Shown here: positions 1 to 64,000 of the stretch, in pieces
Layout: each line of letters begins with the position of its first letter
Numbering within the stretch: position 1 is the first letter of the stretch
Assembly: GCF_003574965.1 (NCBI RefSeq)
Contig: NZ_CP032317.1
Coordinates: 2,728,001 to 2,792,000 of the forward strand
Origin: Hymenobacter oligotrophus
GTDB lineage: Bacteria > Bacteroidota > Bacteroidia > Cytophagales > Hymenobacteraceae
Reading direction: 5' to 3'
Length of the DNA: 64,000 bases
Position numbers and translations under genes: made by a program
Notes under the pieces: model-generated
Told to the model about the DNA's origin: nothing
The model's database searches: none
What the model saw: only the letters and a program-made list of their open reading frames with translations

Positions 1-23
1 TAACCTAGGTCTGCAAACATCTG

Positions 24-61
24 AAAGCGGCCGGAGCATTGGGAAAAGCTCCGGCCGCTTT
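24..61 (+). terminator. Rho-independent terminator of a gene left of the window
   Basis: A 14-bp GC-rich inverted repeat (GCGGCCGGAGC and its complement) closes on a short loop and is followed by TTCGTTTT. It probably ends a gene lying off the left edge. Confidence 0.7.
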
Positions 62-204
62 TCGTTTTGTACGCGCCGTATTTGCGTGCCGGCCCAGGCA
101 GCCGGAAGCGTGTCGCAAATGCCCCCTAGGGTTGTCGCAATAGCACACCGCCGCTACGTTTAACCCGCTGTACATTTGCTACATACCTTCAAAACACCAC
201 AGCC

Positions 205-636
205 ATGGCCAAGAAAATTTTTGTCAACCTGCCCGTCCGGAACCTCAACGCCTCCATTGAGTTCTTCACGCAAGTGGGCTTCGCGTTCAACCAGCAGTTC
301 AGCGACGAAAACGCTACCTGCATGGTCATCAGCGAGGATATTTACGTGATGCTGTTGGTGGAGCCATTCTTTCAAACCTTCACGCCCAAGGCCATTGCCG
401 ACAGCAGCCAGAGCACGGAGGTAATTATTTGCCTTTCGGCCGATAGCCGCGCCGAGGTCGATGCCCTCGTTGACAAAGCCATGGCGGCGGGTGCTAAGCA
501 GTCGAAGCCCCTGCAAAACCACGACTTTATGTATGCGCGCAACTTTCAGGACCCCGACGGCCACCTGTGGGAGGTGATGCATATGGACCCCGCCGTGATT
601 GAGCAAGCACAGGCCGCCGCGGTTAATGCGGTGTAG
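205..636 (+). CDS. VOC family (glyoxalase/bleomycin-resistance-like) protein, copy 1
   Basis: A 143-residue protein of the vicinal-oxygen-chelate superfamily. It opens with the beta strand KIFVNLPVRNL, typical of these small extradiol-dioxygenase/glyoxalase-like folds, and ends with NFQDPDGHLWEVM, the DPDGHxWE motif in which the Glu usually binds metal. The length fits a single-domain VOC protein that dimerises. The substrate cannot be deduced. A colinear, roughly 70% identical paralog lies at 3108-3539, so the two are recent duplicates flanking the DUF805 gene and the RiPP operon. A strong hairpin terminator follows at 661-703. TACATTTG at 171-178 could be the -7 element. Confidence 0.9.
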   Translation: MAKKIFVNLPVRNLNASIEFFTQVGFAFNQQFSDENATCMVISEDIYVMLLVEPFFQTFTPKAIADSSQSTEVIICLSADSRAEVDALVDKAMAAGAKQSKPLQNHDFMYARNFQDPDGHLWEVMHMDPAVIEQAQAAAVNAV

Positions 637-660
637 CGCCCCAAACTATTACCACTGAAA

Positions 661-703
661 ACGCGGCGCGGCGGCAGCTCCCGGAGCTGCCGCCGCGCCG
701 CGT
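661..703 (+). terminator. Strong intrinsic terminator after VOC copy 1
   Basis: A 19-bp perfect GC-rich stem (661-679 with 685-703) has a five-base loop and runs into TTTT. It ends the VOC transcript. The rest of 637-946 holds CCTAGG at 741 and 878 and nothing else I recognise. Confidence 0.85.
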
Positions 704-946
704 TTTTCAACAAGCGTACGGTGCAGCCAGGCGCTTGGCGGCCTAGGTCGGGTTGCTGGCTTTTGGCCATTGCGGCACCTTATTTGCGCCGGGCAGTGCT
801 TTGCTGGTTTCGGTAAGCGCTGGCCGATATTCACCCCCCAGAATGTACCCAACCGGCGCCCCAACGTTATAAGGCACCTAGGCAGCAGCGCCGCACAAGG
901 CAACAGCTAAAGCCTAGCACTTAAAACCTATAAACCATACCTACGC

Positions 947-1324
947 ATGCGCTACTTTCTGCGAGCCTTCGACAAATTCGGGGTGTTTACCGGCCGGGCC
1001 AGGAGAAAGGAATACTGGATGTTTATTGCCTACCAAGCTTTGTTTGGCGCTACGGCCTTCCTGCTCGATAACATCCTGGGCATCACCCTCGACGACGAAT
1101 CGGCTTTGGGGTACACCCAGCTGATGTACCTGCTGGCCGTAATCATGCCGAACGTATCGGCGGGCACGCGGCGCCTCCACGATGTAAACCGCAGCGGCCT
1201 CAACCTGCTGGCGGTGTTTGTGCCCGTGGTGGGCTGGGCGTGGCTGCTGTATTTGCTAAGTGCCGAGGGCACGCCGGGCCCCAACCGGTACGGCCTGGCC
1301 TACCACAAAATATTTGCTTACTAA
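947..1324 (+). CDS. DUF805 family inner-membrane protein
   Basis: A 125-residue membrane protein matching DUF805: the N-terminal F-x-GRARRKEYW motif, then three or four hydrophobic segments, and the conserved RRLHDVNRSG motif near residue 70, as in E. coli YhaH/YhaI. It sits in the cytoplasmic membrane. No biochemical role is established for the family. It is a single gene converging with the MNIO gene through a shared hairpin terminator at 1351-1385. Nothing suggests transfer or truncation. Confidence 0.9.
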   Translation: MRYFLRAFDKFGVFTGRARRKEYWMFIAYQALFGATAFLLDNILGITLDDESALGYTQLMYLLAVIMPNVSAGTRRLHDVNRSGLNLLAVFVPVVGWAWLLYLLSAEGTPGPNRYGLAYHKIFAY

Positions 1325-1350
1325 GCTGCCTAGGTATTTCTCGTTACGCC

Positions 1351-1385
1351 AAGCGGCGGCAGCTACCCGGTAGCTGCCGCCGCTT
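1351..1385. terminator. Bidirectional terminator between DUF805 and the MNIO gene
   Basis: The stem AAGCGGCGGCAGCTA pairs with TAGCTGCCGCCGCTT across a short loop, with T-rich sequence on the right. It serves both convergent genes. Confidence 0.8.
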
Positions 1386-1424
1386 GTTTATTGTTGCGCC
1401 ACCTAGGGCAACGGCCGCCGCGGG

Positions 1425-2558
1425 TTATTTCTTCCACTTGCGGGCAATGTGCAGGGCGGTTTCCAGCATGTGCGGCTCCCACTGCTCAATGCACCAATCG
1501 GAGTGCGCCAGGCTAGACGTTTGCAAGAGGTGCTGCGCCTCGGTGTAGCTACCGGCGTTTTCCAGTATATCGGAAAGCTGGCGCTGTTGCTGGTGCAGGT
1601 GCTCGTCTTCGGCGGCGGGGCCGGGCAGCCAGGCTTGCAGGGGCCGAAACGCGTTGGCGGGCTGCGGGCGCCAAGTGGCGCGGTGGTGGGCCACCAGGCT
1701 TTCCATCCGGGCAAAATCCGCGCGGAACTGGGCGCGGCTGGCTTCGGCATGCAAAGCGTGGCCGAGTTGCTCCAGCACCACAAACTTCAGATTGGGGCAG
1801 CGCGGCATCGTCCATTCGAGCAGCTGAAACACTTCGGCGGGCACGGCATCGTCGTGGGTGTCGCGGCGAATGCGCCGGCCGGGCGCCAGCGCCGAATCGT
1901 GCCAGCTGCCGCCCGAAATGTGAATTTCGCGCACGCGCTCCAGGGGGTACAACGCAATCAGCTCGTCGTAAGGCAACCCAAAGTTGTGGAGCTGACAGTA
2001 AAGGTTGTGCAGGTCGAGGATCAGGAAGCCGTTGACGGGCAGTAGCAGCTCTTCCAAAAACGCACCGTGGCGCTTTACTTCGTCGGGGGTGTACGCAAAA
2101 GCGAGGTTCTCGAGGCCCACGGGGCAGCGGCAGGCCTCGTAAATGCGCCGCAGCCGATCTTGCCCGATGCGCAGCGCGTGCCGGGTGTACGGAATGGGCA
2201 GCGGCGCGCCGTGGTGGAAGTTTTGGCCCGTGAAAAACCCGAAGTGCTCGGTAACGTGGTCGAAGCGAAATTGCTCGGCCAACTGCCCTAGGTGCGCCAA
2301 CCACTGCTGCTGCTCGGGGCTCCATTTGCCCGACAGCAACGAAAAAAACACGCCGTGGCCCACCAGCCGGCCGGCCTCGGCGTAGGTATGCAGCAGGGCC
2401 GTAAACCACTCGGGTACCTGCTCGGCCCAGTACAGCGCGTCGAACGACCACTCCAACGCCTCCACCCGGCCTTCTTCGAGCAACGGGAAAGCAGCGGCGA
2501 GCAAGTCGGCGTCGAGGTTGCAGGCTACCGAGGCGTAAATGGCAGGAGCGGCTTGCAT
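1425..2558 (-). CDS. DUF692 / multinuclear non-heme iron oxidase (MNIO), chryseobasin-type RiPP maturase
   Basis: A 377-residue DUF692 (MNIO) protein. The family uses two or three iron atoms in a TIM barrel to remodel Cys residues of peptides; MbnB, TglH and ChrH are characterised members. Candidate ligands at family positions: H68 (GHGV), E104 (VTEHF), E150 (GLENL), D182/H184/N185 (LDLHN), H213 (EIHISGG), H235 (DTHDD) and E263 (VLEQ). The barrel ends near residue 295. An extension of about 80 residues, rich in Gln/Glu/His/Trp, follows and is unusual against the common 280-300-residue size. The start lies 25 bp after the stop of a 49-residue precursor ending CPACGMG, so the two form an operon. 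The family call is firm; the product is inferred. Confidence 0.92.
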   Translation of the reverse strand: MQAAPAIYASVACNLDADLLAAAFPLLEEGRVEALEWSFDALYWAEQVPEWFTALLHTYAEAGRLVGHGVFFSLLSGKWSPEQQQWLAHLGQLAEQFRFDHVTEHFGFFTGQNFHHGAPLPIPYTRHALRIGQDRLRRIYEACRCPVGLENLAFAYTPDEVKRHGAFLEELLLPVNGFLILDLHNLYCQLHNFGLPYDELIALYPLERVREIHISGGSWHDSALAPGRRIRRDTHDDAVPAEVFQLLEWTMPRCPNLKFVVLEQLGHALHAEASRAQFRADFARMESLVAHHRATWRPQPANAFRPLQAWLPGPAAEDEHLHQQQRQLSDILENAGSYTEAQHLLQTSSLAHSDWCIEQWEPHMLETALHIARKWKK

Positions 2559-2583
2559 GCGCGGTGACGGTATAGCCGGTGGC

Positions 2584-2733
2584 TTAGCCCATGCCGCAGG
2601 CGGGGCAGTTAACAGGCGTTTTGGTGCTGCCCTTTTCTTCTTTGGGCTTTACGTCGTCTTTCACGCAGCTCGTGGTGGTTTGAACGGTAAGGCCAATCAG
2701 CACGGCGCCCAGTACAGCTTTTGGAAGTTTCAT
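2584..2733 (-). CDS. Chryseobasin-like MNIO RiPP precursor peptide (C-terminal CPACGMG)
   Basis: A 49-residue peptide. The start at 2733 is chosen because it gives MKLPKAVLGAVLIGL, a short basic-then-hydrophobic leader ending at a lipobox-like TTTSC (C23). A charged Lys/Asp/Glu linker follows, then the core NCPACGMG with C43 and C46. The two-Cys glycine-rich C terminus beside a DUF692 enzyme matches the chryseobasin class of Bacteroidota RiPPs, in which ChrH rearranges the core Cys residues (established for Chryseobacterium, recalled from the literature). An upstream start would add 30 residues that look non-coding. Whether C23 is lipidated, and whether the product is exported, is unknown. 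No dedicated protease or exporter is adjacent. Confidence 0.85.
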   Translation of the reverse strand: MKLPKAVLGAVLIGLTVQTTTSCVKDDVKPKEEKGSTKTPVNCPACGMG

Positions 2734-3107
2734 GACGAGGCAGTTAGCGGTTGAAGCGTCTACAAAATAAGGTTCAGCATGGCGAGTCGGATACTGGCCG
2801 AAAGGTTGCATCGTTGCCGGCACTAAGCCAAAGCCCTAGGTGCCTAGGCCTCTTGGTTAGGCAACAACCGCAGCCGAGCAGCCACCTGCCCGCACGAGCC
2901 AGCTTCATGCACCACTACCTGTCTTAGAGCAGGTATTACCACAAGAGAACGGCCTTGGAGCCGCTTAACATGTAGGCATATATTTTTATTGTCAAAGATT
3001 TGAAAGCCAGCTTTTAATCTTCGCCACCTATAAACATTTACTAATTACATTAGCAATCAATCAGAGAAGCCAATACATTTAGTCTTTATCACCAAAACAC
3101 CACTGTT
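2734..3107. other. Divergent intergenic region between RiPP precursor and VOC copy 2
   Basis: These 374 bp must hold the promoters of both the RiPP operon (leftward) and the second VOC gene (rightward). CCTAGG occurs twice, 9 bp apart, near 2833-2847. The right half (2970-3100) is AT-rich for this genome. I could not fix a convincing promoter or operator. Confidence 0.5.
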
Positions 3108-3539
3108 ATGCCTACTAAAATCTTCGTAAACCTGCCCGTTCGGGACCTCAGCGCCGCTATCGAATTCTTCACCAAAGTTGGCTTTCAATTCAACCCACAG
3201 TTTTCCGACGAGCGGGCTACCTGCATGGTCATCAGCGACGACATTTACGTGATGCTGCTGGTGGAGCCTTTTTTTCGAACTTTCACCCCCAAATCCGTCG
3301 CCGACGCCACCCAAACCACTGAAGTAATCCTGTCGCTCTCGGCCGATAGCCGCGAAGAAGTAGACCACCTCGTGGACAAAGCCATGGCCGCGGGCGCTAC
3401 GGCATCCTGGCCCCTGCCCGATTCTGACTTTATGTACACGCGCAACTTTCAGGACCCCGACGGCCACTTGTGGGAGGTAATGTACCTGAACCCGGCGCTG
3501 ACGGAGCAAGGGCAACCCGCCGCTGAAATCAGCGCCTAG
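3108..3539 (+). CDS. VOC family protein, copy 2
   Basis: A 143-residue VOC protein, gap-free against copy 1 at 205-636 and about 70% identical by eye. It keeps KIFVNLPVRDL at the N terminus, FSDERATCMVIS in the middle and NFQDPDGHLWEVM near the end. Differences cluster in the last 15 residues and around residues 97-106. The role is unknown beyond the fold. It is divergent from the RiPP operon and convergent with the TlpA-like gene, from which a hairpin at 3607-3642 separates it. Confidence 0.9.
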   Translation: MPTKIFVNLPVRDLSAAIEFFTKVGFQFNPQFSDERATCMVISDDIYVMLLVEPFFRTFTPKSVADATQTTEVILSLSADSREEVDHLVDKAMAAGATASWPLPDSDFMYTRNFQDPDGHLWEVMYLNPALTEQGQPAAEISA

Positions 3540-3606
3540 GTGCTGAACAAGGACTTTGCGCAAAGCAACCGGGTGGGGCCGCCACTGCGGTAGCGTTGCA
3601 AACAGC

Positions 3607-3642
3607 ACAGCCGCAGCGGGGCGTTGCTCCCGCTGCGGCTGT
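3607..3642. terminator. Bidirectional terminator, VOC copy 2 / TlpA-like gene
   Basis: ACAGCCGCAGCGGG pairs with CCCGCTGCGGCTGT over an eight-base loop, placed between two convergent stop codons. Confidence 0.8.
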
Positions 3643-3655
3643 TCGTGTTAGGCCC

Positions 3656-4786
3656 TTACTTAAGCAGTTGCGCAAGCGTCTTTTGCAGTTCCTCGCTGCG
3701 CAGGTTCACGGCCACGATCTTCCCTGCGGGGTCGATCAGGAAGTTTTGCGGAATGCTTTGCACGTGGTAGCGCCGGGCCACTTCGTTTTCCCAGCCTTTC
3801 AGGTCCGATACTTGGGTCCAGGGCAGTTTGTCGTCCTGAATGGCCTTCAGCCATTTTTCCTTGGCGTTTTCTTTGTCGAGCGATACGCCCAGGATTTCGA
3901 AGTTGCGGCTTTTGAACTGGTTATAGGCCTGCACTACGTTGGGGTTCTCCTGCCGGCACGGGCCGCACCACGAGGCCCAAAAGTCAACCAACACGTACTT
4001 GCCCCGGTAGTCGGCCAGCGAAATCGTTTTGCCTTCGGGGGTTTGCTGGCTGAAGGCGGGCGCCGGGGCGCCAATGGCAATGTCCTTAACCGTCTCCAGC
4101 TTCTCCCCGAAGCTTTTTCCCGCGGGGCTATTTTTCAGCGCCGGGCTGAGCGCCTGGTAGAGCGGGGCCAGCTCGGCGTACTGCGGTACGCCCATGCCCC
4201 CAACTTGCACCAGCGCATTAAGGCTTACCCAGGTGTTGGGGTTGGCGCGCACAAACCCAAGCTGCGCCTGGCGCGTTTCCTGCCATATGCCGGTAAACTT
4301 TGCGTTTAGGCGCTGCTGAAAAGCGGGGTCGTTGCGCTGGGCCTCAGTGGCCTGTTTCGCCTCGCGTCCCAATGCATCCATCTTGGCCGTCATGGGCTTG
4401 TACGCTGCCAACAGCCGGTTGTAATCGTTGTTGAGCTGCGTGCCCGTAACGCGGGCGTTGGGCAACGAATCGGGTGTGCTGACCACGATGGTGCCGGGCT
4501 CCAAAATGAGATTTCGGTAATTAAGCACCGCGCCATACGCGTTTTTCAGGCCGCCGCGGCGGCGCACAATCAGGCGCACTTCGCGCGGCTCAGCCGTGGT
4601 GCCCTTCAGCTCGAAAGCGCCGTTCCGCAACGTGGCCGAATCGGCCAGCTCGGCCCCGCGCACCAAGTAAATTTTGGCCGGCGCATTCAGCTTGCCCACG
4701 GTGCCTTTGATAACGTAGGGCTGCGCGGTTTGGGCCAGCGCAAAACCAGGGGCTAGCAGCAACCAGCCGAGTAAGTATTTGTGCAT
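3656..4786 (-). CDS. TlpA-family thiol:disulfide oxidoreductase with DUF4369 domain
   Basis: A 376-residue periplasmic thioredoxin-like protein. Signal peptide MHKYLLGWLLLAPGFALAQ, then a DUF4369 beta domain (about residues 24-110), a helical linker (110-235) and a C-terminal AhpC/TlpA thioredoxin fold with the redox motif WASWCGPC (C274, C277). Bacteroidota carry many such proteins, thought to reduce periplasmic disulfides, for example in cytochrome c maturation. It is monocistronic here. Closeness to the Cys-peptide RiPP operon (0.9 kb) is noted, but the opposite-strand VOC gene lies between, so a link is speculative. Confidence 0.9.
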   Translation of the reverse strand: MHKYLLGWLLLAPGFALAQTAQPYVIKGTVGKLNAPAKIYLVRGAELADSATLRNGAFELKGTTAEPREVRLIVRRRGGLKNAYGAVLNYRNLILEPGTIVVSTPDSLPNARVTGTQLNNDYNRLLAAYKPMTAKMDALGREAKQATEAQRNDPAFQQRLNAKFTGIWQETRQAQLGFVRANPNTWVSLNALVQVGGMGVPQYAELAPLYQALSPALKNSPAGKSFGEKLETVKDIAIGAPAPAFSQQTPEGKTISLADYRGKYVLVDFWASWCGPCRQENPNVVQAYNQFKSRNFEILGVSLDKENAKEKWLKAIQDDKLPWTQVSDLKGWENEVARRYHVQSIPQNFLIDPAGKIVAVNLRSEELQKTLAQLLK

Positions 4787-4928
4787 AAAGAATCAGTTAG
4801 AGCCGAAGCAATAAAACACTAAATCCGGATTCTCGGGGCCTCTGGGCGCGGCTAGCAACAGCCGCCGCGAGGCCAGGCACCGGTGCTCAGTTGCGAGCAA
4901 CAGCCAAACGGCGTTGCTGCCACGACTA

Positions 4929-5360
4929 TCAGATATGCGACGCTACCACGGTTTGCGCACGCAGCCAAACACGGGCGTCGGCTTCGTTGCTGAAGTGCTT
5001 GAACGTGGGCGCCTTGGGCCAATCGAGCAGATGCGGGTCTATTGTGTTCATCCAAGCCATGGTTTCGGGCGGGCTTACCAGCGCGGCGTAGCGGTAGTTG
5101 CCTTGCACCACGGCGCGCGGCAGCCAGTTGGCCACCACCCAGTGCTGCTCCTCGGCCGTTATGGGCGCAACGTTCTTGTGGTCGACGAGGGCCTTGCCGG
5201 TGCCAGTTGCCCGAATTACCCGCAGCAAGGCGTTCATGGCTTCTTGGTAATCGGCTAGGCGGCGCGTGCCGGGCAAGCACCGCATATAGGCAAAACCCTC
5301 CGGATCGGGTTGCACCTCGGCAAACGCATTGGCAAAGCGAAACTGATCGGGAGCAACCAT
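4929..5360 (-). CDS. Hypothetical protein, SpoIIAA/STAS-like
   Basis: A 143-residue protein starting MVAPDQFRFANAFAEV. A longer start at 5435 adds 25 residues that look non-coding, so the internal Met is preferred. The pattern of a short strand, YQEAMNALLRVIRATGTGKALVDHKN, and a C-terminal FSNEADARVWL helix resembles the single-domain SpoIIAA/STAS-like proteins common in Bacteroidota. No catalytic motif is visible and no function can be assigned. The gene stands alone, transcribed leftward. Confidence 0.65.
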   Translation of the reverse strand: MVAPDQFRFANAFAEVQPDPEGFAYMRCLPGTRRLADYQEAMNALLRVIRATGTGKALVDHKNVAPITAEEQHWVVANWLPRAVVQGNYRYAALVSPPETMAWMNTIDPHLLDWPKAPTFKHFSNEADARVWLRAQTVVASHI

Positions 5361-5524
5361 GCGAAACGGCAAACGACGATGGAGGAGGTGGGCTAAGGTA
5401 CTGGGAATCGTGTTAATACGTCGCGGGCCAGGCAAAAGGCCACAACCTTAATGCTCCGCCAAGTTTTTTGGCGGCGAGGCGCCGCTACCCACCCCGGGCC
5501 CGTGGGCCCGGCCACCAAACAAAA

Positions 5525-5549
5525 TTGCCCAGGGCAGGGCCCTGGGCAA
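5525..5549 (-). terminator. Intrinsic terminator after the 72-residue protein gene
   Basis: TTGCCCAGGGC and its complement form an 11-bp stem; read leftward it is followed by TTTTGTTTGG. It sits 30 bp past the stop of the gene at 5580-5798. Confidence 0.7.
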
Positions 5550-5579
5550 CGCAAATAAACGCGCAGTGCCGGGTACGTT

Positions 5580-5798
5580 CTAACGCACCACGAAACCTTT
5601 GGCTTCCCAGGCTTTCACGTTCTGGGTACGCACAAAGCGGGTTTCGATGTGGCCCCAGGCATCTTGCTTGTACATCACGGTTTTGCCTTGTTCGCGTGCC
5701 TGCAGCGCTTGCATGTGCTCGGCGTGCGAAAGAGTAACCGTAGGAGTAGCCGGTTCAACAGATTTAGCCCCGCGGGGGCGCTTAGAGGATGTTGCCAT
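5580..5798 (-). CDS. Small hypothetical protein (72 residues)
   Basis: A short reading frame with a basic, Ser/Pro-rich N terminus (MATSSKRPRGAK) and a mixed alpha/beta-like C terminus containing HAEHMQALQAREQGKTVMYK and WGHIETRF. I recognise no family. Support for it as a gene: a terminator just downstream at 5525-5549 and a 320-bp gene-free region upstream. Confidence 0.55.
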   Translation of the reverse strand: MATSSKRPRGAKSVEPATPTVTLSHAEHMQALQAREQGKTVMYKQDAWGHIETRFVRTQNVKAWEAKGFVVR

Positions 5799-5965
5799 AT
5801 GCTTGTAACCGCAGCCGGATGGAAAAGGATCAGCTTAAGTTCAATTACCCCAATAAATTTTTATGGTTGCTTGCGGCTGAAGATTCTGTGACTGACACCA
5901 ATGCTCCAGAACGGCCAAGCATTTTGTTTATCTGGCTGCCACTGAACGCGTAAGCTGCTCGAGCT

Positions 5966-6012
5966 AGGCATTGCTCCTTTGCTGCTCAAGCGGCAGCTAA
6001 GGAGCAATGCCT
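5966..6012. other. Long intergenic hairpin
   Basis: AGGCATTGCTCCTT (5966-5979) pairs perfectly with 5999-6012, and the intervening bases can form a second inner stem (GCTGC/GCAGC). It lies between the lpdA terminator and the start of the 72-residue gene. It has no T-tract, so it may be a leader structure or a repeat remnant. The rest of 5799-6120 shows nothing else. Confidence 0.5.
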
Positions 6013-6054
6013 ACCGCACGCACAGGGCACGGAATACAAGCACCAAGCGGAATG

Positions 6055-6101
6055 CAACCAAAAGCGGCTGGAGCTACGGTAGTCCCAGCCGCTTTTGGTT
6101 G
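6055..6101 (-). terminator. lpdA terminator
   Basis: CAACCAAAAGCGGCTGG pairs over 17 bp with 6085-6101, about 20 bp past the lpdA stop. The A/T-rich lower stem gives a U-tract when read leftward. Confidence 0.8.
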
Positions 6102-6120
6102 CTGCCTTTCGGCTTAAAAA

Positions 6121-7527
6121 CTACATGTGCAGTGCCCGGTTCTCCGTTGCGGCCAAGCAAGCTTCCTTCATGGCTTCGGCGTAGGTGGGGTGGGCGTGGC
6201 TCATGCGGGCTACGTCCTCGGCGGAAGCACGGAACTCCATGGCCGTTACGGCCTCGGCAATAAGGTCGGCAATGCGCGGGCCGATCATGTGCACGCCCAG
6301 GATTTCATCGGTTTCCTTGTCGGCCAGCACTTTCACGAAGCCGTCGAGGTCCATGGAGGCGCGGGCGCGACCCGAGGCCCGGAAGGGGAACGAGCCGGTT
6401 TTGTAGGCCTTGCCCATTTCCTTGAGCTGCTCTTCGGTGTAGCCCACACCGGCCACTTCGGGCCAGGTGTATACCACGCCCGGGATGAGCAGGTAGTTGA
6501 TGTGCGGCTTCTGCCCGGCCAGCGTTTCGGCCACGTACACGCCTTCTTCCTCGGCTTTGTGGGCCAGCATGGCCCCGCGAATCACGTCGCCAATGGCGTA
6601 GATGCCGGGCGTGGTGGTTTGCAGGTGCTCGTCTACCTTAATGCGGCCGCGCTCTTCGAACTGCACGCCGGCGGCTTCTAGGTTCAGGCCCTGGGTGTAG
6701 GGCGAGCGGCCCACGGCCACGAGGCAGTAGTCGCCTTCAAACTTTACTTCCTCGCCTTTCGGGTTGGTAGAGGTTACGGTTACCACGTCGCCGGCGCGGG
6801 TGGCCCCGGTTACCTTGTGGCTCAGGAAAAACTGAATACCGATTTTGCCGAGCACGCGCTTGAGCTCCTTGCCGAGTGCGCCGTCCATGGTCGGAATGAT
6901 CGCATCGGTGTATTCGACCACCGACACCTTGGCGCCTAAGCGGGCGTACACCGAAGCCATTTCGAGCCCGATAACGCCGCCGCCGATAACCACGAGGTGT
7001 TTGGGTACTTCGCGGATGTTCAGGGCCTCGGTGCTGGTGATGATGCGCTCCTTATCCTGGGCAATGAAGGGCAGCACCGTGGGCTTGGAGCCCGTCGCAA
7101 TGATGGTGTACTTGGTTTCGATTTGCTGCGCCTCGCCGCCCTCGGTGGGCGCGATGCTGATGTGGTTTTTATCAATGAACGAGCCCACGCCGCGCAGCAC
7201 CTCGATTTTGTTCTTTTTCATCAAGAACTGGATGCCGTCGGTATTGGCCTTCACCACTCCGTTTTTGCGGTCGATGAGCTGGTTCATGTTAATGCGCAGG
7301 TCGCTCAGCTCAATGCCGTGTTCCTTAAAGGTGGTGTGGGCATTGTGGAAGTGCTCGGTGCTATCGAGCAGGGCCTTGCTCGGGATGCAGCCTACGTTGA
7401 GGCAGGTACCACCTAGGTTGGGGTATTTCTCGATGAGGGCCGTTTTGAAGCCGAGCTGGGCGCAGCGGATAGCCGCCACGTAGCCGCCGGGGCCGGAGCC
7501 GATGACGGTAACGTCGTATTGGTTCAT
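6121..7527 (-). CDS. lpdA: Dihydrolipoyl dehydrogenase (E3)
   Basis: A 468-residue flavoprotein that reoxidises dihydrolipoyl groups of the 2-oxoacid dehydrogenase and glycine cleavage complexes, using FAD and NAD+. Visible: FAD-binding GSGPGGYVAA (residues 10-19), redox disulfide GGTCLNVGCIPS (C42 and C47), NAD-binding VIGGGVIGLEMA near residue 180, the second FAD motif AIGDV near 320, and the catalytic HAHPTYAEA near 445. Length is typical. It likely serves the odhA/odhB complex, the branched-chain E1 fusion and the glycine cleavage system encoded in this window, though it is not in an operon with them. Confidence 0.97.
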   Translation of the reverse strand: MNQYDVTVIGSGPGGYVAAIRCAQLGFKTALIEKYPNLGGTCLNVGCIPSKALLDSTEHFHNAHTTFKEHGIELSDLRINMNQLIDRKNGVVKANTDGIQFLMKKNKIEVLRGVGSFIDKNHISIAPTEGGEAQQIETKYTIIATGSKPTVLPFIAQDKERIITSTEALNIREVPKHLVVIGGGVIGLEMASVYARLGAKVSVVEYTDAIIPTMDGALGKELKRVLGKIGIQFFLSHKVTGATRAGDVVTVTSTNPKGEEVKFEGDYCLVAVGRSPYTQGLNLEAAGVQFEERGRIKVDEHLQTTTPGIYAIGDVIRGAMLAHKAEEEGVYVAETLAGQKPHINYLLIPGVVYTWPEVAGVGYTEEQLKEMGKAYKTGSFPFRASGRARASMDLDGFVKVLADKETDEILGVHMIGPRIADLIAEAVTAMEFRASAEDVARMSHAHPTYAEAMKEACLAATENRALHM

Positions 7528-7689
7528 GCTGAAAATCGGGTTGGTAAGCGCGTGCCGGCAAAGGTAAGGCAGAATGCCGAGGCAGGCGGGGAAATGTGCA
7601 GCTTGGGTGAAGGGAGCTTTTTAGATTGACCTAGAAGCCTGGTGCGAAAGCAAAGGTTTAGGCTAGTAGAAGCCACGACTGGGCCTAAC

Positions 7690-7748
7690 GCTAGTTCCCC
7701 TCCTCAGATGAATTCCGCGCCTCGAGCGGCGTGGGCTAGGGGTAATTG
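7690..7748 (-). repeat. Degenerate inverted copy of the CCCCTCCTC repeat
   Basis: CTAGTTCCCCTCCTCAGATGA followed, after about 24 unrelated bases, by GGGCTAGGGGTAATTG matches the reverse complement of the repeat at 7798-7841, with its middle replaced. With that copy it forms an inverted pair between lpdA and the M1 peptidase gene. Confidence 0.6.
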
Positions 7749-7797
7749 ACCTCGGTATTTGAGCTGCACCTAGGACTAGCTACTAATTCTAGCCTTT

Positions 7798-7841
7798 CAA
7801 CCACCCCTAGCCCCTCCTCATCTGAGGAGGGGAATTAGCTT
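7798..7841 (+). repeat. 44-bp dispersed hairpin repeat, copy A
   Basis: CAACCACCCCTAG, then a hairpin with arms CCCCTCCTCA and TGAGGAGGGG, then AATTAGCTT. It matches the element at 11161-11204 at 43 of 44 positions. This is a REP-like intergenic repeat type; no gene is encoded in it. Confidence 0.85.
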
Positions 7842-7887
7842 ATACCTCTAGCCTTTGGTGCTGGCTAGCTATTACCTAGCACAGGTT

Positions 7888-9543
7888 TTAATCCACCAGC
7901 ACGCCGATGTAGTAATTAAAGGTGTCGACTTCGAGGTTGTCGCGGGTGGCGCCGGGCAGGTCGATGGGCTCGAAGCGGGTGGTGGGCTGCACAAAGCGGT
8001 ACTCGCCGCCTTTCAGCCGCACGCGCACGGGCATATCGAAGCCGGGCACATCGGCTACCCAGCGGGCCAGGGTTTGGTTGTTTTCGAAGCGCACCTCCAG
8101 CGTGGGCAGGCCGGGGTGGCGCAGGTACTGATCGAACACTTTGGTGAGGTTGCGGCCGCTTTGCTGGTTGACGTAGCCAATGACTTGCTCGGCCGTGACG
8201 GTTTGGTGGTAAAACTGCTGCCCCAAGCCACGTAGAATCTGCCGCCACTGCTCGTCGTTGCTGATGATGGTGCGCACCATGTTCAGCACGTTGGCGCCCT
8301 TGTCGTACATGTCGCCGGAGCCCTCGCGGTTTACGCCGTAGGTGCCGATGATGGGCGCATCGTTCTGGATGTTGCGGCGCTGGCCGTGCACGTACTCCTG
8401 CCCGGCTTGCTTACCGAAGAGGCTTTCCGTAAACAACGATTCGGAGTAGCTCGTGAACGACTCGTGAATCCACATGTCGGCAATATCCTTGGCGGTAATG
8501 TTGTTGCCGAACCACTCGTGGCCGCTTTCGTGAATCACGATAAAGTCCCACTTATCGCCCCAGCCGGTGGCCGAGCGGTCTTTGCCTAGATAGCCGTTCT
8601 GGTACTTGTTGCCGTAGGCCACGGCGCTTTGGTGCTCCATGCCGAGGTGCGGCGTTTCCACGAGCTTGTAGCCGTCTTCGTAGAAAGGGTACGGCCCAAA
8701 CCAGTGCTCGAACGACTTGAGCATGGGCTTGACGTTGGCGCCAAATTGCTTGCGGGCTTTCGCGAGGTTTTCGGGCAGTACCCAATAGTCGAGCGTCAGC
8801 TTGCCTTTTTCGCCCTGGTACGTATCGTCGAAATGCTCGTAGTTGGCCACGTTCAGGGCCACGTCGTAGTTGTTGATGGGGTTCGAGACAAACCAATCAA
8901 AGCGCGTGGCACCGCCCTTCAGCTTGGTGGTTTTGCGCAGGCGGCCGTTCGAAATATCCTTCAGGCCTTTGGGCACCGTTACGCTGATGAGCATGCTGTC
9001 GGGCTCGTCGGACTGATGGTCTTTGGTGGGCCACCAAATGCTGGCGCCAATGCCCTGGCAGGCCGTAGCTACCCAGGGCTGGCCCTTGCCGTGCTCCGCA
9101 AACACAAAGCCGCCGTCCCAGGGGGCGTGTTGGGCCACGGTAGGGTTGCCTGAGTAGTACACCCGAAACTCGTCGCGGGTGCCTTGTTTAATTGGCTGCG
9201 GAAACGTAACGAACACCGCGTTGAACTCTCGCTTGAAAGGCAGCTCCTGGCCGCGGTACACCACCCGATCAACCTTCAGGTTGGCAAACAGATCGAACTG
9301 CAGGCGCGTGAAATCCTGCGTGGCCGCAAACCGAAACAGGTTGGAGCCACTGATGTAGCGCTTGGCCACGTCGAGTTTTACATCGAGGTGGTAGTACTGC
9401 ACGTCGTAGCAGCTGCGGGGTGGCGTAAGCGAACCGCGCAGCGAGTCGGCGCGCGTGAAGGCAGGCTTGGGCTGCATGAGCTGAGCAGCGCCTAGGTGCG
9501 GCAGCGCTAGTACGGCCAGGAAGCAGAGCATGGCTCTGAGCAT
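7888..9543 (-). CDS. M1 family zinc metallopeptidase
   Basis: A 551-residue secreted aminopeptidase-like protein. A signal peptide is evident (MLRAMLCFLAVLALPHLGAA). The exopeptidase-type motif GMEHQ is at 301-305 and the zinc motif HESGHEW at 338-344 (H338, E339, H342), with the third ligand Glu in WIHES (E361). Length and order match the short M1 peptidases of Bacteroidota, which lack the large helical C-terminal domain of PepN/ERAP. It probably cleaves peptides in the periplasm or at the surface. The gene is monocistronic, with a 360-bp repeat-bearing gap downstream. Confidence 0.93.
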   Translation of the reverse strand: MLRAMLCFLAVLALPHLGAAQLMQPKPAFTRADSLRGSLTPPRSCYDVQYYHLDVKLDVAKRYISGSNLFRFAATQDFTRLQFDLFANLKVDRVVYRGQELPFKREFNAVFVTFPQPIKQGTRDEFRVYYSGNPTVAQHAPWDGGFVFAEHGKGQPWVATACQGIGASIWWPTKDHQSDEPDSMLISVTVPKGLKDISNGRLRKTTKLKGGATRFDWFVSNPINNYDVALNVANYEHFDDTYQGEKGKLTLDYWVLPENLAKARKQFGANVKPMLKSFEHWFGPYPFYEDGYKLVETPHLGMEHQSAVAYGNKYQNGYLGKDRSATGWGDKWDFIVIHESGHEWFGNNITAKDIADMWIHESFTSYSESLFTESLFGKQAGQEYVHGQRRNIQNDAPIIGTYGVNREGSGDMYDKGANVLNMVRTIISNDEQWRQILRGLGQQFYHQTVTAEQVIGYVNQQSGRNLTKVFDQYLRHPGLPTLEVRFENNQTLARWVADVPGFDMPVRVRLKGGEYRFVQPTTRFEPIDLPGATRDNLEVDTFNYYIGVLVD

Positions 9544-9829
9544 GAAGCAAAAGGTTTAGGAAGAGAATAGGCGAAAGAACCCGGCTGCCAAGGTAAGTTG
9601 CGCACGCGCCGTTTGCGCCCACCGACCTAGGGCATTCGCAGCACAGGCACCCATACCAGCATGGCCTCGCAGGGGGTGCTTATGATTGCCGTCAACAACC
9701 TACCGATTGCTCCGTGACTTCAAAGACTTAAAACGATCATTCCTCGATGCTGGCCGCGGCTGTTGCAACAACGCCCGCAGTATTGTTTAACAACGCATCA
9801 GACAAGTAAACAAGTTTAGCAAAGGGGTA

Positions 9830-9843
9830 GTAAACGCGTTTAC
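9830..9843. promoter_or_regulatory. Perfect palindrome GTAAACGCGTTTAC, LacI-type operator candidate
   Basis: A 14-bp perfect palindrome of the form typical for LacI/GalR-family operators. It lies 125 bp upstream of the EamA promoter elements and about 290 bp upstream of the M1 peptidase start, inside a 470-bp divergent gap that otherwise holds no recognised feature. Confidence 0.45.
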
Positions 9844-9944
9844 GTATGGCGCATGGTCACTTTATCGCCTTGGCACGTTGGCAAAGATGGCTCCGGCGAG
9901 GCGCTTTAGCTGCACACCGTAGGTCAAGTTTGGCAAGAAACAGG

Positions 9945-9975
9945 TTGGATGCCGCCAAGCAGCCCGCTACGTTTG
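9945..9975 (+). promoter_or_regulatory. Bacteroidota-type promoter for the EamA transporter
   Basis: TTG at 9945-9947 and TACGTTTG at 9968-9975, spaced by 20 bp, match the -33/-7 (TTG / TAnnTTTG) consensus. They sit about 60 bp upstream of the preferred start codon. Confidence 0.6.
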
Positions 9976-10036
9976 CGCCCACTTCGTAGAAGGCTCCGGT
10001 TGTCCGCTACTGTAGGTGTCGATTCGCGCTGTTGTT

Positions 10037-11014
10037 ATGTCTGCTACTGCTGTTTCTGCCCGCCCTGCGCCCGTGCTCGTTGGCGCGGCGCTGCTGGCGC
10101 TTTATTTGATTTGGGGCTCCACGTACCTGGCCACCAAAACAGCCCTCACGGCCTGGCCGCCGTTTTTGCTATCGGGAGTGCGCTATCTGCTGGCCGGGGG
10201 CGTGCAATACGCCGTAATTCGGCTGAGCGGCGCGGCGGCCCCAAGCCGGCAAGACTGGGCGCGGGCCGCTGTAGTGGGCATTTGCCTGCCGCTGTTCGGC
10301 AACGGCGGCACCACGTTTTCGCAACAGTACATCCCGTCGGGGCTGGCGGCGCTGCTGGTGGCCACGGTGCCCATGTTTCTGGCCGTGCTGGGCTGGTGGA
10401 GCGGCCTCACGCCCAAGCCCACAGCCAAGGTGATGCTGGGCCTGGGCCTGGGACTGGGTGGCATGTACTTGCTGGCCAGCACCAAAACCACGGCCCCCGT
10501 GTTGATACCTGGTCACCCCGGCATAGGCGTGGTGGCGGTGCTGCTGGCGGCGTTTATGTGGTCGGTGGGCTCGTTGTATTCCAAGAAAAACCCCATCGGC
10601 GGTTCGCCTTTTCTGGGCGTGGGCATGCAAATGATTTGCGGCGGGTTTTTCTTGCTGATTGCCGGCCTGCTGCACGGCGAAGCGCCGCGTTTTCACCTAG
10701 GCGGCATCACGCCCAAAGCGTGGTTTGCCTTTGCTTACCTCGTTACGTTTGGCTCGTGGATAGCCTTTTCGGCGTACATCTGGCTGCTGCGGGTGGTGGA
10801 GCCGGCGTTGGCGGGTACCTACGCCTTCGTGAACCCCGTGGTGGCCGTGCTGCTGGGCTGGGCGTTTGCGGGCGAGGCCCTGAACGTGCAAATGACCGGC
10901 GGCGCCCTGCTGATTGTGCTGGCCGTGATGCTGGTGGTGCTGGGCGGCCGCAAAACATCGGCACCGCAACCCGCGCCGGCCGGTGAGCATCAGCTGGCTG
11001 ATGTGGAGGATTGA
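10037..11014 (+). CDS. EamA/DMT-superfamily transporter
   Basis: A 325-residue inner-membrane protein with about ten hydrophobic segments in two EamA repeats. The first begins LLALYLIWGSTYLATKTAL, a hallmark of the 10-TMS drug/metabolite exporters (YedA/RhaT type). The second half starts near residue 165 (AAFMWSVGSLYSKKN) and ends with GEALNVQMTGGALLIVLAV. The substrate is unknown; relatives export amino acids or metabolites. The start at 10037 is preferred over 10016 because it begins just ahead of the conserved first segment and fits the promoter spacing. A strong terminator follows at 11081-11116. Confidence 0.92.
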   Translation: MSATAVSARPAPVLVGAALLALYLIWGSTYLATKTALTAWPPFLLSGVRYLLAGGVQYAVIRLSGAAAPSRQDWARAAVVGICLPLFGNGGTTFSQQYIPSGLAALLVATVPMFLAVLGWWSGLTPKPTAKVMLGLGLGLGGMYLLASTKTTAPVLIPGHPGIGVVAVLLAAFMWSVGSLYSKKNPIGGSPFLGVGMQMICGGFFLLIAGLLHGEAPRFHLGGITPKAWFAFAYLVTFGSWIAFSAYIWLLRVVEPALAGTYAFVNPVVAVLLGWAFAGEALNVQMTGGALLIVLAVMLVVLGGRKTSAPQPAPAGEHQLADVED

Positions 11015-11080
11015 GCCCGCGCCCTAGGTGCCAGCGGCGGCAAGTGCCGGCAACATCAGCAACGATTTCGTTCTGACGGC

Positions 11081-11116
11081 AGCGGGGCCACCGAACTCTC
11101 GTTCGGTGGCCCCGCT
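11081..11116 (+). terminator. EamA transporter terminator
   Basis: AGCGGGGCCACCGAA pairs with TTCGGTGGCCCCGCT; the stem is followed by TGGTTTTTG. Confidence 0.85.
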
Positions 11117-11160
11117 TGGTTTTTGCTCCGGCATGACGCCTTGGGTAAACAACGACCAGT

Positions 11161-11204
11161 CAACCACCCCTAGCCCCTCCTCATCTGAGGAGGGGAACTA
11201 GCTT
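11161..11204 (+). repeat. 44-bp dispersed hairpin repeat, copy B
   Basis: Same orientation as, and one mismatch from, the element at 7798-7841. It lies just past the stop of the leftward universal stress protein gene, where its hairpin could also act as a terminator. Confidence 0.85.
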
Positions 11205-11220
11205 TAGCCAACCTAGGCTT

Positions 11221-12102
11221 TTACGCCATCACGGCCGCCTTTAGCGGAGTAGCCAGCTGCTGGGCGCAATGCTCGCAGCAATAGGCGGTTTGCTGCTCGG
11301 GCTGGCGCAACACCAGCACCGGAATGCGGGTGTGGTAGGCGCGGGTTTTGGTGTAGCACACGTCGAAGAAGCGGCGGAGCAGGCTTATGTCGGCGGGGGC
11401 AAACACGAGCAACTGGGCCTGCATGTTGGCGCAAAACTCGCTTATGCCCTCCAGCGGGTCGTCGTCGAGCACCAGTTTGCTGCCAATGTTTGCGGTGGGC
11501 AGCTCCGTGCGGATCAGCTGCATACCACGCTTCACGCTGATCAGCTCCGGCAAATCGAGGCGTTGGTAGAAGTGCACCAGCTGCAGCTGCGCGCTCAGGC
11601 CCAGCACCAGGTCGTTCAGGCCGGGCAGGGTGGTTTTGTCGAGGCGGCCGAAATCGGCCATAAAAGCCAAGCGCGCGGGCAAAGTGCGCGCACCGGGCGG
11701 CACCACCAGCACCGGGCAGCTGGCCAGCTCGGCAATGCGAATGGCGTGGTTGCCGCTAATGGCTTCTTCGCCGCAGTCGAGGTGCTCGAGGTTCATCACC
11801 ACCAAATCGGCTGCGTAAGCGTCGATTACCTCCTGAATGCGGTCGTGCAGGCAGCCCGTGCGCACGGTGTGGCGGTAGCGGATGCGGCGGCCATCCTGGC
11901 GCACCAGCTGCACGTAGCGCAGGCGCTCGGCCAGCGTTTCGAGGCGCTTTTGGTAGTCGGCGGTTTCGGAGGCCGCAAGCTGCCCGTGGTGGCAATACAG
12001 CAGTACTACTTCGGCACCTAGGCGCACGGCCAATTTGTTGGCATACACCAAGGTATGCTCAGCCGCAGCAGTCAGGTCGACGGGAACGAGGATGGTTTTC
12101 AT
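11221..12102 (-). CDS. Universal stress protein (tandem UspA)
   Basis: A 293-residue cytoplasmic protein with two UspA-like halves. The first starts MKTILVPVDLTAAAEHTLVYANKLA (classic UspA strand 1 and helix 1) and carries VVMNLEHLD and HAIRIAELASCPVLVVPPGA. The second half is divergent and ends VCYTKTRAYHTRIPVLVLRQ; I do not see a full GxxGxxxxGS ATP-binding motif. Such proteins follow respiratory or redox gene clusters in many Bacteroidota. Here the gene lies 53 bp downstream of the SafE gene in the cbb3 cluster and may be co-transcribed. Confidence 0.88.
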   Translation of the reverse strand: MKTILVPVDLTAAAEHTLVYANKLAVRLGAEVVLLYCHHGQLAASETADYQKRLETLAERLRYVQLVRQDGRRIRYRHTVRTGCLHDRIQEVIDAYAADLVVMNLEHLDCGEEAISGNHAIRIAELASCPVLVVPPGARTLPARLAFMADFGRLDKTTLPGLNDLVLGLSAQLQLVHFYQRLDLPELISVKRGMQLIRTELPTANIGSKLVLDDDPLEGISEFCANMQAQLLVFAPADISLLRRFFDVCYTKTRAYHTRIPVLVLRQPEQQTAYCCEHCAQQLATPLKAAVMA

Positions 12103-12155
12103 CAGGCGGAGCGGCTAGGGAAAAGCGTAGGTATCGAGAGAGAAAAAAGCACCGG

Positions 12156-12905
12156 CTACTTGGCCGGGGCTGCGTGGCAAACCGAAATGGTGGCCGGCGC
12201 GTGGCCGGCGGCTGGGTGGTAGCTGGCCGGCTGGCCGTTGGCCACCTGCGGGCTCAGGTACGGAATGCCCAGCCCCAGCCCGCGCACAATAAACAGCACC
12301 GCCATGGCCGTGGCCACCACCGGCACGGCCTGCCGCAGCCGGGCGCGCCACTGCAGCGGCACCAGCCGCCCCGTGAGCGACAAAGCCAGCATGAGCGGCA
12401 GCGTCCCCAGGCCAAACAAGGCCATGTATATGGCGGCCCCGCCCACGCCGGGCGCGCTCAGGGCGCCGGCCAGGGCCAGGTACACTAGGCCGCAGGGCAG
12501 CAAGCCATTCAGCACGCCGCTCATGTACAACGCACTCAGGGAAGGGCGCTGAAAAAAGTAAGCCAGGGTTTGCTTCAGGCGGACCAGCACGCGGTCGAGG
12601 CCCAGAGCAGCGGCCGCCCGGCCGGTGTAGCGCTCCGGCACGGCCACGAGCAGCAAAATCAGCAGGCCCGAGGCAATGGAAAGGCCCTGCTGCACCCCCG
12701 CCACCCGCAGCGACTGCCCCACCAGCCCGGCCAGGGCCCCGAGCGTGGCATAGGTGCTTACGCGCCCTAGGTTGTAGAGCACGCGGCCCACCACGTAGCG
12801 GCTGCCCCCCTGCCCCGCGCCCGGCAAGGCCAGCGCAATGGCGCCGCACATGCCCACGCAGTGGAAGCTGCCCAGAAGCCCAAAAAGAAAACCTGCCCAG
12901 AGCAT
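12156..12905 (-). CDS. Sulfite exporter TauE/SafE-like membrane protein, cbb3-cluster member
   Basis: A 249-residue polytopic membrane protein of the DsbD_2/SafE-like family. It starts MLWAGFLFGLLGSFHCVGMCGAIAL: the HCVGMCG signature is shared with copper-handling proteins found at the end of ccoNOQP-GHIS clusters, and its Cys pair may bind copper or transfer electrons. A second signature, GVLNGLLPCGLVYLALAGAL, is near residue 135. The role in copper delivery to the oxidase is inferred from family and position. It follows fixH, from which a hairpin at 12990-13027 separates it. Confidence 0.88.
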   Translation of the reverse strand: MLWAGFLFGLLGSFHCVGMCGAIALALPGAGQGGSRYVVGRVLYNLGRVSTYATLGALAGLVGQSLRVAGVQQGLSIASGLLILLLVAVPERYTGRAAAALGLDRVLVRLKQTLAYFFQRPSLSALYMSGVLNGLLPCGLVYLALAGALSAPGVGGAAIYMALFGLGTLPLMLALSLTGRLVPLQWRARLRQAVPVVATAMAVLFIVRGLGLGIPYLSPQVANGQPASYHPAAGHAPATISVCHAAPAK

Positions 12906-12989
12906 GGGGCTTATGTGCTAATGTGATTGAATGAGCTGATGCGCTACTACCTGGGTAGTGGGCGGCGTCAGCGGTTTGGCCAAAACGCA

Positions 12990-13027
12990 CCGAGGTGCTA
13001 GCGAAGGCAAGTTCGCTAGCACCTCGG
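12990..13027 (-). terminator. Hairpin between fixH and the SafE-like gene
   Basis: CCGAGGTGCTAGCGA pairs with its complement at 13013-13027. It lies 20 bp past the fixH stop and 85 bp before the next start, so it may terminate the ccoG-fixH transcript or attenuate readthrough. Confidence 0.6.
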
Positions 13028-13046
13028 CAGGCAACCATGACGAAAA

Positions 13047-13532
13047 TCAGTTCGCGACGGTGATATTTTTCTCCACAAAATACGCTTGGCCGGCAGCCTC
13101 AAAATCGAGGCGGATGCGCCAGTAGCCCGGCTTGAGCTTGGCCGTGCTCAGGCGCTGCGTGCCGGTGGCATCGGCTTGCAAGGGCACGGCAAAGTCGAGC
13201 GTCTGGTCGGAGGGCCGGAAGAACTGCACCTTGCCGGTGGCCTGTTGGCCAGCCAAGTTGGCGGGCAGCTGCAGGGTCAGCTCGTCGGTAGCCGCGTCGA
13301 AGGCTACGTCAACGGCGCCGGGCAGGGCGTTGGTGCGCGCCACGGCATCCATGCGTTGCTGGTGGCGCAGCTCCTGCTGGTAATAGTCCTTGCTGACGAG
13401 GTCGACCTGCGTGCTCATGGCCTGCTTAACCATGTAGCCGATAAACAGGGCAAACAGCACGAAGGCGGCAACGATGGCGTAGGGCCAGAGGCTGCGTTGT
13501 GGAGCGGGTTTATTCACGGTGAGGGAGGTCAT
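13047..13532 (-). CDS. fixH: FixH/CcoH-like cbb3 oxidase assembly protein
   Basis: A 161-residue single-pass membrane protein. A cytoplasmic basic N terminus precedes a transmembrane segment (about residues 18-37, YAIVAAFVLFALFIGYMVK), followed by VSKDYYQQELRHQQRM, the conserved FixH KDYY motif, and a periplasmic beta domain with LKPGYWRIRLDFEAAGQAYFVEK. FixH/CcoH helps assemble cbb3-type cytochrome oxidase and associates with it in the membrane. It follows ccoG after a 258-bp gap that contains a long repeat element (13554-13777). Confidence 0.93.
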   Translation of the reverse strand: MTSLTVNKPAPQRSLWPYAIVAAFVLFALFIGYMVKQAMSTQVDLVSKDYYQQELRHQQRMDAVARTNALPGAVDVAFDAATDELTLQLPANLAGQQATGKVQFFRPSDQTLDFAVPLQADATGTQRLSTAKLKPGYWRIRLDFEAAGQAYFVEKNITVAN

Positions 13533-13553
13533 GAGGGGAGGAGTAATTTACAG

Positions 13554-13777
13554 CTGTCATCCTGAACATTCTGCGCATCAAGCAGAGACGAAGCGGAGTG
13601 AAGGACCTTCTCACGCTTGAACGATGCGCCTGGGTCGGCGAACCTCGCCCCTCTCCTACGGAGAAGAGTAGACGCTATGTCTTTGGTGCGCCAGTTGCCT
13701 CGGCCTCGCGCGGCATCATCACCTAGGCGCAACCGGGCTGGCGTGATAAGGTCCTTCGCTTGGGCTCAGGATGACAG
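13554..13777. repeat. Inverted-repeat element between ccoG and fixH
   Basis: The element starts CTGTCATCCTGAAC and ends GCTCAGGATGACAG. Internal arms GAAGGACCTT (near 13600) and AAGGTCCTTC (near 13748) are also inverted. The roughly 220 bp contain no convincing gene. This looks like a REP/MITE-like intergenic element inserted in the cbb3 operon. Confidence 0.65.
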
Positions 13778-13790
13778 ATAAGAAAACCGC

Positions 13791-15206
13791 TTACTGCACC
13801 GGAGCCAAAAACTTGGTTTTTTCTTCGGTTATCAGTTGGCCGCCGCTGTACACCCCGATGCGGATTTGGTTGCTGGTGCGCGTGAGCGCGGCGGTGGGCA
13901 GCTCGGCGAAAAACACCCCTTCCACCATGCCCTGAGCGGGCAGCTTCAGGCCGTTTTGGCCCACCAGCTTCACCGAGCCGTCGGCGGGCTCGAGCACGCG
14001 CACCTCGATGGGCATGGCTTTGTTGGTTTTGTTGATAACCGAGATGTTGTAGAGGTTGGTAACGGTGCCGCGCTCGGTTTTTTGGTACAGCTGGCCGGGG
14101 GTGCGCAGCACGGTGGCATCTACGTTGGAGCGCGTTACCAGCAGGCCCACCATCACGCCAACCAGCAGCAGCAGCACGGCGGTGTAAGCCTTGATCCGGC
14201 CCGTAACCTTGAACTTGGTACCGGCCTCGATGTGCGCCTCCGAGTCGAGGCGAATGAGGCCGTGCGGCTTCTCAATCAAATCCATAATGGAGTTGCACAC
14301 ATCAATGCACGCCGTGCAGTTGATGCACTCCATTTGCTGGGCGCCGTTGCGGATGTCGATGCCCGTGGGGCACACCTGCACGCACTGTTTGCAGTCGATG
14401 CAGTCGCCGGCTTTGCGCTCCTGGTTTTTGCGCAGCTTTTCGCGCGGCTCGCCGCGGCCGTAGTCGTAGGCTACAGTAATGGTGTTCTTATCGAGCATTA
14501 CGCCCTGCAAGCGGCCGTAGGGGCAGGCAATGGTGCACACCTGCTCCCGAAACCGGGCAAACACCGCGTAGAACACGCCCGTGAAGACGACCATCGAGCT
14601 GAGGCCGCCTAGGTGGTTGAGGGGCGAGTCGGTCACGATTTCGACCAAGGCCTCCGAGCCGATGATGTAGGCCAGGAAGGTATTGGCAATCAGAAACGAG
14701 ATGAGCAGGAACACGCTGTGCTTGCCCGTGCGGCGCCAGATTTTGTTCCACGTCCAGTCGGCTTTGGCAAGGGCTTTTTGCTGCGGCGCGTCGCCCTCGA
14801 AGAAGTACTCGACGCGGCGGAACACCATTTCCATGAAGATGGTCTGGGGGCACACCCAGCCGCAGAAAATGCGCCCGTACACCACCGTAAATAGGATGAT
14901 GAACAGGATAAAGGCCATGAAGCCCAGCAGCAGGATAAAGAAATCCTGCGGCCAGAAGATTTGGCCCATGATGATAAACTTGCGCTCAACCACGTTGAGC
15001 ATCAGCACGGGCAAATCGTTGAGGCGCAGCCAGGGGCCGGCAAAAAGCAGCGTGAGCAGGCCGTAGCTTACCCACTTGCGGGCGTTGTACAGCTTGCCGC
15101 TGGGTTTCTTCGGGAAAAGCCATACGCGCTTGCCTTCGGCGTCGATCGTCGAGATAGAGTCGCGGAACGACTCGGCAGCGGCGGGTTTGGTGGCGACGGG
15201 GTTCAT
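13791..15206 (-). CDS. ccoG: CcoG, cbb3 oxidase accessory ferredoxin/cupric reductase
   Basis: A 471-residue membrane protein with several transmembrane segments and two 4Fe-4S clusters: CIDCKQCVQVCPTG and CINCTACIDVC in the middle, preceded by GWVCPQTIFMEMVFRR. A C-terminal Ig-like domain (residues 350-470) carries the DUF4405/FixG-type strands. CcoG reduces Cu(II) to Cu(I) for insertion into the CcoN active site. The start MNPVATKPAAAES (15206) is chosen because upstream codons look non-coding. It sits between ccoP and fixH as in other Bacteroidota clusters. Confidence 0.95.
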   Translation of the reverse strand: MNPVATKPAAAESFRDSISTIDAEGKRVWLFPKKPSGKLYNARKWVSYGLLTLLFAGPWLRLNDLPVLMLNVVERKFIIMGQIFWPQDFFILLLGFMAFILFIILFTVVYGRIFCGWVCPQTIFMEMVFRRVEYFFEGDAPQQKALAKADWTWNKIWRRTGKHSVFLLISFLIANTFLAYIIGSEALVEIVTDSPLNHLGGLSSMVVFTGVFYAVFARFREQVCTIACPYGRLQGVMLDKNTITVAYDYGRGEPREKLRKNQERKAGDCIDCKQCVQVCPTGIDIRNGAQQMECINCTACIDVCNSIMDLIEKPHGLIRLDSEAHIEAGTKFKVTGRIKAYTAVLLLLVGVMVGLLVTRSNVDATVLRTPGQLYQKTERGTVTNLYNISVINKTNKAMPIEVRVLEPADGSVKLVGQNGLKLPAQGMVEGVFFAELPTAALTRTSNQIRIGVYSGGQLITEEKTKFLAPVQ

Positions 15207-15443
15207 CTTCGGGTACGGGAGCCCCACGGCGCGGCAAGCACCTAGGGCGTTATCGGCTACACATTCCGTCGGCCTGCGGCAGGCCAGGCGTGGCCGGGCA
15301 TTTTGCCCTGGCCGTTGCACACTCCCCAAAAGGCCCGCCGCCAACCTAGGGCTGGCGGCTCATCCGAACGCGGGGCTGTGCTGTGAGCGGATGTCGGATG
15401 AACAGCGGGGAGAAGGGTGCCCGCTGCGGGCAGTTGGTGCGTG

Positions 15444-16352
15444 CTACAGCTTAGCTACGGGCTTGCCGCTGGCGGCTTCCTTCTCGCCTTGCGGGGCCTT
15501 GGCGTTGGCCGGGTTGGTGCCCTGAATGCTCAGGATGTACGACGACACCTGCAGCATTTGCTTGCTCGAGAGCTTGCCTTTCCAGGCTACCATGCCCTTG
15601 GTGGTTACGCCGTACTTCACGGTTTTGTACACCTTATTCACCTCGCCGCCGTGCAGCCAGTACTCGTCGGTGAGGTTGGGGCCTACTTTGCCCTCGCCGG
15701 CTTGGCCGTGGCAAGCGGCGCAGTTTTGGGCGAACACGGCCTTACCGGCTTCGATGTCGGCGGCGGCCGTCAGGGTTTTGTAGTCGGTGGGCTTGTTGGG
15801 GTCGTCGTTGGCACCCATTTTGGCGGCCAGCATGGCGGCTTCGGCCATTTCGTGTTGGTACTCGGCGTCGCTCAGCTGGCCGGTTTCCGACACGTGATAG
15901 TGCACGAAGTAAGCAATGCCGAATACGATGGTAACGTAGAAGCCGTACTTCCACCACGGCGGCAGGTCGTTGTCGTACTCCGTGATGCCGTCGTAGTCGT
16001 GGCCGGCCATCACGTCTTCTTTGTACGTGCCCGTCAGGCCCACCGTGTCGCCCAAAAACAGGCCCAGGGCGCGGCCGTACCACGATTCGCGGATGGTTTC
16101 TATCTCGTAAACCTTCTGCAGCAAGGGGCGCATTTGCCACAGCAGGGCAAACAGCATCAACAGCACAAAGATGATCAGCGCGGTGAGGCCGCCCATCAGC
16201 CAGAGCATGGCCCCGAGGCTGGCGCCGCTTTCGGCGGCGGGATTGGCGGCTTCGGCAGCGGCGGCGGTAGCTTCCTGCGCCACGGCGGCCGAGCCGGTGA
16301 AAAGGCTGCTCAGCGCGAGCAGCGTGCCTAGGTACCAGCGGCGCGTTAGCAT
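15444..16352 (-). CDS. ccoP: Cytochrome c oxidase cbb3-type subunit III (CcoP), mono-heme
   Basis: A 302-residue subunit. It begins with a signal-like hydrophobic stretch, then transmembrane segments near residues 48-72 and 137-152. The CcoP N-terminal motif GHDYDGITEYDNDLPPWW lies between the latter two, and a single cytochrome c domain with CAACH near residue 213 and the heme Met in KGMVAW near 253 follows. Proteobacterial CcoP has two CXXCH motifs; only one is present here. It passes electrons from soluble donors to CcoO/CcoN. Its start overlaps the end of ccoQ by 7 bp, so the two are translationally coupled. Confidence 0.95.
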   Translation of the reverse strand: MLTRRWYLGTLLALSSLFTGSAAVAQEATAAAAEAANPAAESGASLGAMLWLMGGLTALIIFVLLMLFALLWQMRPLLQKVYEIETIRESWYGRALGLFLGDTVGLTGTYKEDVMAGHDYDGITEYDNDLPPWWKYGFYVTIVFGIAYFVHYHVSETGQLSDAEYQHEMAEAAMLAAKMGANDDPNKPTDYKTLTAAADIEAGKAVFAQNCAACHGQAGEGKVGPNLTDEYWLHGGEVNKVYKTVKYGVTTKGMVAWKGKLSSKQMLQVSSYILSIQGTNPANAKAPQGEKEAASGKPVAKL

Positions 16353-16546
16353 AGCACACCTCCTTCCGGTTGGGCTTGCGCGGCGTCGTCGGCCTGCAGC
16401 GGGATGTGCTTCATGGCCTGGATATGCTCGCGGCTAACCACGCACACATACACCAGCAGGGCCAGGAAGAAGAGAAAGAAAATGACGAAGGAAATAAGCG
16501 GGTAGATTTCGATTCCGCTGATTGCCTGAAGGACGTTCTTGTACAT
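16346..16546 (-). CDS. ccoQ: CcoQ/FixQ-like cbb3 oxidase small subunit
   Basis: A 66-residue single-pass membrane protein: MYKNVLQAISGIEIYP, then the hydrophobic span LISFVIFFLFFLALLVYVCVV and a short charged tail. Size, topology and position between ccoNO and ccoP identify it as CcoQ, which stabilises the oxidase complex. It overlaps ccoP by 7 bp. An upstream hairpin (16572-16625) separates it from ccoNO. Confidence 0.9.
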   Translation of the reverse strand: MYKNVLQAISGIEIYPLISFVIFFLFFLALLVYVCVVSREHIQAMKHIPLQADDAAQAQPEGGVLC

Positions 16547-16571
16547 AACGCTAGACCTATAGAGGCTTTAG

Positions 16572-16625
16572 GGGCGGGGTGCCGGCAAGTGTTTCCAGCA
16601 CGTGTTGCGAGGGGCACCCCGCCCG
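16572..16625 (-). other. Intra-operon hairpin between ccoNO and ccoQ
   Basis: GGGCGGGGTGCC pairs with GGCACCCCGCCC across a 30-base loop. It is placed between the ccoNO stop and the ccoQ start without a clear T-tract, so it more likely stabilises or tunes the mRNA than terminates it. Confidence 0.5.
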
Positions 16626-16637
16626 GGGCCAGTTGAG

Positions 16638-18839
16638 TTATTCAGCGGCGGCTACAGCCGAGGCAGCAGCCTGGTCTTCTTTTACTTTGATGTCGGTACC
16701 GAGGCGTTGCAGGTAGGCAATCAGCGCCACGATTTCCTTGTCCGATTTCACCTTGATGTCCTCCTTGGCCAACTCGGCCACAATGCCGGCCGCTTGCTTT
16801 TCGGCGTCCTGCACGGCCACTTGCTCGTAGCCGGCGGGGTAAGGCGTGCCGAGCTTACGCAGGGCGGCAATCTTGTCGGCGGTTTGCGTGTAGTCGGTTT
16901 GGTTTTCGAACAACCAGGGGTAAGGCGGCATAATCGAGCCCGGCGACATGCTGGTGGGGTCCATCATGTGGTTGTAGTGCCACGAGTGCGGGTACTTGCC
17001 TCCGAGGCGGTGCAAATCGGGGCCGGTGCGCTTCGAGCCCCACAGGAAGGGCCGGTCGTACACGAACTCGCCGGCTTTGGAGTACTCGCCGTAGCGCTCG
17101 GTTTCGGAGCGGAAGGGGCGCACCATCTGGGTGTGGCAGTTCACGCAGCCTTCTTTGATGTAGATGTCGCGGCCTTCGAGCTCGAGCGAGGTGTAGGGCT
17201 TGACGGAGGCAATGGTGGGCACATTTTTCTTGATGAGGAAGGTGGGCACCATTTCTACCGCACCGCCGATCAGGATGGCTACCGTAGCCCAGATGCTGAG
17301 CTGCACGGGGCGGCGCTCTATCCAGCGGTGCCAGTGGCCGCCTTCGTGGCTGTGTTCGTTGTCGATTACGGCCGGGGCGTGGAACTTCTCGTTGGCCAGC
17401 AGCGAGCCGGCTTTGGCGGTTTTGTAGAGGTTGTACACCATCAGGAACACGCCGCTCAGGTAGAGCACCCCGCCGATGCCGCGCAGGTAGTACATGGGTA
17501 CAATCTGCATCACGGTTTCGAGGAAGTTGGCGTACTGCAACATGCCCTCGTCGTTGAACTGCTTCCACATCAGGCCCTGCGTGAAGCCGGCCCAGTACAT
17601 CGGGATGGCGTAGAACAGGATACCCAGGGTGCCGAGCCAGAAGTGGGTGTTCACCAGCTTGCGCGAGTGCATCGGGGTTTGGTACAGGCGGGGCCACAAC
17701 CAGTAAAGCACGGCGAAGGTGAGGAAACCGTTCCAGCCCAGGGCGCCAACGTGTACGTGGGCTACAATCCAGTCGGTGAAGTGGGCAATGGCGTTTACGT
17801 TCTTCAGCGAGAGCATGGGCCCCTCGAAAGTGGCCATGCCGTAGGCGGTGATAGCCACCACCATAAACTTCAGGATGGGCTCTTCGCGCACTTTATCCCA
17901 GGCGCCGCGCAAGGTGAGCAGGCCGTTGATCATGCCGCCCCACGAGGGTGCAATCAGCATAACCGAGAACACCACACCTAGGGATTGGGCCCAGTCGGGC
18001 AGGGAGGTGTACAGCAAGTGGTGCGGACCGGCCCAGATGTAAATGAAGATCAGCGACCAGAAGTGGATAATCGAGAGGCGGTACGAGTACACCGGGCGGT
18101 CTGCCGCTTTCGGCAGGAAGTAGTACATCAGGCCCAGGTAAGGCGTGGTCAGGAAGAAGGCCACCGCGTTGTGGCCGTACCACCACTGCACCAGCGCATC
18201 CTGCACCCCGGCGTAGAGCGAGTAGCTCTTCATAAACGACACCGGAATGGCCAGCGAGTTGACGATGTGCAGCACGGCCACCGTCAGGAACGTGGCGATG
18301 TAAAACCAGATGCCGACGTACAGGTGTTTCTCTTTGCGGCGGGCAATGGTGCCGAACATGTTCCAGCCGAACACTACCCAGATCAGGGTAATGGCGATGT
18401 CGATGGGCCACTCCAGCTCGGCGTACTCCTTGGAGGAGGTATAGCCCAGCGGCAGCGTAGCCACGGCCGATACGATGATGAGCTGCCAACCCCAGAAGTG
18501 GATTTTGCTCAGCAGATCGGAGAACATGCGCGTTTTGCACAAACGCTGCAAGGAGTAATACACCCCCATGAAAATGCCGTTGCCCACGAAGGCGAAAATC
18601 ACGGCATTGGTGTGCAAGGGGCGGATACGGCCGAACGTGGTGTAGGGCGTACCCATGTTGAGCTCGGGGCGGGCCAGCTGGAAGGCGGCAATTACCCCGA
18701 TCAGCATGCCGGCAATGCCCCAGAAGACGGTAGCAATGCCGAAATTGCGGACGATTTTGTTGTCGTAAAACGATGCGAGAACGGCCTTCGATGCTTTTTG
18801 CAGCTCTTGGGGCGGTTTCGCTTGGACCAGCACAGCCAT
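16638..18839 (-). CDS. ccoNO: cbb3-type cytochrome c oxidase, fused subunits I/II (CcoNO)
   Basis: A 733-residue fusion of the heme-copper catalytic subunit CcoN and the cytochrome c subunit CcoO, which reduces O2 to water with high affinity. The N-terminal 480 residues hold the polytopic CcoN part, including RIRPLHTNAVIFAFVGNGIF and the copper-centre region WYGHNAVAFFLTTPYLGLMYYFLP. The CcoO part has one transmembrane segment near residue 505, heme c motif CVNCH near 565 and the late motif WHYNHMMDPTSMSPGSIMPP. The start at 18839 (MAVLVQAKPPQ) is chosen; extension to 19025 runs through the regulatory boxes and a terminator. First gene of the oxidase operon. Confidence 0.97.
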   Translation of the reverse strand: MAVLVQAKPPQELQKASKAVLASFYDNKIVRNFGIATVFWGIAGMLIGVIAAFQLARPELNMGTPYTTFGRIRPLHTNAVIFAFVGNGIFMGVYYSLQRLCKTRMFSDLLSKIHFWGWQLIIVSAVATLPLGYTSSKEYAELEWPIDIAITLIWVVFGWNMFGTIARRKEKHLYVGIWFYIATFLTVAVLHIVNSLAIPVSFMKSYSLYAGVQDALVQWWYGHNAVAFFLTTPYLGLMYYFLPKAADRPVYSYRLSIIHFWSLIFIYIWAGPHHLLYTSLPDWAQSLGVVFSVMLIAPSWGGMINGLLTLRGAWDKVREEPILKFMVVAITAYGMATFEGPMLSLKNVNAIAHFTDWIVAHVHVGALGWNGFLTFAVLYWLWPRLYQTPMHSRKLVNTHFWLGTLGILFYAIPMYWAGFTQGLMWKQFNDEGMLQYANFLETVMQIVPMYYLRGIGGVLYLSGVFLMVYNLYKTAKAGSLLANEKFHAPAVIDNEHSHEGGHWHRWIERRPVQLSIWATVAILIGGAVEMVPTFLIKKNVPTIASVKPYTSLELEGRDIYIKEGCVNCHTQMVRPFRSETERYGEYSKAGEFVYDRPFLWGSKRTGPDLHRLGGKYPHSWHYNHMMDPTSMSPGSIMPPYPWLFENQTDYTQTADKIAALRKLGTPYPAGYEQVAVQDAEKQAAGIVAELAKEDIKVKSDKEIVALIAYLQRLGTDIKVKEDQAAASAVAAAE

Positions 18840-18898
18840 AGCGCGAAACGGGTTGTTTTGAGTGTTACAAAGCTCCCCAAACCCCGACCGCGAAAAGA

Positions 18899-18933
18899 TG
18901 ACGAAAGTCAGACACCGTGCCTGATAGATGTCA
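18899..18933. promoter_or_regulatory. Twin FNR-like boxes upstream of ccoNO
   Basis: TGACGAAAGTCA (18899-18910) and TGATAGATGTCA (18922-18933) both fit TGA-N6-TCA, the core recognised by CRP/FNR-family regulators. Starts are 23 bp apart and the pair lies 60-94 bp upstream of the ccoNO start. A near copy with the same spacing precedes ccoI at 27695-27729. Confidence 0.65.
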
Positions 18934-18976
18934 GCCCCAGCTGCCAGCCAAACGCACTTGGCAGTGGTACTAAACG

Positions 18977-19013
18977 CAACGGCGCCGCCTGCAGGTAGCA
19001 GGCGGCGCCGTTG
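18977..19013 (-). terminator. Terminator of the DUF4126 gene
   Basis: CAACGGCGCCGCCTGC pairs with 18998-19013 over 16 bp, 42 bp past the DUF4126 stop and before the ccoNO regulatory region. Confidence 0.75.
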
Positions 19014-19055
19014 GCCATACAGCAAAATCCCTAGGTAGGTATGAGCCTTGGTTGG

Positions 19056-19553
19056 TTAGTGGCCGGGCGTGTGGCCCTTGAGCAGGGCCGTGCCGCTGGC
19101 TAGCGTTATGGCGTCTTCAACCACGCCCGTCCAGGGCTCTTTAACGGGGGTGTTGCGCGAGGCAGCTTTGCGCAAGTACAGCGCCCCGTAGCTGCTGGCT
19201 ACGGCCGCAGCCGCCCCCAACAGCGCGCCTTGCCACAAGCTGTTGCGGCCGAGCTTGAACATAACGCCGCCCACCAGCGCCCCCGACAAAATGCGGCCGC
19301 CCAAAATGGGTGCAATGGTGCGGTCGGGCATGTTGGGCAGCTTATCGCCCAGCATTTCTCCGCCGGCCATCACCTTCAGCAGGTTGGCCGCTTTACCCGA
19401 TTGAAACCAGCCGAGCGGCGAGGCAGCCAATCGGCCCGACGGATGCTTATGCAATACGTGGCTAAGCATGGCCGGCGCCGACATGCTGCGCAGCCCGGCC
19501 AAAGCACCTAGGCCCAGCGTTTGCCAGAATACAGTTGAACGGTTACCACTCAT
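19056..19553 (-). CDS. DUF4126 family membrane protein
   Basis: A 165-residue protein starting MSGNRSTVFWQTLGLGALAGLRSMSAPA; the glycine-rich GALAGLRSM helix and the later GALVGGVMF and AAVASSYGALYLRK segments fit DUF4126, a small-residue-rich membrane family of unknown role. The start at 19553 is preferred over 19601, whose 16 extra residues are basic and not family-like. It lies in the unrelated block that separates ccoS from ccoNO. Confidence 0.8.
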   Translation of the reverse strand: MSGNRSTVFWQTLGLGALAGLRSMSAPAMLSHVLHKHPSGRLAASPLGWFQSGKAANLLKVMAGGEMLGDKLPNMPDRTIAPILGGRILSGALVGGVMFKLGRNSLWQGALLGAAAAVASSYGALYLRKAASRNTPVKEPWTGVVEDAITLASGTALLKGHTPGH

Positions 19554-19642
19554 AATCAAGGCAGTTTGGATGAACTGCTTTAAACGCGGCCTTCCGGCCA
19601 AAGGATGGCGTGCGGCACCTGGGCGCTTGCCCTAGGTGCCGT

Positions 19643-21355
19643 TTACTTCCGGAGCAGAAAGGGCCCCAGCGCCAGCGCATCGAGCCCCGATTGCAGGTAG
19701 CAATCCAAGGCATCGGCCGGCGACTCGACCAGGGGCATGCCGTTGAGGTTGAAGGAGGTGTTGAGCAACACAGGCACTTCGCTCAACTGGCCGAACGTCA
19801 GCAACAACTCATGAAAGAGGGCATTGTCGGCGGCCAGCACGGTTTGCAGGCGGCCGGTGCCGTCGTCGTGGGTTACGGCGGGCAGGCAGCGCTGGGCGTC
19901 CGGCTTCAGCCGGAACACCTTTTCCATGAAATAAGCCGTTTCGCCGTCGGGTAGCTCGAAGTATGCGTGCTGGTGCTCGGCCGGTACGGCGGGCGCAAAC
20001 GGCCGGAAGGCTTCGCGGTACTTAATGCTGGCGTTTACCCGGGCTTTCATGTCGGGGCGGGTGGGGTCGGCCAAAATGCTCCGGTGACCTAGGGCCCGCT
20101 GCCCAAACTCCGCCGCGCCCTGGAACCAGCCCAGCACCTGCCCTTGGTGCAGCAGCTCGGCCGTGGCGCCGGTGATGCTGGCGGGCCGCTCGTAGCGCAG
20201 CTTGCGGCGCTGCAGCTCGGCCTCCAGTTCGGCCTCGGCGTACGCGCGCCCGAAAAAGTTGTGGCGAGCAGGCTCGGGGTGCGCAGCCCTGGGTTCGCAC
20301 AGCACAAAGTGCCGGCCGTAGAGGGCGCTGCCCACGCTGATGCCGGTATCGTCGGGCGAGCCGCCGATGTACACCTCGGCGTAGCGGGTATGCTGGCGCA
20401 ACTTGCCGTTCAGCACCGAGTTCATGAGCACGCCACCACCGAGCACCAGGCGGCGCCGACCGGTTTGGGCTTGCAGATTGTTCAGGAGTTCAAACACCAC
20501 CTCCTCGGTAATGCGCTGCACGGCGGCCACAATGTCGTACTCGCGCTGGGTGAGCTCGGCGCCGGGTGCCACGGCCGGGCCAAGCAACGCCTCGAGTTTA
20601 GGCGAGAAGTAGCGCGGCGTGAAAAACAGGAAGAACTCGAAGTAGCGCAGGTCGAGCTCGAAATGCAGCCCCGTTACCGTGATCAGCGGACGGAGCTGCT
20701 CGTAGTACGTATTGGGGTTGCCGCGGGCAGCCAGGGCCATAATCTTCCACTCGTCGCTGTTGGGCCGGAAGCCCAGGAAGTCGGTGAAAGCGGCGTAGAA
20801 CAAACCTAGGGAGTGCGGCGTGCGGTTGGCGGCCAGCTCGTGCAGGCCGTGCGCATCGGCGGTGCCAACCAGCCCGGTGGTGGTTTCGCCAAAGCCATCC
20901 GCAACGAAGAAGTCGGCTTCGGCAAAGCCCGAGGGAACCAAGGCGTTGGCCAAGTGCGCGTGGTGGTGATTAACGTAGTGAATGCGCGTTTGGTGGCCGC
21001 CCGCGCGCAGCAGCGTTTGCCCTAGGTGGTGCGCATCGCCTTGCATGGCGGCCAGCTCCTGCACGGTGAGCTGCGCCAGTTTGCCGCGGTTCTGGAAAGC
21101 ATCGGCCAGCGTTTGGCCCGATTGCCCTAGGAAGGCGGCTGGGTTCCAGCCCACAAACACATCGGTGACCTCCTGCACCCGCAGGCCCGCCGCCTCGCAG
21201 CAGTACTGAATGGCGCGCCTTGGGAAGGATTTATCCTGCTTTTGGCGCGAGAGCCGCTCCTCGGCAATGGCAAACTGCACCCGCCCTTGGGCATCGAGCA
21301 GGCAGGCCGAGGAGTGAAAACCACTGCAATTGATACCTAGGATGACGCGGTGCAT
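19643..21355 (-). CDS. NodU/CmcH-family carbamoyltransferase
   Basis: A 570-residue protein. The N-terminal YrdC/Kae1-like carbamoyltransferase domain begins RVILGINCSGFHSSACLL and shows NHHHAHLANA (the metal-binding HHxxH region, about residues 128-137) and VADGFGE. The C-terminal domain (380-570) carries GQVLGWFQGAAEFGQRALGHRSILADP and VPVLLNTSFNLNGMPLVESPADAL. Relatives carbamoylate O-antigen or antibiotic sugars using carbamoyl phosphate and ATP. No sugar-biosynthesis genes lie nearby, so the acceptor is unknown. It diverges from the glycosidase gene at 21516. Confidence 0.92.
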   Translation of the reverse strand: MHRVILGINCSGFHSSACLLDAQGRVQFAIAEERLSRQKQDKSFPRRAIQYCCEAAGLRVQEVTDVFVGWNPAAFLGQSGQTLADAFQNRGKLAQLTVQELAAMQGDAHHLGQTLLRAGGHQTRIHYVNHHHAHLANALVPSGFAEADFFVADGFGETTTGLVGTADAHGLHELAANRTPHSLGLFYAAFTDFLGFRPNSDEWKIMALAARGNPNTYYEQLRPLITVTGLHFELDLRYFEFFLFFTPRYFSPKLEALLGPAVAPGAELTQREYDIVAAVQRITEEVVFELLNNLQAQTGRRRLVLGGGVLMNSVLNGKLRQHTRYAEVYIGGSPDDTGISVGSALYGRHFVLCEPRAAHPEPARHNFFGRAYAEAELEAELQRRKLRYERPASITGATAELLHQGQVLGWFQGAAEFGQRALGHRSILADPTRPDMKARVNASIKYREAFRPFAPAVPAEHQHAYFELPDGETAYFMEKVFRLKPDAQRCLPAVTHDDGTGRLQTVLAADNALFHELLLTFGQLSEVPVLLNTSFNLNGMPLVESPADALDCYLQSGLDALALGPFLLRK

Positions 21356-21515
21356 ACGGGCGGGCTGAAGGGCGTAGGAGCAGCCAAAAATAGCGGTTGT
21401 GCAACGCTGCCGGCTTGGGTGGCCCGGCTACCTGCTCGCCGGGCTATGCTTGGCCCCGTTGGCCGGCCGCCGTATACCGCAGCTGCGCGCCTTAAAAGCA
21501 CGTTACTTTGCCTTT

Positions 21516-24263
21516 ATGCGCCACCGTTTCTGTTCTCCGCACTTTTTGCTGGCCCTAGGTCTGCTGGGTTCGTGCCACATGCCGAAAGCAACTACCTCTT
21601 CCTCTGCTTCCTCCAATGCGTTGGTGCCTGCGCCGGCGCGGCCCATTTGGCAATCGGAGGCGTACGCGCTTTACCCCGATTCGGTGGTGCAGGGCAAGCA
21701 CGTGGCGCGGGCGGTGTCGCGCACCGAGCTGGCATCGAACTACCGAAGCCCGGCCAACGAATTTCAGAGCCCGCAGGTCAGCTTCAAGTTCAGCCTCAAC
21801 GGCAAAGACAACGAGATGCAGCCTGGCCAGGACCACGTGTTGGTGGCCGTACCCAGGGCCGGCGGTGCCGCGCTCGAAACGCCGGTAATCGTGTTCGGGC
21901 AGCAGTACGTGGACAAAATGCCCGTGCCGGCCAACACCTATCTGGCTCCGAACACCCCGCTCAAGATTCGGCTGGACATGCGCCCCGTGCTTGCTTCGTT
22001 CCAGAAACAAGGCTATTACCAGCTTTACAACGGCCAGAAGCTTTACAAAGACGACTTAAAGCACGTGCACGTGGCCGGCAACACCACGCCCCTGAGCTGG
22101 GACTTCGACAACCTCATCAACAAGCCGCAACTGGAGCTGAAAGACCCCGACGGCGACGGCATTTACGAAACCACGGTGGTGCTGAACGCCCACTCCGACG
22201 CCAAAACCACCGCCAAGCAGTGGAAGCAGAGCCTCGACGTGTCGGGGTTTCCGCAGTACCAGTCGGACTACCCGCTCTTTGATGCCGTTTACAACCTGAG
22301 CATTGAAGAAGCTAAGCGCGCCGTGGAGCCCGACGGCACTTTCCGCACCGGCCAAGAGTGGGCCGGTGTCTGGACGCGCGACATCAGCTACAGCATCATT
22401 CTGTCGCAGGCTTTGCTGCAGCCTGAAGTGGCCAAAACCAGCCTCATGCGCAAGGTTACGCCCGATGGCCGCATCATTCAGGACACCGGTACGGGCGGCG
22501 CTTACCCCTGCTCCACCGACCGCATGATTTGGGCCGTGGCTGCCTGGGAAATTTACCTGACCACCGGCGACGAAGCCTGGCTGCGCAAGGTGTACCCCAT
22601 TATCAAAAAGTCCATCGAAGACGACGTGCCGAACGCCTACGACGCCCAAACCGGCTTGGTGCGCGGCGAGTCGTCGTTCCTGGATTGGCGCGAACAAACC
22701 TACCCCAAGTGGATGCAGCCCGCCGACATTTACGAGTCGGAGAACCTAGGCACCAATGCCGTGCACGCGCAAGCCAACACGGTGCTCTCGCACATGGCCC
22801 AGCTGCTTAAAGAAGATGGCGACGCTGTGCGCTTCAGCAAGTTGGCCGAGCGCATTCGCGGGGGCATAAACGAGCACCTGTGGCAGGCAGAAAAGGGCTA
22901 CTACGGCCAGTACCTGTACGGCCGCACCTACAAAACCCTTTCGCCGCGGGCCGAGGCCCTAGGTGCTGCCCTAAGCGTGTTGTTCGATGTGGCGCCGACC
23001 GAGCGCCAGGCTACTGCGGTGCAGCGTACTCCCGTAATGGCGTACGGCATTCCGTGCATATACCCACAAATTGCCGGCATTCCGCCGTACCACAACAACG
23101 CCGTGTGGCCGTTTGTGCAGAGCTACTGGGGCCTGGCCGCCGCCAAAGCAGGCAACGAAACCGCGTTCATGGAAAGCATAGCGGCCGTAACGCGCCCCGC
23201 GGCGCTGTTCGTTACCAACAAGGAGAACTTCGTGGCCTCGAACGGCGACTTTGCCGGCACGCAGGTAAACAGCAGCGTAATGCTCTGGAGCCTCTCGGGC
23301 AACCTAGGGTTGGTGTACAAAGGCCTGTTCGGCATGAACTTTCAGGCCGATAAACTGGTGTTCCGGCCATTTGTGCCGCAAGCGCTGCAAGGCACCCGCC
23401 GGCTTACCGACTTCAAGTACCGCCAAGCCGTGCTGAACGTGGAGATGACTGGCCATGGCCGCACCATCCGCAGCATTACCATGGATGGCCAGCCGCTGCC
23501 CGAAGCCACCGTGCCCGGTACGCTCACGGGTACGCACAACATCCGCATCGAGCTGAGCAACGAAGCCCCCGCTGCCACGGCCCAAAATAAAGTACCGCAC
23601 CACGTTTCGCCCATGACGCCCGCCGTGAGCTACCGCAACGGGCGCCTCAGCTGGCCAGCCGTGGAGGGTGCCAAGGCCTACCAAGTGCTGCGCAACGGGC
23701 AGTTTGCCGCCCGCACCACTGATACCGAGTTTGCCGTACCCGCTCCCACCGCGTACACCGAGTACCAGGTACTAGCCGTGGATGCGGCCGGTTACGAGAG
23801 CTTCGCCAGTGAGCCGCTGGTCGTTGAGGCTGACAAGTTTCGCCGTAGCTACGAGCTCGAGGCCTCAGCACCGGCTGCCAAGCTGCCCTACAAAGGCTTC
23901 GCAGGCAAAGGCTTTATCGAAATCAGCAAAACCCAGAACCGCCGCGTAACCGTGCGCGTGCAGGTACCTGCCGATGGCCTGTACGCTATCGATTTTCGCT
24001 ACGCCAACGGCAATGGGCCCATCAACACCAGCAACAAGTGCGCAATTCGCACGCTGCGCAACGGCGTGCGGCAGCTAGGTACCGTGGTGCTGCCGCAGCG
24101 CGGGGTTGATGAGTGGTCGGATTGGGGGTACTCTAATCCTGTGATGGCGCAGTTCAGCAAAGGCACGCATACGCTTACGCTCACCTTTGAGCCGGCCAAC
24201 GAGAACATGAACGGTGAGGTAAACCAAGCCATGCTCGACCAGCTGCGCCTGACGCGGTTATAA
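21516..24263 (+). CDS. Six-hairpin glycosidase-like lipoprotein with FN3-like and CBM-like domains
   Basis: A 915-residue surface or periplasmic glycosidase-type protein. MRHRFCSPHFLLALGLLGSC is a lipoprotein signal with lipobox LGSC. A beta-rich N-terminal domain (40-230) precedes an (alpha/alpha)6 catalytic domain (about 255-640) with EWAGVWTRDISY, GESSFLDWREQTYPKWMQP and WPFVQSYWGLAAAKAG, resembling MGH1/GH37/GH63-type and rhamnosidase-like enzymes. Next come an FN3-like stretch (700-775) and a CBM35/6-like C terminus. The exact GH family is uncertain. The start at 21516 follows TTACTTTGCC. The last 6 bp overlap the convergent RAYT gene. Confidence 0.85.
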   Translation: MRHRFCSPHFLLALGLLGSCHMPKATTSSSASSNALVPAPARPIWQSEAYALYPDSVVQGKHVARAVSRTELASNYRSPANEFQSPQVSFKFSLNGKDNEMQPGQDHVLVAVPRAGGAALETPVIVFGQQYVDKMPVPANTYLAPNTPLKIRLDMRPVLASFQKQGYYQLYNGQKLYKDDLKHVHVAGNTTPLSWDFDNLINKPQLELKDPDGDGIYETTVVLNAHSDAKTTAKQWKQSLDVSGFPQYQSDYPLFDAVYNLSIEEAKRAVEPDGTFRTGQEWAGVWTRDISYSIILSQALLQPEVAKTSLMRKVTPDGRIIQDTGTGGAYPCSTDRMIWAVAAWEIYLTTGDEAWLRKVYPIIKKSIEDDVPNAYDAQTGLVRGESSFLDWREQTYPKWMQPADIYESENLGTNAVHAQANTVLSHMAQLLKEDGDAVRFSKLAERIRGGINEHLWQAEKGYYGQYLYGRTYKTLSPRAEALGAALSVLFDVAPTERQATAVQRTPVMAYGIPCIYPQIAGIPPYHNNAVWPFVQSYWGLAAAKAGNETAFMESIAAVTRPAALFVTNKENFVASNGDFAGTQVNSSVMLWSLSGNLGLVYKGLFGMNFQADKLVFRPFVPQALQGTRRLTDFKYRQAVLNVEMTGHGRTIRSITMDGQPLPEATVPGTLTGTHNIRIELSNEAPAATAQNKVPHHVSPMTPAVSYRNGRLSWPAVEGAKAYQVLRNGQFAARTTDTEFAVPAPTAYTEYQVLAVDAAGYESFASEPLVVEADKFRRSYELEASAPAAKLPYKGFAGKGFIEISKTQNRRVTVRVQVPADGLYAIDFRYANGNGPINTSNKCAIRTLRNGVRQLGTVVLPQRGVDEWSDWGYSNPVMAQFSKGTHTLTLTFEPANENMNGEVNQAMLDQLRLTRL

Positions 24264-24902
24264 CGCGGTGCAGCGCCGCACCCGCGCTACGCCGTACTGG
24301 GTATCGCGCCAGTAGCTGTAAGGCCACTTTTGCCAATCGGCTACCAGTCCAGCTTTTACGGGATTTTCCAGTACGTACGCAATAACGCGCTGCATCTCGT
24401 CGCCATTGCGCACCACGTGGTCGTAGCTTTCGGGTTGCCAGAAGGCGCCTTCCCGGTTGAGCAGCAAATTGGCTTGTCGGCCGCTGTAGCCCTTCAGTCG
24501 CTGCAATGTTCGTGTCAGAGGAGGTGCATTTTCAGGCAGCCTTACGAGCATATGCACATGGTTTGGCATCAAGCAATAGCAAATCAGTTCGTATTCGTCG
24601 CCATCAAAGTGGTGCAAACTTGCTTTTACCACTTCCGCCACGTCGGGGCGCGACAACCACATGGGGCCGGTAGTTGCCTGGTCGAGCAACTGGTCAAAGT
24701 GCCGGAAATAACGCTTGCGCCGGTTGCTCATTTCATCGGCAGCTATTCGACTTTCGGCTTGCTGCACTTGGCGCAACTGAACGCGCAGCTGCTCTACCAC
24801 GGTGCGCGGCAACGAACTAGCCAAGCGGAAAGTGACGAATATAGATTCGCCTGCGGGCAGCCGGTGGGGCAGGTTGCGTTGGTAATAAGTCAGGTCGGTC
24901 AC
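24258..24902 (-). CDS. REP-associated tyrosine transposase (RAYT, Y1_Tnp/IS200-like)
   Basis: A 214-residue HUH single-strand nuclease. Visible are the HUH motif in LMPNHVHMLVRLPE and the region FWQPESYDHVVRN, with the likely catalytic Tyr in IAYVLENPVKAGLV. RAYTs are domesticated, usually single-copy transposases that act on REP palindromes headed by GTAG. Fittingly, an inverted pair of GTAGCG-headed palindromes lies just upstream at 24918-25018. The N-terminal half (LPHRLPAGESIFVTFRLASSLP) is typical of Bacteroidota RAYTs. It overlaps the glycosidase stop by 6 bp. Confidence 0.92.
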   Translation of the reverse strand: MTDLTYYQRNLPHRLPAGESIFVTFRLASSLPRTVVEQLRVQLRQVQQAESRIAADEMSNRRKRYFRHFDQLLDQATTGPMWLSRPDVAEVVKASLHHFDGDEYELICYCLMPNHVHMLVRLPENAPPLTRTLQRLKGYSGRQANLLLNREGAFWQPESYDHVVRNGDEMQRVIAYVLENPVKAGLVADWQKWPYSYWRDTQYGVARVRRCTAL

Positions 24903-24917
24903 GCAGCATTGAACGCA

Positions 24918-25018
24918 GTAGCGCGGACTTTGTAGTCCGCGTCCCCGGATAGTAACTTCTAATCGGCTGAACGATGGAGAATACTATCTGCGGACGCGGA
25001 CTACAGAGTCCGCGCTAC
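24918..25018. repeat. REP doublet flanking the RAYT gene (BIME-like)
   Basis: A left palindrome headed GTAGCGCGGACTTTGTAGTCC (24918-24944) and an inverted copy (24992-25018) differ at one position. Each folds GCGGACT/AGTCCGC behind a GTAGCG head, the expected substrate of the adjacent RAYT. The right end abuts the ccoS stop. Confidence 0.9.
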
Positions 25019-25024
25019 ACCGCG

Positions 25025-25195
25025 CTACTGCGGCTGCTCCGTTGGGGCTTGCGTTTCGTTGTCTTCAAACAGCATGCGCACGGCGGGCGTGTAGGTATCG
25101 TCGTACTGCTGGCTGCGCACGGCCCACACGAAGGCCAGCAAAAACAGCACGGCAACGGTGAGCGAAATGGTGATGAGGCCGAAGATGATTTCCAT
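25025..25195 (-). CDS. ccoS: CcoS, cbb3 oxidase maturation protein
   Basis: A 56-residue single-pass membrane protein: MEIIFGLITISLTVAVLFLL then AFVWAVRSQQYDDTYTPAV, the conserved CcoS signature (QYDDxxTPA), and an acidic tail. CcoS is needed for cofactor insertion into cbb3 oxidase. It begins 15 bp after the ccoI stop, so the two form an operon. It is too short for many gene callers and could be missed. Its stop is only 7 bp from the REP doublet. Confidence 0.92.
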   Translation of the reverse strand: MEIIFGLITISLTVAVLFLLAFVWAVRSQQYDDTYTPAVRMLFEDNETQAPTEQPQ

Positions 25196-25210
25196 GACTC
25201 AGGGGAAGAG

Positions 25211-27664
25211 TTAGAGTTTGCGTTGGTAAGCAGCCAGGCGCACCAGCAGCGTGGCAAAGAGCATCACGCTAAGCGAACTGATGGGCATTAGAATGGCCGA
25301 CACGATGGGCGTGAACTTGCCCTGCACGGCCAGGCCCAAGCCAATGCCGTTGTAGATAAACGAAAGAACAAACGTGGCCAGCACCACCTGCAGGCAGTCC
25401 TGGGTGAATTTGAGAAAGGTGTTGAGCTGCCCGAAGCTGCTGGCGTCGAGAATGGCGTCGCAGGCGGGCGAGAAGTTGCTGAGCGTATGGGTGAGGGCAA
25501 TGCCGGCATCGGCTTGCTGCAGCGCGCCGGCATCGTTCAGCCCGTCGCCAATCATAATTACCGTGTCGCCCTGGCGCTTGAGCTCGGCAATGTAGTCGAG
25601 CTTGTTTTGCGGGGTTTGGCGGAAGCGCAGCTCGGCTTTGGGTCCAAACAGCTCGCGCAGGCGCTCCTGCTCGGTGTCGTTGTCGCCCGAGAGCACGGCC
25701 AGGCGGTAGCGTGTGCCGAGGTCGGCGAGTACCTCGCGCAGGTTTTGGCGGTACACGTTCCGGAAAATGTAGCAGCCGCCTAGGTCGTTGTTGAGGCTCA
25801 CGTACACCCGCGACTGCATGTTGTCGGAAGTTTCGGAGGTGTGCGCCGCCGTGGGCGAGGCGCCCACGAACGCCGCCGCACCCACCTTCACCGACAAGCC
25901 ATCCACGGTGCCGCGCAGGCCCTGGCCGGGCACTTCCACAAAATCGGCTACGGCAAACGGGCTGTGGGGCAGCTCCTGCGCCAGGCGCTGGCTCAGGGGG
26001 TGCGTTGATTGGCGCACCACGGCCGCTACGGCTTGCTGCTCGCGCAGCGTAAGTGCGGGCCCTAGGTACTCCACGGCCGATTGCTTTACGTCGGTAAGGG
26101 TACCCGTCTTGTCGAACACAATGGTGGTGGCCCGACCTAGGGTTTCGGCCACGGCCGAGTTTTTCAGGTAGAACTTGCGGCGGCCAAACGCCGTGAGGGC
26201 GCTGCCCAGGGCAAACGGCGTAGCCAGCGACAACGCGCACGGGCAAGCAATAACCAGCACCGAGGTAAACGCGCGCCACATCATCTGCTGGTCGCGCGGG
26301 AGCCAATAGGCCACGGCACCGGCCGCGATAAGCAGCGTGGCGGCCACAAAGTAGCGCCCCACCTTGTTGGCGTAGGTTTCGAGGGTTTGCTTTTCGGCTT
26401 TCTGGAAAGTGGGGTTGTTCCAGAGCTGCGTGAGGTAGCCCTGCGACACCTCGCGCACCACCTCCAGCTCCACGGCCTCGCCCACTTGCCGGCCGCCGGC
26501 GTACACCACCTCGCCGGCTACTTTGGCCACCGGCACCGATTCGCCCGACACAAACGAGTAGTCGATTTGCCCGGTGCCGCGCATCAGCATCGCATCGGCC
26601 GGAATTACCTCCTGGTTGCGCACCAAAATGCGGTGGCCCACTTGCAGGTCCTTCACCGATACCGACTTCTCGCCATCCTTGGTGAGCAGCGTAACGGCCA
26701 CCGGGAAGTACGAGGTGAAGTCGCGGTCGAAGCGGAGGGCGTCGTAAGTGCGCTGCTGCACCCACTTGCCGATCAGCATGAAGAACACGAGGCCCGTGAA
26801 CGAATCAAGGTAGCCGGCGCCGGTGCCCGACAGCACCTCGTAGGTGCTCACGCCGAACAAGGCCGTCAGACCTAGGCTAATCGGAAAGTCCAGGTTGATG
26901 TAGCGCTGCCGGATGCCGGCCCAGGCCGAGCGGTAAAAATCCTGCGCGCTGTAGAGCAGCACCGGCACCGACAGCAGCAGGCTGATGTAGCCGAAAAAGC
27001 GCCCGAACTCGCGGGCCAGCTCGTCGGTGAAGGACAGGTAATCGGGGAAGGCCAGCAGCATTACGTTGCCGAAGCAGAACCCCGCCAAGCCCAGCTTGTA
27101 ATAGATGGCGCGCGAGCCGTGGTTGGGCTGCGCGCCCAGCTCGGCCAGCGTAATTTGCGGCTCGTAACCTAGGGCGGCCAGCAGCTTCACCACTTCCTTC
27201 AGCGAGGTTTCGGAAGGCACGTAGCTCAGGCTGATTTCCTTGCGCAGGAAATTCACGCGCGACTCCGACACACCGGGGTTGAGCTTGTACAGGTTCTCGA
27301 GCAGGTAAATGCACGAAGCGCAGTGCATTTGCGGCAGCGTAAGCGTAAGTCGGGCCAGCTTATCGGAGCGGAAGCTGAGCAGCTGCGCCTGCACCGATTC
27401 CTCGTCGAGGTAATCGAAACGGCCGGGCAGTTCTACTTCCTTGATTTTCTGGCCGGGGTGCTCCTCCGAAATCGAGTAGTAGTTGCAGAGGTTGTTGGCC
27501 TCGAGCAGCTCGTACACGGCTTTGCAGCCCTGGCAGCAAAACGGCTTGTCGTGCAGCACAATGGGCTGCTCGGGGCAGTCGTCGCCGCAGTGGGTGCAGG
27601 CCGTGTGGGTGTGGATATGGGCAGCGGTGATGTTCACGCGGTTGGTCAGCTCTGGTGGCTGCAC
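25211..27664 (-). CDS. ccoI: CcoI, copper-translocating P-type ATPase for cbb3 maturation
   Basis: An 817-residue P1B-type ATPase that pumps copper across the membrane for CcoN. The N terminus has a Cys-rich domain (CTHCGDDC, FCCQGCKAVYELL) and an HMA-like domain with C115xxC118 in MHCASC. Transmembrane helices follow, with actuator motif SGES (373-376), ion-binding CPC (C474, C476 in IACPCALSLATP), phosphorylation site D518 in DKTGT and hinge GDGLNDAGAL. The Cys-rich N-terminal domain and eight-helix layout are those of the FixI/CcoI subgroup. Twin FNR-like boxes lie 31-65 bp upstream. Confidence 0.95.
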   Translation of the reverse strand: MQPPELTNRVNITAAHIHTHTACTHCGDDCPEQPIVLHDKPFCCQGCKAVYELLEANNLCNYYSISEEHPGQKIKEVELPGRFDYLDEESVQAQLLSFRSDKLARLTLTLPQMHCASCIYLLENLYKLNPGVSESRVNFLRKEISLSYVPSETSLKEVVKLLAALGYEPQITLAELGAQPNHGSRAIYYKLGLAGFCFGNVMLLAFPDYLSFTDELAREFGRFFGYISLLLSVPVLLYSAQDFYRSAWAGIRQRYINLDFPISLGLTALFGVSTYEVLSGTGAGYLDSFTGLVFFMLIGKWVQQRTYDALRFDRDFTSYFPVAVTLLTKDGEKSVSVKDLQVGHRILVRNQEVIPADAMLMRGTGQIDYSFVSGESVPVAKVAGEVVYAGGRQVGEAVELEVVREVSQGYLTQLWNNPTFQKAEKQTLETYANKVGRYFVAATLLIAAGAVAYWLPRDQQMMWRAFTSVLVIACPCALSLATPFALGSALTAFGRRKFYLKNSAVAETLGRATTIVFDKTGTLTDVKQSAVEYLGPALTLREQQAVAAVVRQSTHPLSQRLAQELPHSPFAVADFVEVPGQGLRGTVDGLSVKVGAAAFVGASPTAAHTSETSDNMQSRVYVSLNNDLGGCYIFRNVYRQNLREVLADLGTRYRLAVLSGDNDTEQERLRELFGPKAELRFRQTPQNKLDYIAELKRQGDTVIMIGDGLNDAGALQQADAGIALTHTLSNFSPACDAILDASSFGQLNTFLKFTQDCLQVVLATFVLSFIYNGIGLGLAVQGKFTPIVSAILMPISSLSVMLFATLLVRLAAYQRKL

Positions 27665-27694
27665 AAATTTCCCCCGCCTAGGTGCCGTAAAAGA

Positions 27695-27729
27695 TGACGA
27701 ATGTCAGGCACCTAGGCTGATAGTAGTCA
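27695..27729. promoter_or_regulatory. Twin FNR-like boxes upstream of ccoI
   Basis: TGACGAATGTCA (27695-27706) and TGATAGTAGTCA (27718-27729) fit TGA-N6-TCA with starts 23 bp apart, exactly as upstream of ccoNO. About 37 of 46 positions agree across the two regions. CCTAGG at 27710 falls between the boxes. Confidence 0.65.
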
Positions 27730-27780
27730 GCGCCTACCCGCGAACCGAGCAGGACTTTTGGGTTGTTGTTCCGGCTGCCT

Positions 27781-27889
27781 GTAGCGTGGGCTTGGCTACG
27801 CCTTCCTGCGGTTCAGCCCGCGTTTGCTCTATAATCTTTGATTCTGCAACGACATCGTGCTGGCTAACGCGGGCTGAAGCCCACGCTAC
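27781..27889. repeat. REP doublet with GTAGCGTGGGCT heads
   Basis: A left unit (27781-27824) begins GTAGCGTGGGCTT and ends CAGCCCGCGTT, with an 18-bp spacer inside its stem. The right unit (27866-27889) is AACGCGGGCTGAAG followed by CCCACGCTAC. Inverted arrangement and the GTAGCG head match the RAYT-linked REPs. It lies in the divergent region between ccoI and the TMEM205-like gene. Confidence 0.75.
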
Positions 27890-27927
27890 TGGTCAAAGCT
27901 TTCTTTCCGCACGCTACTTTTCGTTTT

Positions 27928-28413
27928 ATGCGTCCTTCCCATCATACTTTTTCGCTGCTGCTGGTGCTCTCGCTGTTTGTGTGGGCAGGCATGGTAGCGG
28001 CCATTTCTTTTATGGAGGCTCCGCTGAAATTCACCGCGCCCAACATCACCGTGGTGCTGGGCGTGGGCATTGGCCGCATCGTGTTTCACGCCCTTAACAA
28101 GGCCGAGCTGGTGCTGAGCGTGGTGGCCTTGCTCTGCGCCGGCGTGCTGGGAGTACCTTCGCGCATTTGGCTGGGGCTGCTTACGCTCGTCGTTATTTTG
28201 CTGGCCCAAACGCTGTGGCTGCTGCCCGCCCTCGATGCGCGCGCCGCCGCGCTGCTGGCCGGCTTGCCCAACCCGCCGAACTCCCAGCACCTCACGTATG
28301 TAGTGCTGGAGGCCGCCAAACTCATCGGCTTGGTTACCACTGCCAGCATGGCCTTTAGTTGGCTGATGCGCATGGCCCGCCGGCGCGAAGACCACCGCCG
28401 CGTTACTGCCTAA
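27928..28413 (+). CDS. Hypothetical four-helix membrane protein (DUF4149/TMEM205-like)
   Basis: A 161-residue protein with four hydrophobic segments: residues 8-30, 45-75, 79-100 and 125-150. The first, followed by FMEAPLKFTAPNI, and the later LEAAKLIGLVTTASMAFSWL resemble small DUF4149/TMEM205-like membrane proteins with a conserved FxxxPxxF region. The role is unknown. It precedes the first truncated hemoglobin by 45 bp on the same strand, so co-transcription is likely. Confidence 0.75.
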   Translation: MRPSHHTFSLLLVLSLFVWAGMVAAISFMEAPLKFTAPNITVVLGVGIGRIVFHALNKAELVLSVVALLCAGVLGVPSRIWLGLLTLVVILLAQTLWLLPALDARAAALLAGLPNPPNSQHLTYVVLEAAKLIGLVTTASMAFSWLMRMARRREDHRRVTA

Positions 28414-28458
28414 CTTCCCGTTTCGCTTCGGGCAACGCCCGTATTTGCTTTTTGCTTT

Positions 28459-28872
28459 ATGCCGAGCCCCCCTCCTACTCCGGCCGCTTCGCTTCCCGAC
28501 ATCACCACCGAAGCCGATATCCAAAAGCTGGTTGATACTTTTTACGACAAGGTAAACCAGGATGCACTCCTGGGTCCGGTATTCAACCAAATTGCGCAGG
28601 TGCACTGGCCCAAGCACTTGCCCACCATGTACGACTTTTGGAGCTCGGTGCTGTTTGGCACCATGCGCTACAAAGGCCGGCCGTTTCCCAAGCACTTGGC
28701 GCTGCCCATCGAAGGCGAACATTTTCAGCGTTGGCTGCAGCTGTTTTACGCCACCGTACAGGAAAACTTCAGCGGCCCTAAAGCCGAGGAAGCCAAAGTG
28801 AAGGCGCTCAACATCGCCTCCATGTTCGAGTACAAGATGAAAACGGCCAAGTCGCCGTTGTCCATCCTGTAA
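28459..28872 (+). CDS. Group III truncated hemoglobin
   Basis: A 137-residue single-domain globin. FYDKV carries the B9-B10 pair (Y29). The distal E7 His is H53 in WPKHLPTMYDFW, and the proximal F8 His is H79 in GRPFPKHLALP, 26 residues on, the same spacing as in Campylobacter jejuni Ctb. HFQRWLQLF follows. Group III globins bind O2 and NO; roles in nitrosative stress and oxygen delivery to cbb3-type oxidases have been proposed. It lies near ccoI/ccoS, behind a membrane protein, and is followed by a terminator at 28877-28911. Confidence 0.93.
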   Translation: MPSPPPTPAASLPDITTEADIQKLVDTFYDKVNQDALLGPVFNQIAQVHWPKHLPTMYDFWSSVLFGTMRYKGRPFPKHLALPIEGEHFQRWLQLFYATVQENFSGPKAEEAKVKALNIASMFEYKMKTAKSPLSIL

Positions 28873-28876
28873 TTTC

Positions 28877-28911
28877 CAACGCCTTGCGCTTTCCACCGGC
28901 GCAGGGCGTTG
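28877..28911 (+). terminator. Terminator after the first globin gene
   Basis: CAACGCC-TTGCGC pairs imperfectly with GCGCA-GGGCGTTG and is followed by TTTTT. Confidence 0.7.
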
Positions 28912-29061
28912 TTTTTGGCTGCCGGGTAGCAAGCACCCCCACACCACCTAGGGCCGTTGCCAAACTTGCCGCACTCACGGGCCAAAGCGCCACCGGCAGC
29001 TTACTTGCTTTCTTAAAATTTAATTCTGATTATCAGCCTACTACCAAGCTCATGACGTAAC

Positions 29062-29077
29062 GTGCAAACGTTTGCAC
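29062..29077. promoter_or_regulatory. Perfect 16-bp palindrome GTGCAAACGTTTGCAC upstream of globin 2
   Basis: The palindrome has a LacI/GalR-type operator form (compare PurR, GCAAACGNTTNC). It ends 61 bp before the start of the second globin gene and overlaps the expected promoter region (TTGCAC, TAATTTCG). A second short palindrome, CTGATTATCAG, lies at 29026-29036. Confidence 0.5.
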
Positions 29078-29138
29078 TAATTTCGCTCAACCTGCGCCCA
29101 ACCTCCTCCGTATTTCGAGCCCCTAGTCACCTCGTTCT

Positions 29139-29516
29139 ATGAAAACCGCTCCGACTTCTGCCCTTACCGACATCACCCGCGAAGCCGACGTAAAGACGCT
29201 CGTAGACTGCTTTTGCGAAAAGGTTGACCACGACGAGGTGCTGAGCCCCGTGTACAACGCCGTAGCGCGCGTGTACTGGCCGCATCACTTGTTTTCGATG
29301 TACGATTTCTGGAGCTCCAAACTGCTGGGCTCGAAGCCGGCGCCCGCCACCGAGGCCCCGGTGCAAGAAGCCGGCTTGGCGTTTGCCGGGCCGCACTCGG
29401 GCCGTTGGCTGAACTTGTTCAACGCCACGGTGCAGGAGCATTTTGCCGGCCCCAAAGCCGAAGAAGCCAAAGCCACTGCCCGCACCATTGCCCAAAGCGA
29501 CGAAGCCAGCGCTTAA
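29139..29516 (+). CDS. Divergent group III truncated hemoglobin paralog lacking F8 His
   Basis: A 125-residue paralog of the globin at 28459. It aligns well at both ends (READVKTLVDCF, WPHHLFSMYDFW with E7-type H50, and RWLNLFNATVQEHFAGPKAEEAK). However, B10 Tyr is Cys (C26 in CFCEKV), and the segment that should carry GxPxxKHLxLP with proximal F8 His is replaced by an Ala/Pro/Glu-rich stretch (SKPAPATEAPVQEAGL). Canonical heme coordination is therefore doubtful. It could be a heme-independent or differently ligated sensor, or a decaying copy. It has its own upstream region with a LacI-like palindrome. Confidence 0.8.
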   Translation: MKTAPTSALTDITREADVKTLVDCFCEKVDHDEVLSPVYNAVARVYWPHHLFSMYDFWSSKLLGSKPAPATEAPVQEAGLAFAGPHSGRWLNLFNATVQEHFAGPKAEEAKATARTIAQSDEASA

Positions 29517-29615
29517 ATGACTGTGCGTGGGTAAACGAACATAAAAGACCGCCAATGCTGAGCTTGTCGGTGGTCGATTACGTAACCTCCCGCCCCTACC
29601 GATTTTGTTATAACC

Positions 29616-29657
29616 CCAACAAAAAAGCCCGGCTGCAAAGACGGGCTTTTTTGTTGG
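29616..29657. terminator. Bidirectional terminator, globin 2 / odhB
   Basis: CCAACAAAAAAGCCCG pairs perfectly with CGGGCTTTTTTGTTGG, giving T-tracts in both directions. Confidence 0.9.
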
Positions 29658-29680
29658 TACGTTGCCTAGGTGCGTTAGCG

Positions 29681-31345
29681 TTACACCCCCAGCAGCAAAC
29701 GGGTCGGGTCTTCGAGCAGCTCCTTCACACGCACCAGGAACGACACCGACTCGCGGCCGTCGATAATTCGGTGGTCGTAGCTCAGGGCCAAGTACATCAT
29801 GGGCCGGATTACCACCTGGCCGTTTTCGGCGATGGGGCGCTGCACGATGTTGTGCATACCCAGGATGGCCGACTGCGGCGCGTTGATAATCGGGGTGCTC
29901 ATCATGGAGCCGAACACGCCGCCGTTGGTAATGGTGAACGTGCCGCCGGTCATTTGCTCGATGGTGAGCTTGTTGTCGCGGGCCAGCGAAGCCAAACGCA
30001 CGATTTCCTTCTCAATGCCATCGAACGACAGCTGCTCGGCGTTGCGGATTACAGGCACCACCAAGCCTTTCGGAGCCGATACGGCGATGCTGATGTCGCA
30101 GAAATCATTGTACACGATGTCTGTACCGTCGATCTGGGCATTTACGGCCGGCCACTCTTGCAAGGCTACGCAAACCGCCTTGGTGAAGAACGACATGAAG
30201 CCGAGGCCCACCGAGTGCTTCTCCTTGAACTTGTCTTTGAACTTGTTGCGCAGGTCCATGATGGGCTGCATGTTCACCTCGTTGAAGGTGGTGAGCATGG
30301 CCGTTTCGTTCTTCACGGCTACCAGGCGGCGCGAAACCGTTTTGCGCAGGTTGCTCATCCGCTCGCGGCGCTGGTTGCGGTTGCCGGTAGCAGCCGGAGC
30401 AGCAGCTTGGGCCTGCGGTGCAGGGGCAGCTGCGGCCGGAGCGGCAGCCGGAGCAGCGGCTTGCGGCTGCGCTTTCAGGGCGTCCTCTTTGGTGATGCGA
30501 CCATCGCGGCCGGTGCCTTGCACGTTGGCAGCGTTGATGCCTTTCTCGTCGAGGATTTTGCCAGCAGCCGGCGAAGGCGTACCAGCAGCGTAAGCCGAGC
30601 TACCACCTACCGAGGCCGAAGCAGCCGGAGCAGCAGCGGTGGACTGCGGAGCAGCCGCCGGGGCCGCAGCAGCCGAAGCGCCAGCACCCTCGATGCGGGC
30701 AATTACCGCCCCGATGCCAATGGTTTCGCCTTCTTTCACGGCGTGGCGCAGCGTGCCGCTAGCCTCCGAAGGCAGCTCAAACGTAGCCTTGTCCGATTCC
30801 AGCTCGGCAATTACCTCGTCGCGCGATACTTGCGCCCCATCGGGCTTCAGCCACTTGGCCACGGTTACTTCCGTGATGGACTCGCCCACGGTCGGAATCT
30901 TCATTTCTACCGTGCCACCGCCGGCGTTGCCGCCAGCAGTTGCCGGCGCTGCGTTGGTGGGCGTATTAGCCGAGCCAGCCTGCGAACCCCCGTAGCCCGA
31001 CTGGTTGCTGGCCTGCGGGTTCTGCTCGCCTTGCGTTACCGGGTCGGCTGCACCTAGGGCCGGTGCCGATGCCGTAGCCGAAGCAGCCGCGGGGGCCGTA
31101 GCCACGGCACCGTCGCCGCTGATTTCGGCGATAACCGCGCCAATGCCAATGGTTTCGCCTTCGGCCACGCGAATCTTTAGGGTACCGTTGCCCTCGGCGG
31201 GCAGCTCAAACGTAGCCTTGTCCGATTCGAGCTCGGCAATTACTTCGTCGCGCTTCACGGCCTCGCCGTCTTTCTTAAGCCACTTGGCGATGGTCACTTC
31301 CGTGATGGATTCGCCGACGGCGGGTATTTTAATTTCCAGAGCCAT
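29681..31345 (-). CDS. odhB: 2-oxoglutarate dehydrogenase E2 (dihydrolipoyl succinyltransferase) with two lipoyl domains
   Basis: A 554-residue E2 core protein that transfers succinyl from lipoyl to CoA in the TCA cycle. It has two lipoyl domains (residues 1-77 and 146-220) with acceptor lysines K43 and K186 in ESDKATFE, joined by Ala/Pro linkers. A peripheral-subunit-binding domain follows (around 260-300), then the catalytic acyltransferase with [11 protein letters not shown] near the C terminus (His and Asp catalytic). Most SucB proteins have one lipoyl domain. It follows odhA on the same strand, with a REP-like doublet (31405-31488) in the 150-bp gap. Confidence 0.95.
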
Positions 31346-31404
31346 GTACTAGCTGGTGGGAAAGGATGTCGTTGGATATGGGAAAGTAGGAAGCTGCGGC
31401 GGAT

Positions 31405-31488
31405 GTAGCGCGAACTTTTAGTTCGTGTTTCGTTGCTAAAGCCCGAACGGCATTGGTCGACGAAAAGCGAACCGAAAGTTCGCGCTAC
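31405..31488. repeat. REP doublet with GTAGCGCGAACT heads, between odhA and odhB
   Basis: GTAGCGCGAACTTTTAGTTCG on the left and the inverted unit CGAACCGAAAGTTCGCGCTAC on the right. The stem CGAACT/AGTTCG differs from the RAYT-flanking REPs but keeps pairing and the GTAGCG head. Confidence 0.85.
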
Positions 31489-31495
31489 ACTCGGC

Positions 31496-34357
31496 TTAGT
31501 CTACGCGCTTAGCCGTGGCGGCCGTGGTCTTGATGTTCTGGTCTTCGACCTCGCTTTGCTTGATGCCGAAGGCCCGGGCCACGATTTGCTTTTGCTCCTG
31601 CACGTGCACCTTGTTGTAGCCGGTAGCAGGCGAAGCCGAGGGCTTGCGAGCCACCACATCGGCCAGTTCGCGGCGCATGTAGCGGAGCATGTAGTTCCAG
31701 TAGCCCATGTTTTCGGGCTCTTCCTGCACCCAAATCAATTCGGCTTTGGGGTACTTGGCCAGCTCGGCGGCCAGCTGCGTTTGCGGGAAGGGGTGTAGCT
31801 GCTCGAGGCGTACAATGGCTACATCCTTATGCTCGCTCTTGGTTTGCTCCTCCAGCAGGTCGTAGTACACTTTGCCCGAGCACAGCAGCACGCGCTTCAC
31901 TTTTTTGGCGTCGGCGTAGGTATCGCCCAGCACTTCGCGGAAGCCGCCCGAGGTAAACTCCTCTACCGGCGACATGCACAGCGGGTGGCGCAGCAGCGAC
32001 TTCGGCGACATTACCACGCAGGGCTTGCGGAAATTCCAGGCCAGCTGACGGCGCAGCAAATGGAAGAAGTTGGCCGGCGTGGTGATGTTGGCAACCACCA
32101 TGTTCAGCTCGGCCGACAGCTGCAGGAAACGCTCGGGACGGGCATTGGAGTGCTCGGGGCCCTGGCCTTCGTAACCGTGAGGCAGTTGCATCACGAGGCC
32201 GTTCATGCGCTGCCACTTGCTTTCCGACGACGAGATAAACTGGTCGATCATCGTTTGGGCGCCGTTGGCGAAGTCGCCGAACTGAGCTTCCCAGATAACC
32301 AGCGCCGAGGGGTTGGCCATGGCGTAGCCAAATTCGAAGCCCAGCACACCGTACTCGCTTAGCAACGAGTTGTAGATGCGCAGCTCTTCGTGCTCGCCCT
32401 CGATGTGGTTGAGCGGCGTATACGGCGCCGAGGTAACGGCATCGTGCAGCACGGCGTGGCGGTGCGAGAAAGTGCCTCGCTGCACATCCTGGCCGCTTAC
32501 GCGCACAATCTTGTTTTCAAGCATCAGCGAGCCGTACGCCAGCTGTTCGCCGGCCGCCCAGTTGAGCACGCGCGTTTCGTAGAACATCTTGCGGCGCTCT
32601 TTCAGCAGATTTTCAATCTGCTTAATGGGCTTAAAGCTCTCCGGAATGGTCGTCAGCGCCTTGGCTACTTTTTCAACCACCGCTTCGCTAATGCCCGTTA
32701 CCGGCGACTGGTTAAAGTCTTCGGCTTTGGCCCGACCTAGGGTACGCCACTCGTTTTCGAGGGCTTGGTAGTTGTAGGGCAGCGGCTTCTGCTTCACCAT
32801 GTCGAGGCGGGCTTGCAGCAAGTCGCGGAACTCGCGGTCCATCTGCTCGGCCAGCTTGGCATCCACTTCGCCGCGTTGCACCAACGTTTCGTTGTATACC
32901 TCGCGCGGGTTTTTGTGCTTGCTGATAACGTTGTACAGCGAAGGCTGCGTGAACTTCGGCTCGTCCGACTCGTTGTGGCCGTGGCGGCGGTAGCACACCA
33001 TATCAATAAAGATATCGGCGTGGAACTGCTGACGGTACTCCGTGGCTAGCTGCACGGCAAACACTACGGCTTCGGGGTCGTCGCCGTTCACGTGCAGCAC
33101 CGGCGCGTCGATGATCTTCGCTAGGTCAGTCGAGTAGATCGACGAACGGGCATCTTCGAAGTCGGTGGTGAAGCCCACCTGGTTGTTGATGACGAAGTGC
33201 ACCGTGCCGCCAGTCTTGTAGCCCTCCAGCTGCGACATCTGCGTCACCTCAAAGCCGATGCCTTGGCCCGCCACGGCCGCGTCGCCGTGAATCAGAATGG
33301 GCAGCACGCGGTTGAAATCGCCTTTGTAGAGCGTATCAAGTTTGGCGCGCACAAAGCCTTCCACCACGGGGTTCACGGCCTCGAGGTGCGAGGGGTTGGG
33401 GGCGAGCTTCAGGTGCACTTTCTTGCCGGCGGTGGTATCCACCTCCGACGAGTAGCCCATGTGGTACTTCACGTCGCCGTCGCCCATGGTCAGGTCCGGT
33501 ACGGCAGTGCCCTCGAATTCCGAGAAGATCTGCTCGTACGTTTTGCCCATGATGTTGGCCAGCACGTTGAGGCGGCCGCGGTGCGCCATGCCCACTACCA
33601 CTTCCTCCACGCCCAGCTCAGCACCCTTTTGGATGATGGCATCGAGCGCCGGAATGGTGGTTTCGCCCCCTTCGAGCGAAAAGCGCTTCTGACCTAGGAA
33701 CTTCGTGTGCAGGAAATTTTCGAACACCACCGCCTCGTTCAGCTTGCTCAGGATGCGCTTTTTGTACTCAACGCCGGGGTTAAACGACAGCGAGTCGCGC
33801 TCCACTTTGTTGCGGAACCAGTCGAGCACCTGCGGGTCGCGGATGTACATGTACTCGAACCCGATGGTGCGGGTGTAAATCTTCTGCAGGGCATCGATGA
33901 TGTCGCGCAGCTTGGCACCGCTACCCAGGCCGAGCAGCTCGCCGTTGCGGAACGTGGTGTCCAGGTCGGCTTCGCTCAGGCCGAAGTCCGACAGGCTCAG
34001 GCGAGCCTTGCGGTCCTTCCGCTCGCGCACTGGGTTGGTGCGGGCCACCAGGTGGCCGCGGCTCCGGTACGCATGAATGAGGTTCCGCACGGCCGTTTCC
34101 TTATCTGCCGACACCGCATCCGACGAGCTAATGGCCGTGGTGCCAATGGTAGAGGCAGCTTTGGTAAGCACGCCGGTGCCTACTTCTTGCCCGTTGGGGC
34201 CGTTCTGGCCATCCTCGGGGTAGGCCTGCGAAAAGTCGAAACCTTCGAAAAACTTGCGCCAGCCGAAATCAACCGACTCTGGGTCGTTCTTATAGGCTCG
34301 GTACAGTTGGTCGATGTAGTCGCCGTGGGCGTTGGCGATATAGGAGTATGCGTCCAT
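31496..34357 (-). CDS. odhA: 2-oxoglutarate dehydrogenase E1 component
   Basis: A 953-residue thiamine-diphosphate enzyme that decarboxylates 2-oxoglutarate and succinylates the lipoyl group of E2. The N terminus YSYIANAHGDYIDQLYRAYKNDP is the E1 N-terminal helix that binds the complex. VVGMAHRGRLNVLANIMGK and the TPP region HGDAAVAGQGIGFEV with FVINNQVGFTT follow. The C-terminal half carries HGYEGQGPEHSNARPERFL, and length is standard. It is the promoter-proximal gene of odhA-odhB, read leftward. The E3 subunit is lpdA at 6121. Confidence 0.97.
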   Translation of the reverse strand: MDAYSYIANAHGDYIDQLYRAYKNDPESVDFGWRKFFEGFDFSQAYPEDGQNGPNGQEVGTGVLTKAASTIGTTAISSSDAVSADKETAVRNLIHAYRSRGHLVARTNPVRERKDRKARLSLSDFGLSEADLDTTFRNGELLGLGSGAKLRDIIDALQKIYTRTIGFEYMYIRDPQVLDWFRNKVERDSLSFNPGVEYKKRILSKLNEAVVFENFLHTKFLGQKRFSLEGGETTIPALDAIIQKGAELGVEEVVVGMAHRGRLNVLANIMGKTYEQIFSEFEGTAVPDLTMGDGDVKYHMGYSSEVDTTAGKKVHLKLAPNPSHLEAVNPVVEGFVRAKLDTLYKGDFNRVLPILIHGDAAVAGQGIGFEVTQMSQLEGYKTGGTVHFVINNQVGFTTDFEDARSSIYSTDLAKIIDAPVLHVNGDDPEAVVFAVQLATEYRQQFHADIFIDMVCYRRHGHNESDEPKFTQPSLYNVISKHKNPREVYNETLVQRGEVDAKLAEQMDREFRDLLQARLDMVKQKPLPYNYQALENEWRTLGRAKAEDFNQSPVTGISEAVVEKVAKALTTIPESFKPIKQIENLLKERRKMFYETRVLNWAAGEQLAYGSLMLENKIVRVSGQDVQRGTFSHRHAVLHDAVTSAPYTPLNHIEGEHEELRIYNSLLSEYGVLGFEFGYAMANPSALVIWEAQFGDFANGAQTMIDQFISSSESKWQRMNGLVMQLPHGYEGQGPEHSNARPERFLQLSAELNMVVANITTPANFFHLLRRQLAWNFRKPCVVMSPKSLLRHPLCMSPVEEFTSGGFREVLGDTYADAKKVKRVLLCSGKVYYDLLEEQTKSEHKDVAIVRLEQLHPFPQTQLAAELAKYPKAELIWVQEEPENMGYWNYMLRYMRRELADVVARKPSASPATGYNKVHVQEQKQIVARAFGIKQSEVEDQNIKTTAATAKRVD

Positions 34358-34558
34358 GGAGAACGGCTATGTTGGAAAAGGCAAATGTAAGTAGTACCGA
34401 AAGAAGCGCAAATACGTATGCGCATACACAAATACGGCTGATCCACAACAAGCTCAGCTTTTAAACACTGCAGCAATGCTACTTTCTTAAGCACTTCACT
34501 CGCTGAAGAAACAAGCGCAGCTATCGGGCTCACACTTAATAATAAACGATTGTAAACG

Positions 34559-34589
34559 AAAAGGCCTGCTCATGGTTGAGCAGGCCTTT
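34559..34589 (-). terminator. Terminator of the royal-jelly-type lipoprotein gene
   Basis: AAAGGCCTGCT pairs with AGCAGGCCTTT, 20 bp past the stop at 34609. Read leftward it runs into TTTTCG. The remaining gap to odhA shows nothing else. Confidence 0.75.
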
Positions 34590-34608
34590 AATAGCCAAGC
34601 TGCTGAAC

Positions 34609-35805
34609 TTATTGCGGCAGCGAGGTCTTGAAAATGCGGTAGGGTTGGTCTTTTTTGCTGACGCCTTTGTTCCAAGTAGGCGTTTTGTGAATGGCTGAGG
34701 TAGTTACGTACATGGTACCGTCAGGCATCAGGAAGTACGTATCGGGCCATTGCAGACGTGGGTCTTTAATCCATTCGCTCACCTTGCCATCGGGCGTACG
34801 GCGCACCAAGGCGTTTTGCTCGAAAGCCGTTAGGTACACATTGCCCGCCTGGTCGATTTCCATACCATCGGTGGCAGTGGTCTTCCCTAGGTTTTCAACC
34901 TGCTCGCCAAGCTGGGTTTCGGAAAGAGCAGCGTTGCGCAGGGCTGCGGTAGGGATGCGGTAGAGTGTGCGTCCGGTAAGAGCTTGGTAGTATAGATGCT
35001 TATTGTCGCGACTAAGGGCGATGCCATCCGAAGCAATTTTCATGGGCTTGCCTTGCGCGTCGATCATGGGGTTGCCCTCCACGTTTAGCCGAATGTCCTC
35101 GGGCTTTACGGAGGGGTGGTTGGTAAGCAGGCGGCGCGCTTTTTGGGTTTTCAGATCAACTACCACAATACCGCCCTGTGCCGATTCGGTGATGTAGGCG
35201 TAGTTGTTGTCGGTGTCGATGCGCACGTCGTTGAGGTAGGACTTCTCTGGCGCGGCTTGCTTATCGAACACAATGGTTTGCACCACTTGGTCTGTCTTCG
35301 GGTCGATCTTCACCAGCTTGGCGCCGCCGTTCACCACGGTTTTCAGGCCGGGTGCGGCGGGGTCGAGCACCCACAGCATGCCGTTGCGGTCGACGGTGGC
35401 GGCCTGCGGGCAAATCCAGTGCTTAGCCGGTTCGTTCTTCACCGAGTCGTTCCACATGCACCAGCTGGCGTTGGGGTACGGCTTCAGGGTGTTGTTGGGG
35501 CCTACCTCGGCAATGGGGTTCACGGGGTTGTCGTCCCACCTCGGAAACACGCCGAACACGCGGCCATCGGGCGTGGCGGCCACGCCCACAATTTGCGGCT
35601 CCTGAAACTCGGCCACTACCTGTAGCGCCGAGTTAACCGGAACTTTAGCCTCGGCGGCCTGGTTACTACCATCCGCGTTTTGCTGAACGGCGGTTTCGTC
35701 GGGTTGCTGACGCGACGAGCAGCCTGCCAGCAGCATTGCTACCAAAGCGGCACCTAGGGAGCGGCGCACCAGCTCAGCCGAGCCGGGTAAGCACAAGTTT
35801 TTCAT
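34609..35805 (-). CDS. Major royal jelly protein (MRJP)/yellow-family lipoprotein
   Basis: A 398-residue lipoprotein (signal MKNLCLPGSAELVRRSLGAA, lipobox LAGCSS). The six-bladed propeller has MRJP/yellow motifs: RVFGVFPRWDDNPVNPIAEV, DRNGMLWVLDP, SYLNDVRIDTDNNYAYITES and GGIVVVDLKTQKARRLL. Bacterial members are often named L-dopachrome tautomerase-related or SMP-30-like; no reaction is established. The start at 35805 gives the signal peptide directly; the upstream Met at 35862 does not. It is monocistronic, with a terminator at 34559-34589. Confidence 0.88.
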   Translation of the reverse strand: MKNLCLPGSAELVRRSLGAALVAMLLAGCSSRQQPDETAVQQNADGSNQAAEAKVPVNSALQVVAEFQEPQIVGVAATPDGRVFGVFPRWDDNPVNPIAEVGPNNTLKPYPNASWCMWNDSVKNEPAKHWICPQAATVDRNGMLWVLDPAAPGLKTVVNGGAKLVKIDPKTDQVVQTIVFDKQAAPEKSYLNDVRIDTDNNYAYITESAQGGIVVVDLKTQKARRLLTNHPSVKPEDIRLNVEGNPMIDAQGKPMKIASDGIALSRDNKHLYYQALTGRTLYRIPTAALRNAALSETQLGEQVENLGKTTATDGMEIDQAGNVYLTAFEQNALVRRTPDGKVSEWIKDPRLQWPDTYFLMPDGTMYVTTSAIHKTPTWNKGVSKKDQPYRIFKTSLPQ

Positions 35806-35994
35806 GGTGTTAAGGTTTGGTTTGCGGCAAAAGCCCAAGGGCGGTATCGGGCTGTACTGCACGTACGCAGCCGCTTACCGGTGGTTAAGGCACGCCTCCG
35901 TGCAATGGCCACTAATCGCCTGGTTTGCTTCCACCATAACCCTCCGGAGCTACCCTCGTTTAAGCTACCTCTGTGCGCCGTTTACAGACCCAAA

Positions 35995-36060
35995 ACACCT
36001 GTTTATATAATTTAACTTACAATTACTTACACTAAACAAATTAAATTATATACCTTAAAC
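35995..36060. other. AT-rich island with 12-bp inverted repeat
   Basis: TATATAATTTAA (36004-36015) pairs with TTAAATTATATA (36041-36052) in a run of nearly pure A/T, striking in this GC-rich genome. It lies in the 375-bp divergent gap between the MRJP-type gene and the 3D-domain gene and may hold promoter or nucleoid-protein sites. The rest of 35806-36180 shows nothing I recognise. Confidence 0.55.
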
Positions 36061-36180
36061 ACTCTGAACTCTGGCAAGCAAGGCCACATTCGCGCCTTCT
36101 TACTCATATGAATTCTGGCCGTGCGTCGGCCGGACCTTAACCTCCCCAGGTGAAAGAGGGAGTGCACGAACCCTAACGAG

Positions 36181-36702
36181 ATGTCTATCGCACTGTTCCT
36201 CCTGTATTTGTTTTTCCCCTCCGCCTCCGATTTCGCTCCCCGGAACTTGCCCACTGCGCCCCTGGCACCGCGCGTGGTAAAAGTGAAACCATCGCCAGCC
36301 CCGGTAGCTTACCAAGCTCCTCGTAAGCTGCCCACCTACCGCGTAACGGCCACCGTGTACATGGCCGATGCCCGGCAAACCGATTCGGACCCGCTCATCA
36401 CGGCCGATAACTCCCGCATCCCCCGCCGCGCCACAAGCAAAATCCGCTGGATGGCCTTGTCGCGCGACCTCCTTGACAAGTGGGGCGGCCCGTTCAGCTA
36501 CGGCGACTCCGTGCAGGTGCGGGGCGTTTCGCCCGAGCTCGACGGGGTTTACGTAATCCACGACACGATGAACCGCCGCTTTAAGCGTGGCATCGACCTG
36601 CTCGTGGCCAAGCACGAAGACATTTACGGCCGCTGGGGCAACGTACGCATCAGCCCCGTGCCCAAGCGCCCCGCGGTAATTCCGCAGTGGCAGGCCAGCT
36701 AA
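36181..36702 (+). CDS. 3D (Asp-Asp-Asp) domain secreted protein
   Basis: A 173-residue exported protein: hydrophobic N terminus MSIALFLLYLFFPSASDFA, a basic Pro-rich linker, then a double-psi beta-barrel 3D domain. Motifs: TVYMADARQTDSDPLITADNS, WMALSRDLL, GDSVQVRGVSPELDGVYVIHDTMNRR and GIDLLV, the last containing the third conserved Asp. Related MltA/RlpA/YuiC domains act on peptidoglycan or are structural. A lytic role is possible but unproven. Single gene. Confidence 0.82.
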   Translation: MSIALFLLYLFFPSASDFAPRNLPTAPLAPRVVKVKPSPAPVAYQAPRKLPTYRVTATVYMADARQTDSDPLITADNSRIPRRATSKIRWMALSRDLLDKWGGPFSYGDSVQVRGVSPELDGVYVIHDTMNRRFKRGIDLLVAKHEDIYGRWGNVRISPVPKRPAVIPQWQAS

Positions 36703-36798
36703 GCCGCCTGCCCAGCCCAAGCATGCTCGCGCCTACCTAGGCCTGTTGCGTCTTATCGAAGCTTAGCTGCTTCCTATATTCCTGAAGCAGTGCGCGTG

Positions 36799-37809
36799 TT
36801 ATTCCGGAAACTGCGCCAGCACCCGCGGGTTGCCCTCTGCATCGTAGAGGTAGCTAAGCGGCTGGTGCGGGTCGCGCAAAATATCGCGCAGCCCTATTTG
36901 CCACGGCAGCCACAGCTCCTCGAGCGTTTGGGCGTAAGCCATGGTATCCCAGGGGTTGAACACGGCGCCGGTTACGTCATCCAGGAAAGTGTCCATCACG
37001 AGCACTTCGTCGCCGGGCTTTACCGGGCGAGGGAAGTACTCCGGAATGGCACTGATGAGGTAAGCCCCGTAGTACACACGCGCCTTAAACTCGGCCAACT
37101 GCACCGGGTGCAGCGGACGCGTTTGCGCATCGGCGTACACGCGTTCCATCACGTCGCGCAGCATGGCATTGTCGAGCAAACAGCTAACCACGGCCACGTT
37201 GCCGAGGCGAATGCTGAACACCATGGTAGCCAGGTCGTCGTCGTAGGCAAAGGGAGCGTCGTCGGGCCCTAGGTCCACGTCAAGCAAAAACACCGAGCCA
37301 GGCATGAAGTCGTCGTACTGCATGGGTACGCGCAAGGCCTGCAGCACCTGGAAGAAGCAGCGGAAGCGGCTGAACAGCGTGCGGTTTTCGGCCAGCGGGT
37401 AGCGCGGCTTAATGAGGGGCTCCAACTCGCGCGCCAGCTCGTTCACGAAGATGCCGTAAAACATCTTGCCCAACCACAAAAACAGGGTTTGCTCATCGAG
37501 GGTGCGCAAGCCTTGCGGGCTTTCGGTGGTGGCCTGCTCCACGCGCGCCTCCAAGGCGTTTACGTGCTCGTGCTGGCACTTGGCGCAGCACGGTATGCTG
37601 AGCTCGTCAAAATTGCTTGTGCTCTGATCGAGCATTTGAATGGGCTTGCCGCCCAGCTGATACCGCTCGCGCAACCACGGCGCAAACACCGGCACTTTGT
37701 CGGTGGCCGGGTCGACGGGGGTGCCGCACAAAAAGCAGTTGGGCGCTACCAACTGCATGCGCACAAAGGGGTCGTAGAGCGTAAGATCGGGCGTAGGAAC
37801 GGCTGCCAT
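36799..37809 (-). CDS. Conserved hypothetical protein with two Cys-pair zinc knuckles
   Basis: A 336-residue protein, start MAAVPTPDLTLYD. Near the N terminus CFLCG and, about 45 residues later, IPCCAKCQHEH form CxxC...CxxC with His, arranged like an HNH or zinc-ribbon knuckle but without an evident HNH catalytic core. The remaining 260 residues are mostly helical, with several charged and aromatic segments (LWLGKMFYGIFVNELARELEP). I recognise no family; a metal-binding or nucleic-acid role would be guesswork. Monocistronic, leftward. Confidence 0.7.
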   Translation of the reverse strand: MAAVPTPDLTLYDPFVRMQLVAPNCFLCGTPVDPATDKVPVFAPWLRERYQLGGKPIQMLDQSTSNFDELSIPCCAKCQHEHVNALEARVEQATTESPQGLRTLDEQTLFLWLGKMFYGIFVNELARELEPLIKPRYPLAENRTLFSRFRCFFQVLQALRVPMQYDDFMPGSVFLLDVDLGPDDAPFAYDDDLATMVFSIRLGNVAVVSCLLDNAMLRDVMERVYADAQTRPLHPVQLAEFKARVYYGAYLISAIPEYFPRPVKPGDEVLVMDTFLDDVTGAVFNPWDTMAYAQTLEELWLPWQIGLRDILRDPHQPLSYLYDAEGNPRVLAQFPE

Positions 37810-37893
37810 AGGCCGCAAAAATACACTGCCCGCCGCAGCCGGAACGAACCGGCCGTGGCGGGCAGCGCTATTGTGGGCGGATACGCCTGATAC

Positions 37894-38295
37894 CTAGCGC
37901 GACAACGACGAGCCGAGCTTGATGAGCAGCTTGCCCAGTTGGGCCAGCGGCGGGCCGTAGCCGCCGGAGGCGTCGTCGGCCACTTTGCTGGTTTCGGCAC
38001 CTAGGGTAGCCAGCGTTTCGGCCAGGGTGTGCGAGTCGATGCTATCAGAAGTAAGCTGTTCGCGCAGCGTTGTCAGCTCCTGAATGATTTTGGCCAGGCC
38101 GGTTTTTTCGCTGGCGCGCAATACCTCCGTCCACCGGTCGATTTCGGTGAGGCCGTACTGATCGGCTTGCGTGGGCACGCCGTTGCCGAGCAGGGCCAGG
38201 GTATCGTCGATTAGCGCGGAGTGCTGGCCATCAGTTACTTCGAGCGGCGCCTGAAATTCGGGCGTGTGGGTGGGAGTGGGCGTAAGCGAATCCAT
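37894..38295 (-). CDS. Small hypothetical acidic protein
   Basis: A 133-residue protein starting MDSLTPTPTHTPEF. It has a Thr/Pro-rich N terminus, a helical middle (IIQELTTLREQLTSDSIDSHTLAETLATLG) and a C-terminal LAQLGKLLIKLGSSLSR. The longer start at 38406 crosses the promoter region of the divergent WG gene and is rejected. No family recognised. It diverges from the WG-repeat gene with a 127-bp gap. Confidence 0.6.
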   Translation of the reverse strand: MDSLTPTPTHTPEFQAPLEVTDGQHSALIDDTLALLGNGVPTQADQYGLTEIDRWTEVLRASEKTGLAKIIQELTTLREQLTSDSIDSHTLAETLATLGAETSKVADDASGGYGPPLAQLGKLLIKLGSSLSR

Positions 38296-38422
38296 AGAAC
38301 AAGACGGGAAAATCAAACAAACAGAAACGGCAACCGCTTGCGTATACTTTGGCTGTACCCAAAAAGTTGACCGCCCAAGGCCGTCGATTGCTTTTCGTGC
38401 CACCAACTTGCGGTGGCTTTCT

Positions 38423-40408
38423 ATGCTGCACGTTTTTCAGTCTGTTACTTTTTCCGATCCGGCCCGGCAAGCCCTGTTCGAAGCCGTGCGCGACGCCCTT
38501 CAGGCGTCGGCCCAAACCAGCCAGGCCGATGCGCTGCTGGCCGGCCCGCTGCGCTTGCCCAACAGCTCGGCCGTGGATGCGCTGCTGGTGCGTCCGCACA
38601 GCCTTACGCTGCTGGTGCTGCACCCCGGGGCCGGCGAGCTAAGTATTTCGTCGTTTGCGGGCAGCACTTGGCAGCTCAATGGCGTGCCGCTGCCAGCGGG
38701 CGGGGCCGTTAACCCCTACGTGGCTTTTCAGGAACAGCGCGAGGCCGTCCTCCAGCTAATTGGGCCGCTGATGCCGCCCGATGCCCTAAACAGCCGCTTC
38801 GTAACGGGCCTTTGGGTGCCCACCGGCCCCGTGCGCTTTGGCACCGATGTGGAGGCCAGCATGGCCGAGGCGCCCGAGGCCCGGCAGTTTCAGCTGCTGC
38901 CTGAGGTAGCGCGCCTGCCGCGGCGCTTGGCGCAGTTAGCTACGCCAGAAATTGAGCTGACCGCCGCCGACATTCGCCACCTGGCCGAAGCCCTGCCCGG
39001 CGCCCTAGGTGCCCCCAACGCCGCGGAGCACAAGAACGGCCCGCGCACCTTTGGCTCGCTGATGCACAACTCGGCCCGCCAGCTCTGGCGCTGGATTGGA
39101 GCCGAAGACATCGACTCGCTTTCGCCGGATACCTACGAGCTGGCCGCCCAAACCGAGGACCGCAAGCACGAACTGGAGCAGCAGCAAGCCGCCCTGCAAC
39201 AGCAGCTGGCCGAGCAAGTGCGCGCCCTCGAAGCCCGCGAGGCCGCCCGCGAACAGAGCATGGCTCAGCTGCGCACCCAACTGGCCCAAGCTCAGGCGCA
39301 ATCGGCCCCGAACGCGGCCGAGCTGCAGGCCCGGCTGGCGCACGAGAGCCAAGCCAAAGAAGAAGAAGCCGCCGCCCTGCGCCAATCGCAGCAGGAGTGG
39401 CAGCAGCGCAACCACGACCTCGACGCCAAAATTCAGGCCCTGGAGCACCTGATTCAGCGGCTGCAAACGGCGCCTCAGCCAGCAACGGCTCCGGCGGCGG
39501 GTGAGCAACCCGCTGCGGTTGCGACTTCGGTAGCACCTCCGTTGCCCACCCCGCCGCCTACGCCAACGCCACCTAGGGCCGCGGCCCCAACGATGCAAAC
39601 CGACAGCAGCGCCCCAACACCATCGGCTTTCGATGTTGCGGCGGTCAAAGCCGGCGCGCAAGAACTCGCCGGCCGGCTTGCGCAGGGCGTAGCGGCGGCG
39701 CGGGAGCGGCTAAGCCCGCACCTTACCCCCAACTTGCTGAAGCTGCTGGCCGGCGCCCTAGGTGTGCTGGTGCTGGTGTGGCTTGGCAACAAGCTGTTGG
39801 GCAGCAGCGCGCCCGAGCCTTACCAAGCCAACGGCCGCTGGGGCTTTGCCAAGGGCGACGAGCCGGTAATTGAGGCGAAGTACGATGCGGTGCAGCCGTT
39901 TCAGGAGGACTTGGCCGTGGTGGAGCGCGACGGAGCTTTCGGGTTTGTGGACACCGACGGCACCGAGGTGGTACCGCCCGCCTACGATGCCCTAAACCCA
40001 TACGCCGGCGGTTACGCCCGTGTGCGCATCGGCGACTTGTACACTTTTATCGACGAAGAAGGCGCCGAGTTCAGCCACTACTTCTACAACGCCTACGATT
40101 TTGCCGAGGGCTACGCGCCCGTGCTCGACGGCCGCGGCTGGTACTACATCAGCGGGCCCGATGCGGGCGTACCCGATCAGCCGCGCCTGTTTCAGGAGGC
40201 GTACCCTTTCCGCAACGGGTTGGCGCGGGTGCGCCTCGATGGCGCCTACACGTTCATCACGCCCAAGCACCTAACCGACCCCGAGCGCAGCCTGGAGCCC
40301 TTTGGCCGCTACGAGCACGCCACCGACTTTGCCGAGGGCCGGGCGCGCGTGCAGCAAAACGGCCGCACCTTTTTCATCGACGAAGACGGCGACGAAGTGG
40401 CCGAATAG
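38423..40408 (+). CDS. Coiled-coil, single-pass WG-repeat protein with NERD-like N terminus
   Basis: A 661-residue protein in four parts. An N-terminal domain (1-190) with SSAVDALLVRPHSLTLLVL and NPYVAFQEQREAVLQLIG resembles a NERD nuclease-like fold with degenerate catalytic residues (tentative). A Gln/Glu/Ala-rich coiled coil spans about 240-350, followed by a Pro/Thr/Ala linker and one transmembrane helix (about 437-458, LLAGALGVLVLVWLGNKLL). The C terminus (465-661) has WG repeats (GRWGFAKGDEPVIEAKYD, GAFGFVDTDGTEVVPPAYD). WG repeats usually bind partners outside the membrane. Function unknown. Confidence 0.8.
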   Translation: MLHVFQSVTFSDPARQALFEAVRDALQASAQTSQADALLAGPLRLPNSSAVDALLVRPHSLTLLVLHPGAGELSISSFAGSTWQLNGVPLPAGGAVNPYVAFQEQREAVLQLIGPLMPPDALNSRFVTGLWVPTGPVRFGTDVEASMAEAPEARQFQLLPEVARLPRRLAQLATPEIELTAADIRHLAEALPGALGAPNAAEHKNGPRTFGSLMHNSARQLWRWIGAEDIDSLSPDTYELAAQTEDRKHELEQQQAALQQQLAEQVRALEAREAAREQSMAQLRTQLAQAQAQSAPNAAELQARLAHESQAKEEEAAALRQSQQEWQQRNHDLDAKIQALEHLIQRLQTAPQPATAPAAGEQPAAVATSVAPPLPTPPPTPTPPRAAAPTMQTDSSAPTPSAFDVAAVKAGAQELAGRLAQGVAAARERLSPHLTPNLLKLLAGALGVLVLVWLGNKLLGSSAPEPYQANGRWGFAKGDEPVIEAKYDAVQPFQEDLAVVERDGAFGFVDTDGTEVVPPAYDALNPYAGGYARVRIGDLYTFIDEEGAEFSHYFYNAYDFAEGYAPVLDGRGWYYISGPDAGVPDQPRLFQEAYPFRNGLARVRLDGAYTFITPKHLTDPERSLEPFGRYEHATDFAEGRARVQQNGRTFFIDEDGDEVAE

Positions 40409-40425
40409 CCCGGTAGCTGCCGGGG

Positions 40426-40893
40426 CTAATCGTCGTCGCCGTCGTGGTACTTTTTTCGTTTACCGTGGCGCTTTAGCCACTTTTTAAGCTGGCCCGGCGA
40501 CATCCAGCGTTCCTCGGCCGAGCTTGTGGTTTGCACGCTTTTGGGGGCCGAGCGGCCACCGGCCACCGCCCAGCTGCCGTTGGGATGGCGCCGGGCGGCG
40601 CGTGGCGTGCCCTGCAAGTCGCAGGCTTGCCCTTCGGCCAGCGGCTGCCGTTGGCCGTTGGGGCCAATTACAAACCCCTCGGGCGTGATGGTACGGCCGT
40701 TGGGCAGGCGCACCTCGCGCTGAAGCGGGCGCAGCTGACCGTGGCGCACCACGTAGGTGGTGCCGTTTTGGCGCAGGAAGCCGTCGTCGGTGGCGGCGCC
40801 CGACTGCGCTGTGGCGGGCCCGCTCAGCAGGCAGGCCAGCGCTGCCCCTAGGTAAACCGTGTGCCAAATGGCGAGGTGCCGGTGTGGTAACAT
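40426..40893 (-). CDS. Secreted hypothetical protein (DUF6799-like)
   Basis: A 155-residue exported protein. Signal peptide MLPHRHLAIWHTVYLGAALACLLSGPATAQ, then two similar beta units: DDGFLRQNGTTYVVRHGQLRPLQREVRLPNGRTI and TPEGFVIGPNGQRQPLAEGQACDLQG. This pattern recalls the DUF6799 domain common in Hymenobacteraceae. The tail is Lys/Arg/Asp-rich (KRHGKRKKYHDGDDD). The start at 40893 is chosen for the signal peptide. Function unknown. Confidence 0.7.
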   Translation of the reverse strand: MLPHRHLAIWHTVYLGAALACLLSGPATAQSGAATDDGFLRQNGTTYVVRHGQLRPLQREVRLPNGRTITPEGFVIGPNGQRQPLAEGQACDLQGTPRAARRHPNGSWAVAGGRSAPKSVQTTSSAEERWMSPGQLKKWLKRHGKRKKYHDGDDD

Positions 40894-41023
40894 CAGAAAA
40901 GCAAGCACGTAAGCGAAGCCGGTTTTACGCCGCCTGGTTGCCCAACGTTGGTGGGGCGCCGGGTTACCTTTCGACGAATGGGGTATCAAGCTTCGATTTG
41001 TCCACCAAAAACAGCCAAACATC

Positions 41024-41332
41024 ATGAAATTCTCCTTCAAAACCCTGCTGGCAGTTGCCGCCTTCGCTGCTTTCGCTACGACCTCGTGCAGCGAGAAAAC
41101 CCAAGAAAACGCCGAAGCTACGACCGAAAGCGCAGCCAACGATGCGGCCAACGCTACTTCGGATGCGGCTAACGCCACCTCGAACGCTGCCGATGCCGCT
41201 GGCAACGCCGCCGCCGATGCCGTAACGCCCGACAACGACGGCCAGAACACCGTAGCTCCCGAAAAGGGCGACACCGCCATGGTGCAAAACAAGCCCGCCG
41301 ATGGCGTGGTTGACGAAACCCAGAAGAAGTAA
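41024..41332 (+). CDS. Small Ala/Asn-rich lipoprotein
   Basis: A 102-residue lipoprotein: MKFSFKTLLAVAAFAAFATTSC with lipobox TTSC, then low-complexity tandem units of the form DAANATS / NAADAAG (about residues 38-66) and an acidic Lys-ending tail. Such Ala-rich heptad-like repeats can form a helical rod as in Lpp. No domain is recognised. A strong terminator follows at 41357-41390. Confidence 0.75.
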   Translation: MKFSFKTLLAVAAFAAFATTSCSEKTQENAEATTESAANDAANATSDAANATSNAADAAGNAAADAVTPDNDGQNTVAPEKGDTAMVQNKPADGVVDETQKK

Positions 41333-41356
41333 TCTTTAGCGCTTGAGCGCACGTGT

Positions 41357-41390
41357 AAGCGCCTGCCCCTGTTATCAGGGGCAGGCGCTT
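41357..41390 (+). terminator. Terminator of the Ala/Asn-rich lipoprotein gene
   Basis: AAGCGCCTGCCCCT pairs with AGGGGCAGGCGCTT and is followed by TGCTTTTT. Confidence 0.85.
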
Positions 41391-41614
41391 TGCTTTTTCG
41401 GCCGGCCTGCGCCGCATTGGCTGTTGCGCGCTCGGCCTACGGGCGCACCTAGGGCCGGGCGCGCAACGGCCCGGGGCCACAACCTCGGCGGCAGCCCGGC
41501 GTAGGCTTAGAGTGCTTGGCCCTCGGTGTGCCCGGCTCCGCGGCTTATCGGCGGTTTTTGGTTTTCATACGCAATGCCTTTCCGAACCACTCGCCTTTGC
41601 TGCCCACAAGCCCC

Positions 41615-42181
41615 ATGTACCCCGCCCCCGACGATCTGCTGACACTCGGCAACAAAGCCTTGCTGCGTTTGCACAAAACGGCCTTTTTGTGCTCGCGCGA
41701 TTACCCCAGCGCCATCGAAAAGCCGGTGTATTTGTGGGCGCTGGAGCAGCGCTACGAGGGCACGTGCGTGCTGTCGGGGTTTCACTCGCGGCTCGAGCAG
41801 GCGGTGCTGCGCTACTTGCTGCAGGGGCAGTGGCACCCGGTGGTGTACGCGCTTGGGCGGGGCATTCAGCCTAGCACCCGCTTTGAGTACGAAGTGCCGG
41901 TGGCCGCCGGGCACTTACTGTTTGTTACGCCCTTTGCCGACGACGTGCACAGCATCACGCCGGATACGGCGGCCATTCGCAACCAGCTCGTGGCCGAGTT
42001 GGCCGACTCGTTTTTCATTCCGTACCTCACGCCGGGCGGCAACCTCAACGAGCTGTTGCAGCACCCGGCTTTCGGGGCCAAGCCCATCGTTACGCTCGAT
42101 TTGCCGGAGAATTACCCGCTTAAAGCCTTAGGCGCCAAAATCTTCCGCTCGGCACTGGCCCTAAGCCACAACCAACAATAA
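41615..42181 (+). CDS. Hypothetical Rossmann-like protein (SLOG/DprA-like)
   Basis: A 188-residue protein starting MYPAPDDLLTLGNKALLRLHK. The series FLCSRDYP, CVLSGFHSRLEQAVLRYLLQG and PVVYALGRG, followed by HLLFVTPF, resembles the nucleotide-binding Rossmann fold of DprA/SLOG proteins, in which a GFxxxxE-type loop binds ligand. The fold assignment is tentative. The start at 41615 is preferred because the 33 upstream residues look non-coding. It precedes DUF1206 by 48 bp and could be co-transcribed. Confidence 0.65.
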   Translation: MYPAPDDLLTLGNKALLRLHKTAFLCSRDYPSAIEKPVYLWALEQRYEGTCVLSGFHSRLEQAVLRYLLQGQWHPVVYALGRGIQPSTRFEYEVPVAAGHLLFVTPFADDVHSITPDTAAIRNQLVAELADSFFIPYLTPGGNLNELLQHPAFGAKPIVTLDLPENYPLKALGAKIFRSALALSHNQQ

Positions 42182-42229
42182 GTTAACCTTTCGGCGCTAT
42201 AGGTGCGTATGCTAGGTGTTAACCCTTTC

Positions 42230-43081
42230 ATGCGAACTACCATGGCTACCCTAGCTTCTCATATTCCAACGCATCTTCCGGCCTCGCCTTCCGACGGCAT
42301 CCGCACCCTGGCCCGCCTAGGCTTTGCGGCCAAAGGCATGGTGTACACCGTGCTGGGCGTGCTGGCCGTAATGGCCGCCACCGGCACCGAAGGCGGCCGC
42401 ACCGCCGACAAAACCCAGGTGCTGCAAACCATTCAGGACATGCCCATGGGCCGCTGGCTGCTGGGCCTGGTGGCCCTGGGCCTGGCCGGCTACGTGCTGT
42501 GGCGCTTTGTGCAGGCCATCCGCGACACTGAAGGCCATGGCAACAGCGCCAAAGGCATGGGCAAGCGCCTGTCTTACGCGGCTAGCGCGCTGGGCTACGG
42601 CGTGCTGGCGTACATTGCCGGCAAGGCTGCTTTCGAAAATACCTCGGCCGGCAGCGGCAGCGGCAACTCGCGCCAGTCGTTTGTGGCCACGCTGCTCGAG
42701 CAATCGTACGGGCAGTGGCTGGTGGGCGCCATCGGCCTCACGGTAATTGGCATTGGCGTGTACCAGCTTATCCGGGCTTACTCGGGTTCGTTTGCCAAGC
42801 ACGTCAACTCCAGCCAGATTCCGGCCAACCAGCAACGTTTGGTATACCGCATGGGCCAGTTAGGCTACACCGCCCGCGGCATTGTGTGGGGCATTTTGGG
42901 TTACTTTTTGGTGCAGGCTGCCATGCAAAGCAATGCCAACGCAGCCCAGGACACCGGAGGCGCCTTTGATTTGTTGGCCAGCATGGGCGCGGGCGTGCTG
43001 CTGGTGGTAGCACTGGGCCTGGTGGCCTACGGCCTGTACATGTTTGTGCGAGCCAAGTACCCCATCCTGCGCGGCGTTTAA
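42230..43081 (+). CDS. DUF1206 family membrane protein
   Basis: A 283-residue membrane protein with three repeated two-helix units, each starting with a LARLGFAAKGMVYTVLGVLA-like stretch: residues 25-90, 105-175 and 205-283 (RMGQLGYTARGIVWGILGYFL in the third). This three-fold pattern, with conserved Gly residues, defines DUF1206. Function unknown. An internal start four codons later (42242) is possible. A 33-bp perfect hairpin follows. Confidence 0.88.
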   Translation: MRTTMATLASHIPTHLPASPSDGIRTLARLGFAAKGMVYTVLGVLAVMAATGTEGGRTADKTQVLQTIQDMPMGRWLLGLVALGLAGYVLWRFVQAIRDTEGHGNSAKGMGKRLSYAASALGYGVLAYIAGKAAFENTSAGSGSGNSRQSFVATLLEQSYGQWLVGAIGLTVIGIGVYQLIRAYSGSFAKHVNSSQIPANQQRLVYRMGQLGYTARGIVWGILGYFLVQAAMQSNANAAQDTGGAFDLLASMGAGVLLVVALGLVAYGLYMFVRAKYPILRGV

Positions 43082-43085
43082 TCGT

Positions 43086-43155
43086 CCTAGGTGCAAACAC
43101 AACGAAGCCCGCCCGGCACTGCTGCCGGGCGGGCTTCGTTGTGTTTGCACCTAGG
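43086..43155. terminator. Perfect 33-bp hairpin between convergent genes
   Basis: 43086-43118 is the exact reverse complement of 43123-43155, with a four-base loop (CTGC). The arms begin and end with CCTAGG. It serves as a bidirectional terminator, but its length exceeds normal terminators. Confidence 0.85.
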
Positions 43156-43163
43156 GCAGCGCA

Positions 43164-44399
43164 TTAGTGCACGCTGGCCAAGGTGTTCGCGCTTGCGTAG
43201 TCCTGCAGATACTCAAACCGCGGGGCCAGCTGCCCGTGGGCGGCAATGGTAGCCCGCTCGATTACGCGGTCGGGGTCGGGCCCGAACAAATACGGAAACA
43301 CGTTATCGATGAGCTGCCGGCCGAAGTCGCGCGAGGCGTTGCGGGGCAGCTCGCAGGGCAGGTTATCCACGGCCATGACCGTTATGTTGTTGGGGCGCGC
43401 GTACGCCGGCTCCAGCTCGCCGGTGGCGGGGTTGTAGTCGAAGGCCGGATCGGGGATGCTGGTGCTGCGCTTGGTGACGGGGATGGAGCCGTCGACGTCG
43501 CAGGTTACGTCGGCAATGGTGTTGATGCGGAAACCGGGGCGGCGCGTGTCGTCTTCCGAAAACAGCCTAGGTGCCGTGGGGTGCCAGTAGGCGCAGGCAA
43601 CGAGCAGGTCGGTTACGGGCAAAAACTTGTCGAACGTCGACTTGTATTCCTGCGGGTTGCGGTGGAAATCGGGCGTATCCCACACGCGGCCGTCCTGGCG
43701 GGCGTTGTAGTCGGAGGAGCGCAGCTGCGTGTACACCGGCTCCGCAAAATCGTGGTACAGGTAATCGTACACGCTTACCTGCCGGATGCCCATGCAATCG
43801 AGCACCTCCAGAGCGCCTTTGGCCACGCGGCCCGAGCCCGTTACGGCAATTTTAATGGGCGGCAGGCGCTTCACTTTAAAGTACTCCTCCTGCATGTCGC
43901 CTAGGTCGGTGCACTGGTAGGCAGGCTTCAGTTGGTACAGGCCGTGCTTGCGGCCGTAGGTGAGCAGGCCGTTGTAGGCGCCTACAATGCCGGCCCAGCG
44001 CCCAAACGCCACAATTCGCTCGCCCTCGGCGTTGGTGAGCATTTCGTAGTCGATGAGCGTAATGTCCTTTTGCAGCACTTGGCGCAGCAACTCCCGGTTG
44101 GCGGGCTGCTTTTTCACGGTGTGCGAAAAGAACAAATACGTTTTGTTCGGAATGAGCTGCGCCACGGGCACTTCCTTCACGCCCATCAGGATGTCGCAGT
44201 CCGATACATCGGCTTGCACCTCAATGCCTAAGTCGCGGTACTCCTGGTCGGCGTAGCTGCGGATGTCGCTGCTTTGCACCACCACTTTCACGTGCGGCCA
44301 GGTTTGTTGCACCTCCACGCACTTTTTGGGCGTAAGCGGCACGCGGCGGTCGACGGGTACTTTGCCTTCGCGAATCAGGCCTAAACGAATGGGTGGCAT
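43164..44399 (-). CDS. NAD(P)-dependent oxidoreductase, saccharopine/alanine dehydrogenase-like
   Basis: A 411-residue enzyme of the AlaDH/PNT and lysine-ketoglutarate reductase family. The N terminus IRLGLIREGKVPVDRRVPLTPKKC has the family's EGKxPxDxRVPLTP substrate motif. DCDILMGVKEVPVAQLIPNKTYLFFSHTVKKQ is the second N-domain signature, and the NAD-binding glycine motif is IAVTGSGRVAKGALEVLD near residue 200. The closest function is probably lysine-forming saccharopine dehydrogenase or a related amino-acid dehydrogenase; the exact substrate is unresolved. Monocistronic. Confidence 0.85.
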   Translation of the reverse strand: MPPIRLGLIREGKVPVDRRVPLTPKKCVEVQQTWPHVKVVVQSSDIRSYADQEYRDLGIEVQADVSDCDILMGVKEVPVAQLIPNKTYLFFSHTVKKQPANRELLRQVLQKDITLIDYEMLTNAEGERIVAFGRWAGIVGAYNGLLTYGRKHGLYQLKPAYQCTDLGDMQEEYFKVKRLPPIKIAVTGSGRVAKGALEVLDCMGIRQVSVYDYLYHDFAEPVYTQLRSSDYNARQDGRVWDTPDFHRNPQEYKSTFDKFLPVTDLLVACAYWHPTAPRLFSEDDTRRPGFRINTIADVTCDVDGSIPVTKRSTSIPDPAFDYNPATGELEPAYARPNNITVMAVDNLPCELPRNASRDFGRQLIDNVFPYLFGPDPDRVIERATIAAHGQLAPRFEYLQDYASANTLASVH

Positions 44400-44645
44400 A
44401 GCGGTAACCTAACGGGTGGGTGGTAACGGCAAAGCTATTGTTTTCAGGCATAAGTACTCCGCCAAGCGCTTGCGGCCGGTGCCCCGCTTGCCCCTTGTGG
44501 CCCTAGGTGACGGCTGCCGCACAAGCTCAACCACCACCGCCACCTAGGGCAGCTACCCGACGGGGCCAATCCGCTGCCCAGACAAGCAGCTGCTTTTTGC
44601 ACATTTTCGTCGGCTTTTTGGTTTAAGGGGCAATCCATTTCGAGC

Positions 44646-44653
44646 TACCTTTG
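44646..44653 (+). promoter_or_regulatory. -7 element of the gcvP promoter
   Basis: TACCTTTG matches TAnnTTTG and lies 48 bp upstream of the gcvP start. A well-spaced TTG was not clear. Elsewhere, the 302-bp gap 44400-44701 holds CCTAGG at 44501 and 44542. Confidence 0.5.
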
Positions 44654-44701
44654 TTAGGGCCTAACGAGGTCCCATTTCCCGCCATCCATCTGTTTCCCTG
44701 T

Positions 44702-47620
44702 ATGAAGTTGTCCTTCAAGCCCGCCGACGTGTTCGTTGACCGCCACAACGGTCCTGACGCCGTGGCCGTGGCCGAGATGCTGCAAACCATCGGCGTTGAG
44801 TCGGTGGATCAGCTCATCAATGAAACCGTACCGGCCCGCATCCGGCTGAAGCGCGAGCTGAACCTGCCCGCGGCTCTTACCGAGCGCCAGTTTCTGCAGA
44901 AGTTCAAGCAGATTGCCGGCCAAAACAAAGTGTTCCGCTCGTTTATCGGCCTGGGTTACCACGACACCCAGCTGCCGCCGGTAATCCTGCGCAACATCAT
45001 GGAAAACCCCGGCTGGTACACGGCTTACACGCCCTACCAGGCCGAAATTGCGCAAGGCCGCCTCGAAGCCCTCATCAACTACCAAACAATGGTAATTGAG
45101 CTGACGGGCCTCGAAATTGCCAACGCTTCGTTGCTCGACGAAGGCACCGCCGCCGCCGAAGCCATGAACATGTTCCATGGCCTCACCAAAAAGAAGAACG
45201 CCACCAAGTTCTTTGTGTCGGAGCAGGTGCTGCCCCAAACCATCGACGTGCTGCGCACGCGCGCCACGCCCCTGGGCATCGAGCTGATTGTGGGCGACCA
45301 CCGCAGCACCGACCTCAGCGACGAAGCCATTTTTGGCGGCCTGGTGCAGTACCCCGCCGCCGACGGCGAGGTGTTCGATTACACCGATTTCATCGCCCAA
45401 GCCCACGAGCGCGGCCAGTTTGTGGCCGTAGCTGCCGACCTGCTGGCCCTTACGCTGCTCACCTCGCCCGGCGAGATGGGCGCCGATGCCGTGGTGGGCA
45501 ACTCGCAACGCTTTGGCGTACCGATGGGCTACGGCGGCCCGCACGCCGGTTTCTTTGCTACCAAGGATGCGTACAAGCGCGTAATTCCGGGCCGCATCAT
45601 CGGCCAGAGCGTGGACGCCACCGGCAACCGCGCCTACCGCATGGCCCTGCAAACGCGCGAGCAGCACATCCGCCGCGAAAAGGCCACCTCCAACATTTGC
45701 ACCGCGCAGGTGCTGCTGTCGGTTATTGCCGGCATGTACGCCGTGTACCACGGCCCCGAGCGCCTCAAGCAAATTGCCACCAACGTGCACCTGCTCACGC
45801 GCCAGCTGGCCGAGGGCCTGCGCGGCTTAGGCGCCGAGTTGCTGGTGGAGAATTACTTCGATACTGTTTCGCTGAAGCTGGAAAGCGCCGAGCTGCAGCA
45901 AGCCCTGAAGCGCGAGCTGGAAGCCGTAGGCATCAACCTGCGCTACTTTGGCGAAAGCAACGTGGGCATTTCGCTGCACCAAAACGCCGAGCCGCAAGAC
46001 GTAGCCGACATCCTAGGTGCGTTTGGCAAGGTGTTGGGCAAGCAGGCAGCTGGTTCGGTTGCAGTGCCGGCCGATGCCGAGCTGGTGTGGCCCGCTAACC
46101 TCATCCGCAAGTCGGAGTTCCTGAAGCACGAGGTGTTCAACACGCACCACTCGGAGCACGAGTTGCTGCGCTACATGAAGCAGCTCGAGAACAAAGACCT
46201 CTCGCTGACGCACTCGATGATTTCGCTGGGCTCGTGCACCATGAAGCTCAACGCTACCGCCGAGATGATTCCGGTCACCTGGCCCGAGATTGGCCAGTTG
46301 CACCCCTTCGCGCCGCGCGAGCAGGCGCAAGGCTACTCGCAAATCTTCAAAGACCTGGAGGCCTGGCTGTGCGAGGTTACCGGTTTCGATGCCGTTTCGC
46401 TGCAGCCCAACTCGGGTGCGCAGGGCGAATACGCCGGCTTGCTCGTAATTAAGGCGTACCACGACGCCCGCGGCGACCACCACCGCAACGTGGCCCTTAT
46501 TCCGGCCTCGGCCCACGGCACCAACCCGGCTTCGGCGGCCATGGTGGGCATGCAGATTGTGGTAGTGAAAAGCACCGAGCGCGGCGAAATCGACCTCGAC
46601 GACCTGCGCGCCAAGGCCGAGCAGTACTCCGATAAGCTGAGCTGCCTGATGGTGACCTACCCCAGCACGCACGGCGTGTACGAGGAGAGCATCATCGACA
46701 TCTGCAACATCATTCACGAGCACGGCGGCCGCGTGTACATGGACGGCGCCAACATGAACGCCCAAGTAGGCCTCACGTCGCCCGCCAACATCGGCGCCGA
46801 CGTGTGCCACCTGAACCTGCACAAAACCTTCTGCATTCCGCACGGCGGCGGCGGCCCCGGCGTAGGCCCCATCGGCGTAGTAGCCGACCTGGCCCCCTAC
46901 CTGCCCGGCCACGTGGTGGTAGATGCCGACGGCCGCACCGAAGGCGCTGTTTCGGCCGCTCCGTGGGGCTCGGCCAGCATTCTGCCCATTTCGTACGCCT
47001 ACATCGCCATGATGGGCGGCGAAGGCCTGAAGGCAGCCACCGAAACGGCTATCCTGAACGCGAACTACATTAAGGCTCGCCTCGAGGAGCACTACCCGGT
47101 GCTGTACACGGGCGAAAACGGCCGTTGCGCCCACGAAATGATTCTCGACTGCCGCCAGTTCAAGAAAGCTGGCATTGAGGTGGAGGACATTGCCAAGCGC
47201 CTGATGGACTACGGCTACCACGCGCCCACCGTGTCGTTCCCGGTGGCAGGCACGCTTATGGTGGAGCCCACCGAGTCGGAAAGCAAGGAGGAACTGGACC
47301 GCTTCTGCGAGGCCATGATCAAGATCCGTGAGGAGATTCGGGCTGTGGAAGAAGGGCGCGCCGATGCCAAAGACAACCTGCTGAAGCACGCGCCGCACAC
47401 CGCCGCCGTGCTGCTGCAGGAAGAATGGACGCGCCCCTACACCCGCGAGCAGGCCGCTTACCCCACTGACTTCGCCCGTCGCTACAAGTTCTGGCCCACC
47501 GTGTCGCGCATCGACTCGGCGTACGGCGACCGGAACCTGATTTGCGCTTGCACGCCCATCGAGGCCTACGCCGACCAGGAGGAGCACCTCGTGCCCACCG
47601 ACAAAGGTCCGTCGTATTGA
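44702..47620 (+). CDS. gcvP: Glycine dehydrogenase (decarboxylating), P-protein
   Basis: A 972-residue PLP enzyme that decarboxylates glycine and passes aminomethyl to lipoylated GcvH. The full single-chain form fuses both halves (GcvP1 and GcvP2). The N-terminal half shows [33 protein letters not shown]; the C-terminal half has the PLP lysine K708 in [17 protein letters not shown]. The start [19 protein letters not shown] is at 44702. The gcvT and gcvH genes are not in the window. Two hairpins follow the stop. Confidence 0.97.
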
Positions 47621-47666
47621 GTAGTTAGTACTGAGTACATGATACCAAGTACTCAGTACTAACTAC
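47621..47666. other. 18-bp perfect inverted repeat directly after gcvP
   Basis: GTAGTTAGTACTGAGTAC pairs with its exact complement 47649-47666 over a ten-base loop. It overlaps the codon after the gcvP stop region and precedes the main terminator. Similar GTAGTTGGTA-rich sequence lies upstream of lipA near 50240-50265. Confidence 0.7.
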
Positions 47667-47674
47667 CAAATACA

Positions 47675-47716
47675 AACAAAAAGGCCCGCTGCCATTTGGC
47701 AGCGGGCCTTTTTGTT
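47675..47716. terminator. Bidirectional terminator, gcvP / lipoprotein pair
   Basis: AACAAAAAGGCCCGCTGCC pairs perfectly with 47698-47716 over an ATTT loop, with T-tracts on both strands. Confidence 0.9.
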
Positions 47717-47732
47717 GCGGGGCACCTAGGGC

Positions 47733-48029
47733 CTACTTGCCGAAGCAGGAACGGTACATGTAGCCTACCTGCGCTTCGCCGGCGGGGTTGGTAACGCGGG
47801 CTTTCACGAAGTACGCATCGATGGTATCCATCACTTGTACTTCCGTGCCCGAGGCCACCGTTGTCAGTTGGGTGGCTTCCTTCTTCATGCCGTCGTAGAG
47901 GGCGCATTCTACTACGGTGTTGTGTGCTACGGGTGTGCGGCTGGCCCGAGCTGCCGAGCTGCCATCGTCTTTGGCGGCGCTGCAGGCACCTAGGGCCGCG
48001 AGGGAACAGAACAGTAGAGCTTTTTTCAT
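47733..48029 (-). CDS. Small lipoprotein, SH3-like, paralog A
   Basis: A 98-residue lipoprotein: MKKALLFCSLAALGAC with lipobox LGAC and the lead SAAKDDG, then a small beta domain (VVECALYDGMKKEATQLTTVASGTEVQVMDTIDAYFVKARV) suggestive of a bacterial SH3 fold, ending VGYMYRSCFGK. It is a tandem paralog of 48106-48399, sharing AKDD after the lipobox, the xxYFVKAR / AHFVRAR strand and the MY(R/K)(S/A)C(F/L)GK end. The two conserved Cys may form a disulfide. Function unknown. Confidence 0.8.
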   Translation of the reverse strand: MKKALLFCSLAALGACSAAKDDGSSAARASRTPVAHNTVVECALYDGMKKEATQLTTVASGTEVQVMDTIDAYFVKARVTNPAGEAQVGYMYRSCFGK

Positions 48030-48105
48030 ATAGCTGAATTACGTCAGGAAGATAAGGAATTGATTGGGGGCCGAAAAGTGAAATTATCTGTTCGGCTCCG
48101 GTTAC

Positions 48106-48399
48106 CTACTTGCCTAGGCAAGCTTTGTACATAAAGCCCGTAAGCGTTTTGCCATTTTTGCTCATGCGCGCCCGCACAAAGTGGGCGTTGCTCGAATCCA
48201 GTACCTGGATTTTGGCGCCCACATCAATCATAGCCAGCATTTCGGATTGGGTAGAGGCTTGGCTGTAGAGGCCGCAGGTGGCGCCGGCGGTGCGGTCGAT
48301 GGCAACGGGCAGCAGCGTCGGGATTTTGGCCACGTCGTCTTTGGCAGTGGCACAGGCGCCGAGCGCCAGCAAGCAGGCAGCAAACAATAGGCGGATCAT
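48106..48399 (-). CDS. Small lipoprotein, SH3-like, paralog B
   Basis: A 97-residue lipoprotein: MIRLLFAACLLALGACATAKDD (lipobox LGAC), then GATCGLYSQASTQSEMLAMIDVGAKIQVLDSSNAHFVRARM, an SH3-like beta domain, ending GFMYKACLGK. It is the upstream member of a tandem pair; the 76-bp gap suggests either co-transcription or separate promoters. Paired Cys positions match paralog A. Function unknown. Confidence 0.8.
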   Translation of the reverse strand: MIRLLFAACLLALGACATAKDDVAKIPTLLPVAIDRTAGATCGLYSQASTQSEMLAMIDVGAKIQVLDSSNAHFVRARMSKNGKTLTGFMYKACLGK

Positions 48400-48615
48400 G
48401 GGTAGGATTTTTGGGGAAACAGAGCTGTGCTACAATATCAAACTCGTCAGTATCATATCAAAATATTCCTGTCTTTTTATTCTACTACATTCTTAGGGAT
48501 ATCCTAAAACCGGGAACATACGCCCCTGCCCTAGGTGTTGTGCTAGTGTGCCGGTAAACAGGGCCGATGCGGCAAGCAGCGGCAGCTACTGGAGCATTTC
48601 ACCATGCCTTTTCCT

Positions 48616-49224
48616 ATGAAATTCATCACGCAAATTTTCACTCGTCCGGCGGCGCTGGCAGCCGTTGGGCTTACCCTGCTGTTGGGCTCGGCCGGTTGTG
48701 CCTCGGTGCCGCGTGTAGGCGTCACTTCCGATTTCGACCACGCCGTTAATTTCCGCAACTACAAAACCTGGGCGTGGTACCCCGAGCAGCCCACCGATGC
48801 TGAGGGCGGCCCGGCCAAGGGTTACAACTCCTTCTTCGACAAGCGCATGCGCCGCTCGGTGGAAGCCGAAATGGTGCGCAAGGGCATGACGAAGGTGGAG
48901 AAAAACCCCGACGTGTACGTGGCCTACTCGGCGCGCGTGGAGGACAAGCAACGCACCAACACGGCGGTGCCGTACGGCCCCTACGGCTGGCACCCCTACT
49001 GGGGTTTGGGCTGGAACCGCGGCCTGTACCAGCAACCGGTGGTTGAGTACAAGGCTGGCAACGTCATCATCGACATTGTGGATGCCAAGCGCAAAGAGTT
49101 GGTATGGCGCGGCTACGGCCAAAGCCAGGTAGACGAGCAAAACCTGTCGGATGAGGAAGTAAACCGCATCGTGACGGGCGTGTTGGGCACCTACCCGCCC
49201 ACCGACAACACCGCTCGCCGCTAA
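48616..49224 (+). CDS. DUF4136 lipoprotein
   Basis: A 202-residue lipoprotein. MKFITQIFTRPAALAAVGLTLLLGSAGC ends in lipobox SAGC; the start at 48604 adds only four residues. The DUF4136 domain follows: VTSDFDHAVNFRNYKTWAWYP, RMRRSVEAEMVRKGMTKVEKNPDVYVAYSARV and IDIVDAKRKELVWRGYGQSQVDE. The loop WHPYWGLGWNRGLYQQP is aromatic-rich. The family is periplasmic or outer-membrane-anchored and uncharacterised. A strong bidirectional terminator separates it from lipA. Confidence 0.9.
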   Translation: MKFITQIFTRPAALAAVGLTLLLGSAGCASVPRVGVTSDFDHAVNFRNYKTWAWYPEQPTDAEGGPAKGYNSFFDKRMRRSVEAEMVRKGMTKVEKNPDVYVAYSARVEDKQRTNTAVPYGPYGWHPYWGLGWNRGLYQQPVVEYKAGNVIIDIVDAKRKELVWRGYGQSQVDEQNLSDEEVNRIVTGVLGTYPPTDNTARR

Positions 49225-49254
49225 GCCCGGCCGTTCTGCGCAAATTCTTCTGTT

Positions 49255-49292
49255 AAAAAGCCCCGCTTCTCGTCCGAGAAGCGGGGCTTTTT
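49255..49292. terminator. Bidirectional terminator, DUF4136 / lipA
   Basis: AAAAAGCCCCGCTTCTCG pairs perfectly with 49275-49292 over a two-base spacer. The A/T ends serve both directions. Confidence 0.88.
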
Positions 49293-49328
49293 GCCGACGG
49301 AACCTAGGGTTGGCCTAGGTCGGCAGTT

Positions 49329-50231
49329 TTAGATCGGCACGTTTACGTGGCGCTCGGCGTGGTAGCTGGAGCGCACCAGCGGACCGCTCTCCACGTACTT
49401 TAGGCCGCGGCGCAGGCCTTCTTCGCGGTAGTGCGCAAACAAATCGGGGTGGATAAACTCGGCTACCTCAATGTGGCGCTTGGTGGGCTGCAGGTACTGA
49501 CCTAGGGTAAGGATGTCGAGGCCGTTGGCCACAAGGTCGTCCATGGCTTGGTACATCTCGTCCTTGGTTTCGCCCAAGCCCAGCATAATACCCGATTTGG
49601 TGCGCTTGCCGGCTTCTTTGGTGCGGCGAATCTGCTCCAGGCTGCGGTCGTACTTGGCCTGCGGGCGCACCAGGCGGTAGAGGCTGCCCACGGTTTCGAT
49701 GTTGTGCGACACCACCTCCTGGCCACCGGCAATCATGGTCTGCAGCGCATCCCAGTTGGCTTTCACGTCGGGTATGAGCGTTTCGATGGTGGTTTCGGGC
49801 GAGAGCTGCTTGGTTTGAACCACCGTTTCGTACCACACGCTGGCGCCGCGGTCTTTCAACTCGTCGCGGTTTACGGAGGTAATTACGGCGTGCTTCACGC
49901 CCATCAGCTTAATGGCCTCGGCTACGCGGCGGGGCTCGTCGAGGTCGTACTCGGTGGGGCGGCCCGTAGCCACGGCGCAAAACGAGCACGAGCGCGTGCA
50001 AATATTGCCCAAAATCATGAACGTGGCGGTGCCGGCACCCCAGCACTCGCCCATGTTGGGGCAGTTCCCGCTTTCGCAGATGGTATGCAGCTTATGTTCG
50101 TCCACGAGGCGGCGCACGTTGGCGTACGATTCGCCTACCGGCAGCTTCACGCGCAGCCAATCGGGCTTGCGGGGCTTGGCCGGGGCAGCCGCTTCGGGTT
50201 GTATTACGGGTAAGGTCAGGAGAGTATCCAT
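49329..50231 (-). CDS. lipA: Lipoyl synthase
   Basis: A 300-residue radical-SAM enzyme that inserts two sulfurs into protein-bound octanoyl chains to make lipoyl groups. The auxiliary cluster motif [12 protein letters not shown] and the radical-SAM motif CTRSCSFC, preceded by ATFMILGNI, are both present; LMVGLGET-type SAM contacts appear as [13 protein letters not shown]. The C terminus ends with the conserved [10 protein letters not shown] (RSSYxA). The start [15 protein letters not shown] at 50231 is chosen. It supplies the lipoate needed by the odhB, gcvP and branched-chain systems. Confidence 0.96.
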
Positions 50232-50285
50232 ACCACAAAGGTAGTTGGTATTGGGTAGTTGGTAGTCAGTAACCACCCAACAAAG

Positions 50286-50328
50286 CGTGGGTTTGGCTGC
50301 CGGCTGTATAGCCGCAACCAAACCCACG
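50286..50328 (-). terminator. Hairpin downstream of the outer-membrane-protein gene
   Basis: CGTGGGTTTGG pairs with CCAAACCCACG around a partly paired loop, 65 bp past the stop at 50393 and before the lipA start. Confidence 0.6.
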
Positions 50329-50392
50329 TAACGGCTGGTTCAAAGCCCTAGGTGCCTATTGCCGCTTCAGCACACAACAGCCAGCACTGCAG

Positions 50393-51190
50393 CTACTTGC
50401 GCTGGCCGATGTACAGCGTCACGTACACCGACGAAAACACGTTGTCGTTGATTTGCCGGTCGGGCGTGTTCAGGGCGCGCAGCACCGTGAGGCGCTTGGT
50501 GTAGGCCTCGAGCAGCACGCCCGCTTCGAGGCCCGCCACGGCGTCGCGGTAGCGGCCGTACTCAAACGTGAAAGCCCCGCGCAAGTGGGCCCCAATATTG
50601 GGTTTCAGCTCGTTGACGCCGGTAAACAGCGGCGCGCGGTCGTAAATGCGGTTCGGGTCGCTGTGCTTGCCGGGGTCGTATTGCTCCGAGCGGATGTCTT
50701 CGCGCGGGCTCGGATTGCTGGGGTCGGGCGCGGGCGTGTAGTCGTAGTAAATGTAGTACGGCATCAGCAGGCCCAACGAGGGGCCGGCCCCCACCAAGCC
50801 GTTTACCTGCACGCCCGATTCGGCCGCTTTCCGGAAGATAACGCGCTGCAACCCCACGCTCGGGCGCAACACAAACAGGTAGTTGCTTTTGCCGAGCACG
50901 TACACCCCGCCCACGTACGTTTGGGCGCGCTGCTCCTTGCGGTTTTTCACCTCCACGCCCTCAAGCATCCAAAAGCGCGACCAATCGTTGTTGAGCAAGT
51001 GCGACGAACGCACGGCCACGCCGCCGATCAGGCCGGCGTTGGAGTTGAGGTTGATGCCGTAGGTAAATTCCTTCTGGTACGAGGGGCCATCTTGCGCTTC
51101 TTGCGCGCGGGCAGCCGGCGCAGCCAAGCAAGCAGCCGCGAGCAGCACAGCAAACAAAAGCGGAGTACGCGCAGCGGTAGAAGCGGGCAT
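50393..51190 (-). CDS. Outer-membrane beta-barrel-like hypothetical protein
   Basis: A 265-residue protein. The start at 51190 yields a clean signal peptide (MPASTAARTPLLFAVLLAAACLAAPAARAQ). The mature part is rich in alternating aromatic/hydrophobic strands (FTYGINLNSNAGLIGGVAVRSS, YVGGVYVLGKSNYLFVLRPSVGLQRV, AFTFEYGRYRDAVAGLEAGVLLEAY) and ends VFSSVYVTLYIGQRK, typical of a small beta-barrel. No specific family recognised. Divergent from the OsmC gene. Confidence 0.75.
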   Translation of the reverse strand: MPASTAARTPLLFAVLLAAACLAAPAARAQEAQDGPSYQKEFTYGINLNSNAGLIGGVAVRSSHLLNNDWSRFWMLEGVEVKNRKEQRAQTYVGGVYVLGKSNYLFVLRPSVGLQRVIFRKAAESGVQVNGLVGAGPSLGLLMPYYIYYDYTPAPDPSNPSPREDIRSEQYDPGKHSDPNRIYDRAPLFTGVNELKPNIGAHLRGAFTFEYGRYRDAVAGLEAGVLLEAYTKRLTVLRALNTPDRQINDNVFSSVYVTLYIGQRK

Positions 51191-51244
51191 AAGGAGCAAA
51201 TGAGAAAGGGCTGTGCCCACGGAGCGGGCCATTCCGAAAGTACG

Positions 51245-51252
51245 TAAATTTG
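51245..51252 (+). promoter_or_regulatory. -7 element for the OsmC gene
   Basis: TAAATTTG fits TAnnTTTG and is 32 bp upstream of the start codon. No well-spaced TTG is obvious. Confidence 0.45.
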
Positions 51253-51283
51253 AACGCATCCGTCTGTAAGTTTTTTAGAATAT

Positions 51284-51691
51284 ATGAGCACTGCCACCGC
51301 CCGCTACGCCGGCCAGCTGCGCACCGAAGCCCAGCACGTGGCCTCGGGCACTACCATTCATACCGACGCACCGGTAGATAACCACGGACGCGGCGAAGCG
51401 TTTTCGCCCACCGATTTGGTAAGCGCGGCGCTGGGCTCGTGCATGATGACCATCATGGGCATCGTGGCGGAGCGCAGCAGCCTCGACCTCACCGGCGTTA
51501 CGTTCGAGGTAACCAAGCACATGGCTTCGGAGCCCCGGCGCATTGCCGAAATCGAGGTGAGTTTCCGCATGCCGGCCGGCCTTTCGCCCAAAGACCGCAC
51601 GGTGCTGGAAAACGCCGCCCGCACTTGCCCCGTTGCTCTTAGCCTGAACCCGGAAATCCGTCAGTCGGTTCAGTTCTCGTACGAAGGCTAA
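51284..51691 (+). CDS. OsmC family peroxiredoxin-like protein
   Basis: A 135-residue OsmC/Ohr-family protein. The two redox Cys are in LVSAALGSCMMTIMG and NAARTCPVALSL, the usual helix positions; HTDAPVDNHGRGEAFSPTDL precedes the first. OsmC proteins reduce organic hydroperoxides in the cytoplasm using thiols. The nearby ytxJ gene suggests a bacillithiol-based thiol pool, though a direct link is inference. A long bidirectional terminator follows. Confidence 0.93.
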   Translation: MSTATARYAGQLRTEAQHVASGTTIHTDAPVDNHGRGEAFSPTDLVSAALGSCMMTIMGIVAERSSLDLTGVTFEVTKHMASEPRRIAEIEVSFRMPAGLSPKDRTVLENAARTCPVALSLNPEIRQSVQFSYEG

Positions 51692-51711
51692 TTGCCTTCG
51701 TTACACCGCCA

Positions 51712-51770
51712 AAAGGCCGCCTTTTACCGCTTTTCTGGTGCATTGCCCAGAACGGTAAAAGGCGGCCTTT
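51712..51770. terminator. Bidirectional terminator, OsmC / ytxJ operon
   Basis: AAAGGCCGCCTTTTACCG pairs perfectly with 51753-51770; an inner TTCTGG/CAGAA stem tops the loop. Confidence 0.85.
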
Positions 51771-51792
51771 GGTGTGTTGAACCCGGGGCTAC

Positions 51793-52131
51793 CTAGGCGA
51801 GCTTTTTCTTTACCTCGCCTAGCTGAATGCTCATGTGCGAAGCATCGTAGCGGCACTCGCCATTGCGGATCAGCAGCAGCTGCGGCGACTCGTGCCGGAT
51901 GCCAAACTGCTCGGCAATTTGATTGGAAATGGGCCGAAAGCGCAGCAGATCGAGGTAGTAAGGCTTTACCTTCCCTAGGCCCGCATCGGCCCACTGGCGC
52001 TCCAGCCGGCTTTTAGCCATGGCACTAATGGAGCAGCTGGTACTGTGCTTGAAAATGACGACGGGGTGTTCGGCCGATTCGCGCACGATGTCGTCGAGCT
52101 GCTCGGGCTGGGTAAGCTGATGCCACTGCAT
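51793..52131 (-). CDS. ytxJ: Bacillithiol system redox-active protein YtxJ
   Basis: A 112-residue thioredoxin-fold protein of the YtxJ/DUF2847 family, a monothiol bacilliredoxin-like partner. The active-site motif is IFKHSTSCSISAMAK, with a single redox Cys, and the cis-Pro region is HESPQLLLIRNG. It would reduce bacillithiolated proteins. Its ATG abuts the TAA of the upstream gene with no gap, so it is the last gene of a three-gene operon starting at 52917. Confidence 0.92.
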   Translation of the reverse strand: MQWHQLTQPEQLDDIVRESAEHPVVIFKHSTSCSISAMAKSRLERQWADAGLGKVKPYYLDLLRFRPISNQIAEQFGIRHESPQLLLIRNGECRYDASHMSIQLGEVKKKLA

Positions 52132-52464
52132 TTATTCGGTTGCTTTAATTTTTCGCTTGTTTTTCGACAACCCCAAGCCCACGCGTTGGTCGCTTACGCG
52201 CGGCGTACCGGCATTGTCGAACTTGTAACGCTCGCTGCCGTCTTTTGGGTTTCGCAGGCGGCCACTCTCGCCGGGGCGCAGGTCGTGCTTGGTAACGGCT
52301 AGGTGGCTTTGGCGCAAATCTTCGGCGGCGGGGTACTTGCGGGCGTCGCGCAGCGAGCGGCGCGCCTCTTTCTTGGGGTTCGGTTCAACAACTGATTGCT
52401 GGGCCGAGGCCGCCGTAGCAGCGCCGCACAGCAGGGTAAACACTAATGCGTAACGAAGCAGCAT
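52132..52464 (-). CDS. Secreted basic hypothetical protein in the ytxJ operon
   Basis: A 110-residue protein with signal peptide MLLRYALVFTLLCGAATAASAQ and a Lys/Arg-rich mature part (NPKKEARRSLRDARKYP, LRNPKDGSERYKFDN, LGLSKNKRKIKATE). No known domain. It lies between a basic lipoprotein gene (12 bp upstream) and ytxJ (zero spacing), so it is translated from one mRNA with both. Function unknown. Confidence 0.7.
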   Translation of the reverse strand: MLLRYALVFTLLCGAATAASAQQSVVEPNPKKEARRSLRDARKYPAAEDLRQSHLAVTKHDLRPGESGRLRNPKDGSERYKFDNAGTPRVSDQRVGLGLSKNKRKIKATE

Positions 52465-52476
52465 AGAGCGAATGGG

Positions 52477-52917
52477 TTAATTGCCATCGGGGGTATCGGC
52501 CGGTGCGCCTTTGGCCTTGTTGGGGTAATGCCTCGAGCGCGAAGGCACGGTACTGGGCACGCGGCTTTTGTTTTTCTTCTTAAACGAAATCCAAGGCCAG
52601 GCGGGCACACGCACGCCCAAGAGGAACTTCTCGCCGGGCTTGGCCAAGCGGCGGCGCTTGTATTTGGGCTTCTTCAGCAGGCCGTTTTTGTCGTAGCCGT
52701 TCTTTTGCACCTTGGGCGCCTCGGTGGTGGCAGTACCCGTCGAGCCGTCGGCCATTTCGGTGGCGTTCGGGTCCTTCTTCTTGGTCTTGGTTTTCTTGGT
52801 TACCGGGCCCGAGGGGTTGGGCAAGCGGTAGGGCCGGCAGCTTTGTAGCACAGGCCCGGCCAACACAATCAGCACCAGCAACTGCCAGCCCAGCCGGCGC
52901 ACCCGAAGCAGCTCCAT
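52477..52917 (-). CDS. Basic lipoprotein, first gene of the ytxJ operon
   Basis: A 146-residue lipoprotein: MELLRVRRLGWQLLVLIVLAGPVLQSC with lipobox LQSC, then a very Lys-rich region (PVTKKTKTKKKDPN), a Thr/Gly linker, and KKPKYKRRRLAKPGEKFLLGVRVPAWPWISFKKKNKS. No domain recognised. The strong positive charge suggests binding to LPS, nucleic acid or peptidoglycan, but that is a guess. The start at 52917 is chosen for its signal sequence. Confidence 0.7.
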   Translation of the reverse strand: MELLRVRRLGWQLLVLIVLAGPVLQSCRPYRLPNPSGPVTKKTKTKKKDPNATEMADGSTGTATTEAPKVQKNGYDKNGLLKKPKYKRRRLAKPGEKFLLGVRVPAWPWISFKKKNKSRVPSTVPSRSRHYPNKAKGAPADTPDGN

Positions 52918-52962
52918 CACAAATGGCAGGGAGTAAGTAAAGTACAATCAGTTCGAAAAATA

Positions 52963-52991
52963 CAAAGGCCGGAGAACATCCCCGGCCTTTG
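52963..52991 (-). terminator. Terminator of the E1 fusion gene
   Basis: CAAAGGCCGG pairs with CCGGCCTTTG, directly past the stop at 53000; read leftward it runs into TATTTTTCG. Confidence 0.75.
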
Positions 52992-52999
52992 CGCCTAAT

Positions 53000-54979
53000 T
53001 TAGTAGGCAAGCAGCTTTTCGAGACACTGGCGCAGGCGGCTTTCGGCCAGGAAATTTTGCTCCAGCGCGGGCGCAAACGGAATGGCCGTGTCAAGGGATG
53101 CGACGCGTTGCACGGGAGCATCCAGCGAGGTGAAGCAGTGTTCGGCAATCCAGGCGGCAATTTCGCCGCCGATGCCGCCGGTGAGCGTGTCTTCGTGCAG
53201 GATGATGACGCGGCCGGTTTTCTCGACGGTAGCACGCACGGCATCTTCGTCCCAAGGCAGCAGGCTGCGCAGGTCCAGGATGTCGCAATCCAGCTGCATC
53301 TCGTTGGCCAGCTTGGTTGCCCAGTGCACACCTAGGCCGTAGGTGATGATGCTTAGGTCGGCACCTTCGCGCGCCAGGCGGGCCTTGCCAATGGGCACGG
53401 TGTAGTACTCATCGGGCACCGGCTCGCTTACCGAGCGGTACAGCAGCTTGTGTTCAAAGAAAATAACCGGGTTGGGGTCTTCGATGGCGGCCGCGAGCAG
53501 GCCCTTGGCGTCGGAGGGCGTGCTGGGGTACACCACCTTTAGGCCCGGCGTGTGCACAAACCACGCCTCGTTCGACTGCGAGTGAAATGGGCCGGCGGCC
53601 GAACCGGCGCCGGTGGGCATGCGCACCACCACGTCGGCGTTCTGGCCCCAGCGGTAATGGCTTTTGGCGAGGTTGTTTACAATTTGGTTGAAGCCGCAGG
53701 TTACGAAATCGGCAAACTGCATTTCTACCATGGCCTTCTTGCCCCGGATGCTCAGCCCCAGGCCCGCGCCCACAATGGCCGATTCGCACAAGGGCGTGTT
53801 GCGCACGCGGCCTTTGCCGAACTGCTGCACAAAGCCGTCGGTGACTTTAAACACGCCGCCGTACTCGGCAATGTCCTGGCCCATAAGCACCAACTCGGGG
53901 TAGCGCTCCATGCTTTGGCGCAGGCCATCGGAAATGGCATCCACGTAGCGCTTTTCGGTAGTGGGCGCACCTAGGGCCGGCGCCTGGTCGGGTGCCGCGA
54001 AGGGTCGGTACATATCGGCCACTTCCTCGGCGGTGTCGGCGGTTACTTCGGGCGTGTCGAACACCACACGCCACGCCTCGTCAATTTCGTCTTTAATGGT
54101 GCGGCGGTAGCGCTGCTTGGCTTCTTCGTCGAGCACGCCTTGCTCCAGCAAGTAGCGCTCAAAGTTTTCCACCGGGTCTTTCTGGCCCCATTCCTCAAAC
54201 AGCTCCTGCGGCACGTACTTGGTGCCCGAGGCTTCTTCGTGGCCGCGCATCCGGAAGGTAAGCGCCTCCAGCAGCACGGGGCGCGGGTTCTGGCGCAGGT
54301 CTTCGGCCAAGCGGCGCACGGTATCGTACACCTCCAGCACGTTGTTGCCATCTACCTGCACGGCCTCAATTCCGTAGGCCGGGCCCTTGTTGATGAAGTA
54401 GCCGTGGCGAAACTGCTCGTTGCTGGGCGTGCTGAGGCCGTAGCCGTTGTTTTCGACGATGAAGATGACCGGCAATTGCCACACGGCGGCTACGTTCAGG
54501 CCCTCGTGGAAGTCGCCCTCGGAAGCGCCGCCGTCGCCGGAGTACACCACCGTTACCTTGCCTTCGTTATCGAGCACTGAGGCCAGGGCAATGCCATCGG
54601 CCACGGCCAGCTGCGGCCCTAGGTGCGAAATCATGCCCACGATGTGGTGCTCGTTGGTGCCGAAGTGGAACGACCGGTCGCGGCCCTTCGTGAAGCCTGT
54701 TTTCTTGCCTTGCCACTGCGCAAACAGCCGATCGAGCGGCAGCTGGCGGCACGTAAACACGCCCAGGTTGCGGTGCAGCGGCAAAATGTACTCGTCGGGG
54801 TGCAGGGCCAGGGTGCTACCCACCGAAATGGCCTCTTGCCCAATGCCCGAAAACCACTTGCTTACTTTGCCTTGGCGCAGCAGAATAAGCATTTTCTCTT
54901 CGATCATGCGGGGCTTCAGCAAGCCTTCGTACAGGCGGAGCAGCTCGTCGTTCGAGTAGTCTTTGCGGTCGAATGTCAT
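53000..54979 (-). CDS. 2-oxoacid dehydrogenase E1, fused alpha and beta subunits (branched-chain type)
   Basis: A 659-residue fusion. The alpha half (1-310) has the TPP motif GDGGASEGDFHEGLN...NNGYGLSTP and FRMRGHEEASGTKYVP. The beta half (about 335-659) has GQDIAEYGGVFKVTDG, NTPLCESAIVGAGLGLSIRG and FADFVTCGFNQIVNNLAKSHY. It resembles the single-chain branched-chain 2-oxoacid (2-oxoisovalerate) dehydrogenase E1 of Bacteroidota, which acylates lipoyl-E2 with release of CO2. A pyruvate preference cannot be excluded from sequence alone. No E2 gene is adjacent; E3 would be lpdA. Confidence 0.92.
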   Translation of the reverse strand: MTFDRKDYSNDELLRLYEGLLKPRMIEEKMLILLRQGKVSKWFSGIGQEAISVGSTLALHPDEYILPLHRNLGVFTCRQLPLDRLFAQWQGKKTGFTKGRDRSFHFGTNEHHIVGMISHLGPQLAVADGIALASVLDNEGKVTVVYSGDGGASEGDFHEGLNVAAVWQLPVIFIVENNGYGLSTPSNEQFRHGYFINKGPAYGIEAVQVDGNNVLEVYDTVRRLAEDLRQNPRPVLLEALTFRMRGHEEASGTKYVPQELFEEWGQKDPVENFERYLLEQGVLDEEAKQRYRRTIKDEIDEAWRVVFDTPEVTADTAEEVADMYRPFAAPDQAPALGAPTTEKRYVDAISDGLRQSMERYPELVLMGQDIAEYGGVFKVTDGFVQQFGKGRVRNTPLCESAIVGAGLGLSIRGKKAMVEMQFADFVTCGFNQIVNNLAKSHYRWGQNADVVVRMPTGAGSAAGPFHSQSNEAWFVHTPGLKVVYPSTPSDAKGLLAAAIEDPNPVIFFEHKLLYRSVSEPVPDEYYTVPIGKARLAREGADLSIITYGLGVHWATKLANEMQLDCDILDLRSLLPWDEDAVRATVEKTGRVIILHEDTLTGGIGGEIAAWIAEHCFTSLDAPVQRVASLDTAIPFAPALEQNFLAESRLRQCLEKLLAY

Positions 54980-55123
54980 TGGGTGGAGCGAGTTCGGGAA
55001 AATGGGTGGCGGCAAAGGTAGAAGGTTGCGGCAAGTGGGCGACGATTGTTTGGCGCAACGCGCGTGCTAGCGACAGCCGACGCCATTACCTTCGTGCCTT
55101 GTCGTTTGCACTTTATCCTTTCT

Positions 55124-57720
55124 ATGCCCCGACTTTTACCCGCGTGTGTGTTATTCCTAGGTGCTGCTACTGCACAGGCGCAACAGCCCGATTCGCTGCT
55201 TAGCCGCAGCAATTCGGTAGTTCTTCTTGTAACAGATTCTACTGCGGTTATTCCGGCTTTCGTTACCGTTCAGCCTCTGCTCGGCCGGGTGGCGGGCGTG
55301 CAGGTAACGCCCTACTCCGGCGCACCCGGCGCCAACGCGGTAGTGCGCGTTCGGGGCGCTTCGGGCGTGGCCAACAACCCGCAGCCTCTGTACTTGCTCG
55401 ATGGGGTTCCGGTGTTCGAAAGCACGGGCTTTGTGCCGGCTTACAATTTGGGCCCAAACATGCCAAATTTTACAAACTGGGGGCTGAACCCGCTCCTCAG
55501 CTTGCCGGCCTCCGACATCGAATCCGTTACGGTGCTGAAAGGAGCACTTGAAACCGCCCGCTACGGGGCGCAGGGCCAGCACGGAGTAATAAGCATCCGA
55601 ACCCGGCGCGGCCAAGCCGGCGGTCCGCGGTTGCGCTACACGGGTTACGCTGGCGTGCAACAGGCCCGCACCCGTTACGATTTGCTCACGGCCCGGCAAT
55701 ACGCCGAACTCGGCAACGAAGCCCTGCAGAATGAGTCGCGGCCGCCTTGGTACACCCCGGCCGAAGTAGCAGCCCTAGGTGCCGGTACCGATTGGCAGCA
55801 GGAGCTGCTACGTACGGCCGCTACGCACGAGCATCAGCTTAGCCTAAGCGGCGGCCTGCCCACGGTGCGCTACTACGCGGCCGCCAGCTACAAAGGGCAG
55901 CAGGGCATTTTGCGCAACTCGCACCTGCAAAACTTTACAGGCCGCGCCAATGTGGAGTACCAGCTGAGCAGCAAGCTGACGCTGGAAACGCGCCTGAGCG
56001 GCAGCCACACCACAGCAGCTCAATCTACCGAAGAGCTACCTGAGTTCATGCTTCTGGCGCTGCCCACCGAGAAACCATACGGAGCCGATGGCGAGCTTGC
56101 CAAGCCGATGTACTACATCGACAACCCGCTGCGTATTAGCCTGCTGCACCAAGTGCGCCCCGAGCAACGGCAGCTACTCGCACTCTTGCGTTTGCGCTAC
56201 GCCTGGGGCAAGCATGCCACGGTGGCAGCGCTGGTGCAGGGCGAGCAGCAACGGTACAACCGCTCGGAGGATGTGCGTGCTGCCTTGACTACAGCACCGT
56301 AAGCACACGCCTGGAAAACGTTAGCAAGCACCGCCAAACTACCTTCGGCGTCGAGGCTAATTTCAACCGAACCTACCTAGGGCAACACGCCCTGCGCCTA
56401 AGTGGGCAAGCAACCCTGCAGCAATACGGCAGCAGCTTCGAGCTGAACACTTGGCGGCGCTATGGCACCACTACCGAATTCGGCAATCAATCCTCGGAGT
56501 CCGACAACCAATTGCACAGCGTAGGCACCCAAGCTGGCTACACCTACCGCAACCGCTATGCCCTCGAAGGCAGCCTCCGCTTCGACAGCGGCCGCGTGCC
56601 TCATGCCCTGCCTGTGTCGCAAAGCGTCGTCAACCCCGCACTCCAAGCCACCTGGCACGCGGGCAACGAAACGTTTTTGGCCACCCGTGGCTGGCTTTCC
56701 CAGCTCGATGTGTGGGCAGGCGTAGGCGCTACCTCTAACCTAGGCCGACAGTACGAACAAAGTTATTTACGCTATTCCACCCCTACGGCCAACGGCTACA
56801 GCGACTTGCGAATAATCAACTCAAGCCACACCCTACAGCACGACGCGGGCCTGCGTGCTGCGTGGCGGCGGTGGCTTACGCTCGAGGCAAGCGTGTACCA
56901 ACGCCGCACTACCGAAACGCCGATCAAGGGCTTAATGAGTCGGAATTTTCCTGCTACGGAAGTAACCAACCAAGGACTTGAAGCCAGTTTGTCGGCTACT
57001 TGGCCGGGGCATAAACTCACAGGCCGCACCACGTTGGCAGCAGCCTTCCAAAAAAACCGTTTCAGGGTTCCCGAAAACCTACTCTACCGCGCCAACGAGC
57101 AGCAATGGCTAATCAATGGGCAGCCCATGTCCGCGTTTTACGGTTACCGTTACCTAGGGCCTGATGCCGCTACAGGTGCCCCAACCTACCTCAGCACCGC
57201 CAACAACTCGCTGGCCTACGAAGTGTTGGGCTCGGGTTTGCCTCGGCAATTGTTTAATCTGACCCAAGAGGTAGCTTACGGCCGTTGGCAGCTCCAACTG
57301 CAGGCCGACGCCATGGGCGGCTACCAAGTATATAACCAAGCCCTACACAAGCTCGACAGCCCCGACGGTTTTGTTTTCAACGGCAGCCGCCGCATGCTGA
57401 TGCGTTGGACGCCCAACAACCGCAGCACCGATGTACCGGCGGCCAACACCAGCATGCTCCGCACCTTCAGCTCCTACCAATTGCAACCAGGCGACCACGC
57501 GCGCCTCACTGCGCTGATACTGCGTTACAAAGCCTGGAGCAAAGCCGAGCGGGAGATAACCGTATGGGCTGGGGGACACAACCTGCTCGTGCTTTCGCGG
57601 TACCGTGGCTTCGACCCCAACGTGAGCAGCGGAGGCTCGGCCGGTACGCAAGCCGGCCTAGACCTAGGCGCCTACCCCGTGCCGCGCACCGTCGTGCTGG
57701 GCGTGCAGGCTACGCTGTAA
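55124..57720 (+). pseudogene. SusC/RagA-like TonB-dependent receptor, frameshifted
   Basis: The reading frame starts MPRLLPACVLFLGAATAQA (signal peptide), runs through a plug domain (LLGRVAGVQVTPYSGAPGAN, GASGVANNPQPLYLLDGVPV) into barrel strands, and stops at 56302. From about 56281 a second frame continues without break (LDYSTVSTRLENVSKHRQTTFG onward) to 57720, ending in an outer-membrane VLGVQATL. Together they give about 865 residues. Joining needs one lost base or two gained near 56265-56290. The N-terminal CarboxypepD_reg-like domain typical of SusC is absent and no SusD gene is adjacent. It is either a pseudogene or carries an assembly error. Confidence 0.82.
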
Positions 57721-57811
57721 CCGCACTCGCAGCGACTTCCGTCCGAACCTGCCACCAATTTCGTAGGTTAAGCTCTTAATCCCTTCGTTCCTACCCGCAC
57801 CTCCTGCTTAT

Positions 57812-59095
57812 ATGATACAATTCCAGGAATTTACCCTCGACAACGGCTTGCGCTGTATTGTGCACGAAGATTTCACGCAGCCCATGGCCGTGCTGAACGT
57901 GCTGTACAACGTGGGCTCGCGCGACGAAAGCCCCGAGCACACCGGTTTTGCGCACTTGTTCGAGCACCTGATGTTTTCGGGCTCCGTCAACATTCCGAGC
58001 TACGACGAGCCCTTGCAACGTGTGGGCGGCGAAAACAACGCCTTCACCTCGCCCGACATCACCAATTATTACCTCACGGTGCCGGCCCAAAACATTGAAA
58101 CCGGTTTCTGGCTCGAATCGGACCGCATGTTGAGCCTGGCGTTTTCCGAAAACGGCTTGGAGGTGCAGCGCAAAGTGGTGGTGGAGGAATTCAAGCAGAA
58201 CTACCTCAACCAGCCCTATGGCGACGTGTGGCTAAAACTACGCCCCTTGGCCTACCAGCACCACCCCTACCAGTGGGCTACCATTGGCAAGGAAATCGGG
58301 CACATCGAAAACGCCACCATGCAGTTGGTGCGCGACTTTTTTGCCAAGCACTACTCGCCCGCCAACGCTATTTTGGTGGTGGCCGGCGCCGTAAGCCTCG
58401 ATGAGGTAAAACGATTGACCGAAAAATGGTTTGGGCCCATTCCGGCCGGCACGCGCTACGAGCGGCAGCTGCCCAAAGAGCCCCGTCAAACCGAAGCCCG
58501 CCTGCTTACCGTGGAGGCCGATGTGCCGCTGAGCGCCCTGTACAAAGTGTACCACATGCCCAGCCGTGCCGAAGACGCCTACCACGCCGCCGACCTGCTA
58601 AGCGACGTGTTGGGCCGAGGCAAGTCGTCGCGCCTGTACCAGCGTTTGGTTAAGGAGCGGCCGTTGTTCAACTCTATTTCGGCATCGGTAACGGGTTCTC
58701 TCGAGCCGGGTTTGTTTGTAATCAGCGGCAAACTTAACGAAGGCGTGAGCCTGGAAGAAGCCGACGCCGCCGTTGCGGAGGTTGTGGAGGAGCTGCGCCA
58801 GCAGCCGATAACAGCCGAAGAGCTGGAGAAAGTGAAAAACCAAGCCGAGGCCAGCATTGTCTTCAGCGAGGTGGAGCTGCTGAATCGCGCCATGAACCTA
58901 GCCTACTACAAGCTCATCGGCGACGCCAACCTGGTAAACGAGGAAAGCGCCCGCGTGCAGGCCATTACGCCAACCCACGTGCTGGAAGCCGCCCGCGAAA
59001 TACTGCGCCCCGACAACTGCTCGACCTTGCGATACCAGGCCCGGCCGGCGGCAGCTCACAAAAAAATAGCCGAGGCTGAAACAGCCTCGGCTTAA
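57812..59095 (+). CDS. M16 family zinc metallopeptidase
   Basis: A 427-residue inverzincin protease. The inverted zinc motif HLFEH is at residues 48-52 (H48, E51, H52) in GFAHLFEHLMFSG. ENNAFTSPDITNYY and the C-domain pair VSLDEVKRLTEKWFGPIPAG and LSDVLGRGKSSRLYQRLVKE follow. Length corresponds to one half-unit of the PqqL/insulinase type, the common two-domain form that dimerises. It probably degrades peptides in the cytoplasm or periplasm; I see no signal peptide. The gene follows the broken receptor by 91 bp. Confidence 0.93.
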   Translation: MIQFQEFTLDNGLRCIVHEDFTQPMAVLNVLYNVGSRDESPEHTGFAHLFEHLMFSGSVNIPSYDEPLQRVGGENNAFTSPDITNYYLTVPAQNIETGFWLESDRMLSLAFSENGLEVQRKVVVEEFKQNYLNQPYGDVWLKLRPLAYQHHPYQWATIGKEIGHIENATMQLVRDFFAKHYSPANAILVVAGAVSLDEVKRLTEKWFGPIPAGTRYERQLPKEPRQTEARLLTVEADVPLSALYKVYHMPSRAEDAYHAADLLSDVLGRGKSSRLYQRLVKERPLFNSISASVTGSLEPGLFVISGKLNEGVSLEEADAAVAEVVEELRQQPITAEELEKVKNQAEASIVFSEVELLNRAMNLAYYKLIGDANLVNEESARVQAITPTHVLEAAREILRPDNCSTLRYQARPAAAHKKIAEAETASA

Positions 59096-59151
59096 GTTGG
59101 CCACCTAGGGCTACTGCCCAGGTGCCACCCCGCCCCCGGTTGGGGCCCCAC

Positions 59152-59724
59152 CTAGGGGCGCTGGCCGGGGGCTGTGTTTAGCAGGTCGGTTTGTTGGTTG
59201 TTGTCGGTGCTGCGCGGGCGCATCGAGGGCTTGGCCTGAATGGGGCGGCCCATGTAGTCGGAGCGGGTGCGGCCCGAGGGCATCAGGGGGCGGCCCGGGG
59301 CCACGCTCATGCCTTCGATGCGCTCGGGCGTACGGTCGCCGGCGCCAACGTCGCCAAAACCGCCGTTGGCCGCGTTGCCGGTAGCGCCGGCCGTGCCTTG
59401 GCCGCCCATGGCCTGCGAAGCATCGCCCGTGGCGCCGGTGCCGCTGGCCGGGGTGGTTGCCGTGGCGTTGGCGGCTGCAGGCGCCGCAGTCCCGCTGGGG
59501 GCAGCTGCGTTAGGCGTGGTCTTAGCGGGAGCGGTAGCCTTGGTAGCGGTTTTGGGCTTGGCAGCGGGCTTGGATGCCGGTGCATCCCAGCCGCTCGAGC
59601 TGCCCCAGCCGCTGCCGGAGCTACCCCAGCCATCGTTGCTCTTGCTGGAGGTCTTTTTTTGCTGGGCTTCGGCCGAAACAGCGGCCAGGCCCATGGCTAG
59701 TACGAGGAAAGCGAAGCGTTTCAT
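59152..59724 (-). CDS. Low-complexity secreted protein with DYMGRP motif, copy 1
   Basis: A 190-residue exported protein. Signal peptide MKRFAFLVLAMGLAAVSAEAQ, then a Gly/Ser/Trp patch (NDGWGSSGSGWGSSSGWD), a long Ala/Pro/Thr/Lys spacer, and a C-terminal segment PGRPLMPSGRTRSDYMGRPIQAKPS. The GRPL...DYMGRP unit recurs in the next gene (59863-60183) as GRPLALTTDYMGRPLKPK. No known domain. Conservation of that unit within unrelated spacers implies a functional or sorting signal. Confidence 0.65.
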   Translation of the reverse strand: MKRFAFLVLAMGLAAVSAEAQQKKTSSKSNDGWGSSGSGWGSSSGWDAPASKPAAKPKTATKATAPAKTTPNAAAPSGTAAPAAANATATTPASGTGATGDASQAMGGQGTAGATGNAANGGFGDVGAGDRTPERIEGMSVAPGRPLMPSGRTRSDYMGRPIQAKPSMRPRSTDNNQQTDLLNTAPGQRP

Positions 59725-59862
59725 AGCGAGTTAAGGGAGTGCGTGGGGGTGGAAAGGGAATTTACAGTTCTGGCAAGGCAGGTACAAGCCCGACAATCAG
59801 TTCATTAGTTTGCTACGCCGGTGGGCGAGTTCATGCGCAACCGCACCCCGTATAAAACAGTT

Positions 59863-60183
59863 TCATCGCCGCCGCGGCTTTGGAGCAGCTGCTTTGGGCG
59901 AGGCAGCTGCGCCGCGGCCCGCGGCCGACATGGAAGAAGCGCCCTGTGCGGGTTTGGGCTTGGGGGCTTTGGGCTTAAGCGGCCGGCCCATGTAGTCGGT
60001 AGTAAGGGCCAGGGGCCGGCCCAGGCGCATGCCGGGGGCCAGCTTCACGTCGTCGGAGGAGCGGGGCTGCGTGCGGGCGCGGTAGCCGCGGCCCGTACGG
60101 GTTCTGGTTTGGGCTTCGGCGGGCAGCTCGGCCACTACGCCAGCTAGCAACAGGAACAAGGGCAGAAGTAGACGACGGACCAT
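59863..60183 (-). CDS. Secreted basic protein with DYMGRP motif, copy 2
   Basis: A 106-residue protein: signal peptide MVRRLLLPLFLLLAGVVAELPAEAQ, an Arg/Thr-rich stretch (TRTRTGRGYRARTQPRSSDD), then KLAPGMRLGRPLALTTDYMGRPLKPK and an Ala/Pro/Lys tail. It shares the GRPL-x-DYMGRP unit with its neighbour at 59152. A start at 60522 is rejected because it would run antisense through pheS. No family recognised. Confidence 0.65.
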   Translation of the reverse strand: MVRRLLLPLFLLLAGVVAELPAEAQTRTRTGRGYRARTQPRSSDDVKLAPGMRLGRPLALTTDYMGRPLKPKAPKPKPAQGASSMSAAGRGAAASPKAAAPKPRRR

Positions 60184-60314
60184 GGCAGCGGGGCGTGGGG
60201 CTAAGTGAACAAAACGTACCCGCCTGATACGTACCCGCGCCGCAAAGGGTCGGGCGTTTGGCGCAGCTTGCCGGGCAATTGTGCACCTAGGGGCGCAAAA
60301 GCGCACCCGCAACC

Positions 60315-60322
60315 TATCTTTG
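60315..60322 (+). promoter_or_regulatory. -7 element of the pheS promoter
   Basis: TATCTTTG fits TAnnTTTG and lies only 8 bp before the pheS ATG, so the transcript would be nearly leaderless. A spaced TTG is not clear. Confidence 0.55.
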
Positions 60323-60330
60323 CTTTTGTT

Positions 60331-61371
60331 ATGCAGGACACGATTCAACAGCTTCGGGAGGAAATAGAGGGCTACGACGTTTCGACGGCGCAGCAGCTCG
60401 ATCAGTTTCGCATTGCCTACACCGGCCGCAAAGGCCGCCTGGCCGACCTGTTCGACCAGCTCAAGACGGTAGCGGCCGAAGACCGCCGCGCCGTGGGCCA
60501 GCAGCTCAATCAGCTGAAGCAACTAGCGCAAGAGAAATTCGACCAGCGCCGCCAGCAGCTCGAAGACGAAGCCGCCAGCCAACCCGCCGACCCGGGCTAC
60601 GATTACACCCTGCCGCCCGTGCCGGGTGCCCTAGGTACGCGCCACCCCCTGAGCCTGGTGCGCGACGAAATCGTGCGCATCTTCTCGCGCATCGGCTTCA
60701 ACGTGGCCGAAGGTCCTGAAATAGAAGACGATTGGCACAACTTCTCGGCTCTCAATTTTGCCGAAAACCACCCGGCCCGCGAAATGCAGGACACGTTCTT
60801 CGTGCCCGCAGCCGGCGAAGAAGAGCAGAACCGCCTGCTGCGCACGCACACCAGCACCGTGCAGGTGCGCCTGATGCAAAGCCAAAAGCCGCCCATCCGC
60901 AGCATTATGCCGGGCCGTGTGTACCGCAACGAGGCCATTTCGGCCCGGGCACACATGGTGTTTCATCAAATCGAGGGCTTGTACATCGACGAAAACGTGA
61001 GCTTCGCCGACCTCAAGCAAACCATTTACTACTTCGCGCAGGAGTTCTACGGCAAGGACGTGAAGATGCGGATGCGCCCCTCGTACTTCCCCTTCACCGA
61101 GCCCAGCACCGAGATTGACATTTCGTGCCTGATTTGCAAAGGCCCGGGCTGCAACATCTGCAAATACACCGGCTGGGTGGAGATTATGGGCGCCGGCATG
61201 GTCGATCCGAACGTGCTGCGCAACTGCGGCATCGACCCCGAGCGCTACTCCGGCTTTGCCTTTGGTATGGGTTTGGAGCGTCCCACCATGCTCAAGTACC
61301 AGATCAAAGACCTGCGCCTGTTCACGCAAAACGACATGCGTTTCCTGCGTCAGTTTGAGGCTATTCACTAA
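60331..61371 (+). CDS. pheS: Phenylalanine-tRNA ligase alpha subunit
   Basis: A 346-residue class II synthetase subunit that charges tRNA-Phe as part of the alpha2beta2 enzyme. The N-terminal coiled coil (TIQQLREEIEGYD, residues 3-100) binds tRNA. The catalytic domain has HPLSLVRDEIVRIFSRIGF, HTSTVQVRLMQSQKPP, motif 2 VYRNEAISARAHMVFHQIEGL and motif 3 GFAFGMGLERPTMLKY. CLICKGPGCNICKYTGWVEI is the usual Cys-rich insert. The start at 60331 is chosen; upstream residues are non-coding. pheT is not in the window. Terminator at 61402-61427. Confidence 0.97.
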   Translation: MQDTIQQLREEIEGYDVSTAQQLDQFRIAYTGRKGRLADLFDQLKTVAAEDRRAVGQQLNQLKQLAQEKFDQRRQQLEDEAASQPADPGYDYTLPPVPGALGTRHPLSLVRDEIVRIFSRIGFNVAEGPEIEDDWHNFSALNFAENHPAREMQDTFFVPAAGEEEQNRLLRTHTSTVQVRLMQSQKPPIRSIMPGRVYRNEAISARAHMVFHQIEGLYIDENVSFADLKQTIYYFAQEFYGKDVKMRMRPSYFPFTEPSTEIDISCLICKGPGCNICKYTGWVEIMGAGMVDPNVLRNCGIDPERYSGFAFGMGLERPTMLKYQIKDLRLFTQNDMRFLRQFEAIH

Positions 61372-61401
61372 GCCCTAGGTGCACTGGCCTGTTTCGTTGA
61401 G

Positions 61402-61427
61402 GCGAGACGCAATATCTTGCGTCTCGC
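61402..61427 (+). terminator. pheS terminator
   Basis: GCGAGACGCAA pairs with TTGCGTCTCGC, then TTTCTTTTTTAG. It lies before the next start at 61447. Confidence 0.85.
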
Positions 61428-61446
61428 TTTCTTTTTTAGCCTTGCT

Positions 61447-62304
61447 ATGACGTCTCCTGCTGCTTTCCAAATAATTGCCGTGGTGGGCGCCGGCACCATG
61501 GGCGCGGGCATTGCCCAGCTTTGCCTGCAAGCCGGCTACCGCACCTTGCTCTTCGATGTAAGCCAAAACATGCTGCTGCGGGGTCAGCAAGCCATTGAGG
61601 CGGGCCTGGGCAAGCTGGTGGAAAAAGGCCGCATGAGTGCCGCCGACCACGACGCGGCCCTAGGTCGCCTTACCCTCACCCACGACCTGGAAAAGGTGCA
61701 AGCCGATATCGTGATTGAGGCCGTGGTGGAGAAGATGAGCGTAAAGCACCAACTGTTCGTCGACCTGGCTGCCATCAACAGCACCAGCACCGTGTTGGCC
61801 TCCAACACCAGCACGTTTCCCATCACGCAGTTGGCCGCGCCCGTGCCCCACCCCGAGCGCGTAGTGGGCATGCACTTCTTCAACCCGGCTCCGCTAATGC
61901 CGCTGGTGGAGATTATTTCGGGCGCGGCTACCGCGCCGGAGGTAAGCGAGCGGGTGCGCGAGCTGGCCGTAGCCCTAGGTAAAAAACCGGTTTTGGCTGC
62001 CGATGCCCCCGGTTTTATCGTGAACCGCGTGGCCCGACACTACTATGTTGAGAGCCTAAAGGCCTTGGAGGAAGGCGTGGCGCCGCTCGAAACCATCGAC
62101 GAGCTGCTGGAGTCGGCGGGCTTCCGCATGGGCCCATTTAAGCTGATGGACCTGATCGGCGTGGATACCAACTTTGCCGTAACCAGCTCGCTGTATCACG
62201 CCTTTCACTACGACCCCAAGTTCCGGCCCAGCCGCATACAGCAGCAAAAAGTGGATGCCGGCCACCACGGGCGCAAGTCGGGCCGCGGCTTTTACCAATA
62301 CTAG
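61447..62304 (+). CDS. 3-hydroxybutyryl-CoA dehydrogenase (HAD family)
   Basis: A 285-residue NAD(P)-dependent enzyme that interconverts 3-hydroxybutyryl-CoA and acetoacetyl-CoA. The N-terminal Rossmann motif is IAVVGAGTMGAGIAQLCLQAG. Downstream are ASNTSTFPITQLA and the family signature HFFNPAPLMPLVEII; the catalytic His of this family falls here. The C-terminal helical domain ends ESAGFRMGPFKLMDLIGVDTN and the typical HHGRKSGRGFYQY. The start at 61447 follows the pheS terminator. Confidence 0.93.
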   Translation: MTSPAAFQIIAVVGAGTMGAGIAQLCLQAGYRTLLFDVSQNMLLRGQQAIEAGLGKLVEKGRMSAADHDAALGRLTLTHDLEKVQADIVIEAVVEKMSVKHQLFVDLAAINSTSTVLASNTSTFPITQLAAPVPHPERVVGMHFFNPAPLMPLVEIISGAATAPEVSERVRELAVALGKKPVLAADAPGFIVNRVARHYYVESLKALEEGVAPLETIDELLESAGFRMGPFKLMDLIGVDTNFAVTSSLYHAFHYDPKFRPSRIQQQKVDAGHHGRKSGRGFYQY

Positions 62305-62349
62305 CCCACTACCCGAACATAAATCACCTAGGCCCACGTTAGTATCGGC

Positions 62350-62784
62350 ATGAGCACTCTTTTGCGTTTCTGCTTGCCTGCCTCGCTGCTGCTAGCCGCA
62401 GGGCTGGCCGCGTGTTCCTCCAATACCGCTGCCGAACCCGGCATACCGTCGGCCGTGGTAAGCGAGCAGCTCAACCTCAGCAACCAACAATACGCAGCCC
62501 TGCGCTTCGACAACGGCTATGTGTACCTAGGCGGTGGTGTGCGGGGCATTGTGGTGGTGCGCCAAAACGCGCAGCAGTACCTTGCCTTCGAACGCAACTG
62601 CCCCTACGAGCCCTACAACGCCTGCGCCAAGGTCAGCGTCGATAAGTCCGGCTTCTTCATGGCCGACTCCTGCTGCGGCTCCCGTTTCGATATGCGCGGG
62701 CAAGTTACCAGCGGCCCGGCCCGCCGACCGCTGCGCCAATACAGCACGGCGCTATCGGGCAACTTGCTGTACGTCACCAACTAA
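62350..62784 (+). CDS. Rieske-like lipoprotein with altered cluster ligands
   Basis: A 144-residue lipoprotein: signal MSTLLRFCLPASLLLAAGLAAC (lipobox LAAC). The fold pattern is Rieske-like: a box-1 equivalent with C84-P-Y86 (canonical C-x-H) and a box-2 equivalent DSCCGSRFDMRGQVTSGPARRPL, where GSxFD, GPA and RPL are Rieske hallmarks. The usual Cys-x-x-His is replaced (D106, C109). A [2Fe-2S] Rieske cluster in canonical form is unlikely. The extra Cys (C92, C108) may form disulfides. Function unknown. Confidence 0.78.
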   Translation: MSTLLRFCLPASLLLAAGLAACSSNTAAEPGIPSAVVSEQLNLSNQQYAALRFDNGYVYLGGGVRGIVVVRQNAQQYLAFERNCPYEPYNACAKVSVDKSGFFMADSCCGSRFDMRGQVTSGPARRPLRQYSTALSGNLLYVTN

Positions 62785-62816
62785 TTATTTCCTTTAAAAA
62801 AATTGTTGCCGAAGGG

Positions 62817-62847
62817 TTGCGAGAAATGATAACGCGGCGTAATATTG
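62817..62847 (+). promoter_or_regulatory. Promoter of tRNA-Asn
   Basis: TTG at 62817-62819 and TAATATTG at 62840-62847, spaced by 20 bp, match the Bacteroidota -33/-7 form and lie 33 bp upstream of the mature tRNA 5' end. Confidence 0.7.
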
Positions 62848-62880
62848 CACCCGCAATCAGCCACTAAGCAATTGCAAGCC

Positions 62881-62954
62881 GCTTCCTTAGCTCAGTCGGT
62901 TAGAGCATCTGACTGTTAATCAGAGGGTCCCTGGTTCGAGCCCAGGAGGGAGCG
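62881..62954 (+). tRNA. tRNA-Asn (anticodon GTT)
   Basis: A cloverleaf folds: acceptor GCTTCCT/AGGGAGC (one T-G wobble), D arm GCTC/GAGC, anticodon stem TCTGA/TCAGA with loop CTGTTAA giving anticodon GTT (Asn), variable loop, and T arm CCTGG/CCAGG with TTCGAGC loop. No CCA is encoded. A terminator hairpin follows at 62961-62999. Confidence 0.95.
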
Positions 62955-62960
62955 CAAAGA

Positions 62961-62999
62961 AGCCCGGTAATAGACTGACCATCAGTTTGTTACCGGGCT
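62961..62999 (+). terminator. Terminator after tRNA-Asn
   Basis: AGCCCGGTAA pairs with TTACCGGGCT, followed by TTCTCTTT. It can also serve the leftward remnant to its right. Confidence 0.8.
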
Positions 63000-63313
63000 T
63001 TCTCTTTGCTGCTGGTACATCTCACGGACGACACTAAAAAATTCCATCAGATCGGCAAGCAATTCTTTCTCGGGTTGCCAGGCCGTAGCCGAAAGGTGCA
63101 ACTGTGATACTACTGCCAGCCGGAAAGGCTTTCCCAAGGTTGGTGCTGCTCCCACTGCTGGCAGCAGAACGCGGCCAGCTGCACGTAGCCCGGCAGGCTG
63201 CCATTTAAAGCCAGAATGGCCGCTAAGTACCCAAGTGCGGCAGCGACACCAGCGCCACGGCGAGAGGCCGTGCAAGCTCCGCTTTGGCTTAGGAATTCTT
63301 GCAAAGAAGCCAC
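62982..63313 (-). pseudogene. Possible frameshifted remnant of a small gene
   Basis: Read leftward from 63313: MASLQEFLSQSG, then GYLAAILALNGSLPGYVQ and LAAFCCQQWEQHQPW with a stop at 63110. A second frame then supplies TAWQPEKELLADLMEFFSVVREMYQQQ up to 62982. Both segments have protein-like composition, and the first ends where the second becomes plausible, suggesting one broken gene. No family is recognised and the call is weak. Confidence 0.3.
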
Positions 63314-63950
63314 GCCAGGAACAACCTAGGTGCCAGCGAAGAGTTGCTGGGAAAACTAGTAGGGCGAGGATACAGTAATCCTGCTGATTTAAAGCCCAGC
63401 GCTGAGGCAGCAAGCCCTACCGACGGAAGGGGCACCAGCCGACGGCTCCGCGGCCAGTCTTTGTCGCGGTACCTTTGGAGGTTGCGCACCCGCTCACGCC
63501 CGGCTTCACAGCGGACACCTTCTTTCTTGCTCGCAGCCTCATACGAAAGGCCGTAGTCCGGGGCAATGCCAAGTCTTCGAGTGCATCACTCCGTACTTCG
63601 GCGTAGGCGCACCTGCTAGATTATGGCGCAGGCGCGTCTCGCATTGGCTCCGGCCCCACGCCGGCTCAACTCTTCTCGACTGCGGCCGGAGAGCAGAAGC
63701 TTGCGGCAATTGTCCAGGAGATAAACGTAAGGCGCCTAGCACAGGCAGAAAACAATCTCCTACGCGCTGGCTCGGGCAAGTTCTAATCGACTCTAAGCCC
63801 CCACTTGCTTTACTGTGCCTTGGCACCAGGCCCGCAGGTTTAGCGTACGACTATCGCACTGTTAACCATTGGGCCCCGGCTACGTTCGTTCAGCTGGAAA
63901 ATCTCGTTGAACCCTTTGCTACGTTTATTCAACCGCTACCGGAGCCTACC
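63314..63950. other. Gene-free stretch at the right end
   Basis: I see no convincing coding region here: the frames that are open are Arg/Ser/Pro-rich and interrupted. One CCTAGG occurs at 63326. It may be decayed sequence. Confidence 0.4.
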
Positions 63951-63991
63951 GCAGCACAGGCTGCAACACCAAGCCTGTGCTGCGGTGTTGC
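63951..63991. terminator. Overlapping alternative hairpins at the right end
   Basis: GCAGCACAGGCT (63951) pairs with AGCCTGTGCTGC (63972-63983). Alternatively GCAACACC (63963) pairs with GGTGTTGC (63984-63991). The two stems exclude each other. Confidence 0.55.
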
Positions 63992-64000
63992 TGCTTAATT

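Follow-up and report, generated by a model that had tools for sequence, protein, structure and literature searches.

The window analysed here, a stretch of 64,000 nucleotides of Hymenobacter oligotrophus DNA, carries a two-gene operon in which a small precursor gene is followed on the minus strand, after a 25-bp gap (2559-2583), by a gene for an MNIO (DUF692) enzyme. The precursor ORF runs from an ATG start to a stop codon that is included in its coordinates (2584-2733, minus strand), with the sequence MKLPKAVLGAVLIGLTVQTTTSCVKDDVKPKEEKGSTKTPVNCPACGMG. Its 49-residue product has Cys residues at positions 23, 43 and 46, and C43 and C46 belong to the C-terminal core CPACGMG. The preliminary description had placed a 49-residue peptide ending in NCPACGMG, with Cys at 43 and 46, 25 bp upstream of a DUF692 gene on the same strand, and coordinates, gap, strand and sequence all agree with it. 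The features of the locus are as follows, the basis of each being given in brackets.

1350..1386, no strand given: terminator-like hairpin of 17 pairs (located between the MNIO gene and the convergent DUF805 gene)
1425..2558, minus strand: MNIO (DUF692) gene, DybH/HymH-like, 377 aa, ATG start (PF05114; NF050165; AlphaFold2; Foldseek)
2584..2733, minus strand: precursor gene, DybA/HymA-like, 49 aa (NF050125 match; MNIO neighbour kept in relatives)
2587..2607, minus strand: codons of the CPACGMG core, predicted site of the -4 Da macrocycle/hydantoin
2665..2667, minus strand: codon of the lipobox Cys23, predicted S-diacylglycerol site (lipobox-like Cys in relatives)
2668..2733, minus strand: signal peptide, residues 1-22, n/h-region MK[LI][SP]K.LL.A...G (pattern; 48 family and 89 wider precursors)
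2784..2788, minus strand: -10-like element GACTC, family consensus GG[CG]TC (conserved columns, near-fixed spacing)
2804..2811, minus strand: candidate ECF-type -35-like element ATGCAACC (8-mer enrichment; only strong site in the window)

The precursor scored 79.2 bits against NF050125 (NCBIfam ChrA_rel_RiPP), the model of the chryseobasin-related MNIO class RiPP peptide, whose cut-off is 40. The genome of the window has a single match each to the precursor and MNIO families. The pairing of small frame and enzyme put forward in the preliminary description is conserved among relatives. Precursors above the cut-off were found in 48 of 204 Hymenobacteraceae genomes, and a ChrH-like MNIO above 300 bits accompanied the precursor in 46 of these 48, while the remaining 156 genomes had none. 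One exception (G465) has its MNIO cut by a contig end, leaving 67.8 bits; in the other (G424) the precursor is decayed with its CPACGMG gone, and the MNIO is absent from both the 17-kb locus and the genome. An ORF ending in C..CG.G lies upstream of the MNIO gene in all 46 family loci read, and the core Pro is kept in 46 of the 48 precursors; the invariance of the core and lipobox Cys residues among these 48 precursors (46 loci) is partly a selection effect. In a wider set, every one of 81 loci (the window and 80 named loci) has at least one CxxCGxG precursor no more than 1.5 kb upstream of the MNIO gene, for 89 precursors in all, with two or three per locus in seven. Out of 226 confirmed relatives the best 80 make up the named loci, which therefore lean to close kin; many of them come from the same genomes as the other loci. 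The family-model scores and the co-occurrence confirm that the precursor ORF is real and exclude a chance match. Neither precursor nor MNIO had a match in PHROGs. Upstream of position 9001 in a Taibaiella chishuiensis locus (L265) are three tandem precursors, one without the lipobox Cys; this one resembles a signal peptidase I substrate and retains K-LLQA and a C-terminal CPPCGRG.

A Pfam scan of the four neighbours gave a DUF805 protein, two glyoxalase-like proteins and an AhpC-TSA/DUF4369 protein; no known RiPP gene was among them, nor were ChrI (DUF1772), ChrE or ChrP. The two glyoxalase-fold genes (PF00903; 205-636 and 3108-3539, both plus strand) encode similar 143-aa proteins and stand on either side of the DUF805 gene and the RiPP pair, as though these had been bracketed by a duplication. 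The T tail of the terminator-like hairpin is on the plus strand. No Rfam match was found in positions 1-9000 of the window. Across the 81 loci the pair has no widely recurring third gene as a neighbour: the most frequent other cluster of ORFs of at least 90 aa, with MNIO antisense frames set aside, reached 15 loci. Genes labelled SusC-like, FecR-like and ECF-sigma-like from reading of their sequences, without a family scan, occur in 15, 7 and 6 of the 81 loci, respectively. Five Chitinophagales loci (L229, L239, L256, L270 and L282) have ECF-sigma-like and FecR-like genes downstream of the pair, and all but one of these loci have a SusC-like gene there as well.

The enzyme matched PF05114 with 112.6 bits (cut-off 25). 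Its AlphaFold2 model (pLDDT 88, pTM 0.90) shows an MNIO barrel followed by three C-terminal helices (319-334, 338-346 and 362-376) that make up a helical domain at about residues 319-376, and the best Foldseek matches in the PDB were TglH (8hci) and MbnB (7tcr). Nine residues, H68, H105, E150, D182, H184, H213, D233, H235 and E263, are invariant among 40 homologues, and we take them to be the iron ligands by analogy to MbnB. Against the ChrH equivalog model NF050165 the enzyme scored 368 bits, far under the cut-off of 600. That cut-off was passed in none of the 204 Hymenobacteraceae genomes, and in a phylum sample (n=395) by two genomes of one other genus with 686 and 707 bits. Since the equivalog cut-off is unmet, the enzyme is DybH/HymH-like and strictly not ChrH, and because S-methylating ChrH lies above that cut-off, an unmethylated product is expected. 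The comparison with ChrA/ChrH suggested at the outset thus came out in two halves: the precursor is over the ChrA-related cut-off and the enzyme (368 of 600 bits) is under that of ChrH.

The kind of system found here is already published, because Chen et al. 2025 (PMC12636315) characterised this clade. In the accessible text of that paper, clusters consisting minimally of a precursor and an MNIO are reported from Dyadobacter, Chitinophaga and Hymenobacter, CPxCGxG is modified by the MNIO alone in this clade, and DybAH, ChsAH and HymAH give -4 Da products. DybH is active without a partner protein, and by itself gives the -4 Da product in vitro too. The product is a hydantoin/macrocycle, and lipidated DybA, isolated in tri-acylated form with lipidation through the lipobox (third) Cys, is called a "DAG-RiPP" (PMC12636315). 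The window pair has the traits of this kind, namely a CPxCGxG precursor, a lipobox Cys, an MNIO core with C-terminal helices and no partner gene, and probably is a DAG-RiPP operon of the DybAH/HymAH kind. The earlier proposal of a minimal, self-contained MNIO pair of the chryseobasin class is supported by the NF050125 and PF05114 scores and by the same architecture in PMC12636315, as far as its text was accessible.

Several described systems are close. HymA/HymH of Hymenobacter gelipurpurascens, compared here by its description in PMC12636315, is like the window pair in consisting of precursor and MNIO, in its CPxCGxG core and in its genus group; its core is CPGCGLG where the window has CPACGMG, and the -4 Da product was obtained by co-expression of HymAH. 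DybA of Dyadobacter crusticola shares the CPACGMG core and the third Cys in a lipobox, and a -4 Da product and tri-acylation in E. coli were shown for it (PMC12636315, accessible text); DybA/DybH belong to another family. Chryseobasin ChrA/ChrH (PMC10214503, accessible text) likewise combines an MNIO with a C-terminal domain and a CPACGMG core, but differs in its S-methylated +10 Da product, its SPI signal and its ChrI/E/P neighbours. An MKIP.LLMASLL N-terminus is found in the two loci whose MNIO is above the ChrH cut-off.

The preliminary description had also proposed that the leader carries a lipobox and that the peptide may be exported as lipoproteins are, which fits the clade of PMC12636315 with its third Cys in a lipobox and its tri-acylated DybA, so far as that text was accessible. 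By pattern match TTS precedes C23; the residue at -3 is T or A, not L, in the 48 family precursors. A lipobox-like Cys is present in 88 of the 89 wider precursors, which were picked by C-terminal motif and position and whose starts were set by hydrophobicity only. Comparison of 206 equal-length pairs among the 48 family precursors (46 loci) gave nonsynonymous/synonymous ratios of 0.285 for codons 2-20, 0.18 for the last eight codons and 0.597 for the linker. The pattern M[KNEHR][LIV][SP][KQ].[LVI][LI].[AT] fits 82 of the 89 wider precursors, and small residues occupy positions 6, 10 and 14 in 79. L8, A10 and G14 are present in 48/48 family precursors and in 84, 83 and 83 of the 89 wider ones.

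Such conservation could be a mere by-product of the peptide being short or highly expressed, as with other small lipoproteins, and serve no special function, an explanation that we regard as a serious if somewhat less probable one. It was weighed against lipoproteins from the same genomes. In 28 genomes (2 of 30 fell under the cut-off and were dropped) signal-peptide identity was 0.53 for the precursor versus 0.30 for BamD, though the mature parts were alike (0.375 and 0.383); identity of the precursor linker was 0.25. In 29 genomes (1 of 30 lacked a lipobox and was dropped) the values were 0.55 for the precursor and 0.34 for GldK, although the mature part of GldK is more conserved (0.52). Over these longer distances residues 2-10 are far less alike in the controls, with 0.14 for BamD versus 0.64 for the precursor and 0.20 for GldK versus 0.66. 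In the BamD comparison the precursor starts had been chosen with the N-terminal motif as an aid, and starts set by hydrophobicity alone gave the same values (0.531, 0.641 and, for the linker, 0.248). At short range the result is different. A small control lipoprotein at position 41024 of the window had a signal identity of 0.66 against 0.69 for the precursor in the same 24 genomes, which favours the by-product explanation; this control, in a family-only search, had no match in the three genomes of genus g4 and weak matches (E 4e-4 and 8e-4) in the two of genus g3. A second within-family control gave 0.32 against 0.68, after removal of three loci in which no lipobox could be parsed; among the rows retained in these family comparisons at least one (G422) was truncated at an incorrect Cys. 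A neighbouring lipoprotein had too few orthologues for use as a control. Set against BamD and GldK, the signal peptide is clearly constrained over long distances; by the within-family controls, its conservation does not stand out over short ones.

The sequence constraint on the signal peptide, judged from these comparisons, appears to be new. A relaxed selection on the N-terminus under C-terminal recognition was suggested in PMC12636315 (accessible text), and the constraint seen across Bacteroidota would speak against this suggestion, at least for the lipidated clade. Because it is constrained in sequence, the signal peptide may do more than routing, and a second role is a tentative proposal on our part. 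A leader role in the chemistry is disfavoured, since the C-terminal heptapeptide suffices for modification and a GFP-CPACGMG fusion is modified without the signal peptide (PMC12636315, accessible text).

What the lipopeptide does at the membrane bears on a further explanation, in which it is a surface-exposed ligand or antimicrobial that reaches the surface by the Bacteroidota lipoprotein export signal and carries a ring like the B ring of nisin. The C-V-K-D-D of the window is an exact fit to this signal, C-X-K-(D/E)2 (PMC5080379, accessible text), and Chen et al. likened the product ring to the lipid-II-binding B ring of nisin (PMC12636315, accessible text). As a family trait, however, the export signal was rejected: it fits only 5 of the 48 family precursors, and in 31 of the 48 the net charge at +2 to +6 is zero or above. 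The lack of a widely recurring gene beside the pair in the 81 loci also counts against this explanation, which we consider improbable. The lipopeptide of the window itself would be lipid-anchored and is perhaps surface-exposed, as its signal suggests.

Upstream of the precursor is a bipartite element that resembles a promoter recognised by an ECF sigma factor. In the window its -35-like part is found 78 nt ahead of the start codon of the precursor. By an unbiased 8-mer count, 30 of the 48 family upstream regions contain ATGCAACC, where 0.38 would be expected, and TGCAAC was present in 46 of 48. In the alignment, which was anchored on TGCAAC so that those six columns are fixed by construction, the other conserved columns are A at 0, C at +7, TT at +9/+10, T at +29 and A/G at +36/+37, with little information in the rest. 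A block [GA][GA][CG]T[CT] follows about 16 nt after AAC, its T and C each being kept in 40 of 47. The strict form of this -10-like block is 16 nt after AAC in 28 of 46 sites and 17 nt in 6, or 34 of 46 together. In each of the two tandem arrays of the family there is one site, ahead of the first precursor. The usual Bacteroidota promoter pattern, TTG-N-TAnnTTTG, was absent from all 62 of the 120-nt upstream stretches searched. An upstream ORF in place of a promoter was also considered and set aside, as 20 of 46 are in frame and 23 of 46 meet a stop.

Weight-matrix scans, confined to GCAA places in the window and in 3.24 Mb of sequence and to GCAA or CAAC places in the organism's own genome, showed that the element is rare. 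The window site scored 22.2 and the next best of the 64 kb 11.0. In the 3.24 Mb, which are partly redundant through overlapping loci (2.79 million distinct 31-mers) and are in large part not from Hymenobacteraceae, 49 hits exceeded 17: 46 at precursors, one at a decayed precursor and two at bamD. The link to bamD was not sought, since the bamD loci had been taken as signal-peptide controls. These two sites are at -83 and -88 nt in Solirubrum puertoriconensis and Hymenobacter sp. H14-R3 (L306 and L307); the element is in two of seven Hymenobacteraceae bamD regions and absent from the other five, and among 21 other bamD regions no site exceeded 17 (best 12.4). The decayed precursor of G424, the Hymenobacteraceae genome without MNIO, lies at 8160-8303 (minus strand) of L101; it keeps its lipobox, and its promoter-like site still scores 25.3. 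The first 800 kb of the own genome gave two hits above 17, both unconvincing as regulon members: one is inside an opposite-strand 659-aa frame, about 320 nt from the next downstream gene, and the other has a poor -10.

Comparable elements with different letters precede precursors of other clades. In the Chitinophaga group TGTAAC[CT]TT-N-CGTT is present in 14 of 15 upstream regions, with CGTT 16 or 17 nt after AAC. A family that includes a Dyadobacter has the different element GTTACAAC in 10 of 18 upstream regions (one locus, L130, was unparsed and left out), and the Saprospirales group has CCCAACC-N-GT[CT] in 7 of 14; in these two counts sites with a -10-like block were favoured among several matches, a bias from which separate k-mer counts are free. 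Scans of the clade loci placed the variant elements at precursors save for two Saprospirales hits with low scores (16.8 and 16.2). No clear element was found in other Chitinophagales, in three Sphingobacteriales or in the two ChrH-type loci.

These observations can also be read as a plain DybAH/HymAH operon with an ordinary promoter, in which the conserved block serves as a binding site for a transcription factor or as a vegetative promoter element of this family, with no ECF sigma factor taking part. No ECF sigma factor is linked to the element, the -10 is degenerate in 12 of 46 sites where the strict match is missing, and another clear member is absent in the 800 kb of the own genome, all of which agree with this explanation. 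However, AAC-N16 to 18-[CG]GT[CT]-like bipartite blocks recur in other clades with differing -35 letters, and the element is too rare for a general promoter: it occurs a single time in the window, and in the 3.24 Mb of partly redundant sequence its sites away from intact precursors were limited to those at bamD and the decayed precursor. An ordinary promoter is rather unlikely in our estimate, and ECF-type control of the pair, as read from the upstream sequence, is somewhat favoured.

The argument for ECF control is drawn from the good architecture of the motif and from a precedent in Caulobacter, where two DUF692 operons are under the control of sigma-F during metal stress (PMC3511200, accessible text); these operons are now described as bufferins, and Buf1 bufferin clusters are described as containing sigma and anti-sigma genes. 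As in the window, an MNIO gene stands behind an ECF(-like) promoter, there GTAACC-N16-CGAA, whereas the DUF2282 precursor, the DUF2063 and DoxX partners, the experimentally shown sigma factor and the anti-sigma gene are particular to Caulobacter (PMC3511200, accessible text). The accessible text of PMC12636315 reports no regulation of HymAH, and a literature search, with most subscription journals outside its coverage, found no published ECF control of this RiPP class. The ECF-like promoter ahead of the precursors, as recognised from its sequence, appears to be new.

The Caulobacter case invites the idea that the product is a membrane buffer of copper or another metal, like lipidated bufferins and oxazolins, with metal-responsive ECF control. 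Precursor residues 36-48, over CPACGMG, have a sub-threshold Pfam match to HMBD (heavy metal binding, PF19335; 13.8 of 23.6 bits), and 9 of the 89 precursors, in Saprospirales-type loci (L241, L251, L254, L260, L261, L263, L268 and L274), have an extra C-x3-C-x-[IVL]-[DN]-H block in an otherwise free linker, which is possibly a second metal-binding or modification site. The gig operon of C. metallidurans presumably contains a DUF692 gene. It is copper-induced and adjoins the ECF gene rpoQ, but deletion of rpoQ raised gig expression (PMC10304878, accessible text). The sigma-F that governs the Caulobacter DUF692 operons takes part in the response to chromium and cadmium, yet those operons have different precursors and partner genes (PMC3511200, accessible text). 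A report of metal binding by the hydantoin/macrocycle product was not found in the sources consulted, and the 81 loci show no widely recurring neighbour of the pair. A metal buffer is considered unlikely.

We favour a minimal DAG-RiPP operon that yields a lipid-anchored modified peptide, with an ECF-type promoter and a constrained signal peptide, and give this whole reading a probability of about 0.7. In the proposed mechanism, transcription would start from the ECF-sigma-type promoter upstream of the precursor. The MNIO would oxidise C43-P-A-C46-G-M-G in the cytoplasm by four electrons (-4 Da), giving a thiohemiaminal macrocycle, a hydantoin and a free thiol. The modified peptide would then undergo Sec export, lipidation at C23 and cleavage by signal peptidase II, and the end product would be a 27-residue lipopeptide on the membrane with its modified C-terminus displayed. 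This order of oxidation, export, lipidation and cleavage is highly likely by homology. Before cleavage the signal peptide may pace export or dock on a partner. With an ECF-sigma-type promoter, the lipopeptide would most likely be made on an extracytoplasmic (envelope or metal) signal; that the inducing signal is envelope or metal stress is a tentative assignment.

The kind of operon being known, the remaining interest lies in its regulatory signature and in the signal-peptide constraint. The biological role of DAG-RiPPs is stated to be unknown by their discoverers (PMC12636315, discussion). The ECF-like promoter ahead of the pair parallels sigma-F control of the Caulobacter DUF692 operons, and a conserved ECF-type promoter with clade variants would turn the role of DAG-RiPPs into a testable question and provide a first clue to their purpose. 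It is conceivable, though we would not put it at even odds, that DAG-RiPPs are envelope-stress effectors, with a dedicated ECF sigma factor per clade (together with bamD in some species) and with the signal peptide as a recognition or pacing element that lets modification occur before export. The constrained signal peptide suggests that peptides of this class are not free to vary at the N-terminus, a point of relevance to the competition between a cytoplasmic enzyme and Sec export and to lipopeptide engineering.
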